The position numbers and the translations under genes were made by a program. A stretch of DNA of 64,000 nucleotides from Gammaproteobacteria bacterium 13_2_20CM_66_19 (GTDB lineage: Bacteria; Pseudomonadota; Gammaproteobacteria; Steroidobacterales; Steroidobacteraceae). Positions 1 through 64,000 of the stretch are shown piece after piece. The notes beneath the pieces were generated by a model that did no database searches, had not been told where the DNA came from, and worked only from the letters and a program-made list of their open reading frames with translations. The stretch lies in contig MNCZ01000099.1 in assembly GCA_001914695.1 (NCBI GenBank), positions 24,833 through 88,832 of the forward strand. The letters run 5' to 3'. Numbering within the stretch: position 1 is the first letter of the stretch; every line of letters starts with the position of its first letter.

Positions 1-605
1 AGCGTGCTCTCATCGAGCGCCCGCTCGACGGGCAAGCTCTTGACGAAAGCCGGCGTCGCCGGAAGCACCGGGGCGTCCGCGCCACCGAACACGACTTCGA
101 GCGCGTCCGCGGCTACGCCGGCTCGCTGCAGCACCTCGCGCAGCCGCACCCCGCGCCAGCGCGCGTTGCCCATCGCGCCGCCGCCCCACTGAACCCCGGG
201 TACGCGGGGAGTGAAGAGCCCACGCCGATTTCCCGCGCATTGATTGACCGCCACGACCTCGACCTGCTCAAAGCCGCTCCTGAGCTCGGCGAGCGACAGG
301 GTGAGTGCCCGGCGTGCGCTGGCGCCGGAGACCTGCAGCCGCCAGCTGTCAGGATCGATGCGCGGAATCACCGTGAGGTGATAGCGCACGAAGAACGCGC
401 CGTTGTCCGTGAGCGGGGCCGCGAGATCCGCGAGCGGGGTTTCGAAGTTCGGCGGGCGGAAGCTACGCCGGATGAGCGGCTTCTTGCCGGGGAGCGCAGC
501 GAGTGCCTCGACCTGCGCCACCGTGCCCGCGCCATCGGAGGCCCACACGCGCCCGATGAGGCAGCCGCCCGTGGCGGCGAGCAGGAGCTCACGCCGGGTC
601 GCCAT
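1..605 (-). CDS. Sulfite oxidase-family molybdenum oxidoreductase, N-terminal part (cut by window edge)
   Basis: The first 201 codons are present; the rest lies beyond the left edge. The start ATG is at 605. The N-terminus has a twin-arginine-like stretch (TRR followed by ELLLAATGG), suggesting Tat export. The motif NQCAGNRRG, with Cys123 as expected molybdenum ligand, followed by VQWGGGAMGNARWRGVRL, is characteristic of the sulfite oxidase/SorA molybdopterin domain. The family oxidises sulfite (or related substrates) in the periplasm and passes electrons to a cytochrome c, which would be sought to the left. It is divergent from apbE. The substrate is inferred from the family only. Confidence 0.8.
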   Translation of the reverse strand, partial: MATRRELLLAATGGCLIGRVWASDGAGTVAQVEALAALPGKKPLIRRSFRPPNFETPLADLAAPLTDNGAFFVRYHLTVIPRIDPDSWRLQVSGASARRALTLSLAELRSGFEQVEVVAVNQCAGNRRGLFTPRVPGVQWGGGAMGNARWRGVRLREVLQRAGVAADALEVVFGGADAPVLPATPAFVKSLPVERALDEST

Positions 606-761
606 GGCGACTCAATTCCGCTGGTTTCATTGGAATCCCCCGGCGCAGCCGACCTGGCTCAAGCGGGCGGGAAGGATACCGTAATCCCCCGAAGCGGGGG
701 TACCGCCGCCACCGGCCGGGCGCCCGCGAGCGGACGCGAGTACCCTAAGGCTCCCAACGCC

Positions 762-1841
762 ATGATGACGCGCATGCTCAGGTTCATCCTCGCCGCGCTT
801 TCCGCGGTGCCGTGCCTGGCCATGCAAGCGGTCACCGCAGCTCCCGCGGCGCCGCTGCCCGCTCGGGGGGCGTGGCTCGAGCGCACGGAAGCGATCATGG
901 GCACACGCATTTACGTGCAGCTCTGGTCGCAGGACCGGGCCAAAGGCAACGCCGCGATCGATGCGGTGATGGCGGAAATGCGCCGCATCGATGCGCTCAT
1001 GAGCCACTACAAGCCCGAGAGCCAGTTGTCGCAGATCAACGCGCGCGCCAACCGCGAGCCGGTCCAGGTGGACAAGGAGCTGTTCGATCTCATCAAGCTC
1101 TCGACCCACTACTCCGAGATCACCGCAGGCGCCTTCGATATCACCTACGCGAGCGTCGGCTACCTCTACGACTATCCGCGCCACGTCCATCCGACCGAAG
1201 CGCAGATTCAGCAAGCGCTCCCTGCGGTCAACTGGCGCCGCATGCTGCTCGATGAGCAGCATCACACCGTGCGCTTCGAGCATCCTGGGATGCGTATCGA
1301 CCTGGGCGGCATCGGCAAGGGGTACGCCGTCGATCGCGGTGTTGAAATCCTCGAGGCGCGCGGCATCCGGCACGCCGTGGTCAGTGCAGGCGGCGACAGC
1401 CGCATCCTCGGCGATCACCTGGGTCGGCCGTGGCTGGTGGCGATCCGCCATCCCGATGACCCGCACAAGGTGGTGACCCGCATTCCGCTCAGCGACATCG
1501 CCATGTCGACTTCGGGCGACTACGAACGCTATTTCGACGAGAAGGGCGTCCGCTACCACCACATCATCGACCCGCGCACCGGCCATTCGGCCAGCAAGGT
1601 GCGCAGCGCCACGATCCTCGCGCCGACCGCCACGCAGACCGACGGCATGTCGAAGACCGCTTTCGTGCTGGGCCCTGAAAAAACGCTCGAGATCATCAAC
1701 CGCATGCCCGAGTACGATGCGGTGTTCGTGTGCCCTGACGGGCGGGTGTTGTACTCCAACGGGCTACGGCCGCCGGCGCCACGGCCGGCGGGCGCCCCGC
1801 CGGCAACGCCTACTGCGGTGAGCCCCCGTGTGACACCTTGA
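762..1841 (+). CDS. apbE: ApbE family FAD:protein FMN transferase
   Basis: A 359-residue protein of typical ApbE length. The reading frame is open back to 240, but homology and a signal peptide begin at the ATG at 762, preceded by TAAGG. ApbE proteins transfer FMN from FAD to a Thr in flavoproteins such as NqrB/NqrC or RnfG in the periplasm. Visible family motifs are the MGTRIYVQLW segment, DLGGIGKGYAVDRG, AVVSAGGDSRILG (FAD pocket), HHIIDPRTG and TDGMSKTAFVLG (metal region). The N-terminal hydrophobic segment (ILAALSAVPCLAM) ends with Ala-rich residues, so it is exported. The C-terminus is Pro/Ala-rich and overlaps the convergent DUF2934 gene by 32 nt. The target flavoprotein is not in the window. 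Confidence 0.88.
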   Translation: MMTRMLRFILAALSAVPCLAMQAVTAAPAAPLPARGAWLERTEAIMGTRIYVQLWSQDRAKGNAAIDAVMAEMRRIDALMSHYKPESQLSQINARANREPVQVDKELFDLIKLSTHYSEITAGAFDITYASVGYLYDYPRHVHPTEAQIQQALPAVNWRRMLLDEQHHTVRFEHPGMRIDLGGIGKGYAVDRGVEILEARGIRHAVVSAGGDSRILGDHLGRPWLVAIRHPDDPHKVVTRIPLSDIAMSTSGDYERYFDEKGVRYHHIIDPRTGHSASKVRSATILAPTATQTDGMSKTAFVLGPEKTLEIINRMPEYDAVFVCPDGRVLYSNGLRPPAPRPAGAPPATPTAVSPRVTP

Positions 1842-2082
1842 GCAGCGCGTCGATCTCCGCTTCCGCGGCGAGCCAGTCCTCGGTCTCGTGACCGGGGGCA
1901 AAGCCGCGCCGCTCGGCGCGCAGGTATGCGTTTTCCGCGATCGTCGTGCGCCGCATTTCGGCGGTCAGCGTCACCCGCGTGGGTTGCGGCGTCACTGACT
2001 TGGGCGGCCGCGCGGCAACGCGCGGCGTGCCGGTGCGTGCGGTGGAACTCGCCGGGATATCGCTTGAGCGTCTGGTAGCCAT
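1810..2082 (-). CDS. DUF2934 domain protein
   Basis: About 90 residues if started at the ATG at 2082; an upstream in-frame ATG at 2136 is less likely. The N-terminal half is low-complexity, basic and Pro/Thr-rich. The C-terminal half (AENAYLRAERRGFAPGHETEDWLAAEAEID) matches the short DUF2934 module, which has an aromatic/Arg-rich helix and a D-W-LxAExEI helix. Its function is unknown. It runs convergently into the 3' end of apbE (32 nt overlap). A histidine-kinase remnant lies immediately beyond its 5' end on the opposite strand. Confidence 0.65.
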   Translation of the reverse strand: MATRRSSDIPASSTARTGTPRVAARPPKSVTPQPTRVTLTAEMRRTTIAENAYLRAERRGFAPGHETEDWLAAEAEIDALLKVSHGGSPQ

Positions 2083-2192
2083 CGACTCCTCCTTCAACGA
2101 GGCGCTCACTTTGCGCGGGCAGCTTCGCGTGCGCAAGGGCCGGCAGGCGATGCAAGCGCTTACCGCGCGGCGCTCGTGTTCCTCCGCCCGCC

Positions 2193-2303
2193 GGGACGGG
2201 ACTCGGACTTACCTTGTGCCGGGAGATCGTCGAAGCGCACGGCGGGCTGAGCCTCGCGAACCGTCCGGGGGGCGGCGCGCTCGCCACGGTTTGGCTGCCG
2301 TGA
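2193..2303 (+). pseudogene. Remnant of a histidine kinase (C-terminal end of the ATPase domain)
   Basis: In one plus-strand frame the DNA encodes [18 protein letters not shown], continues with a [11 protein letters not shown] tail, and stops at TGA 2301-2303. This is the G2 box and last strands of a HATPase_c domain exactly as they end many sensor kinases. No kinase similarity or start codon is visible upstream of about 2185, so only roughly 37 codons survive. The fragment lies antisense to the 3' tail of galU (2209-2358). I infer a deletion or rearrangement that removed the body of a kinase gene; the end point is near 2185-2193. Confidence 0.75.
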
Positions 2304-3240
2304 GAGCGCCGCCGTTGCCGGCCGCGGCTGGGCGCGCGGGCGCGGGGGCGCCGGCCGAGAGGTCGAGACCCTGCAGGTATTTGCGAAAGCCGCGTCCGAG
2401 CTCGGCGTGGCCGAGCGCGTATTCGACGGTCGCCTGCAGATAGCCGAGCTTGCTGCCGCAGTCGTAGCGCTTGCCGCTGAAGCGATAGGCGTAGACCGCC
2501 TCCTCGCGCATGAGCGCCGCGATGCCGTCGGTGAGCTGGATCTCGCCGCCGGCGCCCGAGCCGATGCTCTCCAGATGCTCGAAGATCGCCGGGGTGAGCA
2601 CGTAGCGGCCGACGACCGCGAGGTTCGAGGGTGCGACGGCGGGCTTGGGCTTCTCGATGATGCTGCGCACGCGGCTGGTCACCGCGCGGTCGCCGTCCAC
2701 TGCGACGATGCCGTACTTCTCGGTGTCCTGCCGCGGCACCACCTGCACGCCGAGCACGCTGGAGTGCCGGGACTCGTAGACCTGCGCCATCTGTGCGAGG
2801 CAGGCGACGTCGCTGCGAATGAGATCATCCGCCAGATGCACGAAGAAGGGCTCGGCGCCCACGGCGGGCTGCGCGCAGAGCACCGCATGACCGAGCCCGA
2901 GGGGCGCCGGCTGCCGGATATAGATGCAGGAGGCGTAGGAAGGCAGGACGCTGCGCAGCTGGTTGAGCAGATCGCTCTTGCCCTGCTGCTTGAGCGTCAG
3001 CTCCAGCTCCTGGTCGGAGTCGAAGTGATCCTCGATGGCGCGCTTGGAGGCGCCGGTGATGAACACCAGGCGCTGCGCGCCCGCGGCGAGGGCTTCCTCG
3101 ACCGCATACTGGATCAGCGGCTTGTCGACCACCGGGAGCATCTCTTTAGGGCTCGCCTTGGTCGCGGGCAGAAAGCGCGTGCCGCGCCCCGCCACGGGAA
3201 AGACCGCGGTGCGGATCGCCGACTTGAAGCGGGTCCTCAT
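2209..3240 (-). CDS. galU: UTP-glucose-1-phosphate uridylyltransferase with an extended C-terminus
   Basis: GalU makes UDP-glucose from UTP and glucose-1-phosphate for envelope polysaccharides. The start ATG at 3240 gives [15 protein letters not shown], then the nucleotide-binding loop [18 protein letters not shown] (family members usually have AGLGTR). Later family blocks include [31 protein letters not shown] and GEIQLTDGI. Normal homology ends near residue 294 (YLQGLDL). The last 49 residues are Ala/Pro/Arg-rich and are translated from DNA that carries a histidine-kinase remnant on the other strand, so the native stop appears to have been lost. It follows lapB by 14 nt and is probably co-transcribed with it. 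Confidence 0.93.
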
Positions 3241-3254
3241 CTTCTCTCCAGGGC

Positions 3255-4409
3255 TCACTGGGGGCCGCCGCCGCAGGTGGCCCCCGCCGGCCGCTCGGTG
3301 CGCTCGGCCCACTTGAAGACCGAGGGCCGCATGCTGTCCCAGGAGCGGCATTTCGGGCAGCGCCAGTACCAGCCGACGCTGTGGAGCCCGCAGTCATCGC
3401 ACTGGTAGCGGCCGCCGGCATCGCCGATGCGCATCAGGAGCGCGCCGAGCGAGCTCGCCTCCGCAGCCGACTCGATCCCGCCGCCGAGGTCCGCAGCCAG
3501 GCCCGCAAGTCCGGCGGCGTCCGCGGGCGGCAAGGCGGTGGCGAGAAGCCAGGCGAGCTGCCGCGGCGTGACCCGGCCGCTCTGTCGCAACCGCGCCCCG
3601 AGCTCGCTCAACATGTCGGCGCGCCCGATCTGGCGAGCGCTGCCGAGCACCGCGGGAATGATCTCGAGCGCAAGTCCCGGCGACATCTCGAGCGCGTGCA
3701 GGTAGAGGAGCAGGGCACCCGCGGCGTCACCGGCCTTCTCGGCGATACGCGCGGTGAGGATGTCAGCCCGCGGCAGCTCCGGCTGGTGCGTGCGCGCCTG
3801 CCGCAGCAGCGTCCGCGCGCGCTCGCTGTCACCCTGCACCAGCGCGTGCTCGGCGAGCTCGCAGAGGTAGTGGGCGGCGACCCGCCCCCGCTCGGCCTGC
3901 ACGGCCGGCGGCAGCTCGTGGAACACCTTGAGCGCCTTGGCCCAGTCGCCCTGGGTCTCGTAGATGGCTACCAGCTGATCGAGCGCCGCGTGCCGGTACT
4001 CGCGCGAAGCCGCCAACTCCTCGAAGACACGCTCGGCCCGGTCCATGAGTCCCGCGCTCTGATAGTCGAGCGCCAGAGCGAACGCGGCCTTGTCGCGCAG
4101 GCGTGGACCGCCGTGATCGCGCAGGCGCGAATGAAGCGCGATGGCGCGATCGACCTCGCCGCGGCGCCGGAACAGGCTCCCCAGCGCGAACTGCATCTCG
4201 GCGGCATCGCCCTCCGCCTCGGCGGCCATGCGCGTGAAGATCTCAGCGGCGTGATCGAAGCGGTCGTTGATGAGGTGGTCGAGGCCCACGTAGTAGTCGC
4301 GCGGCAACCGCACGGTGCGCGCCGCGCCGTTGCGGCGGCCGAGAAACCAGGCGGCGAGCCCGACGAGGATGAACGCCAGAGCCAGGAGCAGTGGGGGCAG
4401 CTCGAACAC
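3255..4409 (-). CDS. lapB: Lipopolysaccharide assembly protein B (TPR plus rubredoxin-like domain)
   Basis: A 384-residue LapB/YciM protein. Residues about 3-22 form one membrane anchor ([18 protein letters not shown]). A cytoplasmic array of TPR-like helices follows, and near residue 338 a rubredoxin-type metal knuckle has two CxxC pairs (CDDCG and CPKCRSW). In E. coli LapB works with FtsH and YejM to control LpxC turnover and so lipopolysaccharide synthesis. It lies downstream of ihfB, the conserved gammaproteobacterial position, and 14 nt upstream of galU. Confidence 0.93.
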
Positions 4410-4468
4410 ACCGCGACGATATCAGGTCCGCGTGGCAAGCGATAACGCCGGCCGCCGGACGGTGGACT

Positions 4469-4783
4469 CTAGTCGCGGATCGGCCGGCCGGCCCCATCGT
4501 TCACGCGCTCGCGCAGATCCTTCCCGGGCTTGAAGTGCGGCACGTGCTTGCCGGAGAGTGCCACCGCCTCGCCGGTCTTGGGGTTGCGCCCCTGACGCGG
4601 CGGCCGGAAGTGCAGCGAGAAGCTGCCGAAGCCGCGAATCTCGATGCGCTCGCCCTGCGAGAGCGCGTCGCTCATGATCTCGAGAATCTGCTTCAGCGCC
4701 AGCTCGACGTCCTTGGCCGGCAGGTGCTTCTGCTTGGCAGTGATTATCTCGATGAGCTCAGACTTGGTCATGCGTTGCGACAT
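4469..4783 (-). CDS. ihfB: Integration host factor subunit beta
   Basis: A DNA-bending HU/IHF family protein that pairs with IhfA. The 104 residues include the family signature [22 protein letters not shown] with the DNA-intercalating Pro in the arm, then [15 protein letters not shown]. coli homologues begin at MTKSELIE, which here is Met5 (4771), so the true start may be 4771 rather than 4783. It lies 14 nt downstream of rpsA, the conserved arrangement. Confidence 0.95.
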
Positions 4784-4797
4784 AAGGCCAGAAGCGC

Positions 4798-6474
4798 TCA
4801 GCGTTCTCCGGAACCGATCTGCTCTTTCAGGAGATCCCCGAGGCTGGTGCCCGAGGGCGTCTGCTCCGAGCGGTAGCTCTGGACAGCCTCGGCCTCCTCG
4901 TGCGCTTCCTTGGCCTTGATCGACAACGAGATGGTGCGTGATTTCTTGTCGACGCCGGTGAACTTCGCCTCCACCTCGTCGCCGACCTTGAGGACCGTGC
5001 GCGCGTCCTCGACTCGGTCGCGGCCGAGCTCGGAGGCGCGCAGCTGTCCTTCGACACCGTTGCCGAGATCGATGACCGCGCCGCGGGCGTCGACGTCCTT
5101 CACCACACCCTTGACGATCGTGCCCTTGGGGTTGTCGGCGATGTAGCTCGAGAACGGATCCTTCGCGAGCTGCTTGACGCCGAGCGATATGCGCTCGCGC
5201 TCCGGGTCGATCGACAGCACCATGGCCTCGATCTGCTGGCCCTTCTGGTAGTTGCGCACCGCCTCCTCGCCGGGCTGATCCCAGGAGATGTCCGACAGGT
5301 GCACGAGGCCGTCGATGTTGCCGGGGAGCCCGATGAAGATGCCGAAGTCGGTGATCGACTTGATCTGGCCCGCCACCTTATCGCCGCGGTTGTAATTCTC
5401 AGCGAACTCCTTCCACGGGTTCGCCTGGCACTGCTTGAGGCCGAGCGATATGCGGCGGCGCTCCTCGTCCACGTCGAGCACCATCACCTCGACTTCCTGG
5501 CCGGTGTGCACCACTTTCGCGGGGTTGACGTTCTTGTTGGTCCAGTCCATCTCCGAGACGTGCACCAGTCCCTCGACCCCGTCCTCGATCTCGACGAAGG
5601 CGCCGTAGTCGGCGATGTTGGTGACCTTGCCGAACACGCGGGTGTTCGGCGGGTAGCGCCGCGCGATGTTCTGCCACGGATCGGCGCCGAGCTGCTTGAG
5701 TCCCAGGCTCACCCGCGAGCGCTCGCGGTCGAACTTGAGGATGCGCACCTCGACCTCGTCGCCCACCTTCACGACCTCGGAGGGGTGCTTGACGCGCTTC
5801 CAGGCCATGTCGGTGATGTGCAGCAGCCCATCGATCCCGCCGAGATCGACGAAGGCGCCGTAATCGGTGAGGTTCTTGACCGTGCCGCGCACCACCGCGC
5901 CTTCCTGCAGGTTGTCCATGAGCGCGCTGCGCTCGGCGGAGAACTCCTGCTCGACCACCGCGCGGCGCGACACCACGACGTTATTGCGCTTCTGATCGAG
6001 CTTGATGACCTTGAACTCGAGCGGCTTGCCTTCGAGATACGAGGTATCGCGCACCGGGCGCACGTCGACGAGCGACCCTGGAAGGAAGGCGCGCACGTTC
6101 TCGATCTCGACGGTGAAGCCCCCCTTGACGCGCCCGGTGATGACACCGGTCACGATCTCGGATTTGTTGAACGCCTCCTCGAGGCGCGTCCAGGTGCGGG
6201 CGCGCTTTGCCTTCTCGCGCGACAGGCGGGTCTCGCCGGTGCCGTCCTCCACCGAATCGAGTGCGACCTCCACCTGGTCGCCGGGCTTGACCTCGACCTC
6301 GCCGCGCTCGTTCTTGAACTGCTCGAGGGGGATGACGGCCTCGGACTTGAGGCCTACGTTGACGATGACGACGTCGGGGGTGACATCCACCACGAGCCCC
6401 GTGAGGATCATTCCCGGGCGGATGCGTTGATTGGCGAGACTGTGCTCGAAAAGCTGCGCGAAACTTTCTGTCAT
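4798..6474 (-). CDS. rpsA: 30S ribosomal protein S1
   Basis: A 558-residue protein with six S1 RNA-binding repeats, the full gammaproteobacterial length. The start ATG at 6474 ([14 protein letters not shown]) is preceded by AAGTGAAGGT as ribosome site; the open frame extends further upstream without homology. S1 unwinds and delivers mRNA to the 30S subunit. It lies between cmk and ihfB, as in E. coli and Pseudomonas. A short perfect hairpin occurs in the leader just upstream of the ribosome site (6486-6502). Confidence 0.97.
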
Positions 6475-6485
6475 ACCTTCACTTT

Positions 6486-6502
6486 GCACGCCACCGGCGT
6501 GC
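6486..6502 (-). promoter_or_regulatory. Hairpin in the rpsA 5' leader
   Basis: A perfect 7-bp inverted repeat (GCACGCC/GGCGTGC) with a 3-nt loop lies 11 nt upstream of the rpsA ATG, adjacent to its purine-rich ribosome site. S1 of E. coli represses its own translation through leader hairpins; a similar role here is inference. Confidence 0.45.
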
Positions 6503-6610
6503 CTGCACTGGAGCACTCGTCCTGAGGCCCAGGAAAGAAACACCGGGCACCCGCAATCCGGCGAGCGCCGACTTCGAATCACCTTCCGTGCGTACGCGAA
6601 CGAGAGGCTG

Positions 6611-7300
6611 TCACGGCCACAGGCACCGGGCGGTCATGAGTTCCAGCACCCGCCCGACGATCGCCTCGATCTTGATGCCGGTCGAGTCGATCACGCAGGC
6701 GTCGGACGCCGGCCTCAACGGGGCGACCGGGCGGGTCTGATCCCTGAGGTCCCGCTCGGCTATCTCGCGCGAAAGGGCGGGAAGGCTAACATCCGATCCC
6801 TTGTCTTTCAACTGCTTATGCCGGCGCAGGGCCCTTTCTTCGGGGGTGGCGGTCAGGAAGATCTTCAGGTCGGCCCCGGGGAAGACCACGGTGCCCATAT
6901 CGCGCCCGTCCGCGACCAGCCCCGGGGATCTGGCAAAGGCCCGCTGGCGCCCGAGGAGGGCCGCGCGGACCGCCGGCCATGCCGCAACCCGTGAGGCCCC
7001 CTGCCCGGCGCCTTCCGAGCGAATCGCCTCGGTGACGTCGCGCCCGTCGAGCCACACGCGCTCGCTCCCGTCGGGGGCGGAGCCGAAACGGGCGTCCATG
7101 GACGCGGCGATCTCGCCATGACCGCGCTCGTCGACGCTCTCGAGACCCGCGGTGGCGCCGGCCAGCGCCACCAGGCGGTACAGCGCGCCGCTGTCGAGCA
7201 GGTGCCAGCCGGTGCGGCGCGCGACGGCGCGGCTGATGGTGCCCTTGCCCGAGCCACTCGGGCCGTCGATGGTCACGATAGGGGATCGCGTGCGGGACAT
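6611..7300 (-). CDS. cmk: Cytidylate kinase
   Basis: A 229-residue (d)CMP kinase. The P-loop [15 protein letters not shown] is at residues 13-27. The CMP-binding segment includes [13 protein letters not shown], and [19 protein letters not shown] is the conserved central block. It phosphorylates CMP and dCMP to the diphosphates for nucleotide salvage. It lies 16 nt downstream of aroA and 136 nt upstream of rpsA, the standard gammaproteobacterial order. Confidence 0.96.
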
Positions 7301-7316
7301 CCTCAGGCAGCGTCCG

Positions 7317-8642
7317 TCAGAGCGCCTCGATCCGCAAGCCCGCGGCGCGCGCCGTGTCCACGAACCCCGGGAAAGAGGTCGCCACGTTCGCCACCTCGAG
7401 GATCTCGATCGGCGCGCGCGCTTTGAGCGAGGCGACCGCGAACGCCATCGCGATGCGGTGATCGCCTGAGCTGTCGATGGTGCCGCCGCCGAGCTCTCCG
7501 GCGCCGCGGATCCACAGGCCGTCGGGGAGCAGCTGGTGCTCGACCCCGAGACGCTCGAGCCCCGCCGCCATGGCAGCCAGCCGATCGCTCTCCTTGACGC
7601 GCAGCTCGAGCGCGCCGCGCACCAGCGTCTCGCCGCTCGCGCACGCGGCGGCGATGAAGAACACCGGAAACTCGTCGATCGAGTTGGGAATCAGCGTCTC
7701 GGGCACGGTGATGCCGTGGAGCGCGCTGCGGCGCACCTCGATATCCGCGACCGGCTCGGCGTCGCTGTCCCCGGCTGCGGTGCGCGGCTGCAGGCGGATG
7801 TCGGCTCCCATGCGGCGCAGCAGCTCGATGAGACCGGTGCGCGTCGGGTTCACGCCGACGTTGGTGAGGGTGAGGGCGGGATCGGCCGCCAGGCAGCCGG
7901 CGACCAGAAAGAACGCCGCCGAGGAGAAATCCGCGGGCACCGCGATGCGCGTGCCGGTGAGCGGCTGCCCCCCCTCCATCGCAATCCTTCGCCCGTCGCG
8001 CTGCAGCCGTACGCCGAAGGCGCCGAGCATGCGCTCGGTGTGATCGCGCGCGGGCGCGGGCTCCGTGAGCTCGGTGCGTCCGGTGGCGGCGAGCCCCGCG
8101 AGCAGCACCGCGGACTTCACCTGCGCGCTCGCCACCGGGAGGCTGTAATGAATGGCGCGCAGATGCGGCGTGCCGCGGATCTCGACCGGCGGGCGGCCCT
8201 CGCGCGTGTGGATGCGCGCGCCCATCATCTGCAGCGGCACGGCGACCCGCTCCATCGGCCGGCGCATCAGCGACTCGTCGCCGATGAGCGTCGAGTCGAA
8301 TCTCTGCGGCGCCAGCACTCCCATCATCAGGCGCATCGCCGTGCCGGCGTTGCCCATGTCGAGCGGCGCCGGCGACGGCGCGAGGCCGTGTGCGCCCACG
8401 CCGTGCACCACGACCTCGGTTTCCGCGGGCCGCTCGATCGCAACCCCGAGCTGCTCGAGCGCCCGCGCGGTGGACAGGCAGTCCTCGCCCGCGAGAAACC
8501 CGCTGATGTGCGTGTCCCCGTCGGCGAGTGCGCCGAGCATGAGGGCGCGGTGCGAGATCGACTTGTCGCCGGGCACGGTGAGCGAGCCCTTGATGCTCCC
8601 GCCGGCGCGCACTCGATAGCGGTCGGCGCCCGGTGGGCTCAT
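7317..8642 (-). CDS. aroA: 3-phosphoshikimate 1-carboxyvinyltransferase (EPSP synthase)
   Basis: A 441-residue EPSP synthase, the sixth step of the shikimate pathway. The start ATG at 8642 overlaps the pheA stop (ATGA); upstream open frame is pheA in another register. Motifs: PGDKSISHRALMLGALADG at the N-terminus, the PEP-binding LDMGNAGTAMRLMMG, and late RVKESDRLAAMA and GDHRIAMAFA. Met replaces the residue after NAGTA often seen as Ser or Thr. Translational coupling to pheA is likely. Confidence 0.96.
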   Translation of the reverse strand: MSPPGADRYRVRAGGSIKGSLTVPGDKSISHRALMLGALADGDTHISGFLAGEDCLSTARALEQLGVAIERPAETEVVVHGVGAHGLAPSPAPLDMGNAGTAMRLMMGVLAPQRFDSTLIGDESLMRRPMERVAVPLQMMGARIHTREGRPPVEIRGTPHLRAIHYSLPVASAQVKSAVLLAGLAATGRTELTEPAPARDHTERMLGAFGVRLQRDGRRIAMEGGQPLTGTRIAVPADFSSAAFFLVAGCLAADPALTLTNVGVNPTRTGLIELLRRMGADIRLQPRTAAGDSDAEPVADIEVRRSALHGITVPETLIPNSIDEFPVFFIAAACASGETLVRGALELRVKESDRLAAMAAGLERLGVEHQLLPDGLWIRGAGELGGGTIDSSGDHRIAMAFAVASLKARAPIEILEVANVATSFPGFVDTARAAGLRIEAL

Positions 8643-9835
8643 TGCACCGCCCGCGGATAGGAGCCGAGCACCCGGAAGAGCGAGGCGCGCTTCCTGAGCG
8701 CCGCCAGCGCCTTGGACACCCGCGGCTCGTCGGCATGCCCCTCGAGGTCCATGAAGAACACGTAGTCCCACTTGCGCCGCCTGGAGGGCCGCGACTCGAT
8801 GCGGGTGAGCGACACCCGGTGGCGCGCGAGCGGCTCGAGCAGCCGGTAGAGCGCCCCGGGCGCGTCGGTGTGCCCCACCGAGACGAGGAGCGTCGTGCGA
8901 TCCTCGCCGCTCGGGGCGAAGAGCCTGCGCCCGAGCACGAGGAAGCGCGTCGTGTTGTCGGCGCGGTCCTCGATCTCCGCGACCAGGATCTTCAGGCCAT
9001 AGATCTCGGCCGCGGTCTCGCCCGCGATCGCGGCGCTCCCCTTCTCGTCGCGGGCGCGCCGCGCCCCCTCGGCGTTGCTGGATACCGGCACCTGCTCGAC
9101 GCCCGGCAGGTGCTCGTCCAGCCACTGCCGGCACTGGCCGAGAGACTGGGGGTGCGAGCAGACGCGCTCGATGCGCGCGATCTCGCTCATGGCGCCCATG
9201 AGGTGATGACGCACGCGCAACTCCACCTCGCCGCAGATCTTGAGCGGGGAAGTGAGGAAGCGATCGAGCGTGTGGTTGACCGTGCCCTCGGTGGAGTTCT
9301 CGATCGGCACGACGCCGAAGTCGGCGCTCCCCGATTCCACCTCGTGAAATACCTCATCGATCGAGGCGAGAGGGAGCGCGCGTACGGAGTGGCCGAAGTG
9401 ATTGAGCACCGCGGTCTGAGTGAAGGTGCCTTCGGGACCGAGGAACGCCACCTTGAGCGGCTCCTGCTGCGCAAGACACGCCGACATGATCTCACGGAAC
9501 AGGCGCAGGATCTCCGCATCGCGCAACGGCCCGGTGTTGCGCGCCTGGGCCTGCCGCAGCACCTGCGCCTCGCGCTCCGGGCGATAGAAATCCACCGTCC
9601 GCGCGCCGCTCGTCTTCGAGATCCCGACCTGCTGCGCGAGGCGCGCCCGCTCGTTGATCAGCGCCTGAATCTTCTCGTCGACCGCGTCGATGCGGCCGCG
9701 CGCCTCCCCGAGATCGAGCGGCCCTGGCGCCGGCGCCGCCCCCGGCGCGATGCGCGCCGGCCCGTCCCCCGCCGGCGCCCGAGGTGCGGACTTGCGGCGC
9801 GCCGCGCGCGGGGGCTTCGGGTTCTTTCGGGCCAT
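8639..9835 (-). CDS. pheA: Bifunctional chorismate mutase/prephenate dehydratase (P-protein)
   Basis: A 398-residue P-protein that turns chorismate into phenylpyruvate. It opens with about 40 Ala/Pro/Arg-rich residues not typical of the family. An AroQ chorismate mutase helix bundle follows (RIDAVDEKIQALINERARLA), then prephenate dehydratase beginning KVAFLGPEGTFTQTA with VVPIENSTEGTVNHTLD. The C-terminal ACT domain, which binds Phe for feedback, contains GALYRLLEPLARHRVSLTRIESRP. It overlaps aroA by 4 nt and follows serA by 27 nt. Confidence 0.95.
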   Translation of the reverse strand: MARKNPKPPRAARRKSAPRAPAGDGPARIAPGAAPAPGPLDLGEARGRIDAVDEKIQALINERARLAQQVGISKTSGARTVDFYRPEREAQVLRQAQARNTGPLRDAEILRLFREIMSACLAQQEPLKVAFLGPEGTFTQTAVLNHFGHSVRALPLASIDEVFHEVESGSADFGVVPIENSTEGTVNHTLDRFLTSPLKICGEVELRVRHHLMGAMSEIARIERVCSHPQSLGQCRQWLDEHLPGVEQVPVSSNAEGARRARDEKGSAAIAGETAAEIYGLKILVAEIEDRADNTTRFLVLGRRLFAPSGEDRTTLLVSVGHTDAPGALYRLLEPLARHRVSLTRIESRPSRRRKWDYVFFMDLEGHADEPRVSKALAALRKRASLFRVLGSYPRAVQ

Positions 9836-9862
9836 GGACAGGCGCTCCCCCTTGCCGTGCGC

Positions 9863-11032
9863 TCAGGCGATGCGCGCCGACAGCACCCCGTCGATGGCGC
9901 CGATCCTCGCGAGGAGCTCCTCGCCGACGCCGCCGTCGGCATCGATGAGCGTGTAGGCGTACTCGCCGCGCGACTTGTTCAGCAGGTCGGCGATATTGAT
10001 CCCATGCGCGGCGAGACAGGTGGAGATCTGGCCTACCATGTTGGGCACGTTGCGGTTGGCGACGCTGAGTCGCGTGGTGTTCGGTACCCTCGGCAGCACC
10101 GCCTCCGGATAGTTGACGCTGTTTCTTATGTTGCCGTTCTCGAGAAAGTCGCGCAGCTGCTCGGCGACCATGACGGCGCAGTTCTCCTCCGCCTCCCCGG
10201 TCGAGGCGCCGAGATGCGGCAGGGTCATCACCCGGGGATGCTCCTTGAGCAGACGGCTCGGGAAATCGCACACGTAGGCATGCAGCCGCCCGGCGTCCAG
10301 AGCCGCGAGCACCGCGGCGCTGTCGACGATGGCGGCGCGCGCGAAGTTGAGCAGCGTCGCGCCGGACCTCGCGAGCGCGAGCCGCGCGCCGTTCACCAGT
10401 GCCTCGGTGCTCTCATTCAGGGGCACGTGCACCGTGATCGCGTCGGAGCGCGTGAACAGGTCTTCGAGGGAGAGTGCCTGTTCGACGCTCGACGACAGCT
10501 GCCAGGCGCGCTGCACGGTGAGCTGCGGATCGTAGCCGAGCACCTTCATGCCGAGCGCCAGCGCCGAATTCGCCACCTCGACGCCGACCGCCCCGAGCCC
10601 CACCACCCCGAGCGTGCGACCGGGGAGCTCGAAGCCGAGGAAGCTCTTCTTGCCCTTCTCGACCGCGGCCTCGATGGCCGCATCGTCCCCCTCGAGGGCA
10701 CGCACGAACAGCCACGCGGGTCCGATGTTGCGCGCCGCCAGCAGCAGCCCCGCCAGCACCAGCTCCTTCACCGCGTTGGCGTTGGCGCCCGGGGTGTTGA
10801 AGACCGGAATGCCGCGCCGGCTCATCTGGTCGATGGGGATGTTGTTCACGCCCGCGCCGGCGCGGCCGATGGCGCGCACGCCCGGCGGGATCGCGAAGTC
10901 GTGCAGGTCGGCCGAGCGCACCAGGATCGCGTCGGGGTTCGTCACCTTCGCGCCGACCTCGTAGCGCTCGCGCGGCAGCCGCGCGAGCCCCCGGCTGCTG
11001 ATCTCGTTGAGCGTCAGGATACGGTAAGCCAT
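9863..11032 (-). CDS. serA: D-3-phosphoglycerate dehydrogenase
   Basis: A 389-residue D-isomer 2-hydroxyacid dehydrogenase with a C-terminal ACT-like domain, consistent with the first enzyme of serine synthesis. Visible features: GRAGAGVNNIPID in the substrate domain, the Rossmann loop GVVGLGAVGVEVANSA, the catalytic Arg region LLNFARAAIVD, and the catalytic His in LPHLGASTGEAEEN. The end (NKSRGEYAYTLIDADG) is the short regulatory domain. It sits directly after serC (6 nt gap), so two serine-pathway enzymes are paired within the gyrA-aroA block. Confidence 0.93.
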   Translation of the reverse strand: MAYRILTLNEISSRGLARLPRERYEVGAKVTNPDAILVRSADLHDFAIPPGVRAIGRAGAGVNNIPIDQMSRRGIPVFNTPGANANAVKELVLAGLLLAARNIGPAWLFVRALEGDDAAIEAAVEKGKKSFLGFELPGRTLGVVGLGAVGVEVANSALALGMKVLGYDPQLTVQRAWQLSSSVEQALSLEDLFTRSDAITVHVPLNESTEALVNGARLALARSGATLLNFARAAIVDSAAVLAALDAGRLHAYVCDFPSRLLKEHPRVMTLPHLGASTGEAEENCAVMVAEQLRDFLENGNIRNSVNYPEAVLPRVPNTTRLSVANRNVPNMVGQISTCLAAHGINIADLLNKSRGEYAYTLIDADGGVGEELLARIGAIDGVLSARIA

Positions 11033-11038
11033 TTGCCT

Positions 11039-12121
11039 TCAGCCGTGGCGGCGCTCGAATTCCTTCATGAAAGCCACCAGGGCCTGCACCCCCTCGAGCG
11101 GCATCGCGTTGTAGAGGCTCGCGCGCATGCCGCCGACGGAGCGATGGCCCTCGAGGTTGGCGAGCCCGGCGCGGCGGGCCTCGGCGACGAAGGTCTCATC
11201 GAGCGAAGGCGTGGCGAGCGTGAAGGGCACGTTCATCCACGAGCGGCACTCCCGCGCGACCGGGTTCGAGTAGAAGCCGGAGCCGTCGATCGCCTGATAG
11301 AGCAGCTCCGCCTTGGCGCGGTTGCGCGCGGCGACCGCACCGAGTCCCCCCTGCGCCCTCAGCCACCGGAACACGAGGCCCGCGCAGTACCACGCGAAGG
11401 TGGGCGGGGTGTTGAGCATCGACCCTGCCTCCGCGATGCCTTTGTAGTCCCACACCGCGGGCGTCCCGGGCCGCGACTTGCCCGTCAGCTCCTCGCGCAC
11501 GATGACGACCGTGAGACCGGCCGGCCCGATGTTCTTCTGCGCCCCCGCGTAGATCAGGCCGAACTTCGACACCTCGAGAGGACGCGAAAGGATCGTCGAG
11601 GACATGTCGGCCACCAGCGGCACGCCGGCGGTGTCGGGCACGTACGGAAACTCCACTCCACCGATCGTCTCGTTGGGCGTGTAGTGCACGTAGGCGGCGC
11701 CCGGGGTGAGGCGCAGCGTCTCGGCGGCAGGCACGGTCGTGTAGCGGGAGGCGCCCTCGTCGGCGACGATGCTCACCTTCCCGGCGAGCCGGCGCGCCTC
11801 GCCGATCGCCTTCTTCGACCAATGGCCGGTATTCAGGTAATCGACGGCGGAGTCGGCGCGCGCGAGGTTCAGTGGCACGGCGGCGAACTGACCCGTTGCG
11901 CCACCCTGCACGAACAGCACCTTGTAGCTCTCGGGAACCGCGAGCAGCTCGCGCAGCAGCCGCTCGGCTTCGCGCGCCACCGCGAGGAAGGGCTTGCTGC
12001 GATGGCTCACCTCCATCACCGAGGCGCCCGAGCCCTGCCAGTCGGTGAGTTCCCCGCGGACCTGTTCGAGGACTTCCAGGGGCAGCGCGGCCGGCCCCGC
12101 TGCGAAGTTGAAGACGCGCAT
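11039..12121 (-). CDS. serC: Phosphoserine aminotransferase
   Basis: A 360-residue class V aminotransferase that converts 3-phosphohydroxypyruvate to phosphoserine (and acts in pyridoxine synthesis). It starts MRVFNFAAGPAALP, the SerC signature, has SVMEVSHRSKPF and VQGGATGQFAAVPLNL, and the PLP-lysine region SKFGLIYAGAQKNIGPAG. It follows gyrA by 3 nt and precedes serA by 6 nt, so the three genes are very likely one transcript. Confidence 0.96.
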   Translation of the reverse strand: MRVFNFAAGPAALPLEVLEQVRGELTDWQGSGASVMEVSHRSKPFLAVAREAERLLRELLAVPESYKVLFVQGGATGQFAAVPLNLARADSAVDYLNTGHWSKKAIGEARRLAGKVSIVADEGASRYTTVPAAETLRLTPGAAYVHYTPNETIGGVEFPYVPDTAGVPLVADMSSTILSRPLEVSKFGLIYAGAQKNIGPAGLTVVIVREELTGKSRPGTPAVWDYKGIAEAGSMLNTPPTFAWYCAGLVFRWLRAQGGLGAVAARNRAKAELLYQAIDGSGFYSNPVARECRSWMNVPFTLATPSLDETFVAEARRAGLANLEGHRSVGGMRASLYNAMPLEGVQALVAFMKEFERRHG

Positions 12122-12124
12122 GGC

Positions 12125-14728
12125 CTAAGTATCTGCGGCCGGCTCGCCGGCGCCGGCCTGCAACTCGCGCTCGGCCGCGGCCTCCTCTTCGCCCGTATCC
12201 AGGCTCTCGACGCGCCCGATCCCGGCGAGCCGCTCGCCTTCGCCGAGCCGGATGAGCCGCACTCCCTGGGTGTTGCGACCCTGCACGGAGATCTCGTCCA
12301 CCGCGGTGCGCACCAGCGCGCCGGTGGAGCTGATCAGCATGATCTCCTGCCCCGGCATCACCTGCAGCGCCGCCACCGTGTCGCCGTTGCGGTCGGAAGT
12401 CTGCAACGCGATCACGCCCTGGCCGCCGCGGCCGTGCACGGGAAACTCCGCGAGCGGGGAGCGCTTGCCGTAGCCGGCGGCGGAGCCGGTGAGCACGTGC
12501 CCCTCGCCGACCACGATCAGCGAGATCAGCTGCTGGCCGCTACCCAAGCGTATGCCGCGCACCCCGGCCGCTTCGCGCCCCATGTAGCGCACTTCGCTCT
12601 CGTGGAAGCGGATGGCCTTGCCGCCGCTCGACACCAGTATGATCTCGCGCTCGCCGTCGGTGAGCGCCACCCCGACCAGCTGATCGTTGTCGTGCAGGTC
12701 GACCGCGATGATGCCGGTGGAGCGCGGGCGCGAGAAGGCGCTGAGCGGCGTCTTCTTCACCGTGCCGGCGCGGGTGGCCATGAACACGAAGTGCTGCTCG
12801 TCGTACTGCTTGATCGGCAGCAGCGCGTTGATCTTCTCGCCCTCCTCCAGCGGCAGCAGATTCACCATGGGCTTGCCGCGCGCGCCGCGGCCCGCCTGCG
12901 GCAGCTCGTAGACCTTGAGCCAATACACCTTGCCGCGGTTGGAGAAGCACAGCACGGTGTCGTGGGTGTGGGCGACGAACAGCTTCTCGACGAAGTCCTC
13001 GTCCTTGACGGCGGTGGCGCTCTTGCCGCGACCGCCCCGGCGCTGGGTCTGATACTCGGTGAGCGGCTGGCTCTTGGCGTAACCGGCGTGCGACAGCGTC
13101 ACCACCACGTCCTGAGGCTCGATCAGGTCTTCGGTGGTGAGGTCGAGGTGATCGCGATTGATCTCCGTGCGGCGCGCATCGCCGTAGTTCGTGCGGATCT
13201 CGAGCAGCTCCTCGCGCACCACCTGGGTGAGCCGCTCGGGGCGCGCCAGGATGTCGCTGAGGTCCTGGAGCTGCGCGAGGAGCTCGCGGTACTCGGCGAC
13301 GATCTTGTCCTGCTCGAGCCCGGTGAGCCGGTGCAGCCGCATGTCGAGGATCGCCTGCGCCTGCGCGTCGGACAGCCGGTAGGCCCCGCCGGCGAGTCCG
13401 GCCTCGGCCGGCAGCTCCCGCGGGCGCGTGGAGATGGCGCCGGCGCGCTCGAGCAGCTCGCTCACGATGCCCGGCGGCCAGGAGCGCGCGAGCAGCCCCG
13501 CGCGCGCCTCGGCGGGCGAGGCGGCGGCCTTGATGAGCGCGATCACTGCATCGATGTTGGCGAGCGCGACCGCGAGGCCCTCGAGGATGTGCGCCCGCTC
13601 GCGCGCCTTGGCGAGGTCGAAGATCGTCCGCCGGGTGACGACCTCACGCCGGTGGCGGATGAACGCCTCCAGCATCTCCTTCAGCGACATCAGCTTCGGC
13701 TGGCCGTCCTGGAGCGCCACCATGTTGATGCCGAACACCGTCTCCAAAGGCGTCTGGGCATACAGGTTGTTGAGGACGATCTCGGTGACCTCGCCGCGGC
13801 GCAGCTCGATCACGATGCGCATGCCGTCCTTGTCGGATTCGTCGCGCAGCCCGTCGCCGGCGATGCCGTCGATCTGCTTCTCGCGCACCAGCTCCGCGAT
13901 GCGCTCGATGAGGCGCGCTTTGTTCACCTGGTAGGGGAGCTCGGTCACCACGATCGCCTGGCGATCGCCCCGGCCGATGTCCTCGATGCTGACCCGCGCG
14001 CGCACCGACAGGCGCCCCCGCCCGGTGCGATAGGCGGTGGCGATCTCCTGCGCGCCGTTGATGATGCCGCCGGTCGGGAAGTCCGGCCCCGGCATGTGCT
14101 GCATGAGCGAGGCGAGCGGCAGCGACGGATCCTCGAGCAGCGCCAGGCACGCATCGACGGTCTCCGTGAGATTGTGCGGCGGAATGTTGGTCGCCATGCC
14201 GACCGCAATGCCGGTCTGACCGTTCACCAGCAGGTTCGGGATGCGCGTCGGCAGCACCGAGGGCTCGAGCTCGGTCTCGTCGTAGTTGGGCGTGAATTCG
14301 ACGGTTTCCTTGGCGATGTCGGCCAGCAGCTCGTGCGCGATGCGCGACATGCGCACTTCGGTGTAGCGCATGGCCGCCGGCGGATCGCCGTCGACCGAGC
14401 CGAAATTGCCCTGGCCGTCGACCAGCAGGTAGCGGAGCGAGAACGGCTGCGCCATGCGCACGATGGTGTCGTACACCGCGCTCTCGCCGTGCGGGTGGTA
14501 CTTGCCGATCACGTCGCCCACCACGCGGGCGGACTTCTTATAGGCCTTGTTCCAGTCGTTGCCGAGCTCGCGCATGGCGTGCAGCACGCGGCGGTGCACG
14601 GGCTTGAGTCCATCACGGACGTCGGGCAGCGCCCGCCCGACGATCACGCTCATGGCATAGTCGAGATAGGACTGCCGCATCTCTCCTTCGAGACTGACCA
14701 GCAGCACTTCACGGGCGATTTCGGCCAT
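12125..14728 (-). CDS. gyrA: DNA gyrase subunit A
   Basis: The breakage-reunion subunit of gyrase. The catalytic Tyr lies in [10 protein letters not shown], and the quinolone-region motif [18 protein letters not shown] has Ser at the classic position. The C-terminal domain has the GyrA box [10 protein letters not shown] and six beta-pinwheel blades. The ATG at 14728 ([10 protein letters not shown]) matches family starts; an in-frame GTG at 14749 would add seven residues but has no spaced ribosome site. The acidic C-terminal tail ends close to the serC start. Confidence 0.96.
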
Positions 14729-14776
14729 CGAAGGGCTTGAGTCCCCCACCTTATCCGGCGGCGAAATAAAACGGCA

Positions 14777-14785
14777 ATTCTATCA
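14777..14785 (-). promoter_or_regulatory. Candidate extended -10 promoter for gyrA
   Basis: On the minus strand TGATAGAAT forms an extended -10 element (TG, one base, TAGAAT) about 50 nt upstream of the gyrA ATG. No good -35 is visible upstream, as expected for an extended -10 promoter. The assignment rests on sequence match only. Confidence 0.45.
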
Positions 14786-14841
14786 CGCGAGCGCCGCCGC
14801 CCCGGGGCCTGACGGCCCCGCGAGGCGGCGGGCGAGCGCCT

Positions 14842-15162
14842 TCAGGCGCCCGGGGCTCTGTAGGTGAGCTTCTTCGTCAGCGCGCGATCGGTCTCCTCAA
14901 CGGTGAGAAGCGCCGTGGTCCGGGTTCTGGCGATACCGGTCGCGGATACGGCGAGGGAAAGCGCCGCCGCGCTCACCGTGTCGGGGAACTCCGCAATCAC
15001 GACGACGTCGCTGTCGCCGAGCGCGAAGTAGAAGGCCTCGACCTTCCCCTCGAGGCTCTCGACCGCCTTGACGACTGCCTGCTTGCGACCGGACGCCTTG
15101 TCTTTCTGCAGGCCGCGCAAGCCTTCGGCCGAATAGGCCGCCTGGATGAGGTACTTGGGCAT
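14842..15162 (-). CDS. GYD domain protein
   Basis: A 106-residue protein started at the ATG at 15162, with AAGGAG 9 nt upstream. MPKYLIQAAYSAEGLRGL, the EAFYFALGDSDVVVIAEFPD core and a helical end match the GYD family, small ferredoxin-fold proteins of unknown function (related to dimeric alpha-beta barrel proteins). It sits alone between gyrA and a divergent amidohydrolase, so context gives no clear role. Confidence 0.75.
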   Translation of the reverse strand: MPKYLIQAAYSAEGLRGLQKDKASGRKQAVVKAVESLEGKVEAFYFALGDSDVVVIAEFPDTVSAAALSLAVSATGIARTRTTALLTVEETDRALTKKLTYRAPGA

Positions 15163-15193
15163 GGTGTGCTCCTTGGTGAAAACCGCGCCGCAC

Positions 15194-15223
15194 ATTCTAA
15201 GCCCGCCCATGCACCGATATACT
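15194..15223. promoter_or_regulatory. Candidate overlapping divergent promoters
   Basis: The 120-nt gap between the GYD gene and the amidohydrolase contains TATACT on the plus strand (15218-15223), with TTCTAA 17 nt upstream, and TAGAAT on the minus strand (15194-15199). Both are plausible -10 boxes for the two divergent genes; the -35 boxes are poor. Confidence 0.35.
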
Positions 15224-15282
15224 GCGCGTAAGCGCTTCGCGCTCATCGCGACAGCTCTCGGGGAGTCACCGCTGGGAAAACC

Positions 15283-16626
15283 GTGTCCACCAGGCAACCG
15301 GCCGACCTGCTGATCGAAGCCCGCTGGCTGCTGCCGATCGCGCCCGCGAACGTCGCTCTTGCCGAGCACGCGCTCGCGGTATCGGCGGGACGCATCCTCG
15401 CGGTGGGTCCCGCGGCGGAGCTGCGCGAGCGCTTCGAGGCCCGCGAGCACGTAGTGCGTTCGCGCCATGTGCTGCTGCCCGGCCTGGTGAACGCCCACAC
15501 GCACGCCAGCCACGCGCTGCTCCGGGGCCTCCCGGTGCGCGGTCCGCGCTCATCCTGGCTGCGCGAGACCCTCGCGCCCATCGAGCGGCGCTGCCTGAGC
15601 GCCGACTTCGTGCGCGACGGAACCCGGCTCGCGCTCGCGGAGATGCTGCGCGCCGGGATCACCTGCTTCGCGGACCTGAGTCTCCATCCGGAGGAGGCCG
15701 CGCGCGCTGCGGCCGCGGCGCACGTGCGCGCGGCGATCGCACTGCCGGTCTCGGAAGCCCCCACCCCGTGGGCGGAGAGTGCGACCGCACATCTCGCCCG
15801 CGCCGAACGGCTCTGGGACGAGTACCGGTCGGACCCGCGGATCGCGCTTTACTTCGCGCCGCTCGTCTCGCACGGTATGAGCGAGGCGCTGCTCACGCGA
15901 GTGCGGCGCGTGGCCGATGAGCTCGACGCCCGCATCGCGCTGCACCTCGAGGAATTTGCCGCTCTGACGGAGCCTTCCGGGCCCGGGCCGCAGGGCGCGC
16001 CTGGCGTCGAGGACAGCGCGCGCGCGCCGCCCGGCTCAGGGTGGCTGCGCCAGCTCAGGGCACTCGGCCTGCTGCGCGCCGGATTCACCGCGATCGGCGC
16101 CACGGTCTGCGATGAGGCGGATCTGGAACTCCTCTCCCGCCACGGCGCGAGCGTGGTCAGCTGTCCGCAGGCGGATCTGCGCCTCGGCGCGCGTGTCCCG
16201 GTCGTGGCGAGGGGCGTCGATCGCGGCGCGCTCGGCACCGACAGTCCGGCCGCGGCCGGCGCGCTCGACGTGCTCACCGAAGCGCGCACCGCGGCGCTCG
16301 TCTGCGGCGTAGATGCGGCGCAGGCGCTGCGCATGGCGACGCTCGGCGGCGCCGCGGCGCTCGGGCTTGCCGCGAGGATCGGCTCGCTCGAGCCCGGCAA
16401 GGCGGCCGATCTCGCCTGCATCGATCTCGGGGGGCTCAGCGGCGCTCCGGGCTCAGGCGTCCACGACGCGATCGTGTTCGGGGCCGCCCGCGGCCAGGTG
16501 AGCGATGTGTGGACGGCCGGGCGGGCGGCGCTCTGCGCCGGGCGCCTCGTGGCACTCGATGAGGAGGAGCTCGCCGCGCTCCCCATGCGCTGGGCGGAGC
16601 GCATCGGGATGGAGGCCGCCGCGTGA
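15283..16626 (+). CDS. TRZ/ATZ-type amidohydrolase with an altered active site
   Basis: A 447-residue protein of the adenosine/SAH/MTA deaminase-like amidohydrolase family, with GTG start at 15283. In Pseudomonas a homologue likewise sits between gyrA and ubiG. Metal-ligand motif HTH (His72, His74) is present, as are a His221-x-x-Glu224 motif and Asp320 in LGTDSP. However, the strand that normally carries a conserved active-site His (as in VHMTQ) reads IGATVC, with Gly272 at the aligned position, and the following HCPESN-like segment reads SCPQAD. Normal nucleoside deaminase activity is therefore doubtful. It overlaps ubiG by 4 nt. Confidence 0.82.
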   Translation: MSTRQPADLLIEARWLLPIAPANVALAEHALAVSAGRILAVGPAAELRERFEAREHVVRSRHVLLPGLVNAHTHASHALLRGLPVRGPRSSWLRETLAPIERRCLSADFVRDGTRLALAEMLRAGITCFADLSLHPEEAARAAAAAHVRAAIALPVSEAPTPWAESATAHLARAERLWDEYRSDPRIALYFAPLVSHGMSEALLTRVRRVADELDARIALHLEEFAALTEPSGPGPQGAPGVEDSARAPPGSGWLRQLRALGLLRAGFTAIGATVCDEADLELLSRHGASVVSCPQADLRLGARVPVVARGVDRGALGTDSPAAAGALDVLTEARTAALVCGVDAAQALRMATLGGAAALGLAARIGSLEPGKAADLACIDLGGLSGAPGSGVHDAIVFGAARGQVSDVWTAGRAALCAGRLVALDEEELAALPMRWAERIGMEAAA

Positions 16627-17330
16627 GCGCACCCGCGGGCGCAAACGCCGACCGCGCGGAGCTCGCGCGGTTCGAGGCCGCCGCCGCGGGGTTCTGGGAT
16701 CTGCAGGGAGAGTTCCGGCCGCTGCACCTCATCAACCCGGTGCGGCTCGAATTCATCGCCGAGCGCGCAAGGCTCGCGCACCAGCGGGTGCTCGATGTCG
16801 GCTGCGGCGGCGGGCTCCTCGCCGAGGCGCTCGCGCGCGCCGGCGCACGCGTCACCGCCATCGATCTCGCGCCCGGAATGATCGAGGTGGCGCGGCTGCA
16901 CGCGGCGCAGGGCTCCCTCGCCATCGACTACCGCGTCGCCGCCGCAGAGGAGCTCGCGGCGGCGGAGCCTCGAGCCTTTGACGTCGTGACCTGCATGGAG
17001 ATGCTCGAGCACGTGCCCGAGCCCGCAGCGATGGTGGCGACGCTCGCGCGCGCGCTGCGCCCGGGCGGCGCGCTCTTTGTCTCGACGCTCAACCGCAACC
17101 TCCGCTCGTTCCTCCTGGCCATCGTCGGCGCGGAGTATCTGCTCAAGTTGATTCCTCGCGGCACGCACGAGTACGAGCGGCTCATCCGGCCCGCGGAGCT
17201 GGCCCGCTGGGCGCGCTCCGCCGGGCTCGAGCTGCGCTCGATGGCGGGCCTCGAGCTCAACCCCTTCACCGCGCGCGCAGCGCTCACTCGCAGCGTCGCG
17301 GTGAACTACCTGGCGCATTTCGGGCGATGA
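16623..17330 (+). CDS. ubiG: Ubiquinone biosynthesis O-methyltransferase
   Basis: A 235-residue SAM methyltransferase that performs both O-methylations in ubiquinone synthesis. The GTG start overlaps the upstream stop (GTGA). The SAM-binding motif is VLDVGCGGGLLAEALARAGA; later family blocks are DVVTCMEMLEHVPEP, FVSTLNRN and the membrane-interacting stretch around LLAIVGAEYLLKLIPRGTH. It overlaps rmuC by 4 nt, so amidohydrolase-ubiG-rmuC look translationally coupled. Confidence 0.95.
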   Translation: MSAPAGANADRAELARFEAAAAGFWDLQGEFRPLHLINPVRLEFIAERARLAHQRVLDVGCGGGLLAEALARAGARVTAIDLAPGMIEVARLHAAQGSLAIDYRVAAAEELAAAEPRAFDVVTCMEMLEHVPEPAAMVATLARALRPGGALFVSTLNRNLRSFLLAIVGAEYLLKLIPRGTHEYERLIRPAELARWARSAGLELRSMAGLELNPFTARAALTRSVAVNYLAHFGR

Positions 17331-18724
17331 CGACGCTCGCCGTTCTCCTCGTCGCCGCGGCCGCGCTCGCCACCGGCGCGGTGCTCGGTGCCCTGGTGGT
17401 GCAGCTGCGCGCCGCGGGTCGCATCGAGGCGCTGCGGATCGAGCTCGCCGCCGCGAGCGTGCGACTCGAGGCGAGCGCCCTCAATGAAGCCGATCGCCTG
17501 AAGCTCCTCGAGGAATCCGAGACGCGGCTGCGCGCCGCGTTCGACTCGCTCGCGGGAGAGACGCTGCGCACGAACAGCGAGCTCTTCCTGCGCCTCGCGC
17601 GCGAGGCGCTGGGACGCGACCAGGCCGTGGCTGCCGGCGCGCTCCGGGAGCGCGAGCTCGCCATCGAGCAGCTGGTGCAGCCGCTGCGCGCCGCGCTCGA
17701 GCGCACCGAGGCGCAGGTGCAATCCCTCGAGTGCGAGCGCCGCGAGGCCTTTGCGACTCTCCGCACCCAGATCGAGACGCTCGCCGGCGGACAGGCGCAG
17801 CTGCAGCGCGAGACGCGCAACCTCGCCACCGCGCTCCGCCGTCCCGAGGTGCGCGGCCGCTGGGGCGAGCTGACGCTTCGCCGCCTGGTCGAGCTCGCCG
17901 GCCTCACCGAGCACTGCGACTTCACCGAGCAGCTGCAGGTGGTGGGCGAGGACGGCTCGCTCCGTCCCGATCTCGTCGTGCACATGCCCGACGCGCGCGA
18001 TCTCGTGATCGACGCCAAGACGCCGCTCGAGGCCTTTCTCACCGCCCTCGAGGCGCAGAGCGAGGAGGAGCGCCGCGAGGCGCTCAGGCGCCACGCGCAG
18101 CAGGTCGAGACGCGGGTGCGCGAGCTCGCCTCCAAGGAGTACTGGACGCAGTTCGAGCGCAGCCCCGAGTTCGCGGTGCTGTTCCTGCCGGGCGATCAGT
18201 TCCTCTCCGCAGCTCTCGGCGAGCGTCCGGAGCTGCTCGAGACCGCGCTCGGCCAGAATGTGATCATCGCCACGCCGTCGACGCTGATTGCGCTGCTCAA
18301 GGCGGTCGCCTACGGCTGGCGGCAGGCGGCAGTCGCGCACAACGCCGCGCTGATCCGCGACTTGGGTCAGGAGCTCTACCGGCGGCTCGCCACCTTCAAC
18401 GGCCATCTCGGGCGGATGGGACAACGTCTCGCCACCGCGGTTGAGGCCTACAACGCGGCCGTCGGCTCGCTCGAGCGCCACGTGCTGCCGCAGGCGCGTC
18501 GCTTCGGCGAGCTCGGCGTCACGGCGGACGCGCCGCTCCCGGAGCTCGAGCCGATCGTGCAGCTCACGCGCAGCCCCGGTGGCCCGAGCGCAGCGGAGCG
18601 ACCGACCGCCTCACCGCCCGCCGGCGCGCCCGTCGCCGCGCCCGTCGCCGCCCCCGGAGAGGACACGCCGGGCGTCGCCCAGCCCGGAGGCAGCCCGGGC
18701 GCGAGCAATGCCCGACAGGCCTGA
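17327..18724 (+). CDS. rmuC: DNA recombination protein RmuC
   Basis: A 465-residue RmuC, a predicted membrane-anchored nuclease-like protein that limits inverted-repeat recombination. It has one N-terminal membrane helix (LAVLLVAAAALATGAVLGAL), a long Ala/Glu/Arg-rich coiled coil to about residue 150, and the conserved nuclease-fold core (RGRWGELTLRRLVELAGL, LVIDAKTPLEAFL, VLFLPGDQFLSAAL). The last 60 residues are Ala/Pro-rich with short internal repeats. It overlaps the next gene by 17 nt. Confidence 0.92.
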   Translation: MTTLAVLLVAAAALATGAVLGALVVQLRAAGRIEALRIELAAASVRLEASALNEADRLKLLEESETRLRAAFDSLAGETLRTNSELFLRLAREALGRDQAVAAGALRERELAIEQLVQPLRAALERTEAQVQSLECERREAFATLRTQIETLAGGQAQLQRETRNLATALRRPEVRGRWGELTLRRLVELAGLTEHCDFTEQLQVVGEDGSLRPDLVVHMPDARDLVIDAKTPLEAFLTALEAQSEEERREALRRHAQQVETRVRELASKEYWTQFERSPEFAVLFLPGDQFLSAALGERPELLETALGQNVIIATPSTLIALLKAVAYGWRQAAVAHNAALIRDLGQELYRRLATFNGHLGRMGQRLATAVEAYNAAVGSLERHVLPQARRFGELGVTADAPLPELEPIVQLTRSPGGPSAAERPTASPPAGAPVAAPVAAPGEDTPGVAQPGGSPGASNARQA

Positions 18725-19544
18725 GGCGCCCGCCGCCCGCGCCCTCGCCTGGCTCTACTCCCCTCGGGCGTTGCGCGAGCCGCTCGCGACGCTCTTCGCC
18801 CTCGAGCGCGAGATCGGCGAGAGTCTCCGCCCCGGCCTCGACACCCAACTCGCCCACGCGCGCCTCGCGTGGTGGCGAGAGGAGTGCGAGCGCTCCACGC
18901 AGGCACGCCCGAGCCACCCACTCACCCGCGAGCTCGGCGCGCTGTTTGCGGCCTCGGGGCTCGCGCCGCCCGCAGGCCTCGCGGGACTGGTCGACATCGC
19001 CGTGTGGGACCTGGCCGCGGCGACTTTCGGAACGCGCCGCGAGCTCGAGGGCTATTGTGAGCGCTGGAGCGCCGCCATGATCGAGCCGGCGGTGCAGCTC
19101 GCCGCGCCGGCGGCGGCGGCGGAGCCCGCGCGCGCCCTCGGCCGGAGCCTGCGCGAGATCGAGCTGCTGCTCTCGCTCGCGAGCGATGCGCGGCTCGGAC
19201 GGCTGCGGCTGTCGCTCGATGAGCTCGAGCGCGCCCCGGCGACGCCGGAGGAGCTCGCGCGGCCGCCGTGGCCGGCGGCCCTTGCGGAGCTGGTGCGGGC
19301 GCGGCACCGCCAGGCGCGGGCGGCGCTCGAGGCGAGCGTCGCTGCGCTTCCGCCCCTGGCGCAGCCGCCGCTGCGCGGTCTCATCGTCTGGGCCGCCGTG
19401 AGGCGCGCGCACTCGCGGCGCGCGGAACGCCGCTTGCCGCGCGCGAGCCTCTCGCGCGAGCATCACGCGCCGCTCGACGGCTGGTGCGCGTGGCGCGCCG
19501 CGCGGCGGGCGGACGCCGGACGCGGCTTCGCCCGATCAGGCTGA
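18708..19544 (+). CDS. Squalene/phytoene synthase-like protein (NDUFAF6 type)
   Basis: A 278-residue all-alpha protein with the squalene/phytoene synthase fold pattern: TLFALEREIGESL, HARLAWWREECERS, YCERWSAAMIEP and RALGRSLREIELLLSLASDARLGRL. The Asp-rich motifs that bind prenyl diphosphate and magnesium in true synthases are absent; the first region reads EREIGES. It therefore resembles the NDUFAF6-like branch, linked to respiratory complex I assembly in eukaryotes, rather than a terpene synthase. It starts inside the end of rmuC. The function in bacteria is unknown to me. Confidence 0.7.
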   Translation: MPDRPEAPAARALAWLYSPRALREPLATLFALEREIGESLRPGLDTQLAHARLAWWREECERSTQARPSHPLTRELGALFAASGLAPPAGLAGLVDIAVWDLAAATFGTRRELEGYCERWSAAMIEPAVQLAAPAAAAEPARALGRSLREIELLLSLASDARLGRLRLSLDELERAPATPEELARPPWPAALAELVRARHRQARAALEASVAALPPLAQPPLRGLIVWAAVRRAHSRRAERRLPRASLSREHHAPLDGWCAWRAARRADAGRGFARSG

Positions 19545-19572
19545 GCCCAAGCGAGAGGAGCGCTGAACCTTA

Positions 19573-20370
19573 GTGTTTGATCCCCGCAACCACACCGCAG
19601 GTCCCGCCGAGCTCGCCGGCCGGGTGATCGCGATCACCGGTGCAGGCTCGGGCCTCGGCCGCGCGGTCGCCCTCGCCTGCGCCCGGCATCAGGCGAGCGT
19701 CATCGTCGTCGGCCGCAACGCGCCGGCCCTCGAGGCGGTGCACGCCGAGATCGCCGCGGCCGGGCAGCCGGAGGCGAGCATCGCGCTGCTCGACCTCGAG
19801 AAGGCGGTGGCGCGCGATTACGAGGCCCTCGCTCATGCCGTGCTCGAGCGCTACGGGCGCCTCGACGGACTGCTGCACAACGCCGGGCTTCTCGGAACCC
19901 TGACGCCGATCGAGCACTACGACGTGCCAACCTGGTGCCGCGTGCTGCACGTCAACCTCACCGCGGCGTTCGTGCTCACCCAGGTGCTGCTGCCCGCGCT
20001 GAAGAAATCCGCCGACGCGTCGCTCGTGTTCACCGCCAGCAGCGTCGGGCGCCGCGGGCGCGCCTACTGGGGCGCGTACGCCGTGTCCAAGTTCGCCGTC
20101 GAGGGGCTGGCGCAGGTGCTGGCCGCGGAGCTGGAGAACGTGAGCCACGTGCGCGTCAACACTCTCAACCCCGGGCGCGCGCGCACCGCCATGCGCCGCC
20201 AGGCCTATCCCGCCGAAGACCTCGAGAGCCTGCCGCCGCCGGACTCCCTCACCGGACCCTACATTGCGCTCCTCGGGCCGGCGAGCCGCGGGGTCACGGG
20301 GCAGGCCTTCGACGCTCAGACGCCGGGCGGAGCCGCCGGCCCGGGGAGCAGCGCGCGGCGCTCCGCCTGA
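19573..20370 (+). CDS. yciK: YciK-type short-chain dehydrogenase/reductase
   Basis: A 265-residue SDR with GTG start at 19573; an AGAGGAG ribosome site lies about 12 nt upstream. The cofactor loop is ITGAGSGLGRAVA, the core has LLHNAGLLG, and the catalytic residues are in TASSVGRRGRAYWGAYAVSKFA (Ser, Tyr and Lys of YxxxK). YciK homologues follow ubiG in Pseudomonas; the substrate is unknown. The last about 15 residues (Gly/Ala/Ser/Arg) extend past the family end and overlap the convergent rluB by 55 nt. Confidence 0.88.
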   Translation: MFDPRNHTAGPAELAGRVIAITGAGSGLGRAVALACARHQASVIVVGRNAPALEAVHAEIAAAGQPEASIALLDLEKAVARDYEALAHAVLERYGRLDGLLHNAGLLGTLTPIEHYDVPTWCRVLHVNLTAAFVLTQVLLPALKKSADASLVFTASSVGRRGRAYWGAYAVSKFAVEGLAQVLAAELENVSHVRVNTLNPGRARTAMRRQAYPAEDLESLPPPDSLTGPYIALLGPASRGVTGQAFDAQTPGGAAGPGSSARRSA

Positions 20371-21175
20371 GTGAGCTCGCGGAAGCGGCCGCGCGCGAGC
20401 GTGCGCTCGAGCATGACGGGGCCGAGCTGGGTACGCAGCACGCGGCTCACCAGCGCCCCCTGGCGCTCGAAGAGTTGCCGCACCTGCCGGCCGCTCGCGC
20501 CGCGCACCGTGAGCGCGTACCAGCGATTGGCGGCCTCCCCGCCGCCGGCCTCGCAGCGCTCGACCGCGAGCTGCGCCCCGCTATCGAGGGCTCCGCCGCG
20601 GATGCCCTCCAGCTGCGGCGCGCTGAGCTCCCCTCGCACCCGCACGCTGAATTCGCTCCTGAGCGAGTGAACCGCGCGCTGCAGATGCAGCGCCAGCTCG
20701 CCGTCCGAGGTCACGAGCTCGAGGCCCCCATCCGGACGCGGCATCGGACTCACCGCGATGAAGCGCCGCCCCGAGCGCCGCGGCAACCGCTCGAGGAGCG
20801 CCGTCCGGGGTGTCTCTCCCGCAGCGGGGTCCCCGGGGTCGGCCGGCGTCCGCAGCGGCTCGCCGGGCGAGCGGTGACAGACGAAGGCCCGCGCCCGAGC
20901 GGGCGCGGCGTGCGCGCGCACCAGGCGACCGTCGAGACGCACCTCGTCGTGGGGAGCGACGCGCGCCCCGAGCGTCGCGGTGCGGCCGTTGACGGTGAGC
21001 CGGCCGGCGCGGATCCAGACTTCCGCCTCGCGCCGCGAGGCGAGCCCGGCACGCGCCAGCATCTTCTGCAGCCGCTCGGTGAGCGGCCGCACCGCCGCGC
21101 GCGCCGCAGTCGGGCCACGCGGGCGGCCGGGAGCTCGGCGACGCGCGGCGGCCGCGGGCCGCGGTGCGCGCCGCA

Positions 21176-21176
<1 letters not shown>
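20316..21176 (-). CDS. rluB: RluB-like 23S rRNA pseudouridine synthase lacking the catalytic Asp motif
   Basis: A 286-residue RsuA/RluB family protein in the conserved place after scpB (TGATG overlap). A basic Ala/Pro/Arg tail is followed by an S4 RNA-binding domain (RLQKMLARAGLASRREAEVWI). Family members then have GRLDxxTSGLLLLTNDG, whose Asp is the nucleophile. Here the matching stretch reads SPMPRPDGGLELVTSDGELA, with Pro at the Asp position. The preceding KPxG-type segment is also diverged (HRSPGEPLRTP). RNA binding is plausible; pseudouridylation is doubtful. Confidence 0.82.
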
Positions 21177-21816
<640 letters not shown>

Positions 21817-21820
<4 letters not shown>

Positions 21821-22770
21821 CGGGGATCCTGTCCGGCGTGCGGTGCGCGCGGGTCGGCGCCCTCGGGCGCCGCAGCGGGGCCAGCTACCACGCGCAAGCC
21901 CGGCGCGGGGCTCGCGGCGCGCACGTGCAGCGGGCCGTAGGCCTCGGCCTGCACGATCTCGATCAGCGCCTCGCGCAGGAGCTCGAGCACCGCGGCGAAG
22001 GTGACCGTGACGCCCATGCGCCCTTCCTCCGGCCGGAACAGCTGCACGAAGGGCACGAACCCCGAGGCGCCCTCCAGCTGCGCGAGGATGTCGCTCATGC
22101 GCTCGCCCACCGACAGGCGCTCGCGCTGGATGTGATGGTGGGCGAACATCTCCGAGCGCGCCACGACTTCCTTGAACGCGATCAGCATCTCCTGCAGCGC
22201 GATCTGCGGCAGCGCCTCGAGCGGGCGGCGGTCCTTCAGCTCGACGCTCGTCGGCCACACGTCGCGCTCCAGGCGCGGCAGGCTGTCGATCTCGGCGGCG
22301 GCGCGCTTGAAGCGCTCGTATTCCTGAAGCCGCCGCACCAGCTCCGCGCGCGGGTCCTCCTCGGCCCCCTGCTCGGCCTTCGGCCGCGGCAGGAGCATCC
22401 GCGACTTGATCTCCGCCAGCGTCGCGGCCATCACCAGGTACTCCCCCGCGAGCTCCAGCTGCAGCTCCTGCATCAGCTCGATGTACTTGATGTACTGGCG
22501 CGTGATCTCCGCGAGCGGGATGTCGAGGATGTCGAGGTTCTGCCGGCGGATGAGGTACAGGAGCAGATCGAGCGGCCCCTCGAAGGCCTCGAGGAACACC
22601 TCGAGCGCCTGCGGCGGGATGTAGAGGTCGCGCGGCAGCTGCGAGATCGGCTCGCCGTTGACGACCGCGAACGGCATCTCGACCTGCTGCGGCGGCGGCT
22701 CGGGCGCGCTCGGCTGGGGTGTGTTGGAGACCACGATCGAAAGGGTCGGTTTCGCCTTCATGGGGGTCAC
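21817..22770 (-). CDS. scpA: Segregation and condensation protein A
   Basis: A 317-residue kleisin that bridges SMC heads. Pro/Gln-rich N-terminal residues precede the N-terminal domain FEGPLDLLLYLIRRQNLDILDIPLAEIT; the C-terminal winged helix includes MGVTVTFAAVLELLREALIEI. The predicted start is GTG at 22770; an in-frame ATG three codons on (22761) is an alternative. It is coupled to scpB and follows trpS by 8 nt. SMC itself is encoded at 29620-33120. Confidence 0.94.
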
Positions 22771-22778
22771 CGCGTAAG

Positions 22779-23993
22779 TCAGTCGGGACGCAGGTGCATG
22801 GCGCGGCGGACTTCGTCGAGCGTCTCGCGCGCCGCTTCGCGCGCCTTGTCGGCGCCCTCGGCGACGATGCCGCGCACCAGCTCCGGGTTGTCCTCGTACT
22901 CCTGGGCGCGCCGGCGCATGCCGTTGATCTCCTCGACTATCTTATCGATCACCGGCTGCTTGCAGTCGAGGCAGCCGATGCCGGCGCTGCGGCAACCCTC
23001 GCTCGCCCACTTGCGGGTCGCCTCGTCGGAATAGATCTGGTGCAGGTCCCACACCGGGCACTTGTCGGGGTCGCCGGGATCGGTGCGCCGCACGCGCGCG
23101 GGGTCGGTCTTCATGGCACGGAGTTTTTGTGCCACCTGCTCGGGCTCCTCGCGCAGCCCGATGGTATTGCCGTAGGACTTCGACATCTTGCGCCCATCGA
23201 GTCCCGGCACCTTCGGAGTTGCCGTGAGGAGCACCTGCGGCTCGGGCAGGATCGTGACGCCCGTGCCCTCGAGGAAGCCGAGCAGCCGCTCGCGGTCGGC
23301 CACCGTGATGCGGTTATTGCTGTGCACCAGAGCCTGCGCGCGCTGCAGCGCCTCGGTGTCGCCGGCCTCCTGGAACCTGCGGCGGAGCTGGCGGTAGTTG
23401 GTTGCGTTGCGTCCCCCGAGGCTCTTCACGGCGCGCTCCGCCTTCGCCTCGAAGTCGGGCTCGCGTCCGTAGAGATGATTGAAGCGCCGCGCGGCCTCGC
23501 GCGTCAGCTCGACGTGCGCCACCTGATCCTCGCCCACCGGCACGTAGGCGGCGCGATACACCAGGATGTCCGCGCTCTGCAGCAGCGGGTAGCCGAGGAA
23601 GCCGTAGGTGCCGAGATCCTTCTCTTTCAGCTGTTCCTGCTGATCCTTGTAGCTCGGCACGCGCTCGAGCCAGCCGAGCGGAGTGATCATCGACAGCAAC
23701 AGGTGCAGCTCCGCGTGCTCGGGCACGTGCGACTGGATGAAGAGCGTCGCGACTCCGGGGTTGAGGCCCGCGGCCAGCCAGTCGATGAGCACCTCGCGGA
23801 TGTGCTCCTGAAGCGGCGCCGTCTCGTCGTAGCCGGTGGTGAGCATGTGCCAGTCGGCGACGAAGAAGAAGCACTCGTACTGGTACTGCAGCTCGACCCA
23901 GTTGCGCAGCGCGCCGTGGTAGTTGCCGAGGTGCAGCCGGCCGGTGGGCCGCATGCCGGAGAGGACGCGCCGCGCGGGCGCCGGCTGGCTCAC
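22779..23993 (-). CDS. trpS: Tryptophan-tRNA ligase
   Basis: A 404-residue class I synthetase with GTG start. The HIGH-type motif is HLGNYHG within SGMRPTGRLHLGNYHG, and the KMSKS loop is intact (DGRKMSKSYGNTI). It is longer than the 330-residue E. coli enzyme because of an insertion around residues 170-230 (GREPDFEAKAERAVKSLGG onward), as in the long TrpS subgroup. A C-terminal segment contains Cys residues (GIGCLDCKQ). It lies between yciO and scpA, a conserved order. Confidence 0.95.
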   Translation of the reverse strand: MSQPAPARRVLSGMRPTGRLHLGNYHGALRNWVELQYQYECFFFVADWHMLTTGYDETAPLQEHIREVLIDWLAAGLNPGVATLFIQSHVPEHAELHLLLSMITPLGWLERVPSYKDQQEQLKEKDLGTYGFLGYPLLQSADILVYRAAYVPVGEDQVAHVELTREAARRFNHLYGREPDFEAKAERAVKSLGGRNATNYRQLRRRFQEAGDTEALQRAQALVHSNNRITVADRERLLGFLEGTGVTILPEPQVLLTATPKVPGLDGRKMSKSYGNTIGLREEPEQVAQKLRAMKTDPARVRRTDPGDPDKCPVWDLHQIYSDEATRKWASEGCRSAGIGCLDCKQPVIDKIVEEINGMRRRAQEYEDNPELVRGIVAEGADKAREAARETLDEVRRAMHLRPD

Positions 23994-24115
23994 GTGCCTG
24001 GCCGCAGCAGCGCTGCGGCTGCCGGCACGGGTGGCTGTGCGTCGCGGGGGATGGCGGCGGCGCGCGGTTGCCCCGCACGGCGCACGACGGAAAGGCGCTG
24101 ATTCACGAGGGCGAA

Positions 24116-24748
24116 TTATAGCGCACGCCCGGTGATCGGGCCGAGATCGCCCTTGCCCTGGCGCACGATCAGCGGCGGCGTCACCGAGAGATCAACCACG
24201 GTCGTCGGCTCGATGCCGCAGTCGCCGCCGTCGAGAACCGCATCGATCTCGTGGCCGAGCCGCGCCATGATCTCGCGCCCCTCGGTGAGGGGTTGTGGGT
24301 CGGAGGCCAGCAGCAGCGTCGAGCTCATCAGCGGCTCGCCGAGCTCCTTCAGCAACAACCGCGGCACCGGATGATCGGGGATGCGCACGCCGATGGTGCG
24401 CCGGCGCGGGTGCTGCAGGCGGCGCGGCGTCTCGCGCGTCGCGCGCAGCAGAAACGTGTACGGCCCGGGCAGACACGCATGCAGCATGCGGAACTGCCAG
24501 GTCTCGAGCCGTGCGAAGCGGCCGACCGCGGCGAGATCCGCGCACACCAGCGTGAAGTGGTGATGGCGATCCGCCTGGCGGATGCGGCGCACGCGCTCGA
24601 GTGCGGCCTTGTCGCCGATGTGCCAGCCGAGCGCGTAACAGGAATCGGTCGGGTAGGCGATGACCGCTCCGGACCGCAGCAGCTCCACGGCGCTGCGGAT
24701 GAGGCGCGGCTGCGGATTGACGGGGTGCAGCTTGATGTATTCGGCCAT
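24116..24748 (-). CDS. yciO: YciO/Sua5 family protein
   Basis: A 210-residue YrdC/Sua5-fold protein starting at ATG 24748 (MAEYIKLHPVNPQPR). The nucleotide/RNA-binding core is present: GAVIAYPTDSCYALGWHIGDK, the RRIRQADRHHHFTLVC segment (KxRxxxxKP-like in TsaC, here diverged), LPGPYTFLLRAT, IGVRIPDHP and the SSTLL block. YciO is a paralogue of the threonylcarbamoyl-AMP synthase TsaC; its physiological role is less certain. It leads the yciO-trpS-scpA-scpB-rluB gene set. Confidence 0.9.
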   Translation of the reverse strand: MAEYIKLHPVNPQPRLIRSAVELLRSGAVIAYPTDSCYALGWHIGDKAALERVRRIRQADRHHHFTLVCADLAAVGRFARLETWQFRMLHACLPGPYTFLLRATRETPRRLQHPRRRTIGVRIPDHPVPRLLLKELGEPLMSSTLLLASDPQPLTEGREIMARLGHEIDAVLDGGDCGIEPTTVVDLSVTPPLIVRQGKGDLGPITGRAL

Positions 24749-24807
24749 TGCTTCGCGCTGCCGCAGAACTCCCTGACGATGGAACTCGGACGCCGCGCAT
24801 GACAATA

Positions 24808-24829
24808 TACGCGGCCGTTTTGCCGCGTA
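24808..24829. repeat. Inverted repeat in the yciO-yciB divergent region
   Basis: A perfect 8-bp inverted repeat (TACGCGGC/GCCGCGTA) with a 6-nt loop lies in the 117-nt gap between divergent yciO and yciB, 37 nt upstream of yciB. It has no adjacent T-run, so an operator is more likely than a terminator; this is inference. Confidence 0.45.
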
Positions 24830-24865
24830 CAGCCTCGACTTCGGAACACCCGCGCACCGCTCCCC

Positions 24866-25438
24866 ATGCAGGCTCTCACCGCCCTCGCGCCGCTCGTGGC
24901 ATTCTTCGCGACCTACCGGCTGCGCGGCCTGTACGCGGCGACCGCGGTGCTCATGGCCGCCATGGTGCTGGTGCTCGCCCTCGACTGGCTGCGCCACCGG
25001 CGCATCCCCGCGCTCCACGCGTTGTCGGCGGTGCTGGTGCTCGTCTTCGGCTCGGCGACGCTGCTGCTGCACAATCGCCTGTTCATCCAGTGGAAGCCCA
25101 CCGTGTTGTTCTGGGCGCTCGGCCTCGCTTTCCTCGCGAGCTCGCGGATCGGCGAGCGCACGCTCACGGAGCGGCTGCTCGCGCCGGCGCTCGGCGAGCG
25201 GTTGCGGGCGAGCCCCGCTCAGTGGCAGCGGCTGAACCTCTCGTCGGGGGTGCTGTACGCGCTGCTGGGCGCACTGAACCTGGTGGTGGCCTACAACGCC
25301 AGCGAGCGCGCCTGGGTCAACTTCAAGATGTTCGGGCTGACGCTGCTCACCTTCGCCGGCATCACCCTGCAGCTGCTGTGGCTCGCACGCGCGCGCATCG
25401 CCGCCCGCCCCGGCGCCGGCGCCTGCGAGGGCGGCTGA
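24866..25438 (+). CDS. yciB: Inner membrane-spanning protein YciB (septation protein A)
   Basis: A 190-residue integral membrane protein with about five hydrophobic helices. It begins LTALAPLVAFFATYRLRGLYAATAV and contains the family motifs FIQWKPTVLFWALGLAF, GERTLTERLL and WVNFKMFGLT. YciB is linked to envelope integrity and septation in enterics. It is followed after 14 nt by bolA, so the two are likely co-transcribed. Confidence 0.92.
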   Translation: MQALTALAPLVAFFATYRLRGLYAATAVLMAAMVLVLALDWLRHRRIPALHALSAVLVLVFGSATLLLHNRLFIQWKPTVLFWALGLAFLASSRIGERTLTERLLAPALGERLRASPAQWQRLNLSSGVLYALLGALNLVVAYNASERAWVNFKMFGLTLLTFAGITLQLLWLARARIAARPGAGACEGG

Positions 25439-25452
25439 ACGGAGGCAAGCGT

Positions 25453-25734
25453 ATGAGCGAATCGGTCATGGTGCAGATGCGGACCGCGCTCGAGCGCGCG
25501 CTCGCGCCGAGCACGCTCGAGATCGTCGACGACAGCGCGCGCCACGCGGGCCACGCGGGCGCACGCGGCGGCGGCCATTTCAAGGTGACGCTGGTGGCCG
25601 GTGCCTTTCGCGGCCGCAGCCGCCTCGAGCGCCACCGCATGGTCTACGCCGCGGTCGCCCCGTTGATGGGCGAGGCCGTGCACGCACTCAACATCGTCGC
25701 GCGCAGCCCCGAGGAAGCATCCGATCGAGGATGA
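25453..25734 (+). CDS. bolA: BolA family protein
   Basis: A 93-residue BolA-fold protein; the ATG at 25453 follows GGAGGC with good spacing. The family core is present: HFKVTLVAGAFRGRSRLERHRMVYAAV, with the conserved RHR, then HALNIVARSPEE. BolA proteins act with monothiol glutaredoxins in Fe-S handling and as transcription regulators. A His/Gly/Ala repeat (HAGHAGARGGGH) lies before the core. It is placed between yciB and a PPIase. Confidence 0.88.
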   Translation: MSESVMVQMRTALERALAPSTLEIVDDSARHAGHAGARGGGHFKVTLVAGAFRGRSRLERHRMVYAAVAPLMGEAVHALNIVARSPEEASDRG

Positions 25735-25778
25735 GTCGTCACCAACAAGTCGTTTCCAACAGCCAATTCGGTGTCTCC

Positions 25779-26717
25779 ATGAACCACTTGCGTCTCCTGC
25801 TCCTCGCGGCCGCGCTCGCCGCGCTCGGCGCCTGCCAGCCGAAGACCGCGGCGACCGCCGGCGATGTCTCGCCGCCGGTAGCGACCGTGGACGGCACCCC
25901 CATCAGCCGCGACTTCTATGAGTTCTACATCAAGGGAATCAGCGGCAAGACTTCCGCGGAGCTCCCCCCCGAGCAGCGCAGTCTCGCGCTCGACAACCTG
26001 ATCCGCGCGCGCCTCGTGGCCGAGGAGGCCGCCAAAGAAGGTCTCGACAAGAGCACCGACACCGCAGCGCTCCTCGAGCTCTCGCGCCTCAACGTGCTGC
26101 AGCAGGCGGTGTCGGACCGCTACCTGAAGGATCGCAAGGCGAGCGAGCAGGAGCTGCGCGCGGAATACGAGACGCAGCTGGGCAGTCAACCGAAGCAGGA
26201 ATACCACGCGCGCCACATCCTGGTGGCCACCGAGCCCTTCGCCGAGAAGATCGTCACGCGCCTCGGCAAGGGTGAGAAGTTCGACGAGCTCGCCAGGCGC
26301 GAGTCCATGGATCCCTCCAAGAGCAACGGCGGCGACCTCGGCTGGTTCACCCCCGATCGCATGGTGCCGGAATTCTCGGGCGCGGTGATGGGCCTCAAGC
26401 CCGGTGAATACACTCACAAGCCCGTGCAGACGCAGTTCGGCTGGCACGTGATCCAGCTGCTCGACAGGCGCGAGCTGACGCCGCCGCCCTTCGAGCAGGT
26501 GCGCCAGCGCCTCGAGCAGATCGTGCAGAACAAGAAGTTCCACGGCTACGCCGACGAGCTGATGCGCAGCGCCAAGATCCAGAGGTTTCTCGACAAGGCG
26601 CCCTCGGGTCAGGCGGCGGGCAACGCGGGAGGCGCCGCTGCGCCGGGCGCGGCGACGGCGGCACCGGCTGGCACGCCCGCGGCGCCCGCGCCGAGCCCAA
26701 CACCGAGAAAGAACTAA
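25779..26717 (+). CDS. Lipoprotein peptidyl-prolyl isomerase (parvulin/PpiC type)
   Basis: A 312-residue exported foldase. The ATG at 25779 gives a lipoprotein signal peptide with lipobox LGAC (MNHLRLLLLAAALAALGAC); an ATG at 25731 would bury it. The parvulin domain contains EYHARHILVATEPFAEKI, GEKFDELARRESMDPSKSNGGDLGWF and FGWHVIQLLDRRE. Flanking helices resemble SurA/PrsA chaperone regions. The C-terminal 40 residues are Ala/Pro/Gly-rich. It probably assists folding of envelope proteins. It is convergent with ligA (17 nt apart). Confidence 0.9.
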   Translation: MNHLRLLLLAAALAALGACQPKTAATAGDVSPPVATVDGTPISRDFYEFYIKGISGKTSAELPPEQRSLALDNLIRARLVAEEAAKEGLDKSTDTAALLELSRLNVLQQAVSDRYLKDRKASEQELRAEYETQLGSQPKQEYHARHILVATEPFAEKIVTRLGKGEKFDELARRESMDPSKSNGGDLGWFTPDRMVPEFSGAVMGLKPGEYTHKPVQTQFGWHVIQLLDRRELTPPPFEQVRQRLEQIVQNKKFHGYADELMRSAKIQRFLDKAPSGQAAGNAGGAAAPGAATAAPAGTPAAPAPSPTPRKN

Positions 26718-26734
26718 GCGCGCCGCTCACCCGC

Positions 26735-29595
<2,861 letters not shown>

Positions 29596-29619
29596 TAGTG
29601 CCCCGCTCCGTAAGGATGG

Positions 29620-32600
29620 TCAGACCGCCGCCAGCCGCACGGCCTCGTCGACGTCGACCGTGACCAGGCGCGAGACGCCCGGCTCGTTCATGGTCACGCC
29701 GATCAGCTGCGAGACGAGCTCCATGGTGGCCTTGTTATGGGTGATGAGCACGAACTGCACGCGCGAGGACATGTCGCGCACGATGTCGCAGAAGCGTCCG
29801 ACGTTGTGCTCGTCGAGCGGCGCGTCGACCTCGTCCAGCAGACAGAACGGGGCGGGGTTGAGATCGAAGATCGCGAACACGAGCGCCACCGCAGTCAGCG
29901 CCTTCTCGCCGCCGGACAGGAGGTGGATGGTGCTGTTTTTCTTGCCCGGGGGCCGCGCCATGACGGCGACGCCGGCGGTGTGCTTGTCCTCGCCGACCAG
30001 CTCGAGGTAGGCGTGCCCTCCGCCGAAGAGGCGCGGGAATTTGTCGCGCAGCCCCGTGTTGATGCGTTCGAACGTGTCCTCGAACCGCGCACGGGTCTCC
30101 TTGTCGATGCGCCGCATCGCCTCCTCGAGCGTCGAGAGCGCCGACGTGAGGTCGGCGTACTGACTGTCGAGATACTCCTGGCGCTGCGTCTGCTCCTTGA
30201 GCTCGTCGATGGCGGCGAGATTGACCTGTCCGAGCTTCTCGACCTCGGCACGCGCCTCGGCGAGCGACTGCTCCCAGGCCGCCACATCGGCGGTCGGCTC
30301 GAGGCCGGCGAGCACCTCGCCGAGGTCGCAGCCGGTCTCCGCGAACTGCTCGGCGAGCGCCGCCCGCCGCACGTGAGTCTCCTGGGCGGCGAGGCGCGCC
30401 GCATCGAGCTCCTCGCGCGCAGCGCTCACCCGCTGCTCGGCCATCAGGCGCCGCTCATCGAGCGCCTTGAGGGCGGCGTCGGCTTCCTCGAGGGCGCTGC
30501 GCGCCACGGCCAGCTCCGCCTCCACCGTGAGTCGCAGCGCCAGCGCCTCGTCGAGGCGCGCCTGAAGCGCGGCGATCGGCTCATCGCCCGTGGCCAGCTC
30601 CTGCTCGAGCTCCGCGCGCCGTCGCTCGAGCTGCTCGCGCTGCTCGCTCATGCGACGCAGGCCCACGGCCATCGAGCTCTCGCTCGAACGGCGCGACTCG
30701 AAGCTGACGTGCAGGTCGCGAGCCCTCGCCTGCGCCTCCTGTGAGCGCGCACGCGCCGAGCCAAGCGCCGCGCGCCGCTCCTCGCGCTCCTCGCTCAGCG
30801 TGCGCTCGCGCGTCGCGAGCTCGGCGGCCAGCGCCTGCGCGCGCGCGAGCTCGGCGGCGGCGCGTGACAGCGCCTCCTCGGCCACCGCGCTCTCGCGCGC
30901 GATGTCTGCGGCGCTCTGCTGCAGCCGCTCGCCGCGCTCGCTCACTTCCTCGGCGCGCGCCTGGGTCGCCTTGAGCCGGCCGAGGAGCTCGGCGTGCCTC
31001 TGCTGTGCGGCCTGCAGCGCCGTCTGGGTACGCTCGCGCTCGGTCTCGGCCTGCGCTTGCCGCTCGCGCGCCGCGGCGAGCTCTGCTTCGGCCTCCGCGA
31101 CCCGCTGGTCGGCTTCCGCCGACGCACCGCGCAGGCTCCTCAGGCGGTGCTCGCGCTCGAGAGTCCCGGCCCGCGGGTCGGGGCCGCGGCTGACGCGCAG
31201 CCAGTCGCGGCCGACCCACTCGCCCGCGGGCGTGATGAAGGAGCGTCCGTCGACGAGGCCGCCGCGCGCCGCGAGCGCCTTGCCAAGCGATTCGGCCGTC
31301 GACACCGCGGCGAGCCGCGCGATGACCGCCGGCGGACCCTTGACGTGGGCGGCGAGCGTCTTCGCCTCAGCACCGCGGGCGCGTTCGCCGCTCTCCACCA
31401 GGGTGAGTCGCCCGGCGGCGAGACCGGCGAGTGCGCCCGAGAGCTCCTCCAGCCGCTCGACGCACACGGCCTCCAGGTAGTCACCGAGCGCGGTCTCGAC
31501 GGCGCGCTCCCAGCCCGGCTCGACTTCGAGATCCGCCGCGAGCCGCGGCCGCGCGGCGAGGCCCGCACCGCGCAGCCACTCGGCGGCCTGCCCCGCATGA
31601 TCCGAGAGCGCCGCCGCCTGCAGCGCCTCGAGCGAGGTGAGCTCGCCGCGCGCCGCTTCGCGCGCGCCGCGCGCGCCCTCGAGGCGCTCCTCGCAGCCGA
31701 GCTGCGCGGTGCGCAGCGCCTGCACCCGCGCCTGCGCCTCGGCGAGCGCCCCCGCGCACCGCTCGCTCGCGCGACGCGCCTCGGATTCCTCGAGCGCGAG
31801 CTGGCCGAGCTGCGGGCCGCCATCCTGCGCGCCGAGACTGAGCCGCTCTCCGGCGAGCCGCTCGGCCTGCGCCCGAAGCTGCCGCAGCTGGTTCTCGAGT
31901 TGCTCGATGCGGGTACGCTCGACCTCGGTGGACTGCTGCGCCCCGCTCGCCGCCCGCGTGTGCTCTTCCCAGCGCTGCTGCCACTCCTGGAGCGCCTGCT
32001 CGCTCGCCTCGAGCGCCGCGCCGGTGCGCTGCTCGGCCTGCTGCGCGGCCTCGCGCTCGGGCGCGAGCCGCGCGATCTCCGCACACACCGCGGCGAGCTC
32101 GCCCTGGTCGCGGGCGATGTCCGCCGCGAGCTCCCCGAGTGTCGCCTGCGCCTGCGCGAGATCCGCGCGCTGGCGCTCGCGCAGCTCGCGGGTGTGCTCG
32201 ATCGACTGCTCGAGCCGCGAGATGTCGGCTCCGACCTGGTAGTAGCGGCCCTGCACCGCCGACAGACGGTCGCCGTGAGCCGTCTGCACCGCACGCTGCT
32301 TCTCGATCGCGGCCTCGGCGGCGCGCTGCGCGGCGAGCGCCTCCTGCATGGCGAGCTCGCGCCCGCGCACCGCGGCGTCGTGCACCTTGCCGCCGCTGTC
32401 GAGGTCCCGCAGGCGCAGCGCCAGGAGCTCCGCGGCGAGGCGTCGCTCCTGCTCCTTCAGCGCCTGGTAGCGCCGGGCGGTCGCCGCCTGACGCTGCAGG
32501 TGCCGGATCTGCTTCTCCACCTCGTCGCGCACGTCCTGGAGCCGCTCGAGATTCTCGCGGGTCTCGGCGATGCGCGCCTCGGTCTCCTTGCGCCGCTCCT

Positions 32601-33120
32601 TGTAGCGCGAGACACCGGCGGCTTCCTCGACGAAGGCGCGCATGTCCTCGCTCTTCGCCTCGATGACGCGCGAGATCGTGCCCTGCTCGATGATGGCGTA
32701 GCTGCGCGAGCCGAGCCCCGTGCCGAGAAACAGGTTGGTGATGTCCTTGCGCCGGCAGCGCACGCCGTTGATGAAGTACGCCGAGGTGTCGTCGCGCGCC
32801 ACCTGGCGCTTCAGCGAGATCTCACCGTAGCTCGCGTAGGCGCCGCCGATCTTGCCGTCGGAGTTGTCGAACACCAGCTCGACGGAGGCCATGCCGACCG
32901 GCTTGCGCGCGGCGGAGCCGTTGAACACCACGTCCGCCATGTTGTCGCCGCGCAGATGCTTGGCGGAGAGCTCGCCCATCACCCAGCGCACGGCGTCGAT
33001 GACGTTCGACTTGCCGCAGCCGTTGGGACCGACGACACCGGTGAGATTGCTGGGGAAGGTTATTTGGGTGGGATCGACGAAGGACTTGAAGCCGGCGAGC
33101 TTGATCTTGGTCAGCCGCAT
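29620..33120 (-). CDS. smc: Chromosome partition protein Smc
   Basis: A 1166-residue SMC ATPase. The ATG at 33120 (MRLTKIKLAGFKSFVDP) matches family starts. Walker A is GPNGCGKSN at about residues 32-40; long coiled coils flank the hinge (around residues 500-660). The C-terminal head has the signature LLSGGEKALTAVALVFAIF and Walker B CLLDEVDAPLDEHN. Smc with ScpA/ScpB compacts and separates the chromosome. It is first of smc-zipA-ligA and divergent from queF. Confidence 0.96.
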   Translation of the reverse strand: MRLTKIKLAGFKSFVDPTQITFPSNLTGVVGPNGCGKSNVIDAVRWVMGELSAKHLRGDNMADVVFNGSAARKPVGMASVELVFDNSDGKIGGAYASYGEISLKRQVARDDTSAYFINGVRCRRKDITNLFLGTGLGSRSYAIIEQGTISRVIEAKSEDMRAFVEEAAGVSRYKERRKETEARIAETRENLERLQDVRDEVEKQIRHLQRQAATARRYQALKEQERRLAAELLALRLRDLDSGGKVHDAAVRGRELAMQEALAAQRAAEAAIEKQRAVQTAHGDRLSAVQGRYYQVGADISRLEQSIEHTRELRERQRADLAQAQATLGELAADIARDQGELAAVCAEIARLAPEREAAQQAEQRTGAALEASEQALQEWQQRWEEHTRAASGAQQSTEVERTRIEQLENQLRQLRAQAERLAGERLSLGAQDGGPQLGQLALEESEARRASERCAGALAEAQARVQALRTAQLGCEERLEGARGAREAARGELTSLEALQAAALSDHAGQAAEWLRGAGLAARPRLAADLEVEPGWERAVETALGDYLEAVCVERLEELSGALAGLAAGRLTLVESGERARGAEAKTLAAHVKGPPAVIARLAAVSTAESLGKALAARGGLVDGRSFITPAGEWVGRDWLRVSRGPDPRAGTLEREHRLRSLRGASAEADQRVAEAEAELAAARERQAQAETERERTQTALQAAQQRHAELLGRLKATQARAEEVSERGERLQQSAADIARESAVAEEALSRAAAELARAQALAAELATRERTLSEEREERRAALGSARARSQEAQARARDLHVSFESRRSSESSMAVGLRRMSEQREQLERRRAELEQELATGDEPIAALQARLDEALALRLTVEAELAVARSALEEADAALKALDERRLMAEQRVSAAREELDAARLAAQETHVRRAALAEQFAETGCDLGEVLAGLEPTADVAAWEQSLAEARAEVEKLGQVNLAAIDELKEQTQRQEYLDSQYADLTSALSTLEEAMRRIDKETRARFEDTFERINTGLRDKFPRLFGGGHAYLELVGEDKHTAGVAVMARPPGKKNSTIHLLSGGEKALTAVALVFAIFDLNPAPFCLLDEVDAPLDEHNVGRFCDIVRDMSSRVQFVLITHNKATMELVSQLIGVTMNEPGVSRLVTVDVDEAVRLAAV

Positions 33121-33175
33121 CGCGCCTATCTTCCGCCTCCTGGGCGGCCCCGAGGATGGTGTAGTGTAGAGGAAT

Positions 33176-33565
33176 ATGCCCACGACGCCCACCAAGGCTC
33201 TCGAGACCTTCGCGAACCCCGCGCCCGATCGCGACTACACCATTCGCATGCAGATTCCCGAGTTCACGTGTCTGTGTCCACGCACAGGGCAGCCGGACTT
33301 CGCGACGCTGGATCTGGAGTACGTGCCCGACCGGCTGTGCGTGGAGCTGAAATCGCTGAAGCTCTATATCTGGTCGTTCCGCGACCGTGGCGCGTATCAC
33401 GAGGCGGTCACGAACGAAATTGTCGATCACCTCGACGCGACGCTCCGCGCGCGGTTCCTCCGCCTCACGGCGCGCTTCAACGTGCGCGGCGGGATCTGCA
33501 CGACCGTTGTCGCAGACAGACGACAGGACGCCTGGGAGCCGCAGCCGAAGGCGGTCCTGCCGTAG
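33176..33565 (+). CDS. queF: NADPH-dependent 7-cyano-7-deazaguanine reductase
   Basis: A 129-residue short (single-domain) QueF, which reduces preQ0 to preQ1 in queuosine synthesis. The catalytic Cys34 is in [16 protein letters not shown], and the QueF motif is [19 protein letters not shown]. Gammaproteobacteria often carry the longer two-domain QueF, so the short type here is noteworthy. The ATG follows GAGGAA. It is divergent from smc. Confidence 0.93.
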
Positions 33566-33673
33566 AAGTCCCGCGGCCGCGGCGGCGCAGCGCAGCGCAC
33601 CCGCGCAGCGCAGCACCCGCGGAGGGCGCACATCAGGTAAACCACCACCCCGAAAGAGCTCAGGTTTCACCAC

Positions 33674-33702
33674 CTGTACAGCCCGGGGACCGCCGGTATA
33701 AT
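33674..33702 (+). promoter_or_regulatory. Candidate sigma-70 promoter for dksA
   Basis: A consensus -10 TATAAT (33697-33702) lies 17 nt after a weak -35 (CTGTAC, 33674-33679). It is 44 nt upstream of the dksA ATG in the 181-nt gap after queF. The rest of the gap is a GC-rich stretch with GCGCAGCGCA repeats and no gene. Confidence 0.55.
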
Positions 33703-33746
33703 CGCGCGTTCTTCACGAGGCTGATGCCGATTTGAGGAGCCATTAG

Positions 33747-34520
33747 ATGCCGGCCAAGAGACCAGCGCCTAGGTCCGCGAAGGGCAAGAAGGCGGCCAGC
33801 CGGCCAGCGGTCAGGAAGGCGACCGCGCACAAGCCCGAACCGCTGCGTGTGAGAGCGGTCGCGGCGCCGCCGCACAAGACCCCGCCCCCGCCGAAGAAGC
33901 CCGGCGCGGCCGCACCCCCCGCTGCCAGCGAGCCGGCTGCCGAAACGAGAAAGCCGCTGCGCCCCGGGCTTCCCGCGAGCCCGCCCCGCGCTGCGACCTC
34001 GATGCTCGGCGGCAACCGCGTCGGGCCCGCGCCCGCTGCGACGGCCGACGGCGAGGACGCCGAGCTGATCGAGCCGGGAAGCCTGCTCGCCGGTCCCCGC
34101 AACGTCCAGCCGTACATCGCCAAGCGGGGCGAGCAGTACATGAGCAAGGAGCAGCTCCAGCACTTCCGCAACATTCTCAACAGCTGGAAGCGCGACCTCA
34201 TGGTCGAGGTGGATCGCACCGTCACGCACATGAAGGACGAGGCGGCGAACTTCCCGGATCCCAACGACCGCGCAACGCAGGAGGAGGAATTCAGCCTCGA
34301 GCTGCGCACGCGTGACCGCGAACGGAAGCTCATCCGCAAGATCGACGACGCCCTCAAGCGCATCGAGGATGGCTCCTACGGCTACTGCCTCGAGACCGGC
34401 GAAGAGATCGGGATCAAGCGCCTCGAGGCGCGCCCGGTGGCCACGCTCAGCATCGAAGCCCAGGAACGCCGCGAACGGCGCGAGCGCCAGTACGGCGACC
34501 GCGACGACCGCTATCGCTAG
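33747..34520 (+). CDS. dksA: RNA polymerase-binding protein DksA, zinc-ligand-poor form with a long basic N-terminal tail
   Basis: A 257-residue DksA-type regulator that binds the polymerase secondary channel and works with ppGpp. The ATG follows TGAGGAG. Residues 1-90 are Lys/Pro/Ala-rich and disordered; E. coli DksA (151 residues) lacks this tail. The core has the coiled coil and tip (NFPDPNDRATQEEEF, with DPxDRA). In the globular region the CxxC-x17-CxxC zinc motif is reduced to Cys214, Thr217, Ser235 and Ala238. Such Cys-poor forms are known (for example P. aeruginosa DksA2). Its end overlaps the presumed gluQ start. Confidence 0.92.
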   Translation: MPAKRPAPRSAKGKKAASRPAVRKATAHKPEPLRVRAVAAPPHKTPPPPKKPGAAAPPAASEPAAETRKPLRPGLPASPPRAATSMLGGNRVGPAPAATADGEDAELIEPGSLLAGPRNVQPYIAKRGEQYMSKEQLQHFRNILNSWKRDLMVEVDRTVTHMKDEAANFPDPNDRATQEEEFSLELRTRDRERKLIRKIDDALKRIEDGSYGYCLETGEEIGIKRLEARPVATLSIEAQERRERRERQYGDRDDRYR

Positions 34521-35418
34521 AGCACCCCGGGCCGCGCGGGCGGACTACGTCGGGCGCTTCGCGCCCTCCCCGACCGGATCGCTCCATCTCGGCTCGCTCG
34601 TCGCCGCGGTGGGCAGCTTCGCCGATGCCCGCAGTCGCGGCGGCCGCTGGCTGCTGCGGATGGAGGACCTGGACGCATCAAGGGTGATTCCCGGCTGCGC
34701 CGAGCGCACGCTGCGCATGCTCGAGGCCCTCGGGCTCACCTGGGACGGCGCGGTCGAGTACCAGAGCGCCCGCACGCATCACTACGGCGAGGCCCTCGCC
34801 ACCCTCGAGGCGCTCGGCCTCACCTTCCAGTGCAGTTGCACGCGGGCCGAGCGCAATGCCGACGGCGGTTATCCGGGCACGTGCCGCAACGGACCGCAGA
34901 GCCGGGGAGCCACTGCCACGCGCTTTCGCGTCGATGACAGAACGGTCTGCTTCGAGGACCGCGCGCAGGGGGAGTGCCGCTTCGAGCTGGGCGAGCGCGG
35001 GGACGTCATCATCCGCCGCCGCGACGGGGCGTTCGCCTATCAGCTGGCGGTGGTCGTGGACGATGCGCTGCAGGGGGTGACGGACGTCGTCCGCGGTGCC
35101 GACCTGCTCGACAGCACGCCCTGGCAGATCGCGCTGCAGGGGGCATTGAGGCTGCCCACCCCGCACTACCTCCACCTGCCGCTGGTCACGGAGCCCGGCG
35201 GCGCGAAGCTCGCCAAGGCCCGGCGCTCCGTGGCGCTCGATCCGCACCCCTCAGGCCGGGAGCTGCACGAGGCCCTCAGGCTCCTCAACCAGGGCCCTCC
35301 GGACACGCTCAAGCTCGAGTCACCCAGCCGGGTGCTCGAATGGGCCTGCGCCCACTGGGAACTGGACCGGTTCCACGGCGTGCGGGAAGTCCGCGCCGCC
35401 GCCCCCGGCGCCGACTGA
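34513..35418 (+). CDS. gluQ: Glutamyl-Q tRNA(Asp) synthetase, start uncertain
   Basis: A GluRS-like enzyme lacking the anticodon domain; it attaches Glu to queuosine in tRNA(Asp). Homology begins YVGRFAPSPTGSLHLGSLVAAVG (HIGH-type HLGS), with four Cys/Tyr zinc-region residues (CSCTRAER and CRNG) and a KMSKS-like KLAKARRS. No in-frame ATG, GTG or TTG exists near the expected start. The nearest upstream ATG is 34369, 152 nt inside dksA. The coordinate given uses an ATC codon 11 codons before homology and is a guess. dksA-gluQ adjacency is conserved in gammaproteobacteria. Confidence 0.85.
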   Translation: MARAPRAARADYVGRFAPSPTGSLHLGSLVAAVGSFADARSRGGRWLLRMEDLDASRVIPGCAERTLRMLEALGLTWDGAVEYQSARTHHYGEALATLEALGLTFQCSCTRAERNADGGYPGTCRNGPQSRGATATRFRVDDRTVCFEDRAQGECRFELGERGDVIIRRRDGAFAYQLAVVVDDALQGVTDVVRGADLLDSTPWQIALQGALRLPTPHYLHLPLVTEPGGAKLAKARRSVALDPHPSGRELHEALRLLNQGPPDTLKLESPSRVLEWACAHWELDRFHGVREVRAAAPGAD

Positions 35419-35543
35419 AGCGGAGTCTCCGGAAGCGCGCTCGGCGAGTTGGGTTCGCGGCGCCGCTACCGACGGATGTAATATGGTATGTCGAAACGGC
35501 CCAGCACTAGGGAAGGTGCATAACCCATAGTGAGGGACCTGCG

Positions 35544-35879
35544 ATGAGCGCGCGAATAATTAAGAAGTATCCCAACAGGCGGTTGTACGACACGGTAGAG
35601 AGTCGGTACATCACGCTCGCCGATATCCGCCGGCTGGTGATCGAGCGGGTCGACTTCGTGGTCATCGACAAGAAGACCCAAGGCGACATCACCCGCCCGA
35701 TCCTGCTGCAGGTGATCGCGGAGCAGGAGCATGACGGCGAGCCGCTCATGAGCCGCGATTTCCTCTCACAGGTGATCCGCTCCTACGGCGACGCCATGCG
35801 CAGCACCGTCGGCAGCTACCTGGAGCAGAGCCTGAAGCTGTTTGCGAGCCAGAACGGCGGACGCGGGCCCCCGGGCTGA
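35544..35879 (+). CDS. phaR: Polyhydroxyalkanoate synthesis regulator PhaR, short form
   Basis: A 111-residue protein carrying the PhaR/PHB-accumulation DNA-binding domain (RIIKKYPNRRLYDT, then SRYITLADIRRLV and KKTQGDITRPILLQVIAEQE) and a single PHB-accumulation helix pair (MSRDFLSQVIRSYGDAM). Many PhaR proteins are near 180 residues; this one ends just after the second module. PhaR represses phasin and PHA genes and senses polymer granules. It is convergent with pnp (26 nt apart). The 125-nt gap upstream shows no convincing promoter. Confidence 0.85.
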   Translation: MSARIIKKYPNRRLYDTVESRYITLADIRRLVIERVDFVVIDKKTQGDITRPILLQVIAEQEHDGEPLMSRDFLSQVIRSYGDAMRSTVGSYLEQSLKLFASQNGGRGPPG

Positions 35880-35905
35880 GAGGCAAGCGCGCGGCGCCGC
35901 GGCCG

Positions 35906-37990
35906 TCAGGAGTCGAGGTCGCGCATCGACAGACGGATGCGTCCCTGGCGATCCACCTCGAGAACCTTCACGCGAATCAGATCGCCCTCCTTGAGCTTGT
36001 CGCTCACCCGCTCGACGCGCTCGTTCGAGATCTGCGAGATGTGCACCAGCCCGTCGCGGCCGGGAAGGATGGTCACGAAGGCTCCGAAATCCATGAGCCG
36101 CGCGACCTTGCCCTCGTAGATCTGGCCCACCTCGACGTCGGCGGTGATGAGCTCGATGCGCCGCTGCGCCTCGCGCCCGGCGGCGCCCGAGACCGAAGCG
36201 ATCTTGACCGTGCCGTCGCTCTCGATGTCGATGGTGGTGCCGGTCTCCTCGGTGATCTGGCGGATGACCGCCCCGCCCTTGCCGATGACGTCGCGGATCT
36301 TCTCCTGATCGATCTTGAGCGTGATGATCGACGGGGCCCACTCGGACATCTTGGCGCGCGGCTCGCGGATGACCTTGTTCATCTCATCGAGGATATGCAG
36401 GCGGCCAGCGCGCGCCTGCTCGAGCGCCACGCGCATGATCTCGGGCGTGACGCCTTCGACCTTGATGTCCATCTGCAGCGCCGTCACGCCGTCCCTGGTG
36501 CCGGCGACCTTGAAATCCATGTCGCCGAGGTGATCCTCGTCGCCGAGGATGTCGGTGAGCACCTTATAGCGGCTGCCCTCGAGCACCAGCCCCATGGCAA
36601 CGCCCGCCACCGGCGCCTTGATCGGAACCCCCGCGTCCATGAGCGACAGCGACGTGCCGCACACGCTCGCCATCGAGCTCGAGCCGTTCGACTCCAGGAT
36701 CTCCGACACGACGCGGATCACGTACGGAAAGGCAGTCATGTCCGGCATCACCGCACTGACGCCGCGACGCGCGAGATTGCCGTGCCCGATCTCGCGCCGC
36801 TTCGGGGCTCCCATCATGCCGGTCTCGCCCACCGAGAAGGGCGGGAAGTTGTAGTGCAGCATGAACGGCTCGCGCCGCTCGCCCTCGAGGGCGTCGATGA
36901 TCTGCGCATCGCGGGTGGTGCCGAGCGTGGTCAGCACCAGAGCCTGGGTTTCCCCGCGGGTGAAGAGCGCCGACCCGTGCGTGCGCGGCATCACGCCGAC
37001 CTTGACCGTGATCGGGCGTACGGTGCGCGTGTCGCGCCCGTCGATGCGCGGCTCGCCGTTGAGGATCCGCTGGCGCACGATGCGGCTCTCGAGCCTGAAG
37101 AGCGCGCTCTCGACGGCCTCCTGGGTCCACTTGGGCTGATCCCCTCCGGCGAGCGTCGCGAGGGTCTGGGTCTTGATCTCGGTGAGCCGCGCGTGCCGCT
37201 GCTGCTTCTCGGTGATGGTGTAAGCCTGGGCGAGCGCCGCCTGCGCATGGAGGCTGAGCGCGCTCATGAGCTCGGCGTTTTCCGCCGGCGGCTGCCAGCT
37301 CCAACGCGGCTTGCCCGCTTCCGCGGCGAGCTCCTTGATGACGCGGATGGCGGTCTGCATCTGCTCGTGTCCGAACACGACGGCTCCGAGCATCACTTCC
37401 TCGGACAGCCCCTTCGCCTCCGACTCGACCATCAGCACCGCGTGCGCGGTGCCGGCGACCACCAGATGCAACTGCGATTGCGCGAGCTCCGTCGCGGTCG
37501 GGTTGAGGACATAACGGCCGTCCTTCCACCCGACCCGCGCAGCTCCGATCGGGCCGTTGAACGGAATGCCCGACAGGGCGAGCGCGGCGGATGCGCCGAG
37601 GAGCGCCGGAATGTCGGCATCGATGTCCGGGTCCATCGACAGCACCGTCGCCACCACCTGCACGTCGTTGTAGAACCCGTCCGGAAACAGTGGACGGATG
37701 GGGCGGTCGATGAGGCGCGAGGTCAGCGTCTCCTTCTCGGTCGGCCGGCCCTCGCGCTTGAAGAAGCCGCCCGGGATGCGGCCGGCGGCGTAGGTCTTCT
37801 CGACGTAGTTGACGGTCAGGGGAAAGAAATCGCGCCCCGCGGTCGGGGTCTGCTGTATGCAGGCGGTGACCAGCACGACGGTATCGCCCATGGCGACGCG
37901 CACCGCGCCTTCCGCCTGGCGGGCGATCTCACCCGCGTCGATGGTGACTGAATGCTGACCATATGAGAATGATTTGCTGACGACGCTCAA
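35906..37990 (-). CDS. pnp: Polyribonucleotide nucleotidyltransferase (PNPase)
   Basis: A 694-residue PNPase with two RNase PH domains, a helical linker, a KH domain ([21 protein letters not shown]) and an S1 domain ([31 protein letters not shown]). It has a TTG start at 37990, preceded by GAGGA at good spacing; no in-frame ATG fits the family N-terminus better. It degrades RNA 3'-5' phosphorolytically and is part of the degradosome. It follows rpsO, with an intrinsic terminator between them, as in E. coli. Confidence 0.96.
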
Positions 37991-38034
37991 GGCTCAATCC
38001 TCGAAAAGTTGGATCTTCGGAAATCTCAAGGGCG

Positions 38035-38068
38035 AAAACACAAAGGCCGCGCGTTGCCGGCGGCCCTT
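38035..38068 (-). terminator. Intrinsic terminator/attenuator between rpsO and pnp
   Basis: On the minus strand a 9-bp stem (AAGGGCCGC with GCGGCCTTT, one G-T pair) and a 9-nt loop are followed by a T-rich run (TTTGTGTTTT). It starts 7 nt after the rpsO stop. In E. coli a terminator in this position lets only part of transcription reach pnp. Confidence 0.85.
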
Positions 38069-38074
38069 GAGTTT

Positions 38075-38344
38075 TCAGCGGCGAAGCCCGAGTCGCTCGA
38101 CGAGCTCCTGGTACTTCTGGGGTTGCGTGGCTCTGAGGTAATCGAGGAGCTTGCGCCGCTGGTTCACGAGCTTCACGAGCCCGCGGCGCGAGGCGTGGTC
38201 ACGCTTGTGCGCGGTGAAGTGCTCGCCGAGTCCGTTGATGCGCTCGGAGAGCAGTGCCACCTGAACTTCCGGTGAGCCGGTGTCGGCCGGTCCGCGGCGG
38301 AACTGCGCGAGGATTCCGCCCTTTTTCTCGCTGGTTAAGGCCAT
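38075..38344 (-). CDS. rpsO: 30S ribosomal protein S15
   Basis: An 89-residue S15, the universal length. It begins [17 protein letters not shown] and contains [19 protein letters not shown] and [25 protein letters not shown], the 16S rRNA-binding surface. It normally follows truB directly; here truB is about 9 kb upstream, beyond plus-strand signalling genes, and rpsO has its own candidate promoter. Confidence 0.97.
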
Positions 38345-38395
38345 GGCGCGATCGTCCTAACTAATTGTCTCAAGAGCCCTTTTAGCAAGCGCGGG

Positions 38396-38425
38396 ATTCT
38401 ACCCGCCCGTAGCGTGCCGCTACAA
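38396..38425 (-). promoter_or_regulatory. Candidate promoter for rpsO-pnp
   Basis: On the minus strand TTGTAG (38420-38425) and TAGAAT (38396-38401) are separated by 18 nt, giving a start about 45 nt upstream of the rpsO ATG. With truB displaced, such a promoter is required for rpsO and pnp. Confidence 0.6.
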
Positions 38426-38457
38426 GCCGCACGCGATGCGTTCCGTTACGCGGCCGT

Positions 38458-38490
38458 CCGATGAGCGGCGCAACGGTGTGCGCTCATCGG
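38458..38490. repeat. Perfect 10-bp inverted repeat upstream of rpsO
   Basis: CCGATGAGCG and CGCTCATCGG flank a 13-nt spacer. No T-run follows on either strand. It lies in the 400-nt gap between rpsO and the plus-strand EAL-like gene; the rest of this gap holds the two candidate promoters and a second inverted repeat but no gene. It may be a protein-binding site or an insertion footprint. Confidence 0.6.
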
Positions 38491-38579
38491 CGAGCCGCAC
38501 GGGACGACTCACCTGCCATGCGGCGCGAGAATCGCGGGGGCGGCGTGCGATTCCGAAGTGCGCCGCGCCCTGTCCGCGG

Positions 38580-38608
38580 TTTGCATCAGGCGCCGCTCAC
38601 GACATAAT
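38580..38608 (+). promoter_or_regulatory. Weak candidate promoter for the degenerate EAL gene
   Basis: TTTGCA (38580-38585) and CATAAT (38603-38608) are 17 nt apart, about 137 nt upstream of the ATG at 38745. The -10 matches five of six consensus bases. Confidence 0.35.
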
Positions 38609-38700
38609 GCGGCCGACAAATCAGCGACTTACGAATCCTGTCTCAGAGCGCACTGCGCTGGCGCGACGTGCATCTACGACTCCCCGGCCGGCGCGTCCGT

Positions 38701-38729
38701 AGGATCGCACGCAGTTCTGTCGCGATCCT
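38701..38729. repeat. 8-bp inverted repeat just upstream of the degenerate EAL gene
   Basis: AGGATCGC and GCGATCCT flank a 13-nt spacer, ending 15 nt before the ATG at 38745. As RNA it would form a hairpin next to the ribosome site. The spacer length equals that of the repeat at 38458-38490. Confidence 0.5.
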
Positions 38730-38744
38730 GAAACGTCTGCCCGC

Positions 38745-40367
38745 ATGAGCGCTGATGCATTGATCGAAGGACTGCCCGATCTCGTCGTCCTGATCCGACG
38801 GGACGGCCTGGTGCTGGAATGCGGCGGAGGACACGGCGTGCCGGGCCTTCGCTGCCGCTTGGATGCGGCCGGCAAGCGGATCGAGAGTCTCTGGCCGGCG
38901 CCCGTCGCGGAGTTCCTGAAGCTGCTCATGCGCCGGTCGCTGGCGCTGCGCACCACGGCGGAAGCGCGCTTGGAGCACGACGGCATCGCCTATGAGGCAC
39001 GCGCCAGCGCCCGGGGTCCGGAGCGCGCGCTGTGCATCATCCGGCAGGCCTCGGCAAGCTCGCGGGACGACTCGCTCGAGGGGAGCGACGAGCGGCCCCG
39101 TCCCCAGCTCGACCGCCGCGGCTTCCTCAGACGTTGCAAGGAGTCGATGGCGATGGCGGCGCTGCGCGAGCGGCCGCTCGCGGTCGCCGTCATCCAGCTC
39201 GACGGCATCAGCGACATCGCGCAGATCATCGCCACCAAGGTCTCCGAGCAGATCATGAGCACGGCGATCCTGCGTCTGCCGGCCAAATCGGACGAGCGGG
39301 ACGGTAAGCCCTGGTGGTACCTCGGGCAGCTGAGCGAGAGCCTGCTCGCGCTGGTGCTCGAGAGTGCGGATCGCGAAGCGATCGGCGAGTGCGTGGCGGG
39401 GTTGTCCGCGAGCCTGCGCGAGCCGATTGCGATCGGCGGCGCGGAGTTCCATCTGACGCCGTACGCGGGCGTCGCCATCCTCGGCCAGGACGCCTCCACG
39501 CCGAAGCTGCTCCTCGATCATGCGCGCGCGGCGGCGACCGAAGCGCGCCGCCGCGGCTCATCCGAAGTGTGCTTCTTCACGGATACGATGCGGCTCGAGT
39601 CGCTGGCGCGCCTCGACATCGCCCGCGAGATGCGCGAGGCGATCGCCAATCGCGACATCCGCCTGCGCTACGTCGGCCGGCACGATCTCGAGACCGGGCG
39701 CCTCACCGCCTGGGTCGGGTACCTGCGCTGGCTGCACCCGCTGCGCGGTGAGATCCGGCCGGCCGAGTTTCTGCGGGTCGCCGAGACGACGGGCCTTGCG
39801 GCGCAGCTGTCCCGGGCCGTCCTCGGTTGCCTCAAGGAGGATTTCGCATCGCTCGCCGCCGCTGCCGACCCGGACGTGCGGGTGTCCTTCGGAGCGCTGC
39901 GCCATCACGTGCTGCACGAGGATTTTGCGGCCGACATCGGCCGCTTCCTGGCGGAAGGGGCGCTGCCGCCCGAGCGGCTCGAGCTGCGCATCGCCGAGCG
40001 CGCGCTCGTCACCCGCGACCCGCTCGACCTTCACGACCTCGCGCGGCTCGGCGCCCGAGTGGTCGTCGATGAGGTCGCCCGCGGCATGGGCTCACTCGAG
40101 CTGCTGGCACGCGCGCCGCTCTGGGGCCTGCAGCTCGATCGCGCCTGGGTCACGGGGCTGCGCCGCGAGACCCAGTCACGCAAGGTGTGCCAGGCCGGCA
40201 TCGCGGTCGCCCAGGCGTTCGGGCTGACTCCGATCGCCAGCGGCGTCGACGATTCCGGGCAGCGCGAAGCGCTCCTGGCGCTCGGCTGCCGCTACGGCAG
40301 CGGCGACCTGTTCCGCGATGCCGCACCTGACATAACAGCGCCCGCGCGCGCGGCCGTCGGAGCCTGA
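38745..40367 (+). CDS. PAS/GGDEF/EAL-like protein with degenerate catalytic motifs
   Basis: A 540-residue soluble protein. Residues 1-100 resemble a PAS sensor (GLPDLVVLIRRDGLVLECGGG). Residues 120-280 have the GGDEF-domain outline, but the GGDEF loop reads GQLSES. Residues 290-530 follow the EAL fold (FLRVAETTGLAAQLSRAVL, then LQLDRAWVTGL), yet AWV replaces EAL at 322-324, LRIAER replaces the ExTE-type Glu motif, and DEV replaces DDF at 442-444. Neither synthesis nor hydrolysis of cyclic-di-GMP is expected. It may instead bind the nucleotide or a partner. It is the first of the plus-strand signalling genes inserted between truB and rpsO. Confidence 0.8.
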   Translation: MSADALIEGLPDLVVLIRRDGLVLECGGGHGVPGLRCRLDAAGKRIESLWPAPVAEFLKLLMRRSLALRTTAEARLEHDGIAYEARASARGPERALCIIRQASASSRDDSLEGSDERPRPQLDRRGFLRRCKESMAMAALRERPLAVAVIQLDGISDIAQIIATKVSEQIMSTAILRLPAKSDERDGKPWWYLGQLSESLLALVLESADREAIGECVAGLSASLREPIAIGGAEFHLTPYAGVAILGQDASTPKLLLDHARAAATEARRRGSSEVCFFTDTMRLESLARLDIAREMREAIANRDIRLRYVGRHDLETGRLTAWVGYLRWLHPLRGEIRPAEFLRVAETTGLAAQLSRAVLGCLKEDFASLAAAADPDVRVSFGALRHHVLHEDFAADIGRFLAEGALPPERLELRIAERALVTRDPLDLHDLARLGARVVVDEVARGMGSLELLARAPLWGLQLDRAWVTGLRRETQSRKVCQAGIAVAQAFGLTPIASGVDDSGQREALLALGCRYGSGDLFRDAAPDITAPARAAVGA

Positions 40368-40373
40368 CCGGCC

Positions 40374-40410
40374 CTCCCGGGCCTCACCGACCCTCTCCCG
40401 GGCCTCACCG
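40374..40410. repeat. Short tandem direct repeat
   Basis: Two perfect copies of CTCCCGGGCCTCACCG (40374-40389 and 40395-40410), with a 21-nt period, lie immediately after the degenerate EAL gene. Confidence 0.7.
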
Positions 40411-40530
40411 GTCGCGCCGCGCTGGAGGCGCGCGTGAGTCTGTCTGTGTCGCGGTCTCGCCGGCGATTTGACAGGCCTCTTATGCGAAGCACGTCACACG
40501 CCGCTGCCGGCGATGCGAGTCCGGTTCCGC

Positions 40531-40546
40531 TGTGACCGGCGTCACT
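40531..40546. promoter_or_regulatory. CRP/Clp-like binding site
   Basis: TGTGA, six bases, then TCACT matches nine of ten positions of the CRP-family consensus TGTGA-N6-TCACA. It lies 64 nt upstream of the small ORF at 40595 and 227 nt upstream of the hybrid kinase. In Xanthomonas the CRP homologue Clp is controlled by cyclic-di-GMP. The link to this locus is inference. Confidence 0.5.
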
Positions 40547-40594
40547 TCCCGACGACAATGCCGCCCCAAGAAACCCACTAAGAGACTCCGGGAT

Positions 40595-40678
40595 ATGCGA
40601 ACTCTGCGCGCCAGCGCCTCGATACTGATCGCGCTGCTGTCGATGACGGCGCTCGCCGCTGCGGCACCCAACCAGTAA
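40595..40678 (+). CDS. 27-residue signal-peptide-like small ORF
   Basis: The ATG at 40595 opens MRTLRASASILIALLSMTA and continues LAAAAPNQ to TAA. It has two basic residues, a hydrophobic core and an Ala-rich end with an AxA-type cleavage site, leaving only a few residues after cleavage. AAGAG lies about 12 nt upstream. It could be an exported micropeptide, a membrane microprotein, a leader peptide, or a truncated relic of a secreted protein. It sits in the 390-nt gap before the hybrid kinase. No family is recognised. Confidence 0.4.
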   Translation: MRTLRASASILIALLSMTALAAAAPNQ

Positions 40679-40757
40679 GCCGACTGTGACGCAGCTCTCG
40701 TAAAGCGGACCGGCAGCAGCAAGCCTGACTTCGGTCAACACATCCGGAACCGCCCCC

Positions 40758-45250
<4,493 letters not shown>

Positions 45251-45254
<4 letters not shown>

Positions 45255-47011
45255 GCGGCACGGTCGCAACGACAGGCGTCGCGATCATCGCCGACGACGA
45301 GGATCTCGGCCGCCTGCTGCTCGCCGAGGCGGTCAGCGCGAGCGGACTCACGCCGCTGGCCTTCGACAACGGCGGGGCCGCACTCGAGGCCGCCCGCTCG
45401 CAGGATGTCGCGATCGTGCTCCTCGACGTCGACATGCCGGGCCTCGACGGCTACTCGGTGTGCCGCCGGCTGCGCTCGGAGCCGCGCTTCGCCACCGTGC
45501 CGATCGTGATGGTGACCGGGCACGAGGACGCCGAGGCCATCGGCCGCGCCTTTGACGCCGGAGCCACGGACTTCATCAGCAAGCCGGTCAACTGGGCCCT
45601 GCTGCCGCGACGCCTCGATTACATCCTGCGCAATGCCGCCGCCGCCGAGCGTATCGAGCGTCTCGCGTACTTCGACCCGCTCACCGGGCTGCCGAACCGC
45701 CAGTGCTGCATCGAGACCGCCGAGCGGCTCGTGCCCGAGGCGGCGCACCTTCAGGAAGCCGTGGCGATCGTGTACCTCGACCTCAACAGCTTCAAGCGGG
45801 TGAACGACACCTTCGGCCACTCGGTGGGAGATGCGGTTCTGCGTAACGTCGCCGGGAAGCTCAGCGGCGTGCTCGAGGGCTTCAGGGCCGAGAACCAGCA
45901 CCTGTCGCTCTCGCGCTTCGGCGGCGACGAGTTCGTGATCCTGCTGCGGCATCCCGCGGCGCGCGCGCGCGCCATCTCGATCGCGGAAGCCTGCGCGGCG
46001 GCGTTCAAGGAGCCGATTCTCTACGAGGGGCTGGAGTTCTACCCGGCGCCCAGCGTCGGGCTCGCCGTCTATCCGGACGACGGCGGCGACGTCGTCACCG
46101 TGCTCAAGCACGCCGACACCGCCATGTACCAGGCCAAGAGCGGCGCCGCCGAGTCGGTTGCCGTCTACACGCCTGCGATGAGCAGCCGGTTGAGCAACTG
46201 GCTCGACCTCGAGGCGCGGCTGCGCCGCGCTGTGGCCGAGGATCGCCTGCGCCTGGTGTATCAGCCCAAATTCCGTCTGCGGGACAATCAACTGGTGGGC
46301 GTCGAAGCGCTGCTGCGCTGGTGCGACTCGGAGTACGGCGATATCCCGCCGACGCGCTTCATCGAGATCGCCGAGGACAGCGGCCTGATCCTCGACATCG
46401 GCAGCTGGGTGGTGCGCGCGGTGTGCAGGCAGCTGCGCGCGTGGCTAGACCGCGGCTTCACCGTGCCGGTGGCCATCAACGTCTCGGGCAAGGACCTGCT
46501 GCATGGCGACCCGGCGCGCGTCATCGCCGAGGAGACGGCGGCGGCCATGATTCCTGCGTCTCTGATCGAGGTGGAGATCACCGAATCGGTGCTGATCAAG
46601 GACTCCGCCGCCGGGCGCACCGCGCTCAAACGGCTGCGCGAGCTCGGCTGCCGGGTCGCGCTCGATGACTTCGGCACCGGCTATTCCTCGCTCGCCTACA
46701 TCACCCGCTTTCCGCCCGACCGCATCAAGATCGACAAGGCGTTCGTGCACGACGTGGACACTGCCGCGGGCAACGCCGCCATCGCCAACGCCATCCTGTC
46801 GCTGGCCGAGAGCCTCGGGGTCACCGTGACGGCCGAGGGGATCGAGCGTCCCGGGCAGCTCGAGTGGCTGCGCTCGCGAGGCTGTCAGGAGGCGCAGGGG
46901 TTTCTCCTCGCGCGTCCGCTTTCGCCCGCGGATCTCGAGCGGCAGTTCCTCGCGCCCGCGAAGCCCACCGCGGAGGCGGAAACGCTTGCGCCGCGCTCGG
47001 GCCGGTTCTAG
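45251..47011 (+). CDS. Response regulator with GGDEF and EAL domains
   Basis: A 586-residue protein: a receiver (DDEDLGR, phosphoacceptor Asp59 in LLDVDMPGLDG, SKPV), a GGDEF domain with intact GGDEF at 224-228, and an EAL domain with intact GVEALLRW (Glu352), EITES, DDFGTGYSSL, KIDKAF and AEGIE. Both cyclic-di-GMP synthesis and hydrolysis are possible. No RxxD inhibitory site is seen in the expected place before GGDEF. The ATG overlaps the kinase stop, so kinase and regulator are translationally coupled. Confidence 0.93.
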
Positions 47012-47036
47012 CATCGGGATGAGGTACCTCCGATGC
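47011..47036 (+). promoter_or_regulatory. Hairpin over the ribosome site and start of the small lipoprotein gene
   Basis: GCATCGG (47011-47017) pairs with CCGATGC (47030-47036), and the loop holds GATGAGGTACCT. The right arm contains the ATG at 47033 and the loop contains the GAGG ribosome site. GAGGTACCTC (47021-47030) is also a perfect palindrome. Control of translation is inferred. Confidence 0.45.
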
Positions 47037-47317
47037 TCAAGACCCTCCTCACCGGCGCCTTCCTGCTCCTCACGCTCATGGCATGCGCCACGGTCGCCCC
47101 CACCCCGGCGCGCGATGTGGCGAGAGCCGCTTCGCTCGCCGCGGCCCCCCGGCGGGACTGCGTTTCCGACACGGCGACCCGGATTCCGGTGAAGGCCGAC
47201 GAGTGCGTTGGATTCGGCCAGACGTACACCCAGAACGACCTCCAGCGCACCGGCCAGCGCGAGCTGGGACCGGCGCTGCGGATGCTCGATCCCTCGCTGA
47301 CCGTGCACGGCCGCTGA
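47033..47317 (+). CDS. Small putative lipoprotein
   Basis: A 94-residue protein with a lipoprotein signal (MLKTLLTGAFLLLTLMAC, lipobox LMAC). The mature part has two more Cys (RRDCVSD and DECVGFGQTY), possibly a disulfide, and ends in a polar helix. No family is recognised. It lies 21 nt after the REC-GGDEF-EAL gene on the same strand and is convergent with truB (3 nt apart), so it closes the signalling block. Confidence 0.6.
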   Translation: MLKTLLTGAFLLLTLMACATVAPTPARDVARAASLAAAPRRDCVSDTATRIPVKADECVGFGQTYTQNDLQRTGQRELGPALRMLDPSLTVHGR

Positions 47318-47320
47318 GGC

Positions 47321-48202
47321 TCAAATCCCGGGGTTGAGAAGCCGGCGCGGTCGCACCGCGCGCCCGTCCGCCTCTCCGAGACCGAGGAACACGCCGCTGT
47401 CGTCGTACAGGCGCACCCGCGCGGGCGCTTCGGGAACCTGCGCCGGCACGCTCTGCCCCTGGAGGAGCCGGCGCGCCTCGTCCGCTTCGAGGCGCACCGC
47501 GGCGAGATGCGCGAGCGGCCAGTCGGGCGGCAGCAGCGCGGGCCAGGCTCCCCGGGCCCGCACCTCTGCCAGCGACTCGAGCGTCTGCATCGGCTCGGCT
47601 GCGAAAGGCTCGACGTAGAGTCTTCTCAGCGCGCTCACGTGGCCGCAGGTACCGAGAGCCTGCGCCAGGTCCTCGGCCAGCGCGCGAACGTAGGTGCCCT
47701 TCGAGCACAGTATCTCGAGCTCGAGGCCCGCGGTCTCGAGCCTGAGCAGCTCGAGCTCGAACAGCTCCACCTCGCGCGCCGCGCGCTCGACGGTCACCCC
47801 TGAGCGTGCGAGCCGGTAGAGAGGCTGTCCGGCGCGCTTCAGCGCCGAGTACATCGGTGGAGTCTGCTTCTGGCGGCCGCGGAACTGCGCCAGCACCGCC
47901 TCGACCGCGCCGCGCTCGAGCGGCGGCACGGGCGCGCTCGCGGTGACCGCGCCTTCCGCGTCGCCGGTCGCGGTGCGCTCGCCGAGGCTCAGCGTGAAGC
48001 GATAGCGCTTACGGGCGGCGAGGATCTCGCCGGCGATCTTGGTGGCCTCGCCGAGGCAAAGCGGCAGCATGCCGGTGGCGAGCGGGTCGAGGCTTCCGAC
48101 GTGGCCCGCCTTCGGACGCGAGAGGAGCGCCCGAACGCGCTGCAGTGCTGCATTCGACGTGAGGCCCCGCGGCTTGTCGAGCAGCAGGATGCCGCTGGGC
48201 AT
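47321..48202 (-). CDS. truB: tRNA pseudouridine(55) synthase
   Basis: A 293-residue TruB that makes the near-universal pseudouridine 55 of tRNA. It begins MPSGILLLDKPRGLTSNAAL. The catalytic Asp is in GHVGSLDPLATGMLPLCLGEATK, and the PUA-like C-terminal part ends with YDDSGVFLGLGEAD. It follows rbfA by 5 nt. Downstream, where rpsO is expected, convergent signalling genes begin. Confidence 0.96.
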   Translation of the reverse strand: MPSGILLLDKPRGLTSNAALQRVRALLSRPKAGHVGSLDPLATGMLPLCLGEATKIAGEILAARKRYRFTLSLGERTATGDAEGAVTASAPVPPLERGAVEAVLAQFRGRQKQTPPMYSALKRAGQPLYRLARSGVTVERAAREVELFELELLRLETAGLELEILCSKGTYVRALAEDLAQALGTCGHVSALRRLYVEPFAAEPMQTLESLAEVRARGAWPALLPPDWPLAHLAAVRLEADEARRLLQGQSVPAQVPEAPARVRLYDDSGVFLGLGEADGRAVRPRRLLNPGI

Positions 48203-48207
48203 GCGGG

Positions 48208-48651
48208 TCAGGGGTTGCAGCGCCCCGGGGGGCCGGCGCCGGTCTCAGGCGGCCCGGGGTCCGCGCCGGGGGCGGGTTGCGACGCCGTGGCGCCGGCGCC
48301 GGCTGGCGCGCCGGCGACCGCGCGGTTGATGAGGCTCGTGAGGCGCGCCGCGTCCTCGACGCTCTCGTCGAACACGAACTCGAGCCGCGGCGCATAGCGC
48401 AGCGCCAGCCGCCGCCCGAGCTCGCCCCGCAGGAAGCCCGCGGCGTGAGTGAGTCCGCTGCGCACCTCGTGCGGGGTGTGCTGCGAGGCAAAGGGCGTGA
48501 AGAACACGCGCGCCGTGGCCATGTCGGCCGCGATGCTCACCGCCGTGATGGTCACGTTGCCGACGCGCGGATCCTTCAGCTCGCGTGCGATCAGCGTCGC
48601 GAGCGCCCGCTGGATCTCGGACTCCAGCCGTTGGGTGCGGGCCTGCGTCAT
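48208..48651 (-). CDS. rbfA: Ribosome-binding factor A
   Basis: A 147-residue RbfA, a KH-fold 16S maturation and cold-shock factor. The ATG at 48651 overlaps the infB stop (TAATG). Family blocks: RLESEIQRALATLIARELKDPRVG, VTITAVSIAADMATARVFFT and LGRRLALRYAPRLEFVFDES. After about residue 115 an Ala/Pro/Gly-rich tail extends past the usual end. Confidence 0.93.
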   Translation of the reverse strand: MTQARTQRLESEIQRALATLIARELKDPRVGNVTITAVSIAADMATARVFFTPFASQHTPHEVRSGLTHAAGFLRGELGRRLALRYAPRLEFVFDESVEDAARLTSLINRAVAGAPAGAGATASQPAPGADPGPPETGAGPPGRCNP

Positions 48652-51230
48652 TACTGCAGGGTTCTCGCGACCTCGATGCGCGCGAAGCACTCGATCTGAT
48701 CGCCGGCGCGCACGTCCTGGTAGTTCTTGACGCCGATACCGCACTCGGTGCCGGCGCGCACCTCGTTCACGTCGTCCTTGAAGCGGCGCAGCGACTCGAG
48801 CGCGCCCTCGAAGATAACTACGTTATCGCGCAGCACGCGGATCGGATGGTTGCGCCGCACGTAGCCCTCGGTCACGAGGCAGCCCGCCACCACGCCGAAC
48901 TTGCTCGAGCGGAACACCTCGCGCACCTGCGCCACGCCCACGATCTGCTCCTTGACCTCGGGCCGCAGCATCCCGGTCATCATCTGCTTCACGTCGTCGA
49001 TGGCCTCGTAGATGATGCTGTAGTAACGCACCTCGACTCCGGTCTCCTTGACCGCCTCGCGCGCACCGGCATCGGCGCGCACGTTGAAGCCGATGACGAG
49101 CGCCTTGGAGGCCGCGGCGAGCTGCACGTCGGAGACGGTGATGCCGCCCAGGCCGCTGGCGACGATCTTCACCTGAACCTCCTCGGTGGAGAGCTTGGTG
49201 AGCGCCTCGCGCAGCGCCTCGGCGCTGCCCTGCACGTCGGCCTTGATGAGCACCGACACCAGCCCCGCCTTGTCCTCGCCGATCTGCGAGAACGCGTCCT
49301 CGCCGCGCGGTGTCTGGCGCGCGAGCTTGACGTCGCGGAACTTGCCCTGCCGGTAGAGCGCCACCTCGCGAGCTTTGCGCTCGCTCTCCACCACCAGCAG
49401 GTCATCCCCGGCGTTGGGAGCGCTCGAGAGGCCGAGTACCACCACCGGCATCGAGGGCGGCGCCTCGGTGACCGCCTTGCCGTTCTCGTCGAACATCGCG
49501 CGCACCCGCCCGTACTCGGAGCCTGCGATGATCGGATCGCCGAGGCGCAACGTACCCTTCTTCACGAGCACCGTCGCCACCGCGCCGCGCCCCTTCTCCA
49601 CGCTCGATTCGATCACCACACCGGAGGCGAGCCCGGTGCGCGGTGCGCCGAGCTCGAGAACTTCCGCCTGCAGCAGGATCGCATCGAGCAGCTGATCGAT
49701 CCCCTGTCCGGTGCGCGCCGAGACCGGCACGAACATGTTCTGCCCGCCCCAATCCTCGGAAATCACCTCGTGCTTCGAGAGCTCGGTGCGCACGCGGTCC
49801 GGGTCGGCGTCGCTCTTGTCGATCTTGTTGACGGCCACCACGATCGGCACGCCGGCCGCGCGCGCGTGCTGGACGGCCTCGATGGTCTGCGGCATCACGC
49901 CGTCGTCGGCCGCGACCACCAGCACCACGATGTCGGTGGCCTTGGCGCCACGCGCCCGCATGGCCGTGAATGCCGCGTGGCCCGGGGTATCGAGGAAGGT
50001 GATCACGCCCTTCGGGGTCTCGACGTGATAGGCGCCGATGTGCTGGGTGATGCCGCCCGCCTCGCCTGCCGCGACCTTGGTGCGGCGGATGTAGTCGAGG
50101 AGCGAGGTCTTGCCGTGGTCGACGTGACCCATGACGGTCACGACCGGCGGACGCGGCGCAACTTCCGCCTCGGCCTGCGCTCCCTGCAGGCCCTCCTCGA
50201 TCTGGTTCTCCTTGAGGACCTTCGGCGTGTGGCCCATCTCCTCGACCACGAGCACCGCGGTGTCCTGGTCGATCGGCTGGTTGATGGTGGCCATGACGCC
50301 CATGTTCATGAGCGCCTTGATAACCTCGGTCGCCTTCACGGCCATCTTCTGCGCCAGCTCCGCCACCGTGACGGTCTCGCCGACGCCGACCTCGCGCACC
50401 ACCGGTGCGGTCGGCATCTCGAATCCGTGCCGGCCCTCGGCGGCCGCCGGAACGGGGCGCGCCTTGGCGCGGCGTTTCTTCTTATAGCGCGAGCTGACGT
50501 CGCCGGTGACGTGCAGCTCCTGGCGGCCGTAGCGGGTTTGCTTGTCGTCGGCCGCGGCCGCCGGAGCGGCGGCGACGGCGGCGGCGGCGGCGGCGACGCG
50601 CTCGCGCGCGACCGGTGGGGGCGGGGGACTCGCCGGCGGGCGCTCCCGGTCGCCCTCGCGCCGCTCGTGCTCCTCGCGCTCACGCGTGCGTCGCGCCTCG
50701 TCCTCGCGGGTGCGCTGCTCGGCGGCGCGGCGGGCATCTTCGGCGGCGCGGCGGCGCGCCTCCTCCTCCTGCTCGACCCGGCGGCGGTTCTCGGCCTCGA
50801 GCCGCTCGCGCTCGCGCCGCTCGGCCTCGGCGCGCTCGCTCTCCGCGCGCGCGGCCTCCTCGACCTCGCGTCGGCGGTGATCGATCTCGTCCTGCTGCAC
50901 GCGCGCCCGCTCTTCCAGCACGTCGCGCTTGATGTAGGTACGCTTGCGGCGCACTTCCACGTTCACGGTGCGGGCGCGCCCCTGGACGCTCGCCAGCTTC
51001 AGCTCGCTCTGGGTCTTGCGCTTGAGCGTGATGCGGCGCGGCGCGCCGTCGCCGTCCGCCTCGCTCCCGTGGCTGCGGCGCAGGTGCGTCAGCAGCTCGA
51101 GCTTGGCGTCGTCGCTGATGCGCGCGTCGGGGCCCGACACCTTGATGCCGGCCTGGTCGAGCTGCACCAGCAACCGGTCGACCGGCACCTTGAGAACCTC
51201 GGCAAACTGGGAAACGGTCACTTCCGCCAT
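48651..51230 (-). CDS. infB: Translation initiation factor IF-2
   Basis: An 859-residue IF-2. The N-terminal IF2_N domain ([20 protein letters not shown]) is followed by a charged Arg/Glu helix and an Ala-rich linker encoded by GGC repeats near 50570-50600. The GTPase domain has G1 [15 protein letters not shown]3 DTPGHAAF and G4 NKID; domains II-IV complete the length, including the fMet-tRNA-binding C2 domain. It sits 4 nt after nusA. Confidence 0.97.
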
Positions 51231-51234
51231 ACGC

Positions 51235-52728
51235 TTAACCTGCCTCGAACCACGGGGCGCGCGCGGTCATGATGAGCTTCGCCGCCTGGTCGGCGGCCAG
51301 CCCCTCGATGTCCGCGAGCTCGTCGACCGACTGCTCGGCGAGATCCTCGCGCGTGCGCACGCCGCGCCGCGCGAGGGTGAGCGCCAGGTCCGGGCTCATG
51401 CCCTCGAGCAGCAGCAGGTCATCGGCCGGCATCGACTGATCGAGCGTTTCTTCGCTCGCGATCGCCTGCGTGAGCAGTACGTCGCGCGCGCGATTGCGCA
51501 GCTCCTTCACGATGCCCTCGTCGAACTCCTCGATCGCGGCGATCTCGGCTTGCGGCACGTAGGCGATCTCCTCGATGGTCGAGAAGCCCTCCTGCGCGAG
51601 GATCGTGGCGACGTCCTCGTCGACGTCGAGCTGCTTCATGAAGTTCTGCACGAGTTCCTTCGCCTCCGTCTCGCTCTTGGTCTCGGCGTCGGATTCGGTC
51701 ATGACGTTGAGATCCCAGCCGCTGAGCTGGCTCGCGAGGCGGATGTTCTGGCCGCCGCGCCCGATCGCCTGCGACAGCTTGTCCTCCGCCACCGCGATGT
51801 CCATGCTGTGCGCGTCCTCGTCCACGACGATCGACATGACCTCCGCCGGCGACATGGCGTTGATCACGAACTGGGCAGGATTATCGACGTAGGGAATGAT
51901 GTCGACGCGCTCGCCGGCGATCTCGTTGGACACCGCCTGCACACGCGAGCCGCGCATGCCGACGCAGGCCCCCACCGGATCGATGCGCGGGTCGTTGCTG
52001 CGCACCGCGATCTTGGCGCGCACTCCGGGGTCGCGCGCCGCGCCGAGGATCTGGATGAGGCCCTGCCCGACCTCGGGGACTTCGAGCTTGAAGAGCTCGA
52101 TCAGAAACTCGGGCGCCGTGCGCGTCAGGAACAGCTGCGGACCGCGCGGCTCCGAGCGCACCTCCTTCAGGTACGCCTTGATGCGATCCTGGGGCTTCGC
52201 CTGCTCGCGCGGGATCATGTCGATGCGCGGCACGAAGCCTTCCGCGTTGCCGCCGAGGTCGATGTAGATGCCGTTGCGGTCGACGCGCTTGACCACCCCG
52301 CCCACCAGCGAGCCGACGCGGTCGCGGTAGGCGTCGACGACCTGGGCGCGCTCGGCCTCGCGCACTTTCTGAACGATCACCTGCTTGGCCTGCTGGGCGG
52401 CGATCCGCCCGAAGGCCACCGACTCCATAGGCTCCTCGACGTAGCCGCCCGCTTCAGCCTTGGGATCGAGCTCGAGCGCGTCCTCGAGCCGCAGCTCGTG
52501 CTCGGGCACCTCGAGCTCCTTGGAGTCGTCGGCGAACACTTTCCAGCGCCGGAAGGTCTCGTAGTCGCCGCTCTTGCGGTCGATGGCGACGCGCACGTCC
52601 CACTCCTCGCCGTGTTTCTTGCGGGTCGCGGACGCGAGCGCGGCTTCGAGCGCCTCGAAGATCACTTCCTTGTCGACGCCCTTCTCGTTGGAGACGGCGT
52701 CCACCACCATCAGGATTTCCTTGTTCAC
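51235..52728 (-). CDS. nusA: Transcription termination/antitermination factor NusA
   Basis: A 497-residue NusA with the N-terminal polymerase-binding domain, S1 ([22 protein letters not shown]), two KH domains ([18 protein letters not shown] and [17 protein letters not shown]) and two C-terminal acidic repeats, the full gammaproteobacterial form. It lies 35 nt downstream of rimP. NusA modulates pausing and intrinsic termination, which is relevant to the tandem terminators upstream of rimP. Confidence 0.97.
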
Positions 52729-52763
52729 TGTGCCGCGTACCTCTCTAACACGCGCTTCGCCCG

Positions 52764-53225
52764 TCAGGACGCAAGCCTCGCCTCGCCAATCTCCGCAAAC
52801 CCCATCGCCACGCGCTCGCGGTCGACCTCGAGCGCGATGCCGCCCTCATCCACCGTGAGCAGCGTCCCGGTGTAGCGCCGCCGCCCGGCGCGCGGCTCCT
52901 TGAGCTCGACGAACACCCGGGAGCCGACGAAGCGCCCGAAGTGCGCCCGGGTGCGCAGCAGCCGGTCGAATCCCGGCGAGGACACCTCCAGCGTGTAGGC
53001 GGACGGGATCGGGTCCTCGACGTCGAGGAGCGAGGACACCTCGCGGCTGACGCGCTCGCAGTCATCGAGCCCGACGCCCGCTTGCGCGTCGATGTAGAGC
53101 CGCAGGAGCGAGCGGCCGTGGCCCGGGGCGTAATCGAGCTCGACGAGCTCGTACCCGAGCCGCGTGAGCAGCGGCTCGAGCAGCGCCCACAAGCGCTCGC
53201 GCAGACCTGCCGTGACCGTCTTCAT
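52764..53225 (-). CDS. rimP: Ribosome maturation factor RimP
   Basis: A 153-residue RimP, a 30S assembly factor. The ATG at 53225 ([20 protein letters not shown]) is chosen over an upstream in-frame ATG at 53282 that falls inside a terminator. Family blocks: [44 protein letters not shown] and [16 protein letters not shown]. It leads the rimP-nusA-infB-rbfA-truB operon. Confidence 0.95.
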
Positions 53226-53255
53226 CGCCTTCGTTCCCGTCCGTCCCAGTGCCGC

Positions 53256-53280
53256 AAACAAAAAAAGGGCCCCAAGGCCC
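53256..53280 (-). terminator. Second tandem intrinsic terminator in the rimP leader
   Basis: On the minus strand GGGCC-TTGG-GGCCC forms a 5-bp stem followed by seven T, G, and three more T. It ends 31 nt upstream of the rimP ATG, with no promoter motif in between. Confidence 0.75.
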
Positions 53281-53284
53281 ACCG

Positions 53285-53312
53285 AAAAACAAAAAGCCCC
53301 GCGGGGGGCTTT
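53285..53312 (-). terminator. First tandem intrinsic terminator in the rimP leader
   Basis: On the minus strand AAAGCCCC and GGGGCTTT form a perfect 8-bp stem with a 4-nt loop, followed by TTTTTGTTTTT. It is a strong Rho-independent terminator placed before rimP. Its arms are symmetric, but the long T-run is on the minus strand. Confidence 0.85.
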
Positions 53313-53413
53313 CGGTCATATCTTATTCTCGGGGGCGCCGCGCTCTTTAGTCCGCTCCGCCGCGCGACACCAGCCACCCGTCCCCGCACGGCCGCAGCCC
53401 GCGCGGGGCGCGC

Positions 53414-53442
53414 ATTTTACCGGAACCGGGGCGCGCAGGGAA
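53414..53442 (-). promoter_or_regulatory. Candidate promoter for the rimP-nusA-infB operon
   Basis: On the minus strand TTCCCT (53437-53442) and TAAAAT (53414-53419) are separated by 17 nt. Transcription would start near 53407 and meet the first terminator after about 95 nt. The leader between (53313-53407) shows no tRNA. The whole gap 53226-53556 holds this leader, the terminators and the hut operator. Confidence 0.5.
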
Positions 53443-53524
53443 CAGCGCGGCAAAGGGCGCCGGGCTTCGGGCAGCGCGCCGCGCCCGGTCCTCGCCCTGG
53501 ACCCCCCGGTCTCCACCCTGGACC

Positions 53525-53534
53525 TGTATAGACA
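53525..53534. promoter_or_regulatory. HutC-type operator upstream of hutC
   Basis: The core GTATAGAC (53526-53533) fits the GntR-family half-site pattern GTnTAnAC, and the wider TGTATAGACA resembles the TTGTATxxACAA-like hut operator known from Pseudomonas. It lies 22 nt upstream of the hutC ATG, which suggests autoregulation of the hut genes with urocanate as inducer. Confidence 0.6.
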
Positions 53535-53556
53535 ACTCGGCCCTCCCGGTGCCACC

Positions 53557-54309
53557 ATGGCGCCCCTCGCAGTCCCTCGCGATCCGCCCCCAATGTCGCT
53601 GCCCCAGGCCGCCGCCCGCTACCTCCAGGTGAAGGACTTCATCCTCGAGCGGATCGCGGGCGGGGCGCTGCGTGCCGGCGAGCGCGTGCCCTCCGAGAAC
53701 GAGCTCACCCGCACCCTGACCGTCTCGCGCATGACCGCGAACCGGGCGCTCCGCGAGCTGGCCGCGGACGGGGTGCTGGTCCGGGTGGCCGGAGTCGGCA
53801 CCTTCGTCGCCGAGCAGCGCGTGCACGCCCACCCCCTCGAGGTGCGCAACATCGCCGACGAGATCCGCGCGCGCGGCAGGCAGCATCGCGTGCGCGTGCA
53901 CGCGCTCGAGTCGGTGAGCGCCTCGCGCGAGCTCGCCGAGCGCTGCGGGGTCAAGCCCGGCGCGGCGCTCGACTACTCGCTCCTCACTCATTTCGAGGAC
54001 AGCACCCCGCTCCAGGTCGAGGAGCGCTACGTCAATCCGCAGGTCGCTCCCGGCTACCTGCGCAACGACTTCTCCCACATCACGCCCCACGAGTTCCTGA
54101 TCCGCGTGGCGCCGCTGCAGCGCGCCGAGCACATCGTGCGCGCGGTGGTGCCGGAGCGGCGTATCCGCCGGCTCCTCAAGCTCGAGGGGGACGAGGCGTG
54201 CTTGCTGATCCTGCGCCGCACCTTCTCCCGCGGACGTGTCGCCAGCGTCGCCGACCTCTATCATCCCGGTTCCCGCTACGAGCTCGCGGCGAACAGCCAG
54301 CCGAGGTAG
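53557..54309 (+). CDS. hutC: Histidine utilization repressor HutC
   Basis: A 250-residue GntR/HutC-family repressor. The ATG at 53557 is used; Met13 (53593) is an alternative. The N-terminal winged helix has [31 protein letters not shown], and the UTRA effector domain includes the HVRxF-like region near [19 protein letters not shown] and [17 protein letters not shown]. In Pseudomonas HutC is released from DNA by urocanate. It lies directly upstream of hutU (4 nt gap). Confidence 0.94.
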
Positions 54310-54313
54310 TGCC

Positions 54314-55920
54314 ATGAACGACTCCGTAAAGACCCGCCCGCCGCTGCGCGCCCCGCGCGGCACGGCCCTCTCGTGCCGAAGCTGGCTCACGGAGGCGCCG
54401 CTGCGCATGCTGATGAACAACCTCGATCCCGAGGTCGCCGAGCGGCCGCAGGAACTCGTGGTCTACGGCGGCATCGGCAAGGCGGCCCGCAACTGGCAGT
54501 GCTTCGACGAGATCGTGGCGGCGCTCAAGGCGCTCGGGGACGACGAGACGCTGCTCATTCAGTCCGGCAAGCCGGTCGGCGTATTCCCGACGCACGCAGA
54601 CGCCCCGCGCGTGCTGCTCGCCAACTCCAACCTCGTGGCGCGCTGGGCGGACTGGGATCACTTCAACGAGCTCGATCGCAAGGGGCTCATGATGTTCGGC
54701 CAGATGACCGCCGGCTCCTGGATCTACATCGGCAGTCAGGGCATCGTGCAGGGCACCTACGAGACCTTCGTGGAGATGGGGCGCCAGCACTACGGCGGGC
54801 GGCTCGCCGGCAAGTGGATTCGATGCTCGCCGTCGAGTGCCGCCCCGAGCGCATCGCCAAGCGCTTGAAGACGCGCTACCTCGACGTCGAGGCGCGAACG
54901 CTGGACGAGGCTCTCGAGATCCTCGAGCGCGCGCGGCGCGCCGCGAAGCCGGTGTCGGTCGGCCTGCTCGGCAACGCCTGCGAGGTGCTCCCGGAGCTCC
55001 TGCGCCGCGGCGTGCGCCCCGATGCGCTGACCGATCAGACCTCGGCGCACGACCCGGTCAACGGCTATCTGCCGGGCGGCTGGACGCTCGAGAAGTGGGA
55101 CCGCCTGCGCGGTGAGGATCCGGCGCAGGTCGCGCGCGAAGCGCGCGCCTCGATGCGCGCTCACGTGGAGGCGATGCTCGAGTTCCAGAAGCAGAAGGTC
55201 CCGGTTTTCGACTACGGCAACAACATCCGCCAGGTCGCCCTCGACGAGGGCCTGAAGGAGGCCTTCGCCTTCCCCGGCTTCGTGCCGGCGTACGTGCGGC
55301 CGCTGTTCTGCCGCGGCATGGGTCCCTTTAGATGGGTTGCGCTCTCGGGCGATCCGGAGGACATCTACCGCACGGACAAGAAAGTGCGCGAGCTCCTGCC
55401 AGGCGACACGCACCTGCATCACTGGCTCGACATGGCGCGCGAGCGCATCCAGTTCCAGGGGCTGCCGGCGCGCATCTGCTGGGTGGGGCTCGGCGACCGG
55501 CACCGCCTCGGCCTCGCCTTCAACGAGATGGTCGGTCGCGGTGAGCTCAAGGCGCCCATCGTGATCGGCCGCGATCACCTCGATTCGGGCTCCGTCGCCA
55601 GCCCCAACCGCGAGACCGAAGCGATGAAGGACGGCTCGGACGCGGTGGCCGACTGGCCGCTGCTCAATGCCCTCCTCAACACCGCGAGCGGCGCCACCTG
55701 GGTGTCGATCCATCACGGCGGCGGCGTCGGCATGGGCTACTCGCAGCACGCCGGCGTGGTGATCGTGTGCGACGGCACCGCGGCGGCTGCGCGCCGCATC
55801 GAGCGCGTGCTGTGGAACGATCCGGCGAGCGGCGTGATGCGCCACGCCGACGCCGGCTATGAGAGCGCCATCGAGTGCGCCCGGGCGCGCGGCCTCAACC
55901 TGCCGTTCCTGCGGGGCTGA
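54314..55920 (+). pseudogene. hutU: Urocanate hydratase disrupted by a 64-nt deletion and frameshift
   Basis: HutU converts urocanate to imidazolonepropionate. The 5' part (from ATG 54314) reads normally to [12 protein letters not shown] at 54820. The 3' part resumes in another frame at [14 protein letters not shown] (54823) and reads normally to the stop at 55920 (including the NAD-region NGYLPGGW and YGNNIRQ). Intact enzymes have about 22 residues between these points, including the NAD-binding glycine loop GLGGMGGAQ. Only 2 nt remain here, so 64 nt are missing and the frame is lost; reading on gives 16 wrong residues and a stop at 54868. Active enzyme is not expected unless this is an assembly error. 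Confidence 0.88.
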
Positions 55921-55938
55921 GCGCGGAACGGGTCGGCC

Positions 55939-57165
55939 ATGGCCGAAGCGCTCAAGCTCTGGCGCAACGCACAGCTCTACACCTGCGACGGGCACTCGCG
56001 GATCATCGCGCGCGGCGCGCTCCTGACACGCGGCAGCCGCATCGAGTGGGTCGGGGACGAAGCCGCGGTTCCCGGGGCAGCGGCGCACGAGGTGCACGAC
56101 CTCTCCGGCGCGTGGGTCACCCCGGGACTCGTCGACAGCCACACCCACCTGGTGTTCGCCGGCACGCGCGCCACCGAGTACGCCGAGCGCCTTCGCGGGC
56201 GCTCGTACGAGGAGATCGCGCTCTCGGGCGGCGGCATCCTCACCACGGTGCGCGCGGTGCGCGCGGCGAGCGAGGAGCAGCTGTTCGATGAGAGCGCACC
56301 GAGGCTCGCCTCGCTCCTGAGCGAGGGCGTGACCACCGTCGAGATCAAGTCCGGCTACGGCCTCACCCTCGCGGACGAGGCGAAGATGCTGCGCGTGGCG
56401 CGCTCGCTCGGGCGGTCATTCCCGGTGACCGTGCGCACGACGCTGCTCGCCGCCCACACGCTGCCGCCCGAATACCAGGGTCGCGCCGACGAGTACATCG
56501 ACGTCGTCGCGCGCGAGTGGCTGCCGGAGCTCGCCGGACAGGGCCTCGTCGATGCGGTGGACGTGTTCTGCGAGCGCATGGCCTTCAGCGTGGCGCAGGC
56601 CGCGCGGCTGTTCGAGGCCGCGCGCACGCTCGGCCTGCCGGTGAAGATGCACGCCGAGCAGCTCAGCAACCTCGGCGGCACGCTGATGGCGGCTGCTGCC
56701 GGCGCCCTCTCCTGCGATCACCTCGAGTACGCGGGCGAAGCGGAGGCCGCGGCGCTCGCGCGCGCCGGCACCGTGGCGGTGCTGCTCCCGATCGCCTACT
56801 ACTGCCTGGCGCCCGAGCGCCGGCCGCCGCTCGATGCGCTGCGCGCGCACCGCGTGGCGCTCGCGGTCGCGAGCGACTGCAATCCGGGGTCCGCGCCCGC
56901 GGCATCGCTCCTCACCGCGATGAGCATGGCGACGCGGCTCTTCGGGCTGACCGCGGAGGAAGCGCTGCTCGGCGCGACGCGCCATGCGGCCCGCGCTCTC
57001 GGGCTCGAATACGAGCGCGGCGCGCTCGCCCCGGGGCAGGCGGCGGACTTCGTGGCGTGGAACGTGCGCTCGATCGAGGAGCTCGGTTACTGGATTGGCT
57101 TCAATCCCCGCCGGACGGTGGTCCGCGCGGCAGAGGTGCTGCGATGGCCGAACCCGAACGCCTGA
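55939..57165 (+). CDS. hutI: Imidazolonepropionase
   Basis: A 408-residue amidohydrolase that opens imidazolonepropionate to formiminoglutamate. Metal ligands are visible in VDSHTHLVFAGTRATEY, AAHTLPPEY, KMHAEQLSNLGG and the Asp in ASDCNPGSAPA; IKSGYGL and LLPIAYYCLAPE are substrate-pocket blocks. It follows hutU by 18 nt and overlaps hutH by 22 nt. Confidence 0.95.
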   Translation: MAEALKLWRNAQLYTCDGHSRIIARGALLTRGSRIEWVGDEAAVPGAAAHEVHDLSGAWVTPGLVDSHTHLVFAGTRATEYAERLRGRSYEEIALSGGGILTTVRAVRAASEEQLFDESAPRLASLLSEGVTTVEIKSGYGLTLADEAKMLRVARSLGRSFPVTVRTTLLAAHTLPPEYQGRADEYIDVVAREWLPELAGQGLVDAVDVFCERMAFSVAQAARLFEAARTLGLPVKMHAEQLSNLGGTLMAAAAGALSCDHLEYAGEAEAAALARAGTVAVLLPIAYYCLAPERRPPLDALRAHRVALAVASDCNPGSAPAASLLTAMSMATRLFGLTAEEALLGATRHAARALGLEYERGALAPGQAADFVAWNVRSIEELGYWIGFNPRRTVVRAAEVLRWPNPNA

Positions 57166-58682
57166 AGCTTGGCTCCCGGCCGCTGCGACTCGGGGAGCTG
57201 CGGCGCGTGTACGCGGGCCCGCTGAGCGTGGCAATCGATGCGGCAGCGCTCGGCGCGGTGCGCGAGGCGCACGCCGTTACCGCGCGCCTCGCCGCCGGCG
57301 ATGCGCCCGTCTACGGGATCAACACCGGCTTTGGGCTGCTTGCGAACACCCGCATCGCCCCGGCGCAGAGAACGCTCCTGCAGCGGAACATCATCCTCTC
57401 GCACAGCGCCGGGGTCGGCCCGCTGCTCGATGACGCGATCGTGCGCCTGACGCTGGTGCTGAAGCTCGCGAGCCTGCTGCAGGGATTCTCCGGGGTGAGC
57501 GTCGAGCTGGTGCGCTTTCTCGAGCGGCTCATCAACTCCGGTCTCATGCCCTGCGTGCCGGCGCAAGGGTCGGTCGGCGCCTCCGGCGATCTCGCCCCGC
57601 TTGCGCACCTGTCGCTCGCCGTGCTCGGCCTCGGGGAAATCCGCCGTCACGGCGAGGTGCTGCCCGCCGCGGAGGCTCTGGCGCAGGAGGGACTCACGCC
57701 GCTCGCGCTCGGGCCGAAGGAGGGACTGGCGCTCCTCAACGGCACGCAGGTATCGACCGCGCTCGCGCTCGCGGGGCTCTTCGAGCTCGAGACGGTGTTC
57801 GCGGCGGCGGTGGTGAGCGGGGCGATGTCGCTCGATGCACTGCAGGGAAGCGATGCGCCCTTCGACGCGCGCATCCATCACGTGCGCGGTCACGACGGCC
57901 AGGCGCGGGTGGCGCAGGTGTACCGCGAGCTCCTCGAGGGCAGCGCGATCCGCGAATCGCATCGCACCTGCAGCCGCGTGCAGGACCCCTATTCGCTTCG
58001 CTGCCAGCCGCAGGTGATGGGGGCGTGCCTCGATCTCATGACCCAGCAGGCCGCGACGCTCGCCGTGGAAGCGAATGCGGTAACCGACAATCCGCTCATC
58101 TTTCCGGAGGCAGGCGAAGCGCTCTCGGGCGGGAACTTCCATGCCGAGCCCGTGGCGTTCACGGCCGACATCCTGGCGCTCGCCTGCGCCGAGGTCGGCT
58201 CGCTGGCCGAGCGGCGCCTGGCACTGCTCATCGATCCGAAAATGAGCGGCCTGCCGCCGTTCCTCACGCCCGACAGCGGAGTCAACTCCGGCTTCATGAT
58301 GGCGCAGGTGACCGCCGCCGCGCTCGTCGCCGAGAACCGCATGCTCTGCCACCCGGCGAGCGTCGACAGCATTCCGACTTCGGCGAACCAGGAAGATCAC
58401 GTGAGCATGGCCACGCACGGCGCGCGGCGGCTGCTCGCCATGACGGGCAACGCGCTGAACGTCGTCGCGCTCGAATTTCTCGCCGCCTGTCAGGGGTTGG
58501 ATTTCAGGGCGCCGCTCAAGACCTCGGCGCGACTCGCGGGTGCCCACGGGGCACTGCGGCTTCGGGTCCCCTTCGCGCAGAGCGACCGGCTGCTCGCACC
58601 CGACATCGCAGAGGCCGCTCTCGTCGTGCGCCGCTCCGAGGTGCAGTCGCTCGTCAGCTCCGTGCTACCGAGCTTCCGCTGA
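57144..58682 (+). CDS. hutH: Histidine ammonia-lyase
   Basis: A 512-residue enzyme that deaminates histidine to urocanate. The autocatalytic MIO cofactor forms from Ala146-Ser147-Gly148 in GSVGASGDLAPLAHL. The N-terminal YGINTGFGLLAN and later RVQDPYSLRCQPQVMG, EANAVTDNPLIF and GNFHAEPVAF are conserved. The ATG at 57144 lies inside the end of hutI. It is the last gene of hutC-hutU-hutI-hutH; the genes for formiminoglutamate breakdown are not in the window. It converges with csrA after 76 nt. Confidence 0.95.
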   Translation: MAEPERLKLGSRPLRLGELRRVYAGPLSVAIDAAALGAVREAHAVTARLAAGDAPVYGINTGFGLLANTRIAPAQRTLLQRNIILSHSAGVGPLLDDAIVRLTLVLKLASLLQGFSGVSVELVRFLERLINSGLMPCVPAQGSVGASGDLAPLAHLSLAVLGLGEIRRHGEVLPAAEALAQEGLTPLALGPKEGLALLNGTQVSTALALAGLFELETVFAAAVVSGAMSLDALQGSDAPFDARIHHVRGHDGQARVAQVYRELLEGSAIRESHRTCSRVQDPYSLRCQPQVMGACLDLMTQQAATLAVEANAVTDNPLIFPEAGEALSGGNFHAEPVAFTADILALACAEVGSLAERRLALLIDPKMSGLPPFLTPDSGVNSGFMMAQVTAAALVAENRMLCHPASVDSIPTSANQEDHVSMATHGARRLLAMTGNALNVVALEFLAACQGLDFRAPLKTSARLAGAHGALRLRVPFAQSDRLLAPDIAEAALVVRRSEVQSLVSSVLPSFR

Positions 58683-58758
58683 GCACGCCGCTCAAACGCT
58701 TAAGCGCACGGCCTCGCCCAGGCCGGCGCCTGTTGACATATTCCGTCCGGGCGCGATT

Positions 58759-58977
58759 TCAGGCTGGGGCGTATTCCGCCTTGGGCTTCTCCGGCGCCTC
58801 CGCCTGCTGCTCGCGTTTGATGCGCTCGTAGATCTCTTCGCGGTGTACCGCGACACTCTTCGGCGCATTGATGCCAACGCGAACCTGATTTCCCTTGACC
58901 CCCAGAACTGTAATGGTGACTTCGTCGCCGATCATTACGGTTTCGCCAACCCGGCGCGTAAGAATGAGCATCTTCAA
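58759..58977 (-). CDS. csrA: Carbon storage regulator CsrA
   Basis: A 72-residue Csr[21 protein letters not shown] and [28 protein letters not shown] are the family core with RNA-binding Arg residues; the tail is Ala/Glu/Pro-rich. It binds GGA motifs in mRNA leaders to control translation. The ATG follows AGAGGGA. It lies between hutH and the GlcNAc PTS genes. The 189-nt region upstream contains a palindrome cluster but no gene. Confidence 0.96.
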
Positions 58978-59103
58978 ATCCCTCTAGATCTTTCTAGTTT
59001 TAGGTATCCCACTGCGACTCAAGCTCGACTCGAAGCTCGCTCCGTGCACGCAGTTATCCATGTCAGAGTACGGGAAAACTTCGATAAAGAGAATCCTACT
59101 GTC

Positions 59104-59165
59104 CCCACGGTAGCAAGCGCTTGAATGTATGCGCCATACGTATGTTCACGCATCCAAACCGTGGG
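59104..59165. repeat. Nested palindromes downstream of the PTS operon
   Basis: The outer arms CCCACGG (59104-59110) and CCGTGGG (59159-59165) enclose two perfect 10-bp palindromes, CAAGCGCTTG (59114-59123) and CATACGTATG (59135-59144), and an ATGCG/CGCAT pair. The structure begins one base after the nagE stop and has no T-run. It may be an mRNA 3' structure or a protein site upstream of csrA. Confidence 0.55.
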
Positions 59166-59166
59166 C

Positions 59167-60870
59167 TTAACCCAGCAGGCTTCTGAGCGCGCTTGCCACC
59201 TCGGCCGCGGCCGGACCCACGATCACGTGCACGCACCGCGGCTCCGGCACCGCCACCCCGCGCAGCCCCAGGCCGCGGATGGCGCTTGGGTCGACGAGCG
59301 CAGCATCGCCCACGCTCACACGCAGACGACTCGAGGCGGTCTCGACCGCGTGCACGTTGGCACGGCCGCCGAGCGCGGCGAGCAGCGCCGCCGCGTCGGC
59401 GCCGGAACCGGCGTGCGCGGGCGCCCGCGCCGCCGGGAGCGCGCCGCGGATCTCCCCGGCGAACTGGTCGGCCTGGGGGCCGACCACGACCTGCAGCGCG
59501 TTGGCGGCGGGGCGCACGAGGCCCCGGGCCCCGAGCCTCGTCAACGCCGCGGCATCGACCGCGGACTGATCGGCGATGACGAGCCGCAGCCGCGTGGTGC
59601 AGGCGTCCACCGACACGAGGTTGGCGGCGCCGCCGAGGGCCGCGATCCACGCGCGCGCGCGATCGGCCGGCGCGGCGGGAGGCGGCGCCGCGGCGCTCTC
59701 GGCGGCGTCGCGTCCCGGAGTCTTCAGATCGAGCCTGACAATGACGAGCCGGAACAGCCCGTAGTAGAGCGCGAAGTACACGAGCCCCACCGGCAACAGC
59801 CACAGCGGCCGCGTGGCGCGGCTGTAGTTCAGCACATAGTCGAAGAGTCCCGCCGAGAAGCCGAACCCGAGCTTCACGTGCAGCGCGTTCATGATGATGA
59901 ACGCGACTCCCGTGAGCAGCGCGTGCACGCCATAGAGGGCCGGCGCGAGGAAGATGAAGGTGAACTCGATCGGCTCGGTCACCCCGGTCAGTATCGAGGT
60001 GAGGGCGATCGAGCCGAGGAGTCCCCCGACCGCGCGGCGCCGCTCGGGGCGCGCGGTGTGATACATGGCGAGGCAGGCGGCCGGCAGCCCGAACATCATC
60101 ACCGGAAAGAAGCCCGCCATGAAGACTCCGGCGGTCGGATCGCCCGCGAAGAAACGTTTCAGATCGCCGGTGACGCCGTGGTAGTCGCCGAGGATGAACC
60201 AGGCGATGTTGTTGATGATGTGATGGAGCCCGGTCACGATCAGCACGCGATTCAACACCCCGTAGGCGAAGAGTCCGAAGGCGCCCGCATGCAGCACCGA
60301 GCGGCTGAGCACGTCCATGCCCGCCTCGAGGTGCTGCCACTGCGTGCCGAATGCGCCCGCGAGAAGGAGTCCCGCGAGCCCGCTGGCGATCGGCACGAAG
60401 CGCCGTCCGCCGAAGAAGGCGAGATAGCTCGGGAGCTTGATGTCGTAGAAGCGGTTGTAGAGCGCTCCGGCGATCAGTCCGGAGAGGATTCCCGTCGGCA
60501 CGCTGAGCTTGGCGAGCTCGCGCGTCTTGTAGGCGGCGGCGGCGAGCTCGCGCGCGCGGCCGCTCAAGTCCGCCACTGCGTCCGGCGGCACGGCGATCAG
60601 CACCTCCGCTCCCCTGGTCGCGACCAGATACGCGACCACGCTCGCGAGCCCCGCCGCACCGTGATTCTCGCGCGCGAGCCCGACCGCGACGCCGATCGCG
60701 AAGAGCAGCCCCAGGTTCGAGAAGATCGCCGCGCCCGCCGCGGCCACGGACGCCGAGTCGAGGAGGTCCGGCTGCCCGAGTCGCAGCAAGAGGCCCGCGA
60801 TCGGCAGCACGGCGATGGGCAGCATCAGGGCGCCGCCCACCTTCTGCAATCCCGCGAGCCCGAGCCTCAC
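59167..60870 (-). CDS. nagE: PTS N-acetylglucosamine-type EIIC-EIIB with a second, Cys-less EIIB domain
   Basis: A 567-residue PTS permease. The EIIC part (about 380 residues) has the Glc/GlcNAc signatures GLHHIINNIAWF, AGDPTAGVFMAGFFPVMMFGLPAACLAMY and LTGVTEPIEFTFIF. The first EIIB domain carries the phosphorylatable Cys424 in VDACTTRLRLV. A second EIIB-like domain (about 485-567) has VETASSRLRVS, with Ala512 where the Cys should be. It takes up and phosphorylates GlcNAc (inferred from the EIIC sequence and neighbours). The GTG start overlaps the EIIA-HPr stop. Confidence 0.9.
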   Translation of the reverse strand: MRLGLAGLQKVGGALMLPIAVLPIAGLLLRLGQPDLLDSASVAAAGAAIFSNLGLLFAIGVAVGLARENHGAAGLASVVAYLVATRGAEVLIAVPPDAVADLSGRARELAAAAYKTRELAKLSVPTGILSGLIAGALYNRFYDIKLPSYLAFFGGRRFVPIASGLAGLLLAGAFGTQWQHLEAGMDVLSRSVLHAGAFGLFAYGVLNRVLIVTGLHHIINNIAWFILGDYHGVTGDLKRFFAGDPTAGVFMAGFFPVMMFGLPAACLAMYHTARPERRRAVGGLLGSIALTSILTGVTEPIEFTFIFLAPALYGVHALLTGVAFIIMNALHVKLGFGFSAGLFDYVLNYSRATRPLWLLPVGLVYFALYYGLFRLVIVRLDLKTPGRDAAESAAAPPPAAPADRARAWIAALGGAANLVSVDACTTRLRLVIADQSAVDAAALTRLGARGLVRPAANALQVVVGPQADQFAGEIRGALPAARAPAHAGSGADAAALLAALGGRANVHAVETASSRLRVSVGDAALVDPSAIRGLGLRGVAVPEPRCVHVIVGPAAAEVASALRSLLG

Positions 60871-61634
60871 GACAGCGTCCCGGCCAGCACCGCAGCCAGC
60901 GCCTGCACGGCGACCGTGGCGTCGGGCCCGGTGGCACGGATCTCGATCTCCTCCCCGCGCTCGACGCCGAGCGCCATCAGCGCCACGATGCTGCGCGCGT
61001 TGGCCTCGCGTCCGTGCGCCGCGATGCGCACGTCCGCGGCGAGACTCCTCACCGAGCGCGCAAGCAGCGCCGCCGGCCGCGTGTAAATGCCGTGCTCAAA
61101 GTCGACTCTGAGGCGGCGCACCGTTGCCGCATCGCCCGGCGCAGTCCGCGCGGGCACCTCAGCCGCTTGCGAGGCGACTTCCATGAGGAAGTTCCCGACC
61201 GCGAGCTCGCAGCCCGAGCTCCGGCGCACGATCCGAAAGCCGCTGTCGGCAGTCACGATCACGGGGGTGAGGACGCTCTTGGCGCGCCGCGCGAGCAGAT
61301 CCAGATCGAAGCTGAGGAGCGGCTCGCCCGCTCTGACCCGGACACCCTGCCGCGCGTGCAGCTCGAAACCCTGCCCCCCGAGTTCCACGCTATCGATGCC
61401 GACGTGCAGCAGCACCTCGCACCCTTCCGGAGTGCGGAGCGTCACGGCGTGTCGCGCGGCGGCGATCACGATGAGCTCCCCGTCGCAGGGGGCGCAGAGC
61501 CTGGCCGAGGTCGGATCGATGGCCACTCCGTCGCCGAGCAGACCTCTGGCGAACACCTCGTCCGGCGCCTCTTCCAGTGGGGTGCTCCAGCCCGCGAGCG
61601 GGGCGAGCAGCCTCACGGTGCGCACCGCCGTCAT
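60867..61634 (-). CDS. PTS EIIA-HPr fusion protein
   Basis: A 255-residue cytosolic phosphocarrier. The EIIA(Glc-type) domain (residues 1-150) has the active His in LLHVGIDSVELGGQGFEL. A linker leads to an HPr domain with the active His in FEHGIYTRPAALLA. NagF-type proteins of related bacteria continue into Enzyme I; here the protein stops after HPr, so EI must be encoded elsewhere. The ATG at 61634 overlaps the hexosaminidase stop (ATGA), and the stop overlaps the nagE start. Confidence 0.9.
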   Translation of the reverse strand: MTAVRTVRLLAPLAGWSTPLEEAPDEVFARGLLGDGVAIDPTSARLCAPCDGELIVIAAARHAVTLRTPEGCEVLLHVGIDSVELGGQGFELHARQGVRVRAGEPLLSFDLDLLARRAKSVLTPVIVTADSGFRIVRRSSGCELAVGNFLMEVASQAAEVPARTAPGDAATVRRLRVDFEHGIYTRPAALLARSVRSLAADVRIAAHGREANARSIVALMALGVERGEEIEIRATGPDATVAVQALAAVLAGTLS

Positions 61635-63808
61635 GGCGAGAGCTGCACCCAGTCGATCGCCCACGTGGGATCGAGGGTGCGCTGGGTGAAGCGGAAACAC
61701 AGGTCGTGCGCTCCGGGCGCACCCGGCACCGACACCGGGGGGAGCTCGGTCACGGCGTCGTTGTCGGCCGCCGGCGCGAGCGGCAGCACCGCGACCGGAT
61801 CTCCGTCGCAGGAGTCGAGGCGCACCTCGAGCTCTCCCGCGGCCGTGCGCGGCGGGTCGAGCTTGATCGCCTCGATGTCCTTGCCGATCTGGAAATTGAA
61901 CGGCACCTGCCCGACCGCCACCGTCAGTCTCGAGGTGGGCGAGAGCTCGGCGGCGGGCAGCATCCAGCAGGGATTCATGATGTCGATGAGAAACACCGCG
62001 CGCGCGCCCTCGATCGGCGCGTCATCCTCGAGCGACAGGACGAGCTTGCCGGTGCAGGTCTTGAGGTCCTGGCTCATGTGCCGATCGTGCGGCCCGACGC
62101 TCCGCGGCGGTGCGAACACATCGTCCGAGTAGTGCACGCCGAGCGACTTCAGGCGACGGAACTCCGCGGGCAGCCGCAGCGTGAAATCCGACCAGTCGAG
62201 ACGGCCCGGCGGCGACCAACCGACCTCGGCGAGGGCGGCCGCACGCGGCCAGGTCATGTAGGCCGCGCGCTCTTCGGTTCGCACGTGCTCCGTCCAGAGA
62301 TTCCCCTGGAGCCCGAGCACGTGAGCCTGGTCCCCCGCGAGAGGCCCCGGGAGCGGGTCGAAGTGATAGACGTCGGCGAGCGTCTCGACGGTGCCGCGGC
62401 CCGGTGGCTCGCTCGGCGAGCGGCCCTGGCGGCTGTCGAGATAGAGCGTCGGGTCGGGCGAGAGCACCGCATCGTGTCCGGCGGCGGCCGCCGCGATCGC
62501 GCCCTGCACGCCGCGCCAGGACATGACCGCCGCATCGGGCGGCACGCCGCCCTCGAGGATCTCGTCCCAGCCGACGAGGCGCCGGCCGTGCGCACGCAGG
62601 TACTCTCCCATGCGGTGAGTGAAGTAGCCCTGCAGCGCATCCTCGCTCGCCACCCCGAGCTCGCGCATGCGCTCGTGCACCCGCGCGGAGGCCTGCCACT
62701 GGTCCTTGACCGCCTCATCGCCCCCCACGTGGATGAATTGCCCCGGAAAGAGCTCCATGACTTCGGCGAGCACGTCCTCGAGAAAGGCGAAGGTGGATTC
62801 CTCCACGTTGAAGAGGTTGGTGAAGACGCCCCAGTCGCTGGGCACTGCGGGCGGCGGATCGCTCATCACGCCGAGCTGTGGATAGGCCACGATGGCGGCG
62901 CTCGCGTGACCCGGCATTTCGATCTCCGGCACGATCGTGACGTTGCGTGAGGCGGCAAAGCTAACGATGCGGCGGACCTCATCCTGACTGTAGTAGCCGC
63001 CGTAGAGGCGCGGCCGGCCGGTGGCCGGGTCGATGTCCCGCGCCGCCGCACGGCCCGCCGGCACGCGCCAGGCTCCTACTTCGGTGAGGCGCGGATACTT
63101 CTTCACCTCGAGCCGCCAGCCCTGGTCGTCGGTCAAGTGCCAGCCGAGCACGTTGAGCTTGTGCAGCGCCATCCAGTCGATGTAGCGCATGACGAACTCG
63201 GGCGACTGGAAGTGGCGCGCCGAGTCGAGCATCAGGCCGCGCCAGCGAAAGCGCGGCGCATCGATGATGTGCAGCGCGGGGATCTGCAGCGCGGGCAGCG
63301 TGATGCGGCGCGCCGACTGCGCGCCGGTTGCCGGCGCCCCCATGCCCGCGGTACACAGCTGCCAGAGTGTCACGCCGCCATAGAAGAGGCCGCGCCGATC
63401 GCCCGCCGACACCACGACTTGCCGCGGCGTGACGCGGATCTCGTAGCTCTCCGGGCTCGCGCCGGGCGGCGCGCGCTCGAGATCGAAGACGATCGCAGGC
63501 CTCTTTGTGCGGCCGGGCGAGCCCGCGATCGCGGTCAGCCAGCCGGGGTGCGTCCGGCGCACCAGGTCGGCGAAGTAGCGCGCACTCTCGCCTGCTCCCG
63601 GGTCGCGCGGTAGCCACACGACCGTCCGCTCGCTGACGAGGAACGCGCCGCGCCCGGGGACGAGCTGCGCCGGGGCGGGAATGATGTCGGCCGTGGTGCG
63701 AATGCCATGCGCGGCGTCCGGCCCACCCGCGTGCGCCGGGGGACCGCCGGTCACGCAGCCCCATACGAGGAGCGCCGCGGCACGGCAGTCCGGGGCCGGA
63801 CGCCTCAC
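61631..63808 (-). CDS. Beta-N-acetylhexosaminidase (GH20)
   Basis: A 725-residue exported glycosidase. The GTG start overlaps the upstream stop (GTGA). A signal-like N-terminus is followed by the GH20b domain and the TIM-barrel catalytic domain (FRWRGLMLDSARHF, WHLTDDQGWRLEVKKYP, and HVGGDEA with the catalytic pair Asp364-Glu365). A further 190-residue C-terminal domain follows. It releases GlcNAc from chitobiose-like oligosaccharides in the periplasm, feeding the PTS encoded downstream. The substrate is inferred from family and context. Confidence 0.93.
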   Translation of the reverse strand: MRRPAPDCRAAALLVWGCVTGGPPAHAGGPDAAHGIRTTADIIPAPAQLVPGRGAFLVSERTVVWLPRDPGAGESARYFADLVRRTHPGWLTAIAGSPGRTKRPAIVFDLERAPPGASPESYEIRVTPRQVVVSAGDRRGLFYGGVTLWQLCTAGMGAPATGAQSARRITLPALQIPALHIIDAPRFRWRGLMLDSARHFQSPEFVMRYIDWMALHKLNVLGWHLTDDQGWRLEVKKYPRLTEVGAWRVPAGRAAARDIDPATGRPRLYGGYYSQDEVRRIVSFAASRNVTIVPEIEMPGHASAAIVAYPQLGVMSDPPPAVPSDWGVFTNLFNVEESTFAFLEDVLAEVMELFPGQFIHVGGDEAVKDQWQASARVHERMRELGVASEDALQGYFTHRMGEYLRAHGRRLVGWDEILEGGVPPDAAVMSWRGVQGAIAAAAAGHDAVLSPDPTLYLDSRQGRSPSEPPGRGTVETLADVYHFDPLPGPLAGDQAHVLGLQGNLWTEHVRTEERAAYMTWPRAAALAEVGWSPPGRLDWSDFTLRLPAEFRRLKSLGVHYSDDVFAPPRSVGPHDRHMSQDLKTCTGKLVLSLEDDAPIEGARAVFLIDIMNPCWMLPAAELSPTSRLTVAVGQVPFNFQIGKDIEAIKLDPPRTAAGELEVRLDSCDGDPVAVLPLAPAADNDAVTELPPVSVPGAPGAHDLCFRFTQRTLDPTWAIDWVQLSP

Positions 63809-64000
63809 TTCGAAGCCTGCAGACGTTCTGCGAGATACGCTCGCACGCGCGCGGCGTCCGCCGCGGAGAGCTCGCCCAACACGCCGCGCCGCGGCTCGGG
63901 AATGTGCTCGCTGACCCCGTCCTGCGCTGCGAACACGTAGTGATCGAAGAGCGCTCGCCAGGCCTCACGGGTCACCGCCGGGAGCGGGCGCAGGTTGAGC
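63805..64000 (-). CDS. C-terminal end of a cupin-like (JmjC-type) protein (cut by window edge)
   Basis: Only the last about 64 codons are present. LPAVTREAWRALFDHYVFAA, HIPEPRRGVLGELS and a helical end resemble the C-terminus of cupin-like/JmjC-domain proteins that occur in GlcNAc and other sugar-uptake loci of Xanthomonas and Caulobacter. The stop at 63805-63807 overlaps the hexosaminidase start. Identification rests on this short segment and the context. Confidence 0.6.
   Translation of the reverse strand, partial: LNLRPLPAVTREAWRALFDHYVFAAQDGVSEHIPEPRRGVLGELSAADAARVRAYLAERLQASK

Follow-up and report, generated by a model that had tools for sequence, protein, structure and literature searches.

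A plus-strand gene at positions 38745-40367 of the 64-kb window (the whole stretch of DNA analyzed here) encodes a soluble PAS-GGDEF-EAL protein of 540 residues, recognized from its translation, Pfam matches, an AlphaFold2 model and its orthologues, in which the active sites of both enzymatic domains have been replaced. We consider it, with a probability of roughly 0.58, to be a pseudoenzyme that acts by protein contact, its leading candidate partner being a REC-GGDEF-EAL response regulator encoded nearby. By sequence, the gene encodes a real, conserved pseudoenzyme, and its family is a new one in a class already known, that of degenerate GGDEF-EAL proteins: both sites are dead, and fold and gene are kept by selection.

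An open frame that retains the fold

The frame starts with ATG and is open over 540 codons, as a sequence-only reading of this DNA had claimed. Its N-terminal domain (residues 3-103; 38751-39053, plus strand) is PAS-like, as indicated by the PAS topology of the AlphaFold2 model and by PAS_4 matches in six of 12 orthologues (best 7e-5). There follow a degenerate GGDEF domain at residues 124-272 (39114-39560, plus strand; Pfam PF00990, E 5.8e-6) and a degenerate EAL domain at residues 294-523 (39624-40313, plus strand; PF00563, E 1.6e-37, 129.6 bits where the cut-off is 31.3). The model, built from a 45-row alignment with a mean pLDDT of 88.7 and a pTM of 0.63, has its predicted secondary structure in the expected order of PAS, GGDEF and EAL. 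The same reading held that fold-defining segments persist and proposed structure prediction as a check; Pfam matches, model and fold search all agree with it, the closest solved structures being the GGDEF-EAL proteins PaMorA (4rnh), RmcA (PA0575; 5m3c) and RbdA (PA0861; 5xgd). Many solved single EAL domains superpose at about 2 Å (rmsd 2.0-2.9 Å), and both profile and barrel fold place the protein in the EAL superfamily. Hydropathy reveals no membrane segment outside the fold core, in which a hydrophobic strand lies near residue 145.

Replacement of both active sites

Motif register was set by alignment to intact relatives and to the neighboring REC-GGDEF-EAL protein (45251-47011). In the GGDEF domain, SESLL stands in place of GGDEF at residues 197-201 (39333-39347, plus strand), the metal Asp is Q151, and the RxxD I-site is not present, its positions being occupied by K188 and W191. 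The I-site is common, although not universal, among GGDEF diguanylate cyclases. The features of an active cyclase—GG(D/E)EF, metal Asp and RxxD—are thus all missing. The loop had earlier been read as GQLSES, which starts at residue 194, three residues early; the loss of the motif stands, the register does not. The same applies to the EAL motif, previously given as AWV, which begins two residues upstream of the aligned VGY at residues 324-326 (39714-39722, plus strand). The metal Glu of this motif is absent from 33 of 33 family members, being Val in 29, Gln in three and Cys in one.

The remainder of the EAL site is equally altered on the plus strand. The metal and substrate Asn is replaced by G383 (39891-39893; Gly in 30/33), and the metal Glu of ExTES by Arg in RIAE at residues 415-418 (39987-39998), in which the second Glu is kept and both R415 and E418 occur in all 33 members. 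DDF has become DEV at residues 442-444 (40068-40076), with E443 in 33/33, and the catalytic Lys is Q463 (40131-40133), again in 33/33. SGVD replaces EGxE at residues 499-502 (40239-40250), the first Glu being lost in all members and D502 present in 32/32; S519 (40299-40301) takes the place of the catalytic Gln, which no member whose sequence covers this position retains; and the QP motif reads V310/G311. The alignment bears out the DEV replacement and the replaced Glu motif (as RIAER, residues 415-419) of the sequence-only reading, and its broader claim that every catalytic motif is replaced can be extended by the changes at Asn (G383), Lys (Q463), EGxE (SGVD), QP (VG) and Gln (S519), which it had not listed.

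An active EAL phosphodiesterase would not be expected to carry V324, G383, R415, D442/E443, Q463, S499 and S519. In the phosphodiesterase ProE, alanine at the equivalents of V324, G383, R415, E443, Q463, S499 and S519 leaves very low or no activity (PMC7290235). Because the motif residues are replaced and because of these alanine data, catalysis by either domain is very unlikely. The first Asp of DDF (D442), the second Glu of ExTES (E418), D465 and G520 are kept, as is R328, and some highly divergent GGDEF domains have other activities (PMC10333796), so one might suppose that a residual or altered enzyme activity survives the loss of the motifs; with every ProE-critical position changed, however, we regard this as scarcely credible.

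Graded loss within one bacterial order

The degenerate protein is found in 32 of 217 genomes from the window's own taxonomic family and in one genome (G311) from another family of the same order, so that the gene is known from at least 33 species, in which the frame and the same replacements are kept; to judge from these orthologues, the loss of the motifs is beyond chance. Spread outside the order was considered and rejected, since at E<=1e-90 the scans of 369 class-wide and 399 phylum-wide genomes returned no match except the window's own.

In a maximum-likelihood tree that was built without the motif columns and midpoint-rooted, the 33 degenerate proteins form one clade with 100/99 support. 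Outside it lie proteins from G051, G268, G377, G380, G388, G392, G295 and others, in which the EAL motifs are intact and GGDEF is intact or partly changed. The scan of the 217 family genomes also recovered three intermediate forms, from G105-G107 (loci L114, L113 and L112), in which GGDEF has been lost (SDDVI) and EAL is intact except for the catalytic Lys, now Met or Leu. Relatives thus form a graded series, from intact, through an eroded GGDEF with a nearly intact EAL, to the loss of both. Descent of the degenerate protein from an active PAS-GGDEF-EAL protein is well documented by this series, and the simplest order would be that GGDEF was lost first and EAL afterwards, once, an order based on both the motif states and the midpoint-rooted tree. 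G010 has, as its second copy (L124), another degenerate GGDEF-EAL paralogue, whose substitutions differ (VATPRW, GNFGNV) and which adjoins a Reg_prop-GGDEF-like gene and a subtilase gene; this is perhaps an independent loss of the motifs.

A conserved pseudo-site under purifying selection

Pairwise dN/dS for the degenerate gene (Nei-Gojobori), a check that the sequence-only reading had suggested, lies at 0.11-0.29, well below 1, and its orthologues are neither riddled with stops nor relaxed, their frames being open in 33 species. Flags for internal stops in four of them (G191, G194, G197 and G231) apparently reflect frames that end naturally a few residues short of the model's C-terminus. The claim that selection has kept the fold and not the enzyme is thereby upheld by the structure model, the fold search, the dN/dS values and the invariance of the replacement residues. 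A decaying duplicate under relaxed selection, on its way out, would also have lost all its motifs, and within the window's clade the gene does have a higher dN/dS (0.27-0.29) than the partner regulator (0.12-0.21), together with lower pairwise protein identity; the corresponding values are 0.24-0.29 for the neighboring kinase and 0.09-0.10 for pnp. Against decay stand the open frames, long-term retention across many genera, a dN/dS similar to that of the kinase and the invariant residues of the old site. We find decay very improbable for the gene in the window, and for the family as a whole it is already refuted; on these sequence comparisons the gene is not decaying, and purifying selection continues.

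The replacements at the former active site rank among the most conserved columns of the degenerate family. Several of these columns—R415, E443, Q463, D502, H388, R507 and D521—are family-specific, Y326 is present in 32/33 members and R446 in 31/33, and the old active site is, on this evidence from the alignment, a conserved pseudo-site and not a drifting one. R415, at a former metal-ligand position, could pair with D442/E443. Such conservation invites the proposal that the pocket has been re-purposed, with R415, D442, E443, R446, Q463, D502 and H388 binding another small molecule, and YdiV, a degenerate EAL protein, retains a groove in which phosphate and glycerol were bound (PMC3510510). The same pattern would, however, result from salt bridges stabilizing the barrel after the loss of metal binding, and the candidate site has no known ligand; we therefore think a re-purposed pocket improbable beside action by protein contact.

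A co-inherited kinase and an intact regulator

The degenerate gene is followed on the plus strand by a conserved neighbor (Pfam, synteny), a Reg_prop/Y_Y_Y hybrid histidine kinase with HisKA, HATPase, REC and Hpt domains (40758-45254), and then by the REC-GGDEF-EAL response regulator (45251-47011), identified by Pfam, its motif table and co-occurrence, all of whose motifs are intact and whose gene overlaps that of the kinase by 4 bases. Many relatives have the same arrangement. Of the 23 family genomes with a close orthologue of the regulator, 21 also carry the degenerate gene, compared with 32/217 overall (Fisher 3.5e-19, a value that ignores kinship and includes several genomes that are incomplete MAGs); in G061, one of the two exceptions that have the regulator only, the contig ends inside the kinase. 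Wherever they can be read, the regulator orthologues keep GGDEF, EAL and the other motifs, apart from a few single-residue changes such as DDV in G012. The earlier description of the degenerate gene as lying next to an active GGDEF-EAL regulator thus finds support in a co-inherited partner predicted to be active from its intact motifs.

In at least six genomes (G007, G011, G071, G076, G096 and G099), however, the degenerate gene is present with no close regulator orthologue detected. The degenerate protein would therefore be useful without the regulator there, or have another partner, and it is because of these genomes that we do not rate the partner model higher. In a subclade comprising G071, G076, G007, G011, G012 and G067, the degenerate gene lies near a gene for a PLP-dependent Cys/Met enzyme, with a TonB-dependent receptor gene nearby in most, and the regulator is undetected in four of the six.

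Among early branches of the degenerate clade and outside it, the neighboring gene often encodes one Reg_prop-GGDEF protein, with a subtilase nearby, and the association is therefore older than the catalytic loss. In G010, the Reg_prop sensor is naturally fused to GGDEF-EAL (L046:2209-6450), bypassing kinase and receiver, a fusion which suggests that kinase and regulator belong to one pathway. Where sensor genes have been reorganized in these ways, the degenerate or ancestral gene still adjoins them.

A subtilase neighbor and its probable relic

Most relatives have a fourth gene, for an S8 subtilase with a signal peptide and a propeptide-like N-terminus; it either separates the degenerate gene from the kinase gene or lies beside them. 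The subtilase persists at L044:7504-9555, L101:7652-9589, L104:10630-12495 and about 27 other loci, those of catalytically intact relatives included, and the closest subtilases, in 16 genomes, occur only alongside the degenerate gene. It is missing at the window's site; the window's genome does encode a more distant subtilase at another place (G000:C61). A signal-peptide-like ORF of 27 codons (40595-40678, plus strand), reading MRTLRASASILIALLSMTALAAAAPNQ before its stop, lies between the genes for the degenerate protein and the kinase, at the place where relatives have the start of their subtilase. Its similarity to subtilase signal peptides is weak (44% over 27 aa, E 0.036), and it is probably the relic of the signal peptide of a deleted subtilase.

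At 38075-48202 of the window, the signaling cassette breaks the usual truB-rpsO-pnp order. In the window, G034 and G062, the cassette has truB on one side and rpsO-pnp on the other, and the regulator of G061 also adjoins truB. In G005, G032 and G001, which have no cassette there, truB is only ~0.5-0.8 kb from pnp, and the cassette was therefore probably inserted between truB and rpsO-pnp in one clade. A functional tie to pnp/rpsO was rejected as a general explanation, the position being shared by only the window, G034 and G062 among the loci read. Also dropped was the motif TCAC-N-A[CT]AATGC, which in the window precedes both the degenerate gene and the relic/kinase, its two occurrences; it was devised after the fact and is found upstream of the degenerate gene in no orthologue. 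Rfam and tRNA scans of the 64-kb window returned nothing, and our search of the literature on Reg_prop, GGDEF and subtilase together did not find this gene neighborhood described.

How a dead GGDEF-EAL protein might act

Homo- and hetero-dimers are known for folds of the GGDEF and EAL kinds. In E. coli, a catalytically dead GGDEF domain is able to bind a live one (PMC5635695), and both YdiV and E. coli CsrD work through contact and independently of c-di-GMP (PMC3510510; PMC10333796). By analogy, the PAS domain would take the input, the dead GGDEF and EAL folds would dock on a partner protein, and the degenerate protein may thereby tune the activity or target of the REC-GGDEF-EAL regulator, which is encoded two genes downstream and would sit below the Reg_prop phosphorelay. 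We infer function by protein contact, with PAS input and with this regulator as the first candidate partner. In the original form of the module, the output may, more speculatively, include control of the adjacent secreted subtilase.

The main competing role is that of a LapD/FimX-type receptor, whose dead EAL domain would still bind c-di-GMP and signal to a partner. Receptors of the FimX/LapD type still bind c-di-GMP, and ExLxR is described as the determinant of this binding (PMC10333796). Points in common are not lacking: the substrate-contacting Arg, R328, is present in 25/33 members, solved EAL and LapD domains have a matching fold, an intact c-di-GMP enzyme is encoded next door, and in LapD itself the EAL Glu position is not acidic, the motif reading KVL and being followed by R450 (PMC3032553). 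Yet ExLxR reads VxYxR in the degenerate protein, and its Arg is Q, S, H, K, N or C in eight members; the metal/substrate Asn is Gly, the Glu of EGxE is Ser, Thr or Ala, the Gln of QP is lost, and the GGDEF domain offers no I-site at K188/W191. With ExLxR and the Asn and Glu ligands lost, the Arg at only 25/33 and the I-site missing, canonical c-di-GMP sensing by the degenerate protein is predicted to be unlikely, and we judge a receptor of this type to be an outside prospect. Where a receptor or scaffold role had been suggested from the sequence, then, the scaffold part—contact with a protein for which the regulator is a candidate only—fits better, and the receptor part fares poorly, its c-di-GMP ligand residues being lost.

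A more ambitious synthesis, which we offer as speculative and rather unlikely, is that in this pseudo-GGDEF-EAL family the metal site has become a new conserved charged site, with Arg for the metal Glu near the kept Asp/Glu, and that the protein is the non-catalytic subunit of a four-part module made up of Reg_prop phosphorelay, live REC-GGDEF-EAL, dead PAS-GGDEF-EAL and secreted subtilase. Were this true, the module would link an outside signal to c-di-GMP and extracellular proteolysis.

Comparison with known systems

The nearest solved sequences and folds, RmcA (5m3c), PaMorA (4rnh) and RbdA (5xgd), share their domain order with the degenerate protein. They are known as active enzymes, whereas the degenerate protein has lost the catalytic residues. 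FimX, a REC-PAS-GGDEF-EAL receptor, has PAS and degenerate GGDEF and EAL domains in common with it; the window's protein, however, has no REC domain, reads VxYxR instead of ExLxR and has not kept the binding residues, and its match to FimX is weak (4j40, E 1.8e-8, versus 1.7e-36 for RmcA 5m3c), which places it outside that group. LapD is likewise a degenerate dual-domain protein and is paired with a protease, LapG, much as relatives of the window's gene have an adjacent protease gene. By contrast, the window's protein has no transmembrane or HAMP part, its c-di-GMP ligands are lost, the protease of its relatives is an S8 subtilase and not LapG, and it reaches 12.6 bits with the NCBIfam LapD model, whose cut-off is 1020.

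CsrD/MshH (GAPES4-HAMP-dGGDEF-dEAL) also has two dead domains and, in E. coli, works independently of c-di-GMP (PMC10333796). It nevertheless has GAPES4 and HAMP parts and different substitutions, and with 12.1 bits against an NCBIfam cut-off of 663 the degenerate protein is not a CsrD. In the enterobacterial YdiV/RflP (STM1344), the EAL fold is similarly kept with the catalytic residues mostly replaced (8/10 in YdiV), and the protein binds no c-di-GMP and works through protein contact (PMC3510510). YdiV has only the EAL domain and binds FlhD, whereas the degenerate protein adds PAS and pseudo-GGDEF domains. The best reading is that the degenerate protein is nearer to the logic of YdiV and CsrD than to that of LapD and FimX. 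Degenerate GGDEF-EAL proteins are common and individually hard to interpret; here, a single bacterial order offers ancestral forms that are still intact, an intermediate that is half dead and a clade that is fully dead, has invariant residues of its own and mostly stays beside a live enzyme. This small natural set of proteins makes the fate of a c-di-GMP enzyme fold after the loss of both activities testable.
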